DNA from: Cochliopodium minus
Taxonomy: Eukaryota > Discosea > Himatismenida > Cochliopodiidae
Direction of reading: 5' to 3'
DNA length: 37,129 bases
Assembly: GCA_024220525.1 (NCBI GenBank)
Contig: JAMYWO010000351.1
Location: 1-37,129 of the forward strand
The notes beneath the pieces were generated by a model that saw only the letters and a program-made list of their open reading frames with translations, was not told where the DNA came from and did no database searches. Every line of letters starts with the position of its first letter. Positions within the stretch are counted from its first letter, which is position 1. Positions 1 to 37,129 of the stretch are shown piece by piece. The translations under genes and the position numbers were made by a program.

Positions 1-77
1 GGCATAAATTTTATTTTGTTTATCAAAAGCCTCAAAGATAAAAAATTAAAAAGTTTTGAATTCAAAAAAAAAAAAAA
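1..77 (+). other. 3' end of an M28 aminopeptidase gene (duplicate of 25170-25246)
   Basis: The first bases read as a final Ala codon (2-4) and TAA stop (5-7), followed by 3' UTR. All 77 bases are identical to 25170-25246, the end of the complete M28 peptidase gene just before the N gap. Identity stops at 77 because the N gap begins at 25247. This is either the tail of another M28 copy upstream of the window or, more likely, the same locus placed twice because two contig ends share one k-mer. From 78 to about 290 I see only AT-rich non-coding sequence. Confidence 0.8.
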
Positions 78-290
78 AGAGTTTTAATTTTCAAAAAGTT
101 TTTAAAGTAAAAATCTTAAATAAATAATGAGAGCAATAAAAGCCAAAACTAAAGCGATTTCCAAATAATAATTATTCATTTTCTTTAAGAAAAAAAAGTT
201 TTGTTTTTTTTGTCTTACTTTAATCTAATTAGAAATGGATGTAGAAAAAAAGTAATCTTTTAAAAAAAAATTGATTTTTTTTTTTTGTTT

Positions 291-934
291 TCATTTTTTT
301 AAAATGGAAATTTCTTTTAAAAACCAAGGAGTAATTTTGTTTTGTTTTGAATACTCTTCCAACCCATCGTATTTAATAAACTTTACTTCTGAAACTTCGA
401 GAGGATCCAAAACAAAATCACCAACTTCGCCTTCAAACTCCACACGCCATAACTCTGTAAATTCCCTGTCAACAAGTAAACCTTCATTATACGATGTTTC
501 TACAAAAAATGGGTCTCTCATTTTTATTGGCTCCGAAATGTTCTTTACTCCCAGTTCTTCTGCTATCCCCCTTTTTACTGCTTCTTTGTAACTTTCGTTT
601 GGTTGCAAGTGTTCTGCTACTGAAAGATCCCAATGATCTGCTGCTATTGTTTTGTTTGATGATCTTTTTTGTATCAAAAGCTCCCCTGATTATCAAATAT
701 ATGTGAAATGAAATGCAAATTAAATTTCTTATCATCAAGCATATGTTGATTATTTTATAGATCATAATTTCCTTTTGATTTGTTTTTACCCTTCTTATTG
801 AATAGAAAAACATTTACAGATCTATGAATCAATCCTTTTGTATGTACTTCTTTTCTGGGTCTTGTGATACCTGTTGATTTGTTCTCATTATCAAATATTT
901 CAATCATTTCTTCTCCTTGATAATGTTCGATCAT
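291..934 (-). CDS. Nudix hydrolase, isopentenyl-diphosphate-isomerase-like subgroup, atypical Nudix box
   Basis: Two exons, 934-790 and 685-291, phase 1 junction, 179 aa, TGA stop. The N-terminal part has the layout of IDI-like and YfcD-like Nudix proteins: acidic start, GLIHRSVNVFLFNKK, then GELLIQKRSS across the intron, DHWDLSV, and the Nudix helix. The consensus box is Gx5Ex7REUxEExGU. Here the stretch reads EHLQPNESYKEAVKRGIAEE followed by LGV. The leading Gly is Glu, and the first catalytic Glu of REUxEE is Gly, while the last EE pair is kept. Metal binding and hydrolysis could be weakened, or the substrate class unusual. It is divergent from the ankyrin gene. Family assignment is solid; substrate is not. 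Confidence 0.85.
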
Positions 935-999
935 TTTTATCTAAAAAAATTGATCAATTTTTTTTTTTTTCAAAGAATGGATAAATGGGTTTAAATAAT

Positions 1000-1045
1000 T
1001 TATTTGAAACATCATTGATTCACATTTGAATGATGTTTCAAATAA
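1000..1045. repeat. Perfect 17-bp inverted repeat (hairpin) between divergent genes
   Basis: Arm 1, 1000-1016, reads ttatttgaaacatcatt. Arm 2, 1029-1045, is its exact reverse complement, with a 12-nt loop. It lies in the about 225-bp region between the Nudix start (934) and the first solid ankyrin exon (1160). A perfect 17-bp palindrome with mixed bases such as GAAACATCA is not explained by AT richness alone. It could be a protein-binding palindrome, a hairpin in the ankyrin leader, or a mobile-element scar. Function unknown. Confidence 0.8.
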
Positions 1046-1103
1046 TTTACTTTGAAGTTTATTTGCTCTTTATTAATTTTGGAATTATAAAATAAAAAAT
1101 AAA

Positions 1104-2691
1104 ATGGTTTTCTTTTTTGCTTTTTGATCAATTTTTTATTTCAATTGTTCCTTTTTTAGGGTAATTTAACTTCAAATAATACAATAGATGATGATTTATG
1201 TGAATCTTGTGAAAATTCAGCGTACAAAGAGAGTCTGGATTTAATTAAAAAAGGTAATAAAATAATAATTTGGATCAATAATCAACAAATAAACCCATTA
1301 TTTTCAAAATAGGAGCAAATGTTAAGTTTGAATTTTTTATTTTTGGAAAAATTATCACCTAAAATTAAATTCATCGGCAGTTTTATGAATGGTAAAGAAG
1401 ATCATAAATTATTGTTGTAATATAAACTAAATTTCCAAGAACATGGATGGACACCGTAATAAAAAAAAATTTTGAAAGAAAACATTAATCTTTGGTCACA
1501 TAAATTGAAATAGATTGTTAATTGCTTGCGAAAGATCAAATTTAAGTGAAAAAAAAGTTTTTTTTTTTTTTTTATTTTTTAAATTTATTTTGATAGAAAT
1601 GGTTGAAATGTTGATAGAAAATGGAGCAGAGGTAAACATGAGGTCAGGAGATCATTGGAAGGCAACACCCCTCCATATTGCTCTCTCCAACACAGATCCC
1701 CACTATTTGGTTTTAAGTAAAATTAAAAAGAAAAAAAAATTATAAATTCAAAAAAATATTAAAAAAAAAAAACAGAATTCAAAACTATTTTTTTTTTTTA
1801 CATTAATTGATTTATTTCAAAACAGTTTTGTTGAAAAATGGGGCTGATCCAAATGCTATGAGTTCTGGTTACATTTTTCAAGAACAAAAAAAAAATTTAA
1901 CATTTAATTTTAAATGAATTAAAAGAGGGTAAATCAACTTTATTTTTCAAAAATGGAATAAAATAAAAAATAAAAAATAAAAATATAAAAAATAAAAAAA
2001 ATAAAAAAAATAAAAAATAAAAAATAAAATTATATTTTTCCAGGGGTGAGACCACTTGAATTGGCGATCAATGGGGCCATCTCTCTCGGTAGCAGTTTAA
2101 ACGACAATTGGAAGGTTACTCTCATGGCTCTCTTAAAAATGAAAGCAGATGTTTCTTTCAAAAATTCTAAAGGTAAAAAAATGATGAAATAAAAAAAATA
2201 AAAAAAATAAAAATAAATAAAAATAAATAAAAATAAATAAAAAATACGAAAAATTTTTAGGTCTAAATGCTTTACAACTTGCAAAAAACCATCCATCTAT
2301 TTATAAAATTCTGGCAAGTTACGCATCAGAAGAATTGATCACAGAATCTAAAATCGAAGTGAATCATACTTTGGATGATTTGTATCACAATGAAAACGAA
2401 AATTTGTTGTTGGATTCAAAAAGTTTGGGAAAAAAAGAAAGTTCAGCTAATTCAGATTTCTCAGAAAATTCAAAAAGAAATGAAATTGAACTAAATGATT
2501 ATAATAAAAAAGAGAATTTAAATTTTTCCAACAGTGATAAATTGGACATTTCTAGTTTGATTGTACATCAGTATTCTATTGATCCTTCTTCTCTCGACTC
2601 TCTTTCCCTTAAAGAGTTGAACCAGTTGCTAGAAATTCACCATTCTAATGTGAAGATTATAGGCAACAAGATTAATCAATTTGATAAATAA
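1104..2691 (+). CDS. Ankyrin-repeat protein with polar C-terminal tail
   Basis: Secure exons in phase: 1160-1253, 1313-1325, 1381-1391, 1440-1455, 1514-1545, 1597-1716, 1826-1867, 2044-2172, 2261-2691 (295 aa). Three microexons of 13, 11 and 16 nt rebuild the repeat GANVNFMNEHGWTPLLIACE; skipping any breaks the frame. Ankyrin hallmarks follow: MVEMLIENGAEVNMRSGD, ATPLHIALSNTD, LLKNGADPNAMSSG, VRPLELAINGA, KGLNALQLAKNHP. The last about 115 residues are a Ser/Asn/Glu-rich tail with a leucine-rich end. The start is uncertain: the simplest model is an ATG-only exon at 1104-1106 followed by GTTTTC, giving MGNLTSNN, which would fit an N-myristoylation signal. That donor is weak. A scaffold role is inferred from the repeats only. 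Confidence 0.85.
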
Positions 2692-2748
2692 AAAATTTTT
2701 CAAATTTGAAATTTTGATTGTTTTTTTGAAACAAAAAAAAAAATTTGA

Positions 2749-3200
2749 ATGTTATTCAACAATAATCTTGAATCCATACTTTTTGGACTGGGTAATTCCC
2801 AATTAGTGAATTATATTTTAAAACCTTAATCCTAATTTCATCAGCTGTGGGATTTGGCTTCATTTTTACTTTTATTGTGGTTATTTGCGTTGCAAGAAAA
2901 TGTTGCAAACAAAAATTGAGTTATAAAGAACAAAGGTATAGAATTAAAGGATAATATTTTAAATAAATTATTTAATTTATTATTTCTCCCAGATTGATAG
3001 ATGATAAGGTAGATCATAAACAATATACTGAAGAATCATATCCTGGGAGAAATTATATTTCATATCAGCAAAATAATAGAGAATTGAATTCTGTGGTGGT
3101 TGGAAATAGCAACAATTACACCTCTCATCAAAATATACCCCAAACTTTTACAAATTCCAATTTTGTTACCCCAAATCAACAATCCTACAATAATTACTAA
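2749..3200 (+). CDS. Small single-pass membrane protein with Cys-Cys juxtamembrane motif
   Basis: Exons 2749-2791, 2845-2935, 2993-3200, all in phase, 113 aa, TAA stop. A short polar N-terminus (MLFNNNLESILFGL) is followed by one hydrophobic helix (about residues 10-32, containing FIFTFIVVICVA). Then comes a basic, Cys-rich stretch RKCCKQK, a likely palmitoylation site, and an about 75-residue Asn/Gln/Tyr-rich hydrophilic tail. There is no cleavable signal peptide, so an N-out/C-in type III topology is expected by the positive-inside rule. It starts only about 60 bp after the ankyrin stop and is convergent with Ran. I recognise no family. Confidence 0.7.
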
Positions 3201-3359
3201 TTAGTTTGTCAAATAAAAATTATACTCTAAAATAATGTTTCATTCTCTTCAACAGAGTTGTATTCTCAGTGAAATTAAAGAAATAAAGTTTTGTTTAAAT
3301 ATATTTATTTATAAAAAAATTAAATTATTTATTTCTTTATAAGAGAATCAGTCTGGGAA

Positions 3360-4210
3360 TTAAAGATCGTCTTCATCCTCAGGAATTGGAAGGTTAGCTG
3401 CTTGCTCCATTTCTAAATTGTATTGTCTCAACAAATTCTCATCAATAGTAACCTCAGGAGGTTTAAGAGCAGGAGATTCAACAAAGGTAAGATTTTGATG
3501 ACCAGTCAATTTTCTTGCCAACCACAAGAAAGGCTTTTCAAAGTTATAGTTTGATTTTGCAGAGATATCATAATATTGGAGATTTTTCTTTCTGTGAAAG
3601 GTGATTTGTTTTGCTTTTACTCTTCTATCTTTGATATCAATTTTATTACCAGTAAGAACGATTGGAATATTTTCACAAACACGAACAATATCTCTATGCC
3701 AGTTTGGTACGTTCTTGTAGGTTACTCTGGAAGTTACATCAAACATGAGAATAGCACATTGTCCTTGAATATAATATCCATCTCTCAATCCTCCATATTT
3801 TTCTTGTCCTGCAGTATCCCATACGTTATATACAATTGGTCCGCAGTTGGTGTGGAATTTGAGAGGATGTACTTCAACTCCAACAGTAGCTTGAAAAATA
3901 AGATAATTTTTAAGAATTTGTGAAGAAATATTTATATAAATTTTGCTTTTTGAATTAAAAGATGTTATAATTTAAAACTTACCAACATATTTCTTTTCAA
4001 ATTCTCCTGTCAAGTGACGTTTAACGAAAGTGGTTTTTCCTACTCCACCATCACCTTTTTATTTGAAAATTTTTTATTTACAATTTCTTTTCAAGTTTGA
4101 GAAATAATTTTACCGACAAGTACCAATTTAAAGTTTGGGATGTTTTGTTGATTTTGCTAAATATTTTGAATATGATTAATTAACAGAAGATTTCTTATTT
4201 ATTTTACCAT
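3360..4210 (-). CDS. Ran: Ran, nuclear-transport small GTPase
   Basis: Exons 4210-4208, 4156-4114, 4054-3983, 3889-3360, 215 aa, essentially the family length of about 216. Exon 1 codes only the ATG. Motifs in order: P-loop GDGGVGKTT, switch [11 protein letters not shown] with the effector Thr, switch [27 protein letters not shown] (G4), [14 protein letters not shown] (G5), and the acidic C-terminus PEDEDDL that is diagnostic of Ran and lacks a prenylation Cys. Ran cycles between RanGTP in the nucleus (RCC1) and RanGDP in the cytosol (RanGAP), driving importin/exportin transport and spindle assembly. Very high confidence in identity. Confidence 0.97.
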
Positions 4211-4730
4211 TATACTCTGTAAAAAGTAATTTTTGGTTTTTTTTTTTTATTTATTATTTATTTTTTTTTGTTCATTTTTTTGTTAACAAAGGAAAAAGTG
4301 ATCCTTTTTAACAAATAGTAGCGGTTTATTATATATAATAAATGATAATTTACCAACGAAAAACGATTTTTTAATAAACAAAAATTATGATATAAATGAG
4401 TGATTGAACTTTGGAAATTATCATGATAATTTTTTGATTAATATTTTTGGCGCATTTATTTTTTTAACAATATTGATTCAATGATTTTAACGATAATATA
4501 AAAAAACTAGAACGATATTTTGAATTATTCTTTATCAATACTCAATAAATCATAATGTTTGTCATAAAAAAGTTTATAATGACATAAATTCTCATATATC
4601 AAAATTATATTCTTGAATTTTTGATAATATACATAAATTCTCAATTTTTAATTGGTGAATACTTACATAGTTTCTTATTATTTTCCCATCTTTATAAAAA
4701 AAAATAAAAAAAAGATTGTAGACCAATTCA
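4211..4730. promoter_or_regulatory. Divergent intergenic region between Ran and the PLP enzyme
   Basis: About 520 bp of very AT-rich DNA separates two oppositely transcribed genes. It must hold both promoters and 5' UTRs. I see a TATA-rich stretch near 4330 (ttatatataataaatgat) and scattered T runs, but no motif I can assign. No coding exon was found. Confidence 0.5.
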
Positions 4731-5894
4731 ATGCAGGTAAAAATATCGATAAAAAATTATATTGAGAAAAAATATTTAATACTTCCAAATTATCAAATTT
4801 AGGAAACTGAAGAACAAAGAAAAAGAAGATTAAACGTATTTGATTCTATCCTTGAAACAGTAGGAAATACACCTCTAGTCAGACTCAATAAACTTTCTCC
4901 AAACCCAGAAGTTGAGATTTGGATAAAATTGGAAATGTTTAATCCATCCATGGCTATCAAAGATAGAATGGTTAGGCACATCATCAACAAAGCTGAGAAA
5001 TCAGGAGAATTGAAACCAGGTGGAACTATAATTGAAAATACAAGTGGCAATACTGGAGCAGCAGTTTCCATGATATCTGCAGTTAAAGGATATAAAGCAA
5101 TCCTTACTATGCCTGATAAAGTTTCCATTGAAAAACAAAATGCATTGAAAGCTTATGGTTCCAAGGTAGTTGTTTGCCCAACATCTGCACCTCCTGATGA
5201 TGAAAACCATTATGAAAATGTCTGCAAGAAATTGGCAAAAGAAACTCCAAATAGTTTCCGTATCGATCAATACGATAATAAATACAATCCTGAGGCTCAC
5301 TATCTCTCCACTGGTCCTGAAATTTGGGAACAAATGAACGGAAAAATTGATTATTTTGTTGCTAGTGGATCTACTGGTGGTACTATTTCTGGTGTTGGTC
5401 GTTATTTGAAAGAAAAGAATAAAGGTATTAAAAAAATATATAAAAATATAAATAATCAATAGATAACCAATTAAAACATGTTAAAATCCAACTAATTTAC
5501 AATAAAAAAAGATATCAAGGTTGTTATGCCCGATCCTATTGGTTCAGTTTATCATGAATATTTCACCACTGGAAAGGTTTCTACCAATCAAGGGTGCACT
5601 TACTTAGTTGAAGGAATTGGTGAGGATCACATTTGTGAGGCTTTGGATTTCAAAGTAATTGATGAGGTCATCCAATTCGAAGATAAATTTGCTTTCGAAA
5701 TTTGCAGAAAACTTGCTACTGAAGAAGGAATTCTTGCAGGTGGATCTACTGGTGCTAATGTTTGGGGTGCCATCCAAGTTGCAAAAAGACTTAAAGGACC
5801 TGCAAGAATCGTCACAATTGCTCCTGATTCAGGTATCAAATATTTGTCCAAAATTTACAATGAAGAATGGTTGAAAGAGAAAAACTTACTTTAA
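4731..5894 (+). CDS. PLP-dependent cysteine synthase / cystathionine beta-synthase family enzyme
   Basis: Exons 4731-4736 (ATGCAG only), 4803-5424, 5512-5894, 336 aa. Fold type II PLP signatures: [14 protein letters not shown], the Schiff-base Lys in [10 protein letters not shown], the phosphate/substrate loop [11 protein letters not shown], the glycine-rich loop [15 protein letters not shown], and the GGSTGA motif near the C-terminus. [19 protein letters not shown] and YLVEGIGED match the CBS-like branch rather than plain CysK. No C-terminal CBS (Bateman) domains follow, and there is no N-terminal heme-binding extension. Likely reaction is beta-replacement of serine or an O-activated serine with sulfide or homocysteine. 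The usual GGS before the Lys (GGSVKDR) is replaced by SMA, so the substrate is uncertain. Confidence 0.92.
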
Positions 5895-5998
5895 TTTTAA
5901 AATTTTATGAGAAATAAACTTTCTTTTGAAACAAAAATTTTATTAATTTTGTTAAAAATAAATCGAATTAATTTGACTTATCAACTGTTAGAATCTTT

Positions 5999-7672
5999 TC
6001 ACCTGTTGGCTTTTTTTTTTCTCAATTTGCTCTTTGTATCCGAATTTTCAGTTTGTTTTTTGGGTGATTTGAAAGTGAGAACTTGAGGTATTGAAATCAA
6101 CATATTTGCTAAACCTGCCACCAATCCTATTGCCAAGAATTTTTTCTCATTAGGGGGATTGCTAGTTTGGAGAATAATATAACAAATAGCAAATATTATC
6201 ATTCCTAAAACCGAAGTTAATACCAAAACCCCAAATTTGAGTGTTTTTTCAGACTTAAATAATCTTAACTTTAGGATTATTCTTGTCCCTCCCAGAAAAA
6301 ACTTTCAAGAAAATAATAAATTTACAAAAACAATAAATAATAAATCTAAAATAATTACAATAAAACTGATTGAAAAGTAAATGACAACAATTAAATAAAC
6401 TGAAGCATTTCCAAGAGCTACAGTATAATTGAAAGTTGAAAATTTGATAATGCAAAAGATGTAAAAAGCTAAAATTATTGTGGAGCAAATAAAGAAAGGG
6501 TATTTGAATTTAGAAAGAGATTGGGATACAAGTTGCTTATCTCTGAGGAGTTCCAAAAAGTAGAAAGAGAGAGATAATGAAGAAATTAGAAACATATAAT
6601 TGCCCAAAAGCGTTAAACTAAAAACCAAACTATAAATATACCACCTTCTGAAATTGAGATAGTCAAGAAAATTTATCAGGTACAATAAAAAACCTATGGG
6701 TTATTAGTAAAAAATCTAAAAATTCATTACAATTTACCTAGATTATTAAAAAAAATACATAATTGAGAAGCAGAAAGTTTGATTCCTTGATTGAGTATAA
6801 TTAACACTTGTCCTTTGACTCCAAAAAATAATCCACAAACGCATAGGCCCATTGTAATTATTTGAAAGAATATCTGTTTGGGAGATGAATATAATTTAAA
6901 AAAAAATTTAAAATTACAATTCCTCCATTGGAAGTCAATTTAATCCAAATATTTTCGTCTTGTTTTATAGTCACCAATACAGGAAAATAAGTCCCATTTA
7001 TTGAATTTCTTAAATTTGAGGTAATTTCTTCCAAAATTAATTGGAAATCCTGAAAAAAAATTAAAATTAAAATGATTTTAAACATTTATTTTTTACTTCA
7101 AATGTAATCGTAACTATTGGTATTAGAGGTTCTAAAGAAAATTAAGACTATTTTACTAAAGTTTTTATTTTTACCACTAACTTTTTCGAAAGTTTTTATT
7201 ATTGCTCCTTTTAAAATTTGATTTTATTATAACTATGAATAAAAAATCATTTACCATAGTGCTTCATAGGCATAGTCAAAAAAATTGCACTTACATTCAA
7301 TTTTTTTATTAAATTTATATGCCTTCAAAAAAATTGTCAAAAAAAAAAAAAAAATTCAAAAATTTTTTATTACCTTATGGGTGAACATCCTCCAACAGAA
7401 CCTATTCCGGCCACTCCAAAAAGAGGTACAGGTGGTACAAATAATTTACAACTTGTCAATTCTGTTTTGTTGAAAGATATTGGAAATATTGGAACAGTGA
7501 AATCGATCCACGTTTTTAAAGAACCATATATAAACCTTGGGGTTTTAATTTCGAATGTCTTATTTGTTAGGGGATTGAAAATTATTGAAGTCAAAGATCC
7601 TCTGAATAATAAAATTAAAAAAATTAAAGCAAGATGATCTCTTTTTGAGAAGAAACATAATAATTGATTCAT
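5999..7672 (-). CDS. Seven-transmembrane protein with signal peptide and PA-like luminal domain
   Basis: Exons 7672-7374, 7289-7255, 7207-7175, 7131-7097, 7049-6918, 6873-6738, 6693-6326, 6268-5999, all in phase, 435 aa. The N-terminus has a hydrophobic signal segment (LALIFLILLF, about residues 14-23). An about 160-residue ectodomain contains GGCSP, GAIIKTFE and PLIPIVTITFEDFQLILEE, a pattern like a protease-associated (PA) domain. NKT and NGT offer N-glycosylation sites. Seven hydrophobic helices follow, ending in a basic tail rich in Lys. There is no YD/GxGD pair in the helices, so it is not an SPP-like protease. It could be an orphan receptor or sorting receptor. The PA assignment is by eye; the 7-TM topology is firmer. 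Confidence 0.75.
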
Positions 7673-8881
7673 TCTCTAATAATTTTTTTATTTCTTCAAT
7701 CACCATTTTTTTCCATAAACAAAGTATTTTCGAAATTTACTTCCTCAAACAATGAATTAATTTAACTGTAAATAATGTTTTTGATTAATACTGAAATATG
7801 GTGAATAAATTTAATTCCTCTTTTTTTTAAATCCATTGTTTGAAATATATTTATTTTAAAAAATATATGTATGGAAAAGAAAAAGTAAATTAATTGAAAC
7901 AATCTTGGGAAAAACTCAAGTCAACTCTTAAAGTATTAACGAAAGAAATGCAGGAAATCCTTGGGGAGTATATATTGGCCACCATAGTTGATAAATCAAA
8001 TAAAGGCAACCTCAATGACAATGGTGATTGAAGATAACAATTCCATTCCACTTTAAAATTACGATAAAGATAAACAAGATCTTTTCAATCCTTCATTTCT
8101 AGGACTTTTTTGTAGCCACAGGCTAATTCAAAAAGTTACTGAAGGAAAACTACATGTCATTCTAATTGTGGGTGATCTGAGCAGAAGAAGTTCAATACTT
8201 AATATTAAATCAAATAATAATAATAAATACTAACATTTCTTTTTAATTGCAAGCAATAGATTTCAGTTTCAATTTGTCAACCAAATTATTCTGCCTCTTG
8301 AGGATGACAGACTTTGATAATTCAAAAACAAAGGCCAGGATTTTTAGTGGTATAGATCTGATTGATGCTCAAACATATCTTGGAAGAGAATGTTCCTCAG
8401 AATCTCTGATCTAGATCAACCTAACAGAAGAATTCTGATTGGAGAGTGGAAAGAATGTGAGATAGATTGTCTTGACTAGATGGGAAGTTATTGAAGAAGG
8501 TGTTGAATTTCCAAGAAGATGTCGAGAATTTGTAAAAAACTCTTTGGGGAAACAAAGGATATGCCAAATAATTAAAATGAAACTATCATTATTCTTTTAT
8601 TTCTTTATATATAGAATTAAACACTATGTGATTTAATTGAATTTTCTTTACAGAAAAAATCCTTTTTATTACTTTTTGGACTGTAAATTTCCATGTCTTT
8701 TGACACTTTGTGGTATTATAGTGGATTCCAATTTCTAAATAGAAGGATTTCACATAATTGAGAAAACTAATATTTTTTTTTTCTCATCGTTTTGTTGACG
8801 ACAGTTAAAGTTCCATCCTGATAAAAATTCTATTAAATTTCAAAAAAGTAAATAAATAAAAAAAAAGCCAAAAATAAGATC
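7673..8881. other. Intergenic region upstream of the 7-TM and LOV-RasGAP genes
   Basis: About 1.2 kb between divergent genes. The flanks are AT-rich. The middle (about 7900-8570) has visibly more balanced composition and short open stretches interrupted by stops; see the pseudogene entry. From 8570 to 8881 I see no coding signal. Promoters for both neighbours must lie here, but no motif can be named. Confidence 0.5.
7905..8572 (+). pseudogene. Decayed coding-like sequence, family unknown
   Basis: Three patches read like protein on the + strand. About 7905-8030 encodes SWEKLKSTLKVLTKEMQEIL and some 20 more residues before a TGA. About 8059-8230 encodes DLFNPSFLGLFCSHRLIQKV onwards. About 8300-8572 reads TKARIFSGIDLIDAQTYLGR, then continues in one frame through internal TAG, TGA and TAG codons into IVLTRWEVIEEGVEFPRRC. 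Standard stops end every other gene here, so recoding is unlikely and decay is the simplest reading. Lack of clear splice sites and base composition above background support an old gene or mobile-element relic. I recognise no family. Confidence 0.35.
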
Positions 8882-11800
8882 ATGGGGAATAAATTTGATT
8901 TATATCTTCAACATCAAGCAAAAGTATTCAATGAGAATTATATAGATGCAAACAATTTTAAATTGTCACATAAAAAGTTGAAATCAATCCAGAAATTGAT
9001 CATGAAAGGTTTGATATAAAGGAAAAATATAAATTTATAAATTTTCTTACTATTTATTTCTATTGATAGAATATAAATTCATCCAGACCATCCATGAAAG
9101 TATGTTACTTTGTCACAACAAACTAAAAGATTGTCCGATCATCTTGCAAAATGAAAGAGTAAAAAAATTATTCAATAATTTTTATTTATTATTTTTTTTA
9201 TTTTTTTGAAATAGTTTTCCACCATGACAGGATATAAAGAAGAAGAGATTCTTGGAAAAAACTGCAGATTCTTGCAAGGAGAAAATTCATCAAAGGTAAA
9301 AATTAAAAAAACATTTTTTTTTTTTATTCCCATCAATTACACGAATTTCATCATATAGGAAGTGGTTCAAAAGATGAGAGATTGCATTTACAAAGGGATG
9401 TCTGTAAACATTCTTTAAATAACAAAATTTTTTTTATAATTCAAATTTTTGATAGTGCCGTGTTGAATTATTGAACTACAGAAAAGATGGATCGACATTT
9501 TGGAATGATTTTGTTTTATTGCCAGTTCATAAGAGAGCAAACAAAAATAATAGGGTCACATATTACATTGCAATCCAGAAAGATGTCATTATCTTCCCCT
9601 CTGAAGGAGCATTTCTCAAATCTGGAAAAATACAAAAGATTGAAGTGTATGGAGATCAAGTCCCTCCAATTGAATCATTAGCATTTACAATTGGATATTC
9701 AATGTAAATGAATTTCTCCTAATATTCTTTAATTAACCCCTTTTTTATTTCTATCAGTCCAAATTTGGTAATGAAGATATTTTTTTGGCTTATTATATCA
9801 ACAATATAAAGTCTAAATATTTAAATTTAGATAATATTATCACTTTTATATGATTAATATCTATTATCATACTTTCGTCAACAAGAAAATCATTTTTTTT
9901 TTTCAATAATATAAGGATTTATTGAATGATATCAAAAAAGAAACATCCTTATCCAAAAAAGATGGAATCCCATATTGCTTCAAAGGTAAAATAATCAACA
10001 AAAAACTTTCCAAAAAAAAAAAAACTTTTTATTTCTTCCCCCTTTTTGATTTAAAGTGAATGAATTTTGTGATTGGTTCAAAAAAAAATACAAATTGGAA
10101 GATCCTCAAATAACCAAGGATAATTTGAAATCATTGTTGGAAACCGATCTCATCTTTACAAATTCTTCCTCCAATCTTGATGATGAACAAAATTGCTTGA
10201 TTTATCTTCAAGATAAAGAATTTCTATCATTCGAGAACAAAACAGATGATCATCAATTCATTTTGGAAATGCTAAAAAAAGATTCCCTATTATTAATCAG
10301 GTAAATAAATATTTAATCTCTGATATTTTTTTTATAAAAATTTCTTACTTTTTTTTTAATTTTTTATTTAATTTATTTTATTATTTTTTATTCATCTATT
10401 TTAACATTATTTTTTTTAATTTATTTCACCAAAATATAAATAGATGTGTTTTTGAGCTTTTAAGAGAGAAATCTGATCAAGATGGTCTTTGGAAGTTCCT
10501 TACTTTCCTGGAAGAACAAGGGTTAAAAGATTTGATCAAAATATTGAGTAAAGAGAGAATTAAATCAACCAGTAAAAAAAAAAACTAAAAAATTTAATCA
10601 AATATTTTTTTTAATTATTTTAATTATTAATTTTTTAATTATTTAATTATTGAACATTAAATATTTTTTAATTATTAAATTCTTGTTAAATATCATTATT
10701 TATTTTAATATTAATTTGAATTATTTTAATTAAATAGTTTTTATTCCAAATAAATTCAAATATTTATTTTCAAATATTTTAAAATTATTTTTTGATATTA
10801 ACCTAAATTATTTTTAAATATTTTTAATGTTAATCTAAATTATTTTTAAATTATTTTTAATATTATTTTTAATATTATTTTGGAGGATTATTTTTAATTA
10901 TTATTTCAAATAGAAAGCGAAAATACTCTTTACAGAGAAGATGATTTGGATACATGGTTGATCAAATCAGTATTTACAATGCAAGGACAAGAGTACTTAA
11001 ATAAAATATTTGAGGAAGTTAACAGAAAACTAAATTTGATGCCAGATTCTTTTGAAGTAAAAAAAAAAAAAAAATCAATTATTTCTTTACAATCAAATTT
11101 ATTAATTTTAAATTAATAAAAAAAATTAATTTAATTTAATTTAATTTTTTTTTTATTTTTTTTTATTTTTTTTTTATTACTGTAGATTAATCCTGAACAT
11201 GTTGTGGATAAGTTTTTTTTGATGACAAATCTAATGAACATTGTTTTGATGTGTAAGGAAATTTTAGATTCCCTAGAAAATTACATCAGTTTACTTCCTG
11301 AGTAAAAAAAAAACCAAAAAAAATTTTTATCAATTTAATATTTAACATTTTTTTCAAAAATCATTTTTAAAATATTTGAACTTTTTTAAAATTTTTTTTT
11401 AAAATTTTTTTTTTAACATTTTTTTTACAAATAAGTTTTTTCCGTGTTATTCTCAAAATAATAACAAATGAGACGATAAAGAAATTTCCAGAATCAAAAT
11501 TAAAACCAGTACTCTCCATGTTTTTTCTGAGATATTTCCAACCAACTTTCATCTCCCAAAGTTTGGACAAAAATGATAAAATAAAAAGAGCGTCAATGAT
11601 GATCTCAAAAGTATTTCAATGTTTGTTAAACAAAGTTTCTTTTTTTCAAGAAATAGAATCTGAACAAATCTTTCCCTCCCAATTTTCTGTTATCACTGAA
11701 ATTTGTGAAAAAAAAATCGAGAAACTCGTTCTTCTTTTCACAGAGGAGGATTGTCAAAATAGTTTATTAACCAAAGGGGGTGTCATCAATTCTAATTTTC

Positions 11801-12284
11801 CAGTTCTCTTCAGTCATAGTTCTACTCTGGAAAGTAAATTTTTTTTTTAAAATTTTGCCCTGATTTAATTTAATTTCTTAAATTCTTTTTTTTGATAGAT
11901 AAGGAAAAACCCAACGAATTCAAAAAGAATAGTTCCTTAGATTCTATCTACATTGACAACAAGAAGAATTTTTTAATATCCACTGCAAACTATTCTTTAT
12001 CTAGTCAATACAATCCTGTAACTAATCGAAACAGTACAAAATCTACTCTAAAAAATCCTTTAACCAACAAAAGAGAATCCAAAAGTTTTGAAGTGTCGAG
12101 AATCAACTTTATTTCTCTTTTTGTATTTGAGAATTCATCCGCCCTTTCTCAAAAACTTCACTCCTCTTTTCAAAACAGATCAAATGAAGAAGAATTTAAA
12201 GATGTTTCATATCTTTTGTCACGTATCGATAGATTGAGTTCATCTTCTAAAGAAATTGAAAATTTCTACAAATTACATGACTAA
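8882..12284 (+). CDS. LOV photoreceptor domain fused to a RasGAP domain
   Basis: Thirteen in-phase exons: 8882-9008, 9070-9158, 9215-9295, 9359-9403, 9456-9703, 9758-9767, 9916-9985, 10057-10300, 10444-10571, 10914-11056, 11186-11301, 11436-11833, 11899-12284; 694 aa. The LOV domain (about 45-160) has FSTMTGYKEEEILGKNCRFL with the adduct-forming Cys89, NYRKDGSTFWN (Asn121, Asn131) and IAIQKDV (Gln155), the flavin contacts of phototropin LOV domains. A linker (about 190-305) contains a possible DEP-like helical segment (FCDWFKKKYKLEDPQ). The RasGAP domain (about 305-550) has the arginine finger in NTLYRED (Arg355), then KKFPESKLKPVLSMFFLRYF (Arg466) and KRASMMISKVFQCLLN. A polar Ser/Asn tail follows. 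Predicted role: light-gated acceleration of Ras GTP hydrolysis. Domains are seen; coupling is inferred. Confidence 0.93.
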
Positions 12285-12448
12285 TAAGTGAGGAATTAAT
12301 TAAACCTTTCTTTTTTTTTATTTAAAGTCTTGTTTTTTGATGGTTGGGAAAATTATAGTCAAATATCCTTTAAAAATAAAAATTAATTCTTTTTGGTGAT
12401 GAGAAGAAACAATATAAATCTGAATTTCAACCATTTTTTAATAAATTA
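12285..12448. terminator. Short convergent 3' intergenic region between two RasGAP genes
   Basis: Only about 164 bp separate the two stop codons. It must contain both polyadenylation regions. Several AATAAA-like and T-rich stretches occur (for example aaataaaaatt near 12374 and taataaatt near 12440), so the transcripts may overlap at their 3' ends. Confidence 0.4.
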
Positions 12449-14349
12449 TTATAATATGTCATCTATTCTAATTTTGCTCAAAAATTGTACAGTTAAACCA
12501 AACTCTTTTTTGATGTTACTAGGTTGATTAGAAAGATCCTTAGCAACAAGACAAAGAGAATTAGTGAGCATTTTGAGAAAAGAATTCAAAACTTCTTTAT
12601 CTATCTCCTCGAAACTTAATTCTCCAAGGCAAAGATCGGAGTAATCAGGAGGAATATCCTACAAATGAATGAAAAATGAATGTGATAATCAAATAAAAAA
12701 TAAATTTGATTTTACAATAACTTTCAATAAAAATTCCTCGAAAAGTGTCTGCTTTTTTAAAACGAAATCATTAAGGAGGATATACTCAGAGTCGTCTTGA
12801 AAAAGAGTTTTGTTGGCCACATGTTGCAAAATTTTGGAAATAAAAACTAAAACTTCCCTGTCTTTCTTTGTTGTTGCTTTTTCGGTCAGTCCTGCTTCCT
12901 TTGGTGCAACCAACGCTGGATTGATAATTCTCAAAACCAAAAACCCTAAATAAAAATAAAATAATAAATAAAAAATAATAATAATCATAAAAATAATTTA
13001 ATAAATTGAAAAAAAAATAAAAATAATTGTAGAAAAAGATACCAGCAACTTGTAAAAGAGAAGAATTAGGATACTTGGACTTGGTGTGATTATGAATAAA
13101 GAGACAAATGAGGCGAATGGGGAGAGGAATGAGATGGGCACTGTCGCAAATTTTTTCAATCATTTTTTCTGTTTCCTCCAAAACTTCCTCCATCCCCCTT
13201 TTCTTTTCCTCCTCTTCCCTCCTCTCCTCTTCTTTCCTCTTCTCCTCTTCTTCTTCCCTCTTCTTTTCATTGTTTCCATTTTCTATACTTTCTTCATTAT
13301 TATTAATATTGTTATTATTATTATCAATCTTGTTATTATTGTTATTGTTAACAATATTATTATTATTATTAAAGGTATTATTTTTTTTGTTGTTGTCATT
13401 TTTATGATCGGTATAAAGGTTAGTTCCATGAAGGTGGGTATTATTAGGGAGAAAAATATTGTTTTCACTGATATTTTTGAGGGGTTTTGTTTCAACAGCA
13501 TAATAAGAAATGTTATCCATACTTTTAACATGTCCCTTCTTATTTTTTTTATCTTTATTCTTGTCTTTAATCTTATTATTATTATTTTTATTGTTATTAT
13601 TGTTGTTGTTATTATTATCTTTATTCTTATTGTTATTGTTATTATTATCTTTATTGTTATTATTCTTATTATTATTATTATCTTTATTCTTATTGTTATT
13701 GTTATTATTATCTTTATTGTTATTGTTATTGTTATTATTATCTTTATTGTTATTATTATTGTTATTATTATCTTTATTGTTATTGTTATTGTTATTATTA
13801 TCTTTATTGTTATTATTATTATTATTATTATCTTTATTGTTATTGTTATTGTTATTATTATCTTTATTCTTATTAATTTTATTATCTTTTTTATTATTAT
13901 CTTTTTGAATGGAGAAGATGTTATCGGTACTTTTAGAGGGAGAAGGAGGGTATTTGGGAGATTTAGGATTCATTTCATTCATCTCATTCATTTCATTCAT
14001 TTCTTCTAAAAATTCATAAAATGTTGTCTCTTTTTTATCCTCTATATTAGTAATTATTCCTATTTTCTTTTCTTTTCTATCCTCCTTGTTACATTCCTTT
14101 ATACCCTCCTTTATATCCTCCTTTGTACCCTCCTTGTCACATTCCTTTATATCCTCCTTTATATCCTCCTTTAAATCCTCCTTTATACCCTCCTTTGTAT
14201 CCTTTTTATCTTTTAAATTTACTTTTGTTGGTACATTCTCTTTTATTACTTTATTACTTTCATCCATTACATAACTATTTCTATTTATATCTTCTCTATT
14301 CATATTCATTTTATTATCATAATTATTATTATCATTATTATTATTATTA

Positions 14350-14380
<31 letters not shown>

Positions 14381-14509
14381 CATTATTAATAACAACATTA
14401 TTAAGATTAATATTATTACTATTATTAATACCAACATTATTATTACTGTTATTATTATTATCATTATTATTATTGATATTATTATTATTATTATTATTAT
14501 TAATATCAA

Positions 14510-14575
<66 letters not shown>

Positions 14576-17396
14576 TATTATTATTTATGTTATCAGTTAT
14601 TATATTCATATCATTCTCTTTAATGTTTTCTTTATCATTCTCTTTGTTATTAATTTTATTATTGTAAATGGTGTCACTATTCATTTCACTGGTAGAAGCC
14701 TTTTTTTTAATCTTCAAAAAAAATTAATTCTTTAACATTTTAATAAATATAATTAAATAAATATAAATGTAAATATAAATATAAATATAAATATAAATGT
14801 AAATATAAATGTAAATATAAATAAATTAAAATAAATTAAAATAAATTAAAAAAATTAAAATAAAATAAATTAAAATAAATTAAAATAAAATAAAATAAAA
14901 TAAATAAATAAATCAAAGTAATAAAATAAAGAAAGTTACGTGATAAGATTTGCCAGAAGAGGAGATGTTGTGAAGAAGAGTATCTAAAATGAGATGCAAG
15001 TAGGAAGAAGAGAAAGAAGAAGAGAAAGAAACAGTCAATTTGGTGGTAATATTGTTTTTTCTAAAAAGAGTACTTTCAGATTGAGTCATGAAAACTTCTA
15101 AAGAAATTATTTTATCAATAAATTTCAATACACTCGTCCCTTTTTGATTAAATAAATGTAAAATATTATTTGCTAGTTTTGTTTGATCATTTGCATTTGA
15201 TATTCTTGACATTGCTATCAATATTGGATTATACTCATAAAATATTTCTCCTATTGGTGTTTCCCTTGTTGTTATCATACTTTTTTTAAAAAAAACAAAA
15301 TTATAAAAGTAATTTAATAAATAATTTAATAAATAATTTAATAATAATTTAATAAATAATTTAATCTATAATTTAATAAATAATTTAATAATAATAATAA
15401 TCACAAAACATTTTTTAATGAATATAAAATTAAACACAAAATAAAAAATAATAAAAATAAAAATAACAATAACAATAATAATAATCACAAAACATTTTTT
15501 AATGAATATAAAATTAAACACAAACAATTATTTTAAATATAAATTAACAGTAATATAAAAAATAATAATATAAATATAAATAAATATAAATAAAAACCTT
15601 TTGTATTTTTCACGTCGAGATGTGCTGGGAGGTTCACTTAACAAAGAATTAAATTTGTGAGAGGAAATTTTTGGTAAACTATATCCTGTTCCATTATTTC
15701 CGTTCACATTGTTCATATTACCCATACTCATACTGCCCATCTGATTCATATTATTGTTGGGAGAAGTAGATAGGATGTTGTTTCTTTCATTTTTATTGAC
15801 ATTATTCACAGTATTTGTAGTTGAATTAATAGTATTCACAGTATTCACAGTATTCATATTTGAATAAGTAGTATTCACAGTATTTGTATTTGAATTATTC
15901 ACATTATTTGTAATTGTATTATTCAAACTGCTCATACCATTATAACTGCCGCCAAAAGTACCATTATTATTAAGAGGGGGTACATTATAAATGTTGATGG
16001 GAGAAGTCGTCAATGAATTTATTCTCTTCCCTCCCCTATTATTCCCATTATTGCTATTATTATTGATATTATTATTACGGTCATTATGAGGAGAAAGAGT
16101 ATCAGATTTAGGTGAAGAAATGCTTTCACTGCTTGTTTTATGAGGAGATGAAATGGTAGATTTGGGTGAAGGGATGATGCTGTTGCTGGAAAGATGAGAG
16201 GCTTGAAGATTGGCCTTCAAATAATTGATATCCTGTGTCTCTGTATTCTCATCAATAGAGGTGTTGGTTTCTGTATTATAATCATCAATGGAAGTATTGG
16301 TGTCATTGGTGTAATCATTTGTATCATTATTGGTGTTGGTCTCATTATTATCATTAGGTTTATTGGTGATTTTGAGATGATCTTCCAAGATGGTTTTTTC
16401 GTGGAGATATTGATTTTGAGAAAAGAGGATTTTCAATAATTTTTCAGAGTGAAAAAGAGAAAGAAAAGAATTGTTAATTTCATCATTTTTAGGTTTGAGC
16501 AATTTCAAATTGTTTAAACTGATATTACCAAATGTGAAATTGGAGAAATTAAAAACCAGACATACATCATTCTTTCCCATAAGAGGGTTGTAATTCAACA
16601 GAATAATTCTATCTCCAAAAGAATAATCTTTCAATTCTTCAAAATAATTGTCGCTTCTTAGATTGTAATTTCTGAATGTGAAATTATTTTTTCTCTGAAT
16701 TATTATTGCCTCAATCAATTCTATTTCTATTTCTTCAGAACCCTTTCTAGGAGTAAATGCACTAAGAATTTTTTGTCCTATTGTTTTTCTCTTGAGAGCC
16801 TTAGGGATGATGGGATCTTTTTCTCTGTTTGTTCCAATTATTAATTTTGGTATTCCTTCATCAGATTGTGTTATTTTTTGTAGAGAAATAGAAGGAATAA
16901 AATTATTTTTAAAAGAAGATGCCTTTTGATTTGTATTTTTGGGTGATTTTTGTACGTTTTCTGTTATTTCAATATTTTTCTCTATATCTACATTTTTTGT
17001 TCCTTCTACATTCGGAGAAGAATTCATTACTATTTTATTCACCAAATTTTCATTGTTGGGCGAAATGGATAATGAATTTTCATCTATTGTTGGTTCATCT
17101 TCCACTTTTTTTATCTCATTAGTTATATTCAAAGATACAATATTATTTATATTCGAAATTTTGGTGTTAAATCTTTTCCCGAAAATTGGATCATTTTTCA
17201 ATTTCGTAAAAAAATCTTCTTCCTCTTCAATATTCTTCGCTTTATTCTTATTTCTTTTGAATAGTTTGAATTTATCTTTTTTCTTTTTCATTTTTTCTTC
17301 ATCTTTTCTAAATACAGTGGGTCTTGCACTCTCCATTGTTAATGAATGTGTTGAATTTGTTTGTGATAAATTTATTTCTGGAATTTTATTGTTCAT
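12449..17396 (-). CDS. RasGAP-domain protein with large poly-Asn insertion in the catalytic domain
   Basis: Exons 17396-15598, 15279-14940, 14711-13043, 12945-12716, 12658-12449, in phase, 1415 aa. The N-terminal about 600 residues are Lys/Asn/Ser-rich with a possible folded part around 225-330 (SFGDRIILLNYN, DVCLVFNFSNFTF). The RasGAP domain starts near 600: IFYEYNPILIAMSR, then the arginine finger ESTLFRKNN (Arg673). Exon 3 then inserts over 450 residues of poly-Asn, KDNNNNNNNN repeats, KEDIKEG repeats and a Glu/Arg coiled-coil-like stretch. The domain resumes with IRLICLFIHN, FLVLRIINPALVAP (Arg1275) and KDREVLVFISKILQHVAN. Arg finger to FLR spacing is about 600 residues against about 115 in p120GAP. 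Predicted Ras GTPase activator; the folded halves can pair if the insert loops out. Confidence 0.9.
13560..13890. repeat. 30-bp tandem repeat coding (KDNNNNNNNN)n
   Basis: A minisatellite of about ten imperfect copies inside exon 3 of the second RasGAP gene. On the + strand each unit is about tctttattgttattgttatt plus attatta; on the coding strand it gives Lys-Asp followed by about eight Asn. The unit keeps the reading frame, so copy number can change without frameshift. Confidence 0.9.
14100..14215. repeat. 12-bp tandem repeat coding KE(D/G)(I/L/T)
   Basis: A degenerate 12-bp repeat (+ strand like tcctttatatcc) encodes about ten units such as KEDI, KEGI and KECD in the charged part of the RasGAP insertion. 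It preserves frame and probably forms an extended or helical charged linker. Confidence 0.8.
14318..14575. repeat. ATT/AAT trinucleotide repeats coding poly-Asn
   Basis: Long (ATT)n tracts on the + strand, the longest at about 14510-14570, give uninterrupted Asn runs in the RasGAP insertion. The antisense reading gives artificial Ile or Leu/Tyr runs that should not be annotated as proteins. Confidence 0.95.
15405..15525. repeat. Direct repeat of about 38 bp, spaced about 80 bp, in an intron
   Basis: The block beginning cacaaaacattttttaatg and running through taaacacaaa occurs twice (about 15405-15442 and 15486-15524). It lies in the first intron of the second RasGAP gene, among AAT and ATAA simple repeats. 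Likely a local duplication. Confidence 0.75.
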
Positions 17397-17727
17397 TCTC
17401 AAAATACAAATATCAAATTTTTTTTTTTAAAATATTTTGAAATGTTTATTCTTTTTTTATGTTAAATTCCCAATTTTTGATCTGGAATTATTGTTAGAAT
17501 TCAAAGCATGGTTTGAAATTTGTTACTTTTATTTTATTTATTTCAAAAAGAGATGTGAACCTCCTTTACATTAAATTTTGATTTATTTTTCTAATATTTC
17601 TCATGAGAAAGGGATGACATACCGATATCTTTTAACTTAAATAAAATTCTCCCTTTTTGAAATTATAAAAATATTAATAAAATAATAAAAAAAAATCTAT
17701 ACTAAATAAGATCATAAAAAACAAAAT
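17397..17727. promoter_or_regulatory. Divergent intergenic region, RasGAP / armadillo protein
   Basis: About 330 bp between start codons on opposite strands. AT-rich with T tracts. No nameable motif and no ORF of note. It must hold both promoters. Confidence 0.5.
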
Positions 17728-20700
17728 ATGGAATTTGGTGATTATAATGAGGGTAGTTCAAGTAATGTCAAAAAAGGAACTGTTGCATTGAGAACATTGA
17801 GAAAACCAAAAGTTGAAATTTTCAGATTTTATTTTAAAACATTTTCTTTAATTTTAAATTTTCCTTTAGGTTGGTACACTCAAAATGAATATTGAAAGCA
17901 AAGAACATTTGGGTAAAAGAGCATAAAAAATTTTTTTAATTATTTGTTCAAATTGAAAAATAAATTTTACCTCAAAATTTTTTTCAGATGAACAAAAGAT
18001 TATGCTCGCAGATGATTCTGGCTTGGAAGGATTGGTTGTTTTGATTAATCATGAACATCCAAAAATCTCAGGATTGGCCGCAAAAACAATTAATTTGTTA
18101 TCTTCAAATGGTTCAAATATTTTTTCATCCAATAAATTAAAATAAATTTCTTTCTCCTTTAGATGATGATGAAGCAGTAATTATTGAAGAAAAAGGATTT
18201 GATCCTTTGGTTGAAATGGCAGGTTATAAAGATGAGAGAGTACAAGGATCATCCGTGATGACTATTGCCATGTTGGCAGAACAATCTGAATGCCATGATG
18301 GAATTATTGCCTCAGCAGGATGGAAAAGAATCCATTCTTGGTTAAAATCTCCTCTACCTGATGTAAAAAAGGGAGCAATCATGCTTGTTGGTAATTTGGC
18401 AATGAAAACTGAACAACGTGAAGCCATGAAAAAGGAAGGAACAATCTCTTTATTGGCTTCTGAAATGGCAACCACTGATATTGATTTACAAAAGGGACTT
18501 GCAACTGCGATTGCCAATCTCGTTCAAAATGGAACATTGGCAAAAGAGATTGCTACTACTGAAAGATTAAAATTTGTTGGAAATTGGTTGAATTCTGGAG
18601 ATGATGAAGTGATTGGAGGAGCTGTTTATATTTTGGCAAATGTTTCTTCTCTAGGTAAATTTATTTCCATAATTTCTTATAATATATAAATGAATCATCC
18701 GTTTAAAATTAATATTTTATTTAACTGAAAATTAAAATCCAATTTTAATCTAGATGATCACAAGATTGATGTTTATAATGGAGGATTTTTGCCTTTATTG
18801 TTGAAATTGATCAATAGTGAAGATGAAAGAATTTCTGTAGGAGCAGCAATCACCATTTCAAATCTTTCCTCTCTTTTGGAAAAAACAGAAGAGATGTGCG
18901 ATAAGCTTTTGGAGCCCCTAGTCCAACTTTCACATAAAACAAAGAACCCAGATCTCATCTATCGTATCGCCTCTACCCTCAGCAACTTGTCACAAAATCA
19001 GGCATTGAAAGAAAAATTGAAAGTAAAGGCAACAGAATCATTGAAAACCATGATGGAAAATTCTGATTCTGAAATCCAAAAAGAAGCAGCAAGTGCTTTG
19101 GTTGATTTGGGAGAACAAGTTCCTATCATTGAAAGCCCTCAAGAAGAAGATAAAAATGAGGATAATGAAGAAGATAAAGAAGAACAAATACAAGAACAAC
19201 TCAAACAACGTATCCAAGAATTGTTGAACAAATTAGCAGGTAATGATGTTCAACAAATTGAACAAGCTGCTGCAGTGTTGGCAGAAATGTCTTTGAAAAA
19301 AGAAAACAGATCAGTGATTCGTTCTTGTGGAGGAATAAACATTATTGTCACTCTTTTGTCTAGAGAAGAAAAGTCTTTAGAAAAAGCACAATACGATTGT
19401 GTTCGCATCGTTTCTGAACTCTCCAAATCCAACAAAGACAGAAACAAATTTAAACCAAACATCGTCTCTCCTCTCGTTCGTTTGTCCAAAACCACCGATC
19501 CTGTCAGCTTGTTGGCAGTTTTGGAATGTATCAATCTACTTGCTAAAAGTAAAGTTTTGCTCACTGCTTTTAAAAAAGATAAAATGGAAGAAACTTTCTT
19601 GAGCGCTTCCAACAACAAATTAAACGAAAACTTGCAAGTGAATGCTTTGGATTTGATCTCCCTTTTTGCTTTGTCTGATTTGAACGTCCAAAATGCAATT
19701 CTCAAAATCAAAAATGCCATCCCCAACATCTGCAAACTCCTCAAAGATTCTCCTTTGCCTGTCAGAACTTCTGCTATCAGAGCTTTAGGAGGTTTTATCT
19801 TTTAAAAAAAAGAATATATCTGAACAATCTAATTAATTAACTCACACATCTAATATTATTATTATTATATTATTATTATTATATTATTATATTATTATAT
19901 TATTATCATTTATCTCTCATTGACATTTCTTCAAGAAATTTTTATTTCAAGATACCTTATAATTGATCGATGAGATCTAAATTATCAGATTATCAATTTG
20001 TAAATGTTGATTAATATTGATCTTTTATCGTTCAAATTTCAATTAATCATTTTTTGAAAATTAAAATAGCACTTTCATCTGGAACAAACAGAAAAGTACA
20101 ACAAGAAGTTCGCAAAAATAAAGCGATTCAACTTTGTTGTGCATATTACAAAGAAAAAGATGACGGGATCCTCCTTGCTACCTCCAATGCTCTTTCTTTC
20201 ATTGTTGATGGTAACGCTAGTAATCAAAACCAAGTTGCAAAATACGGTGGAGTTGATGGCCTTGCTAATCTTGCTTTGTATTTCTTTTTTTTTTTCACTA
20301 CAAAAGAATTAACAACAATCTTTTTAATTTATTTTTTAATCTTTTAAATCTTTTAATTTTCAAAAATCTTTTTCAAAACATGTTTTATTTTTTTTTTTAA
20401 AAAAAAAGATCACAAAATCAATCTCTCCAACAAGCAGTATTACAATGTACACGTGCTTGTGTAAAGTTTAACAGTAAACTCCAAAATTTATTCAGAACAA
20501 AGAAAGTAATCACCCCTCTCGTCAATTTGATCAGCTCTCCTAACGATGTTGTCAAATCTTTCACCAGTGGTGCTTTGATCGAACTAGGTAGAGATAATGC
20601 CAAAAACTCTGAGGCTATTGCTTTGGCTGGTGCCATCCCTCTTTTGGTCAAAGAAGTACCCTCTTTTTTTTCAAAATTTTAATTTTTTGATCTTACTTTA

Positions 20701-20967
20701 TCTTTTTTTATTTCTTACAAAAAAGTTGGAAAATCCATCTGATGCTGTAAAATATCATTGCCAAGGTGTTCTCTGGTGTTTGGCAAAAGACAAAAAAAGA
20801 AAAGAAGCAATTAAATCCACCAAAGCTGTTGAGATTCTCCAAAAACAACTCAAAGAAAGCACTTCTGATCAAGTTAAAAAAGGGTATTTTCTTTTTACTT
20901 TTTTCTTTTTGAAAAATTTAATCCTTTTGAATATAGTGCAAAATGGTGCATAGATCGCTTGAAGTAA
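17728..20967 (+). CDS. Armadillo-repeat (ARM) protein, 807 aa
   Basis: Nine in-phase exons: 17728-17811, 17870-17912, 17988-18110, 18163-18654, 18754-19791, 20070-20277, 20409-20655, 20726-20883, 20937-20967. Many about 42-residue helical repeats are visible, for example VRTSAIRALG, VKSFTSGALIELG, KGAIMLVGNLAM, VIGGAVYILANVSSL and ISVGAAITISNLSSL. An acidic insert (EEDKNEDNEEDKEEQIQEQ) near the middle splits two arrays. No F-box, IBB or U-box domain is evident. The short last exon ends CIDRLK. ARM superhelices bind extended peptides or GTPase regulators; the partner here cannot be told. There is no signal peptide or TM, so it is cytosolic or nuclear. The repeat call is secure; the role is open. 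Confidence 0.92.
19856..19910. repeat. (ATT)n / (TATTAT)n microsatellite in an intron
   Basis: Intron 5 of the armadillo gene contains tattattattatattattattatt-type repeats. No coding role. Confidence 0.9.
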
Positions 20968-21147
20968 AAAGGTTAAACTTTTTTTTAAATTTCTCAATTT
21001 AAATTTTTATTTTAATTTTTAATTTGTTAGGAAATAAGGATTGTAGATCATTTTATGCAAATAAAAAAATATATATCAAATGAAACATACATTCATTAAA
21101 AATCATTCTTTATAAAGAATACAATAAAACAGTTTAATAAATTTTTT

Positions 21148-21393
21148 TTAATCTCCAAACATGTAAAAGGAAATCATGCAGAAAACGAATAAAACCATGA
21201 AAATGAGTGTCCAAAGAAAAAAAGGAATGAAAATAATTGAAATTGTTTTCTTTTTTATATCTTGCTTTTTTTCCAAAAATTGTATAGAATAGAGAGTGAT
21301 CAAAAAAAGAAAATAGTAAATAAATAAAAAGATTATTTGAACATTATTGATACATAATGTGAATTCATCCTTTATTATCGGCTTGGAAACCAT
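21148..21393 (-). CDS. Small hydrophobic two-TM protein (tentative)
   Basis: An 81-codon ORF starting at ATG 21393. It has a polar N-terminus (MVSKPIIKDEF), a first hydrophobic helix (IIFLFIYYFLFLITLYSI), a charged Gln/Lys loop (FLEKKQDIKKK), a second helix (IIFIPFFLWTLIFMVLFV) and a short end FGD. Alternation of two helices around a basic loop looks like a real ER-type small membrane subunit rather than random T-rich sequence. It lies between the armadillo stop and the nucleotidyltransferase start with no other gene. I recognise no family. Confidence 0.45.
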   Translation of the reverse strand: MVSKPIIKDEFTLCINNVQIIFLFIYYFLFLITLYSIQFLEKKQDIKKKTISIIFIPFFLWTLIFMVLFVFCMISFYMFGD

Positions 21394-21800
21394 CTCAATT
21401 TTTTTATTTTATTTGAAATTAAATAATCTTGACAAAAAATCGAATCAAAGGGTTTTGTGTCGAATTTTTTTTTGCTTACACAAAAGACTTTTTTTGAACT
21501 TCTCAATTATTTTCAATTCAAAGACAAAAATGTAAGATCACAAAAATATGGGGAATAGATGCTTGTGGAGAAAAGTAATCAAACACTCCATTTGTTTTGC
21601 AAGCAAAATTAATGGATTAAAGCACTCTTTTCTTCTTAATTGACAATTTGGGTAACAAGGAAATCAATGTCCACATCAAAGATTTAGAAAAGAACAAACA
21701 TCCTTGCAATACAAGCTTTACTAAATCAAAAATTTGAAGACAATTAAAATGAATAAAGTTATTCTAAATTAAAAAATTAAAAAAAAAAAAATTGCTCATC
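21394..21800. other. Intergenic, no gene seen
   Basis: About 400 bp of AT-rich sequence between the small two-TM ORF and the nucleotidyltransferase start. Short open stretches occur (around 21549-21720), but none has coding character or splice signals that I can use. Confidence 0.5.
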
Positions 21801-22235
21801 ATGTTGAAACAAATCAAAAATATACAAGCAAATTCATCAGATTATAAAAGAATGAATTCTACTATTTTTAAATTACAAAAAGTATTGACACAATTCGAAT
21901 ATAAAAATTATAAATCTGAAAATCAAATTTTGATGCCATACGGCAGGTAAAATAATTAATTTTGCCTAAGGAATATCTAAAATTATTAATTAATAATTTT
22001 ATCAAAGCTGGGTGAGTGGAAATCCAACAAAAATGGCAGATTTAGATGTATGTTTAATTGATAACAAATCTTCACGTATTTTTGAAAACAAAACAAATTC
22101 AAAAACCTTTAAAAATCATTTGAGCAAAAGTAAACGAAATCTGAATCATCATATGATAATTATTATTTTATTTATTTTATTTATTTTATTTATTTTATTT
22201 ATTTTATTTATTTTATTTATTTTATTTATTTTATT
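21801..22235 (+). CDS. Cid1/Trf4-type nucleotidyltransferase (non-canonical poly(A)/poly(U) polymerase), 5' part only
   Basis: Exons 21801-21946 and 22008 onward join in phase to give LMPYGSWVSGNPTKMADLDV followed by CLID. This is the DNA polymerase-beta superfamily signature GS-x(n)-DxD: Gly48-Ser49, then Asp-Leu-Asp coordinating two metals. An N-terminal helix bundle (MLKQIKNIQANSSDYKRMNS) precedes it, as in TUTases and Trf4 enzymes. The second exon runs into an ATTTT repeat and the single N at 22236, so the catalytic third Asp, central domain and C-terminus are missing. Which RNA it tails cannot be told. The readthrough tail FILFILF is repeat translation, not protein. Confidence 0.8.
22165..22235. 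repeat. (ATTTT)n microsatellite ending at an assembly N
   Basis: A pentanucleotide run tttatttta repeated about 14 times ends at a single N (22236). It probably lies in an intron of the nucleotidyltransferase gene. Such a run commonly stops short-read assembly, so the N likely marks a contig join. Confidence 0.9.
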
Positions 22236-22411
22236 TNACCCATAGTTTTTTAATTTTGTTTCCAAAAAGGAATAAGCAAAAGAGAGAATATATAATTAAA
22301 CAACTTTTTTTTTCAAATTAATATTAAGTTGATGAATAATTTTAAAATTTAATAATATTAAAATAAATGTAAAAATTAAATAAAAATAAGTTAAAAAATT
22401 GGAAACATTAC

Positions 22412-23047
22412 CTTCTTTTCCTTTGATGTTATTGTAATATCTGAATTCAAAATTAATTTTTTTTTTAAAAAAATATCTATTAATAAGTTTCTGTTTGTTT
22501 ATGTTTCTTTACCTTGTACCAATGTTTTGGAGGGAGGTGACAGTATTGATCCAGTGTGTCATGTTGATTTCACTCAACATATCTTCCAAAACTGCTTCGT
22601 TGAATTGGCAAGGAGACGGCAATGGAGCAGGCTAAATGGAAATTTTTAAAATAAAAATTTTTGGTTGGAAATTTTTAAATTTTTTTTTTTTTTTTACGGT
22701 CGGAATTTTGAGTTTTCCTAACAATGCATTATCGGTGATATCTATGTAACCACCATGTGGTCCACATTCGTGTATCTCTTCTGCTTTCTCGGGAGCGATC
22801 CATGTTGAATTTGTTTCCGAGAATTGTATCAATCTCCAATTTGATGGTATTCCTTAAAGAAAATGTTAGAAATTGGAAACAATGCTTTCAAATAATCAAG
22901 ATATTCGAACAAGATACGAATAATTCCAATATTCATATCAAAACTTATTTTTTTTTTAAAGGATCTTATCATACCTTGTGGTTTTTTAAAGGATTGGCAT
23001 GAGCATATTGCAACCAATAAAACTAAAACTATCAAAATTTTTTTCAT
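22412..23047 (-). CDS. M28-family secreted aminopeptidase paralogue, 5' part only
   Basis: Exons 23047-22975, 22852-22698, 22631-22513 and 22440-22412 match exons 1-4 of the complete M28 gene at 23221 in boundaries, phase and sequence. It has a lipoprotein-like signal peptide (MKKILIVLVLLVAICSC), [51 protein letters not shown] and YYNNIKGKE. The next exon, which would begin AAEQIQNW, is not found between 22411 and the N at 22236. All zinc-binding exons are therefore absent here. This is either a gene cut by the contig join or a true 3' truncation. It is divergent from the intact copy, with 173 bp between start codons. Confidence 0.88.
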
Positions 23048-23220
23048 TTTTTTTTTTTTTTTTTCAATATTTAAATGAGGATTTGCTTTACTTTTTGATT
23101 CATTTCATAGATATTATGCCTCTTCCTTATTTAACATAGTAATTCAAGAAGCAAATTGTTTTTAAATGGAAAATTCTTTTTCAAATTCTGATTTTTAATT
23201 TAAAAAAATTAAAAAAAAAA
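23048..23220. promoter_or_regulatory. Shared divergent promoter of two M28 genes
   Basis: 173 bp separate the two ATGs. T-rich and A-rich tracts sit next to each start and a more balanced centre (tgaggatttgctttactttt, near 23075) lies between. Both paralogues are probably co-expressed from here. No motif can be assigned. Confidence 0.6.
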
Positions 23221-25176
23221 ATGAAGAAATTTTTGTTAGTATTAGTATTATTGGTTGCATTATGCTCATGCCAATCCTTTAAAAAACCACAAGGTATGAT
23301 GTTGTCTCAATAATACAAAATTCTTTATTCAATAAAAAAAATAATTATTTGAAAACAACATTAATTTCACTTAAATAGGAATCCCTGGGAGCTATAGATT
23401 GATCCAAACCTCAGAAAACAATGCAACATGGATGTCACCTGAAAATGCAGAAGAGATTCAAGAATGTGGAAAGAAAACACACAAACATGGTTCTGGATAC
23501 TTTGACATCACCGATTATCCATCTTTGGGAAAAGTCAGAGTTCCAACCGTAAAAGACTTTAAAATAAATAAATACATACCCAAATAGAAAATGCTTTAAA
23601 CTTTTCTTTAATATATTTATAACTAACAATATATTGTATAAACATCTTAATCGAACATCTGATATAATTTTTTATAAATTTTTTTTAAAATTTTTTTTTC
23701 CGTTTTATTCAGCCTGCTCCATTGCCATCTCCTTGCCAATTCAACGATGCAGTTGTGGAAGAAATGATAAGTGAAATCAACATGACCAACTGGATCAACA
23801 CAGTCACCTCCCTCCAAAACTTTGGTACAAGGTAAAGATTTAAAAAAAAACCAAATTTTAAAATTTATATTGATCAAATTCATAAATTATATATAGATAC
23901 TACACTAACATCAAAGGAAAAGAAGGTAATGAATTTTTTTTTTATTTTTTTTTTTATAAATTTTTATAGCTGCTGAACAAATCCAAAACTGGACTGCAAT
24001 AATTTGCGGGGAAAAGTGCAGCTCTGTCCTCTTTCAAAACACATGGCTCCAACCTAGCGTCATTGTAACCATCCCAGGAGAAGGAGAACTCGCATCTCAA
24101 CACGTAGTCATTGGTGCTCATCTTGATAGTACTGTAAACCATTCTTTTTATTTTTCATTAAAAATAATTTTTAAAATTATTTTTAATTTTTTTAGGCTAC
24201 TAGCACTGCAAATGGTCTCGACAAAAACATTAATATTTTTTTATTTACAATTTAAATTTATTGATCTCATTTTCTCATTTAAAATATTTTACTAAAAAAT
24301 TTTTTTTTCATTTTCACTATTGAAGCACCTGGAGGTAAAATAAATTTTTCATTTCAAAATAATATTTTTTTTTAACAAATTTTAATTATATTTTTTCATA
24401 TTTCTTATTTGTTTAGCTGATGATGATGCATCAGGAGTTGCAGTTTTGATTGAAACCTTGAACGTACTCATCCAAGTTGGTTACAAACCAAAAAGAACCC
24501 TTGTTTTTCAATTTTATGCTGCAGAAGAGGTCGGTTTGAGAGGTAACTTCCAATCTTTTGTGTCCTTTTATTTTTATTTTTACTTTTACTTTTATTTTTT
24601 TTTAAAATTCTTTTAAATTATTTTCATTTTATTTCTATTTTTTATTAATTAATTAATTTTATTTCTGTTACTTTTAGGATCTCAAGCTATTGTTGATCAA
24701 TATGTCAAAAATAACATTGATGTTTATGCTATGGTTCAATTTGATATGGTGCCCTTTTTCTCTTTATTATTTGTTTTTTATTTTTAATTTTTCTTATTTT
24801 TATTTAATAAAAGGTTGGATACTCCAGAACCAACCCAATTTTCATCACTGATTATGTAAGCACTGAATTGACCACTTGTTTGAGACAATTGGCCGCTCAA
24901 TTCAAACACCATCCAACCTGGGGAACAAATATTTGTGGGTAAATTTTAAATCCCAAAAAACATTTTTCTTTTATTTTATTTTTAAATAGGTATGGTTGCT
25001 CCGATCATGCTTCATACCACAAAGCTGGATACAGATCCTCTCATCCTTTCGAAGCACAACCAGACAGTTCCAATCCATACATTCACACTGCTAATGACAA
25101 AATCGATGTTTTGACTCCTGCCCATGGTCGTTTGTTCATTGAATTGTCTCTTGCTGCAGTTGAAACTTTGGCATAA
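23221..25176 (+). CDS. Secreted M28-family zinc aminopeptidase
   Basis: Eleven in-phase exons: 23221-23293, 23379-23548, 23713-23831, 23897-23925, 23970-24133, 24196-24214, 24326-24334 (9 nt), 24417-24542, 24678-24748, 24814-24938, 24990-25176; 363 aa. The signal peptide [17 protein letters not shown] is followed by a pro-region with [10 protein letters not shown]. The catalytic domain has all five zinc ligands of M28 leucyl aminopeptidases: His in IGAHLDST, Asp in APGADDDASG, Glu in [11 protein letters not shown], Asp in QFDM and His in [12 protein letters not shown]. The 9-nt microexon supplies the APGA motif. Paired cysteines (CLRQ, NICGYGC) suggest a secreted or lysosomal enzyme that trims N-terminal residues from peptides. 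Confidence 0.96.
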
Positions 25177-25246
25177 ATTTTATTTTGTTTATCAAAAGCC
25201 TCAAAGATAAAAAATTAAAAAGTTTTGAATTCAAAAAAAAAAAAAA

Positions 25247-26148
25247 NNNNNNNNNNNNNNNNNNNNNNNNNNNNNNNNNNNNNNNNNNNNNNNNNNNNNN
25301 NNNNNNNNNNNNNNNNNNNNNNNNNNNNNNNNNNNNNNNNNNNNNNNNNNNNNNNNNNNNNNNNNNNNNNNNNNNNNNNNNNNNNNNNNNNNNNNNNNNN
25401 NNNNNNNNNNNNNNNNNNNNNNNNNNNNNNNNNNNNNNNNNNNNNNNNNNNNNNNNNNNNNNNNNNNNNNNNNNNNNNNNNNNNNNNNNNNNNNNNNNNN
25501 NNNNNNNNNNNNNNNNNNNNNNNNNNNNNNNNNNNNNNNNNNNNNNNNNNNNNNNNNNNNNNNNNNNNNNNNNNNNNNNNNNNNNNNNNNNNNNNNNNNN
25601 NNNNNNNNNNNNNNNNNNNNNNNNNNNNNNNNNNNNNNNNNNNNNNNNNNNNNNNNNNNNNNNNNNNNNNNNNNNNNNNNNNNNNNNNNNNNNNNNNNNN
25701 NNNNNNNNNNNNNNNNNNNNNNNNNNNNNNNNNNNNNNNNNNNNNNNNNNNNNNNNNNNNNNNNNNNNNNNNNNNNNNNNNNNNNNNNNNNNNNNNNNNN
25801 NNNNNNNNNNNNNNNNNNNNNNNNNNNNNNNNNNNNNNNNNNNNNNNNNNNNNNNNNNNNNNNNNNNNNNNNNNNNNNNNNNNNNNNNNNNNNNNNNNNN
25901 NNNNNNNNNNNNNNNNNNNNNNNNNNNNNNNNNNNNNNNNNNNNNNNNNNNNNNNNNNNNNNNNNNNNNNNNNNNNNNNNNNNNNNNNNNNNNNNNNNNN
26001 NNNNNNNNNNNNNNNNNNNNNNNNNNNNNNNNNNNNNNNNNNNNNNNNNNNNNNNNNNNNNNNNNNNNNNNNNNNNNNNNNNNNNNNNNNNNNNNNNNNN
26101 NNNNNNNNNNNNNNNNNNNNNNNNNNNNNNNNNNNNNNNNNNNNNNNN
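25247..26148. other. Assembly gap (902 N)
   Basis: A scaffold gap. The sequence before it ends inside the M28 3' UTR A-run; the sequence after it lies 3' of the PIG-S start. The rest of PIG-S would be expected here. Confidence 0.99.
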
Positions 26149-26418
26149 ACGTATTTTTATATTCTCAAAAAAATAATAATATGATTGATATAAATCATAG
26201 AAACAAAGATATGTATTGCTCCAAATTGTAACATCTTGTTCTTATAAATCCATCAAACCTGATATACTCTTCATCTTATTTTATTTTTATTTTATTTGAT
26301 CAAAAATTTATTGAGTGGTTTGAAAAAGTAATCACAATAATTGATGTTTCTCATTATAATAATAATAGGATTAATTATGAAGAGTCAATAAATTATTTTG
26401 GTTAAAAATTTTTTGTAC
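26149..26418. other. Post-gap region, presumed PIG-S intron or further exons
   Basis: On the minus strand this follows a good donor (AAG|gtacaa at 26418). A stretch at about 26215-26270 reads EEYIRFDGFIRTRCYNLEQY on the minus strand, but I could not connect it in phase with confidence. No plus-strand gene is visible. Confidence 0.35.
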
Positions 26419-26613
26419 CTTTTTGTGTGATAATTCATTTATTTCGTTGAAAGGCAAATGAGGCCTATATACTGTGGTCGTCTTATACCATACTGGAATA
26501 CCCAGAAGTATACATATGAAAAATAGACTGATAATTTTCAATTTGTTCCCTATTCATGTAAACCAAAGAAATAATTAAAGAGAAATTAAAAAAAAATGAA
26601 GGATTTTACCCAT
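26419..26613 (-). CDS. PIGS: PIG-S, GPI transamidase subunit, N-terminus only
   Basis: Exon 1 is 4 nt (26613-26610, ATGG) and exon 2 is 26549-26419, giving MGNKLKIISLFFICILLGIP then VWYKTTTVYRPHLPFNEINE. A short N-terminus, one TM helix and the block G-(I/L)-P-(V/I)-W-(Y/W)-K-T-T-x-x-Y-R-x-x-L-P are characteristic of PIG-S/Gpi17. PIG-S is a subunit of the ER GPI-transamidase complex, which attaches GPI anchors to proteins. The remaining large luminal domain and C-terminal TM would lie in or beyond the N gap. Identity rests on one exon, but the motif is distinctive. Confidence 0.8.
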
Positions 26614-26744
26614 ATAAATAAGATAATAGAGATATATACAAGAGAAACAATTTTTTTTTTAAAAATTTTTTGAAAAATATATATTTTAATTTGAATTTTC
26701 TTTTTGATGATTATCTCAAAGAAACAAAAAGAGTGATGATACAT

Positions 26745-27581
26745 TTAAATGGCTTGAAATACCCAATAAATGAAAACGAATTGAATAGGCAATCTGATAA
26801 AGGAGCTAGCTTGAGTGACTCCCATTTTGGATCTTTATTTCGAATTGTTATTAATATCAAGAAATCAAATGGAAATAAAAGGTATTACCTTGAAGTTTCA
26901 GAGAAAGCATTAAATATATTAGCAGGAAATACTGCAATCAACAATAAAATGGTAAGATTAGCACCCAATTCAGTATATCCATAGTTTCTTGATTGATAAT
27001 AGAAATATAAGGGATGAATGATTAATCTCAAAATATAATTCTTCTTTTTTACCTTGGAATCAATAATAATGCACCACAAATCACTTCTGCAATCCCACTT
27101 AAATAGATCACAATATCCTTGATTAAATCTGGAAATATATCAGGAATCAAAGCTCTAAACAAAATAACCATTTTGGCTCTGAAATGACCTGTTCCAGCAA
27201 GTAACATAAAAACACCTTAAAAAAGCAATTTTGATAATTTGATAATCAAAATAAAAAGAACCATACCTGATGAGATTCTTGCAAATGTTTTTGATGAGTC
27301 AGATGGAAAAAATGTGTTGAGGAATATGGAGATCAAACTTTCAAGGGTACAATAAATAAAAAATAGTAAAAATATAATTGGATTATACCTGATCAAAACA
27401 AACATCATAACACCTTTCTTCAAAGAATTCATATTTTTTCTATCCACTGTGCTAATATGAATGAAAGTAAATAGGATAATTATCAATTGATTAATATTTA
27501 CTCTGATGATTTGTTGGTATTATTGGAACTTGGACTTGATGTAACATTCTCTCTACTTTTTGTTCTGACTTGTTTGTTCAT
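26745..27581 (-). CDS. DoxX-like four-TM membrane protein
   Basis: Six in-phase exons: 27581-27502, 27451-27389, 27337-27267, 27215-27053, 26987-26889, 26805-26745; 178 aa. A Ser/Asn-rich 40-residue N-terminus precedes four helices. Diagnostic DoxX/DoxD-like blocks are ISSGVFMLLAGTGHFRAK, IVIYLSGIAEVICGALLLIP, LLIAVFPANIFNAF and FIRLPIQFVFIYW. These match the common bacterial and eukaryotic small DoxX-like family (GxxHF, AVFPANI, iRLPxQ). The biochemical role in eukaryotes is not settled; in bacteria relatives occur in redox or stress contexts. It lies just upstream of PIG-S on the same strand with about 130 bp between. The plus-strand ORF over its 3' half is an antisense shadow. Confidence 0.88.
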
Positions 27582-27637
27582 TTATAAGCGGATATGATTA
27601 AATATTCAATTTTTTTTTTTATTTTTATAATAAATCT

Positions 27638-28775
27638 TTAATTGATGATAAAGTTTTGAAAATTCTTTTTGATCCACTCTGGCCAATTATCGGTCTTGAT
27701 CTGCAAACTAATGATCCTGTTAAAAAAAGTGTCTTCATCCAAATTGAATTCCTTTTTGGGGTGAGAAGAATAAAAGTTGTTGAGGTAAGATAAAAAAAGT
27801 TTTTTGCGCAAGTCTTCAATATCCCTTTCGTTGGACTCATTTACAGTTTTGAGAGTGTTCATTTTTTTCCTGAAAGATAAAGACCTGAAATCATCTGAAG
27901 ACAAATCTTCGTAGAGATCTGAAATTTCCTCTTTCTCTGAAATGACTGTCACATTTTGTTGTTTTCTTATTTTTTTAGGAAGGAGATTGTAGATATCTGA
28001 TTCAATCAATTTGAATTCTCTTTTAATTTCTTCAAGAAATTTATTTGCATTTTGCTTTTCGGGTATCTGATTCAGTTCTAATGCTTGTTTCAGACTGAAT
28101 CCATCCGATTTCAAAATATCGATCTTTTTGAGAGAATTCAGCATAGATTTTTCTTGAGTGGTCAATACATCCAGAATCCAATCCAATTCTACCTCCATAG
28201 CTTCTCTTCCATAATTATCTTCAAAATCTTCAAATTTATTTTGTGAATTTGTACCTTTTGATTCAAACCGATTATATTTGAATTATAGTGAACATCCAAA
28301 AATTTACCAAAATTAGTTGATTTATCTAATTGTGCCAATTCTTGGCTTTGTATCTTTTTCAAAACGAAATATTCTGACCATGATTGTATTCCTCTCTTCA
28401 GTGAGGGAAGATCCATTGGATCTTTTGTTTTTATGATGAATGATTTCTTATCTTTTTGAGTTATCAATAATGCATCTTCATTTTGTACAGTGGGTGGATT
28501 TTTCTCTATATCTTCAATTTCTGTCAATGAAATGAATTCAAGATGTTCCAATACATCTTTAGAGGCATATAAATATATTTTATCTCCTTCCTAATTATTT
28601 ATTTGGATGAATAAAGGAATCATTTTTAATTTTTGAACAAATTTGAAACCAAACAATAGTATCTTTGTTCCCATTTTCTAAATATTGGCAGGATTGATGG
28701 ATTTAATTGTAATAAATAACCTTGAAGTTCGATTCTTGATGTATTCACTTGATCAAGAGATTCATATTTTGACAT
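27638..28775 (-). CDS. PH-domain protein with C-terminal helical region
   Basis: Exons 28775-28650, 28590-28308, 28254-27638, in phase, 341 aa. A PH domain spans about residues 18-120: GYLLQLNP, RKWEQRYYCLEGDKIYLYAS, ALLITQKDKKSFIIKTKD, and the closing helix with the conserved Trp (SLKRGIQSWSEYF). After it the chain is predicted helical and charged (MEVELDWILDVLTTQEKSML, EIKREFKLIESDIYNLLP), without a domain I know. It likely binds phosphoinositides or a GTPase at the membrane. It is divergent from the RhoGEF gene, with 190 bp between start codons, which hints at shared regulation of two cytoskeletal or membrane-signalling genes. Confidence 0.85.
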
Positions 28776-28965
28776 TCTATTTTTTTTTATTATTTCAATA
28801 AAGTGAAAAATTAAATTTGTATCACAAAGATGTGGAATTTGTTCTTTTTATCAACATCAAATATTGCAGAAAGAAATTGAATGTCAGTTATTTTTTTTAA
28901 ATTTGTGAAAATAAAAAAAAAAATTGAATTTTCATATAAAACATTTAATACTCCTACTCTTAATA
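28776..28965. promoter_or_regulatory. Divergent promoter region, PH protein / RhoGEF
   Basis: 190 bp of AT-rich DNA between two start codons on opposite strands. No named motif seen. Its small size implies shared or adjacent core promoters. Confidence 0.5.
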
Positions 28966-31900
28966 ATGGATTCAATTACCATTAATACGGAAAAGAATAT
29001 TGGCATAATAAAAGATCATTTGTTAGAATATACAAAGAAAGAAATTTATAAAGATCCAATATACAATAAAATATTTACCCTATGTGAAACCTCCCTAAAA
29101 AATGTTTTGGATGAGAAACGATTCAATAAGAAGAGGGATTTAAGAGAACTATCTATAAATTTTCATTATCTCTATCATATTCTCGAAAAATCAAATATCG
29201 AGAAGAAAGAAGCTGCAAATTTTCTACTGAATGAACAATCTATAACATTTTGGCAAGATGGGGTATTAATAATTCGATAAAAACAATTTTAACTAATAAA
29301 TAAACAATCAATAAATAGGAAATAAATAAGAGTTGGGATAAATTCCATGACATTTTTGGTTCTTTATATGGTTTGACAGATAAAGATGGATTGGATTTAT
29401 TAAAAAAGATACTGGATCCTGAAAATACAAATGTGATAGAAGCTTGGAGATTTGGATTATTTACATATATACGTGGAAATCTGATGTCCTTCATACATGC
29501 AGTCAATGATATTCGTACAATTCCCTTTTTTCAAAAAAAGAAAACTCAAAAATTCATTTATTATTTTTTTATACGTTTTTTATTTACGTTATAAAATTTA
29601 ATACATATTTATTTATTATTATTTTCCCTCTATTAGATCTAATTCCTTCATTTGGATCGAGATCTGAAAAGTTGAAAAGAACTCGAATCTTGAATGGGAT
29701 AACTGAAAAGGATCTATTGGATTATGGAAGCTCGTATGAAACATTAAAATTGTTAGGGACAATTAATAAAATGAAACAAACACAAGGAGGAAATTTATAT
29801 GTAGAATTTGTGGAAGATAACATATTGACAGATAAAATCGATGGACTATTTCCCAATCAGAATGTGGTGATGAAGGATGGATTGCATTGTGTGGATGAAT
29901 TGTATCCTGAAGAGACAATCAAGAGAAGAATAAAGAGAAGATTGAATATAATAAGAATGATAATGCAGGAATCTCCCATCTCTTCCTTTACTGATCGAGA
30001 TAACGAATTGAAGAAGAAGATTGAGAGAGGTGGAGAAGAGCAAAATCTCTCTCCCTCCAACGAAAGAAAGCTCCAACAATACATCTCCTCCACCAGCCAA
30101 TCTATCATGAGGCTCATACAAAAGCAACAAGCCTTCTACGAAACCTTGTTTCTTCAATCACAAACCGCTCCTGAACAACAAGTGGAACTCACAAAAACCA
30201 AGAGCAATGAAAACTTTATCAAAACACATTATGATAACTTGACTCCTTCCAAGAGTAAGTCTAAAAGGAAAAAAGTTCACGGCTCTTTGATTCTCAATGA
30301 TACTTCTAGTATGATCAGCTCACCTTCTCTCATTCCTACTGAAGGGATCTCTTTCGAAAGGAAACTTGAAAAATCCAAAAATTTCATAAACAACAAATTC
30401 AAAGATATCGAAAAGAAGAGAATGAGCGTCCCCAAAATAGACATGAGCAGCATCAATGAACTTAGGCAGAGCATCAATGACGAGGAGACATCCTCTTCTA
30501 TGAGCTCCCAAGAAGAAAACATTAGTATCGCCTCCATCTTCAAACAGTTGTACAAATTGGAGACACAGCTCAAGCAAAGAGAGGAGAACGTTTCCCTCAG
30601 AGAAGAAAAACTCCGCAGAGAGAAAGAAATCTTTGAGAGGGAAAGATCCGAGTTCAAACTTTTGAAGCAGCAACAACTCGAGCTCATTTCTCTCTGGAAA
30701 AACGATCTTTCAGATCGCATGGGCAAAAGCAAAAACAACTTTGAAAACACTGCCAAGAATCTCACCGAGAAGGAAAAGGAGAGGATCGTCTTCATCCAGA
30801 GGTACTGGAGGAAAGTTTTGGACCAAAAAAAGCTGATCAAACAAAAACTCCATTTTCTCAAGCAAATCACTCTCTCTGAAGAGTTCAGCAAACAAAGAAA
30901 AAGACTTTACGCTTTCAAGGAGGTTTTTAGCACGGAGAGAGCTTATTTCCAGGCTTTGAGCATCGTTTACAACAAGTACTTGATGCACTTTAAGGAGAAG
31001 AACAACCAGATCATCTCTGACAAGCAGTGTGAGTTTCTCTTTCTTGGTTGGACTGAGATCTACAACATTCACAAACAGGTTTTGAACGATTTTGAGTCGA
31101 GGCTTACTCATTGGCCTGCCAGAAACACTGTTGGTGATCTTTTTATCAAATATGCTCCCATGTTCAAAATGTACAACATTTTTTTTTTTAAATATTTTAA
31201 TTATTTTTATTTTCTTCTTTCACCTTTTTTTTTTGATTTTCTTTTTTTTATTTCATACATTTTCTTTGGAAAAACCAAGGTATGATAGATTCGTAAAAAA
31301 TTATGACAATGCTCAAAAAATAATTGGAGAATTGGGTGACAACAAAAGTTTCAATGAGTATCAAAAAAGCATAGATGAGAGTAAATCCTTTATTAAAATT
31401 TTATCAATATTATTATTTTTTTTTAAGAATATTTTTTCTATGAAATTTTATTATTTTAATATATTTTTTTTTTCAGAATATTTTTAATTTGATTTTTATT
31501 ATTTTTAAATATTTTTAAATTTAAAATTATTTTTTCGAAAAAAAAAAAGAATTCAGCTCTCTTAATATTTGTGGATTACCATCATTGTTGATAAGACCCA
31601 TACAAAGACTTCCAAGATACATTTTGCTTATCAACGCTTTGCTTGATTTGACTCCTCCCTCTCACATCGACTTCAAGGATCTCACCAAAGCTCTGGAGCT
31701 TGTCACAGAAGTCACCAACCGTGTCAACAATAACAAACATAAATTCGAAATCTTGGGTGATCTCATTTCTGTTGAGAGTCAAATTCTTAACATACCGAAA
31801 AATGTAAAAAAAAATTATTTTATTTTTATTCTTTTTATTTATTATTTTTTAACATTATTGTCAAATTTGACCTTTTATTTTTTTTTTTTATTCAATTTTA

Positions 31901-32299
31901 TTTTTTTTTTGTTAAAAAATTATATTTTAAAATTTTTTTTCTCTTTTTTAAAATTTTTTTTAATAGATTCAATTGGTGGAGAAATCACGAAAACTTATTC
32001 ACAGTGGGAATTTGATAGATATTTTCACTGAAAAAAAAGAAAAAAATCACTTCTTCCTCTTCAACAATCTCCTCATTGTCACCACTAAAAAGGGAAAGAA
32101 GTACGAATGGAAAACATCTCATCAGCTCGGAAAACTTTCTGTAAAGGAAATTCCCGACACTGAAAATGTAAAACATTCTTTCTCCCTCATTTCTGAGAGC
32201 AATGGCAAAAAAAATATTTTTGGCTATTCTTGTTCCTCACAGGAGGAGCAGCAAAAGTGGATCGAGATGATTAAACTCCACATTTCTGACAAAGACTGA
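28966..32299 (+). CDS. Dbl-family RhoGEF (IQ motif, DH, PH)
   Basis: Exons 28966-29262, 29319-29514, 29637-31170, 31280-31380, 31550-31803, 31967-32299, in phase, 904 aa. An about 330-residue helical N-terminus is unassigned. Coiled coil at about 470-530 (LYKLETQLKQREENVSLREE). IQ-like motif at about 551 (FIQRYWRKVLDQKK), a possible calmodulin or light-chain site. DH domain about 588-795, with CR1 AFKEVFSTERAYFQAL and CR3 LLIRPIQRLPRYILLINALL. PH domain about 797-902 with FFLFNNLLIVTTKKGKKYEW and the closing Trp in QQKWIEMIKLH. It exchanges GDP for GTP on a Rho/Rac GTPase. The central part (30000-31150) is richer in G+C than the rest of the window. Confidence 0.95.
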
Positions 32300-32719
32300 G
32301 TCCGTATTGAATGAAAACCCCGCTTTTTCGTTTATTGTTTAAACTAAAAAGAAAAAAAAAAATAAATACATAACAGTACTTTTAATTCCAAATCCTTTTT
32401 ATTTTTTCAAAGACCAATCTTAGTTTTCTTTTATGATACTTGTGCAACTGTTACTTTTCAATTTAATTGATTATTAAAAAAAAAAGATTATATTGACAAT
32501 AATTAAATCTTTAAATGATGTTTTTGAACAAATCTGAATTTGTGACACTTGTGAATAATACAATTATATCAAAAATTTATATCACTTTTATTTTTTTTTT
32601 TAAATTTTTTTAGAATTCAGGAACAACAAAATAAAAAAAAATACTCTTTGATTCCCATTCAAAATACATTTCTCTCTTATTTTTTGTACATATATATAGA
32701 AACCAACCCTAGAAAATTA
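32300..32719. other. Intergenic, no gene seen
   Basis: About 420 bp between the RhoGEF stop and the transporter start. AT-rich with A and T runs, containing the 3' UTR of one gene and the promoter of the next. Nothing else recognised. Confidence 0.5.
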
Positions 32720-33663
32720 ATGAATGAAGATAGACCAAACAAATTAAATTATAATAGAATCCAACAGATTTTATTCTCCTACTTCATCATCTTCTACCAT
32801 TTCATTCAAAAGAACATCATAAGGGTATTGTTATTTCTCTCCACTATCTTCTTTACCATCCATGCACTTTTGGTCTCTGAAATCTCAAGAACATTACACA
32901 GACATCATCCATCAGAAGCAGTAAGTGTATCACTCCTATTTGAATTCAGCAAATTGATAATTTCGGCCATTTTATTAGGAATTGAAAAAAGAGCTAACAA
33001 AGAGAACTTTTCCAATTTCAATTTTGATTTTTTGGAATTTTCAAAGTATTCCATCCCTGCTTTGCTCTATCTATTGAATGAAAATGTATTATTCGTCGCA
33101 TTATCTATGATGGATGCTGTAAATAATTTTTTTTTTTTTTTTAATCTTGAAAGCAGTTGAATGATAAGATGAAATGAAAATCTTTCAAGAAGAATATTAT
33201 CTCAACATAGGATACTATATTGTTGATAAATGAGATATAAGTTATCATATGGGTTAATAGATCCTTATGAAAAATATATTTTTCCAAGTATCTAAAGTGA
33301 TATGCACATATAAATTTAATAAAGTGTATCAATTTAATTATATGCAAAAATTTCTTAGTGTATAAATTTATTTATTTTTTTTTCATCAACAGGTGACGTT
33401 CGAGCTACTGAGCAACCTCAAAATTTTGCTGACGGCGATATTTCTCAGCTGGTTTCTTAATAAGAGGCTGAACAACATCCAAATCCCCGCCCTCTTGTTG
33501 TTGGGACTAGGGACCGCAGTGAGTCAATGGGTCACATGTGACAGAAAAATTAGCAGTAGTACTACCACTTCTGGTAAATATTTTTATACTTTATTTTTTA
33601 TTTTATTATTTATTACCAACATTTTCTTTATTTTTATTTTTATTTTTTTTTTTTTTAATTTAT

Positions 33664-33723
<60 letters not shown>

Positions 33724-34451
33724 TTTTTTTTATTTATTTTTTTTTATTTTATTTTGTTAATTTTTTTATTTCTTTATTAATAAGGAGTGATGTGGACTCT
33801 GGTTTATGCCACTTTTTCTTCAGCAGCGGGTGTTTACACGGAACATCTTTTGAAGCACAACAAAAAGCAGTCGGTTCATTTTCAGAACATGCAGCTTTAT
33901 GCACAGGGCACCTTCTTTTCTTTTTTGGGATTGCTCACCATTTTTAATTCTGACTTGCGGTAATAATAATTTGAAATTAAAAATTAAAATCAAAAATAAA
34001 AATTTTGGTGAAACATTTAATTGTAAAAAATAAAAATTTTAAAGTGTAATAAAAATTAACTAATCATTTAATTTTTTTATTTTTTTAATTTATTTTTTAT
34101 AAAAATAGATCTGAAGGTATTTTCGGTCTGGCCAACAGAAACCACCTGAACACCTTGCTAGTGATCAACCACGTATTCACAGGGTTGTGCATCTCCTTCC
34201 TCATCAAGTATGCCGACAACATCGCCAAAGTATATTCGCAAACACTCAGCATGTTCGTTACTCTCGTGTTAACTTCCATCATTTATTGGCAGCTGCCCTC
34301 CTTGCAAACCATTTTTGGGATGGCCATCACCATCATCTCTGTTTATCTTTTTTATCTTCCCTTCCCTCTTCTCTCTGACAAGGACGTCGATGTTAGTCTT
34401 CTCATTAAAGAAAAGGATCTTAAGGATCACAAGAATCATCTTGATATTTGA
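32720..34451 (+). CDS. Nucleotide-sugar transporter, SLC35A-like
   Basis: Exons 32720-33118, 33393-33573, 33785-33959, 34109-34451, in phase, 365 aa. About ten TM helices. Family blocks: VSVSLLFEFSKLIISAILLG, IPALLYLLNENVLFVALSMM, VTFELLSNLKILLTAIFLSW, YATFSSAAGVYTEHLLKH, and GLCISFLIKYADNIAKVYSQ near the C-terminus. These match the UDP-galactose/UDP-GlcNAc/CMP-sialic-acid transporter group. It exchanges a cytosolic nucleotide sugar for the luminal nucleoside monophosphate in the Golgi or ER. The sugar cannot be deduced by eye. The chosen ATG at 32720 gives an about 35-residue cytosolic N-terminus, normal for the family; an in-frame start further upstream (near 32648) is less likely. Confidence 0.93.
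33662..33735. repeat. (TTTA)n microsatellite in an intron
   Basis: About 15 tetranucleotide units in the second intron of the transporter gene. No coding function. Copy number may be unreliable in the assembly. Confidence 0.95.
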
Positions 34452-34767
34452 CTTTTCTTTCTTTTTTCGTTTAAATTATGTGTTTTTCTTTTAATTTTTT
34501 CAAAAAAAAATTAAAAATTATTTTATTTTGTAAAGTTTTTTTTTTGTTAGGCACCTTGAAAGTTTTTCTGTCTGAAGATTTTCATCCATCAAAATAAAGT
34601 ATTTCTTTAATTTTAAACAAGTCAAAGAATTATATAAATAAAAACTTGTTTGAAAAAAATTCAAAGACTTTATTTAGAAAATCTGAAATAAAAAATTGTA
34701 TTGTACAAACGTGGTTCTACTTTAAGTGATGAGTATTCATTATTTCATTTTTAAATAAAAAAAAAAA
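34452..34767. other. Intergenic, no gene seen
   Basis: About 316 bp between the transporter stop and the NF-X1-type gene start, same strand. AT-rich, with aataaag near 34594. Nothing else seen. Confidence 0.5.
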
Positions 34768-37129
34768 ATGAAGAATTCAAACAAGAGAAACGACAATTAT
34801 AATGATAGAAATTCAGATGATGAGAATGATTCACAAGGAGAGGAGGAAGAAGAAGAAGGATTTTCTTTGATATTGATGGATGACGACGAAGAGAAAAAGA
34901 GGGAGAGGAGATATAACCTCAATAATACCAATACTATCCTCAATGACAAGAATACCATCACCTCCAACAACAGCAATAAAACTCCAAGCAATAATCTCAA
35001 GGATAATAAAAATAAGGAAAATAAACCCAAAGGAGAAAAGATCTTGTGTCCTATATGTATGATCAAGATAGATGCCAAAGCACCAGGTATAAAAATATAA
35101 AATTATTTTGGAGTTAATTCACTTTATGAATTCTTCTTTTCAAAAAATAAGTATGGAATTGCTTCATTTGCCATACAATGTTACATCTCAATTGTGCAAA
35201 AGATTGGGTAAATTTTGAATATAAAAAAATAAAATAATCAAGTTTTTTATTAAAATTTTTTATAATTTTTTCAAAAATGGATTTTTTAATTGATCTTGAA
35301 TTTTTTTTGTTTATTTAATTTTTTTTTTTGTTTTCATTTATTTTTATTTTTGTACAGGCAGAAAATCAACCAAAAAATCCATTGTCAGAAAACTTTCCGG
35401 CATTACAACAAATGTGGAATTGTGTGAATTGCAGACACCAAGTGAAGGGAATTCCAAAAAATTATTATTGTTTTTGCGGGAAGAAAAAAAACCCAGAGTT
35501 CAGTTCTTGGGATTCCATTGAGCCTCACAGTTGTGGCAAAGTGTAAAAAATGAAAAAATAAATTAATTATAATCTCATAAATAAAAATTGATTAAATAAA
35601 AATAAATGATAATGATGAATTAATATTACAAAATAATTTAAAATACAATAATTTTAAAATAAAAATAAAAATACAACCTGGTGAAAGGAACCTATCAGAA
35701 TGAAATAAAAAATAAAATTAAAAAATAAAAATAAAAATAAAAATAAAAAAATGAAAATTTAAATTTAAATTTAAATAAAAAATAAATAAAAATAAGCCAA
35801 TAAATACAAAATATAAAATAAATAAAAATTAAAAAATAAAAAATAAAAAATAAAAAATAAAAATAAAAATAAATAAAATGAAAAAATAAAAATAAAAATA
35901 AAAATAAAAATAAAAATAAAATAAAAAATAATAAAAAGTAAACATAAAAAAAAAATAAAAAATGTGGATATTTTGAATTTTTGTTGTTGTTAGTTGTGGA
36001 AGAACGATAAAACCTTGCAACCATAAATGTACGAAATCATGTCATTCCAAAAGCTGTGTTTGTACTGAAATGGTGGAAAAGAAGTGCGACTGTGGCAAAG
36101 AATCCAAAAAGGTGAAATGTCAAGACCTTTTTTCTACCCCTAATTACAGTTGTAAAAAAGTGTAAAAAAAACGATTTAAATTTTATTTATAAAAGTTATT
36201 TTTTAAAAAAAATTATTTTCAATTTTTATTCTTTTAATTTATCATTATCCCATCATGATAATTTTTAACATTTTTTTTTTTATTTTTGTTTGTTTTATTT
36301 GTTATTTTATTTTTTTTATTTTTATTTTTATTTTTTTTTTATTTTTATTTATTTTTTTATTTTTTTTTATTTTTTTTATTTTATTTTATTTTTATTTTTT
36401 TTGTTTGTTTCCATCATTTATTTTTTTACCATTAACCATTCATTTGTTTTTGTCATTTTTATTAAACATTTTTATTAATTGCTTATTATTTTGTTTATCC
36501 TTTATTTATTTATAAAACAAAGATGTGGAAAGAAATTAAAATGCGGACACACTTGCAACAAACTATGTGGAGAAAAATGTTCGTGTGAGAAAGAGACACA
36601 AGTTTTGTGTAAGTGTAACAAAGAAAAAATATCCGTCAAATGTTTTCTCATCAACGATTCGTCTTTTGTTCACTCTTGCAAGAATGTCTGCGGAAAAAAG
36701 TTTCCAAATTGTAAAAAATATTCAAAAATAAATATAATGAAAATAAATAAAATAAAAAAATAAATATTAACAAAATAAAACAAACAAATTTTATAAAATT
36801 AAATAAAAAAGATAAATAAAACAAATAAAATTAATTAATAAAATAATAGTAATAAATTGATTAAAATAAATCTTTTAAATAATTAAATTTAAAAAAATAA
36901 ATATAATGAAAATAAATAAAGTAAAAAAATAAATAAGAATTTTATTTTATTTAAAAAATATTTTTATTTCAAATTTTATTTTCTTTTTTATTTTGTTAGG
37001 CTCGCACAAGTGTGAGAAAGTTTGTTGTGAGGGATGCGAGGAGAAATGCCCCTTCACTTTTGATTTTTTATTTTGTGAAGATTTGGTTTTTGATTCACTC
37101 TTTGCTTTTACATCTACTAACTTCTCATC
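34768..37129 (+). CDS. NF-X1-type zinc-finger protein with RING-like domain, 3' end outside window
   Basis: Exons 34768-35086, 35152-35207, 35358-35542, 35994-36161, 36523-36710, 37000-end, in phase. An acidic, Asn-rich N-terminus (about 90 residues, with GEEEEEEGF) precedes a RING/PHD-like module: CPICMIKIDAKAPGVWNCFI, CHTMLHLNCAKDW, MWNCVNCRH. Then NF-X1 zinc fingers repeat: CGRTIKPCNHKCTKSCHSKS, CGKKLKCGHTCNKLCGEKC, CGKKFPNCSHKCEKVCCEGC. The exon 5/6 junction restores PNCSHKC, which fixes that splice. NF-X1 and yeast FAP1 relatives are nuclear or cytosolic regulators with ubiquitin-ligase-type RING domains. The visible part is about 350 residues; family members exceed 800. It runs off the window end. 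Confidence 0.93.
35695..35960. repeat. AAATAA/AAAAT simple repeats in an NF-X1 intron
   Basis: An intron of about 450 bp made mostly of (AAAAAT)n and (AAATA)n repeats. Minus-strand open reading through it gives Phe/Tyr runs that are not genes. A similar (T-rich) tract fills the next intron at 36270-36410. Confidence 0.9.

Follow-up and report, generated by a model that had tools for sequence, protein, structure and literature searches.

Does one natural protein join a LOV domain to a RasGAP, and could it then act as a light-gated Ras switch? LOV domains are modular units whose known partners include kinases, DNA-binding domains and RGS domains, and an earlier note on a locus of Cochliopodium minus had proposed that a LOV domain is spliced there in frame to a RasGAP. 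We analyzed the whole stretch of DNA concerned (the window, 37,129 nucleotides of contig JAMYWO010000351.1, assembly GCA_024220525.1) together with the genome around it (G000, 44.65 Mb in 598 contigs). The LOV-RasGAP gene is real and intact, and its product, as judged from sequence, is a candidate photoreceptor.

Joining the 13 exons (Table 1) gives 694 codons and a stop and reproduces the earlier model base for base. All 12 introns are GT..AG, with lengths of 52–342 bases and a GC content of 0.06–0.24, against 0.25–0.38 in the exons, and in the frame of exon 1 a stop lies upstream of the ATG without another Met between them. Introns of these lengths do not match those of Acrasis kona, which measure 9–95 bp in a genome of 44.02 Mbp (PMC11589745). 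A purpose-written splice finder, trained partly on this gene itself, returned the identical 13 exons from the whole window; with weaker penalties over 8001-12700 it substituted a shorter exon 1 and added four upstream mini-exons. When trained without the gene, with generic splice weights, it recovered 11 of the 13 exons identically; exon 1 was displaced, exon 8 came out shorter and seven spurious mini-exons appeared upstream, and its score of 357 compares with a maximum of 225 and a mean of 175 for 100 dinucleotide shuffles. Exact rebuilding, intron borders and the splice finder thus uphold the in-phase, 13-exon, 694-aa model of the earlier note, and C89, N121, N131, Q155, R355 and R466 stand at the positions it gave. 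The LOV-RasGAP architecture of the gene is almost certainly real.

Table 1 Features of the LOV-RasGAP gene, in window coordinates
Feature	Position	Strand	Remarks
LOV-RasGAP gene	8882..12284	+	13 exons, 694 aa; exact reconstruction, splice finder
Exons 1-7	8882-9008, 9070-9158, 9215-9295, 9359-9403, 9456-9703, 9758-9767, 9916-9985	+	
Exons 8-13	10057-10300, 10444-10571, 10914-11056, 11186-11301, 11436-11833, 11899-12284	+	
N-terminus MGNKFD..., aa 1-50	8882..9092	+	exons 1-2
LOV domain, aa 51-160	9093..9593	+	exons 2-5; PAS_9 64.4 bits; phototropin LOV E 5e-27
Cys89, presumed flavin adduct cysteine in GKNCRFLQ	9263..9265	+	
10-base micro-exon 6	9758..9767	+	rebuilt model; C78 counterpart; residues found in P0001
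DEP-like stretch, aa 205-285 (tentative)	9928..10241	+	Pfam DEP below cut-off
RasGAP catalytic domain, aa 346-505	10565..11649	+	exons 9-12; PF00616 31.9 bits; neurofibromin E 4.4e-10
Arg355, arginine finger in TLYR	10934..10936	+	aligns with TLFR of neurofibromin
Arg466 of FLR block	11530..11532	+	aligned with neurofibromin
SK..N motif, Lys492 to Asn499	11608..11631	+	aligns with neurofibromin SKILQSIAN
C-terminal tail	11899..12284	+	exon 13; motif EEFKDVSYLL.R.DRL.SSS common to C84

Both domain assignments are far beyond chance. At the N-terminal end, the spliced protein matches Pfam PAS_9 with 64.4 bits over aa 61-158, and a PDB search with this region is headed, among the best 60 of 162 matches, by phototropin LOV domains (E 5.3e-27). 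The likeness to phototropin LOV1 (PDB 1n9l, 8qi8) extends over GxNCRFLQ, NYRKDG.xFWN and the Gln, and C89 within GKNCRFLQ is present together with N121, N131 and Q155, two Asn and a Gln that in LOV domains contact the flavin ring. Across 148 domains in the best 120 of 258 homologues, position 89 is Cys in 126, positions 121 and 131 are Asn in 141 and 126, and position 155 is Gln in 120. Unlike phototropin LOV1, which has the usual Gly two residues ahead of this Gln, the protein has Ala153, a minority state (99 Gly, 14 Ala and 1 Ser among the 114 domains with both Cys and Gln). The profile, the phototropin matches and the retained adduct Cys and flavin residues confirm the earlier call of LOV and rule out a generic PAS domain; by these marks the domain at the N-terminus is a canonical LOV. 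It presumably binds flavin and runs a photocycle, and its photochemistry very probably works. LOV and PAS folds are able to sense other stimuli, and the flavin could serve a redox or oxygen sensor, or the domain could be a mere dimerisation module, light not being the natural signal; this is unlikely, given that the adduct Cys and three flavin-contacting residues are kept and that blue-light receptors are its closest relatives of known structure.

The C-terminal domain is more divergent, and here a second sequence helps: P0001, the 474-aa open reading frame of a EukProt Trinity transcript from a relative. The spliced protein reaches 31.9 bits on PF00616, against a curated cut-off of 28.3. A PDB search with the GAP region finds neurofibromin first (E 4.4e-10), followed by IQGAP2, p120GAP and SynGAP at E about 0.015, with three unrelated sequences all above E 1; a two-sequence profile of the gene and P0001 raises neurofibromin to E 9.8e-13, and all ten matches at E up to 10 are RasGAPs. 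The similarity to the GAP-related domain of neurofibromin, a protein without LOV, is remote (43 bits), yet it includes the TLFR-type finger, the FLR block and the SK..N motif, with which R355, R466 and S491-K492..N499 align, and these residues are also kept in P0001. Neither of two GAP exons taken singly has a Pfam match, and P0001 alone scores 24.7 bits, under the cut-off, so we call the domain divergent. A genome-wide PF00616 search gave 69 matches, none of them from the GAP exons of this gene, and those on its contig (C347) belong to a neighboring gene. The earlier assignment nonetheless stands: on the Pfam score of the spliced protein, the nearest solved relative and the aligned catalytic residues, the domain is a divergent RasGAP. 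An IQGAP-like domain without a finger was rejected, with R355 present, neurofibromin the best match and IQGAP2 only at E 0.014, and an RGS domain is absent among the four Pfam families found at E up to 1 in the spliced protein.

We consider the RasGAP likely to be catalytically active. Its divergence, with single exons that do not reach Pfam, and a homologue search in which the GAP half of P0001 returned only P0001, would also suit a domain that has lost catalysis and serves as a Ras-binding scaffold, but such a scaffold is improbable, since each of the finger, FLR and SK..N residues has its counterpart in neurofibromin and is retained in P0001. The query of that homologue search was the DEP-like and GAP part of P0001; a search with the SAM-like and GAP part of a further protein described below (P0017) likewise returned only its own query.

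Between the two domains lies a tentative DEP-like stretch, for which PF00610 gives 12.4 bits (E 0.16) here and 16.2 bits (E 0.01) in P0001, both below the cut-off of 32.7. AlphaFold models of P0001, alone and with exons from the window, had a mean pLDDT of 37.7 and 44.1 and were unusable. The protein starts with MGNKFD..., and an MG(N/Q) start is found in five of five aligned LOV rows, in an alignment from which C84 was left out and whose C78 row was cut at that Met by the analyst. Gly2 is present, as an N-myristoylation context would have it, and residue 6 is Asp, which is unusual for that context. The DEP-like stretch and the MG(N/Q) start go beyond the earlier note, as do the other LOV genes and the LOV-RasGAP in a second transcriptome reported below.

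The earlier note had also claimed one continuous gene and no artefact of neighbors. P0001, 57% identical to the LOV-RasGAP protein over the aligned part, carries the latter half of the LOV, the micro-exon residues, the linker and the RasGAP in a single frame. Within the genome, a micro-exon of 10 bases, flanked by AG and GT, occupies the corresponding position in the copy on contig C78, and the copy on contig C84 is colinear with the gene from MGN to the C-terminal motif. Comparison with C84 over 431 shared codons gives pN/pS of 0.16/0.85 in the LOV, 0.24/0.64 in the linker and 0.28/0.76 in the GAP, and an overall dN/dS of about 0.09 at a dS near or beyond saturation; amino-acid change is, by these codon comparisons, constrained in all three parts. 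The P0001 frame, the conserved micro-exon and the constraint bear out a single continuous gene and led us to reject an artefactual fusion. Two adjacent genes, or alternative transcripts of which one stops right after exon 5 to give LOV alone, would account for the immediate stop that is met when the exon 5 donor is read through, but the P0001 frame spans the end of exon 5, the micro-exon is conserved in C78 and the linker codons are constrained, so that we regard this as very improbable.

A LOV search of the genome gave eight matches in four places, namely C347, C84, C78 and C413, and all four share a LOV with an MG(N/Q) start. The gene on C347 (8882-12284) is intact and is the only LOV-RasGAP copy seen whole in the genome. 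C84 (L018) also has a GAP; unlike the intact gene it is frame-broken at a short A-run in LOV exon 4 (AAAAAAG at the break), falls about 10 bases short in the exon preceding the finger exon and lacks the micro-exon donor, defects that were read from the sequence by eye. Unless the assembly is in error there, this copy is probably a pseudogene. In C78 the two halves lie apart, LOV at 81-82 kb and GAP at 109-111 kb, and the LOV half is followed by a run of N; a 3,336-aa open frame next to this copy was dismissed as a run of N read through, and a 14,711-aa frame at C1 may have the same origin. C413 (L017, 3988-6105, minus strand) encodes an MGQ-LOV with a coiled coil, and a RasGAP is absent. In the C413 LOV, Met replaces Trp in FMNDF.

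The P0001 frame begins inside the LOV, with MFKKGIP, so that transcript need not encode the whole LOV. From the protein of P0001, this start would fit the same short A-run as in C84. The AAAAAAG run is apparently common to C84 and P0001, and decay or frameshifting would both fit. Because gene copies seem to decay, light sensing may be dispensable, and the present gene could belong to a decaying family and retain a RasGAP whose LOV has lost its importance: C84 is frame-broken, P0001 begins inside the LOV and a run of N breaks up C78. We give this little credence, as the C347 copy is intact and, among the three parts compared, its LOV has changed least (pN 0.16 versus 0.24 and 0.28). RasGAP matches at C51:109979-110670 and C308:5275-5679 are 31–40% identical to the GAP of P0001, and the genome LOV search gave no match on these two contigs; on sequence similarity they are possible pre-fusion relatives.

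A search for the same architecture in other eukaryotes, which the earlier note had suggested for protists, found P0001 (with the LOV from half-way) and P0017. PF13426 and PF00616 occur together in at least two proteins among the best 120 of 258 homologues. P0017, from transcriptome MMETSP1310 (taxid 464262), has a LOV of 66.0 bits and a RasGAP of 41.4 bits, both over the cut-off. The taxid resolves to Chloropicon mariensis; to our knowledge green algae are not expected to have a RasGAP, so the species origin of P0017 is uncertain. We take strain RCC2339 to be the source of the transcriptome. One source gives this strain as Chloroparvula japonica (PMC5656628), and another terms a different RCC2339 gene of uncertain authenticity (PMC5133447), so contamination is possible for P0017 too. 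P0017 shares the MGN start, the combination of LOV and RasGAP and the grouping of its LOV with ours; it differs in having a SAM-like stretch (seen by eye, with no Pfam match) where the DEP-like one stands, and in a GAP half that aligns poorly with that of the LOV-RasGAP gene.

In a LOV tree of 55 rows (three of our own and 52 of the 148 domains), for which the tool warned of few columns, our own LOVs group together (100/96), and with P0017 (99/73, which is not strong) and P0015 (97/94), and the LOV of the LOV-RasGAP gene lies apart from kinase-bearing LOV proteins. P0015, from another eukaryotic transcriptome, is a 936-aa protein with an MGN-LOV, a sub-threshold SAM and a long His/Lys-rich tail. 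We put forward only tentatively that a separate clade of eukaryotic MG(N/Q) LOV photoreceptors, apart from the phototropins, holds a natural one-protein light-gated Ras off-switch coupling blue light straight to Ras, present in two or more distant lineages of eukaryotes and with DEP-like or SAM-like middle domains.

For the C. minus protein itself, a light-gated Ras switch is a plausible reading of the sequence, and we lean towards one protein in which a flavin-binding LOV detects blue light and regulates a RasGAP of the neurofibromin type. Blue light would form an adduct between Cys89 and the flavin, Gln155 would reorient, and the change would travel through the linker and the possible DEP-like domain to free the GAP, whose Arg355 finger, Arg466, Lys492 and Asn499 would then accelerate GTP hydrolysis by Ras. 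Illumination would in this way lower Ras activity, and the site of action would probably be a membrane. That light changes the activity or the location of the GAP seems to us rather probable by analogy, because LOV proteins are modular by habit; that the coupling is light-on is a guess, slightly preferred over the reverse.

The genome offers a canonical Ras on contig C70 (L033), with YDPTIEDSY and a CAAX-like end. A Ras-family search of the genome gave at least 164 matches, scores being computed for 150 of the 771 candidates, and it also matched in 12 of 14 prokaryotic controls, so the count stands for small GTPases broadly. Many small GTPases are a trait of Anaeramoeba as well. In the present genome one Fe-hydrogenase-family locus was found, and a universal 18S primer had no match. 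The earlier note had further linked the protein to motility or chemotaxis, a link that finds no support in the window.

Other genes of the window concern small GTPases as well. The convergent neighbor (12450-17715, minus strand) is also a RasGAP, with pieces of 23.7 (below the cut-off) and 66.4 bits, a finger-like STLFRKN and, in the splice-finder model, an insert rich in Asn and several hundred residues long within the GAP domain. At 3360-4000 (minus strand) lies a Ran-like GTPase (Ras family 153 bits; Ran by eye), and a similar Ran-like fragment adjoins the GAP half of the C78 copy, a possible trace of segmental duplication. A RhoGEF-PH protein (28697-32299, plus strand; RhoGEF 131.9 bits) adds to these, so the contig carries several small-GTPase regulators. 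The lowest GC of 37 one-kilobase steps, 0.085, is at 25001-26000.

The closest known analogue is the fungal RGS-LOV protein BcLOV4, a natural combination of LOV and a G-protein GAP-type domain in one polypeptide. The RGS of RGS-LOV acts on heterotrimeric G-alpha and sits N-terminal to the LOV, whereas here the LOV comes first and is followed by a GAP of the Ras type, and the output of phototropins is a kinase. The comparison with RGS-LOV is hence one of how the proteins may work, the LOV-RasGAP falling outside the RGS class. BcLOV4 is described as binding membrane lipid under the control of light of about 450 nm (PMC8993538). We found no natural LOV-RasGAP in the open-access literature, a scope outside which the main LOV survey lies; the one paper found to mention LOV domain and RasGAP together uses the two words for separate genes, and the terms 'LOV-RasGAP', 'LOV-GAP' and 'Ras GTPase-activating' do not occur among the open-access LOV-paper matches listed.

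The gene draws attention to a group of eukaryotic LOV proteins that has been little charted. If the coupling is real, nature has a one-step route from light to Ras, a switch central to growth and movement, and the protein would offer optogenetics a natural scaffold for turning Ras off and would provide a testable hypothesis linking light to Ras-dependent behavior in a protist.
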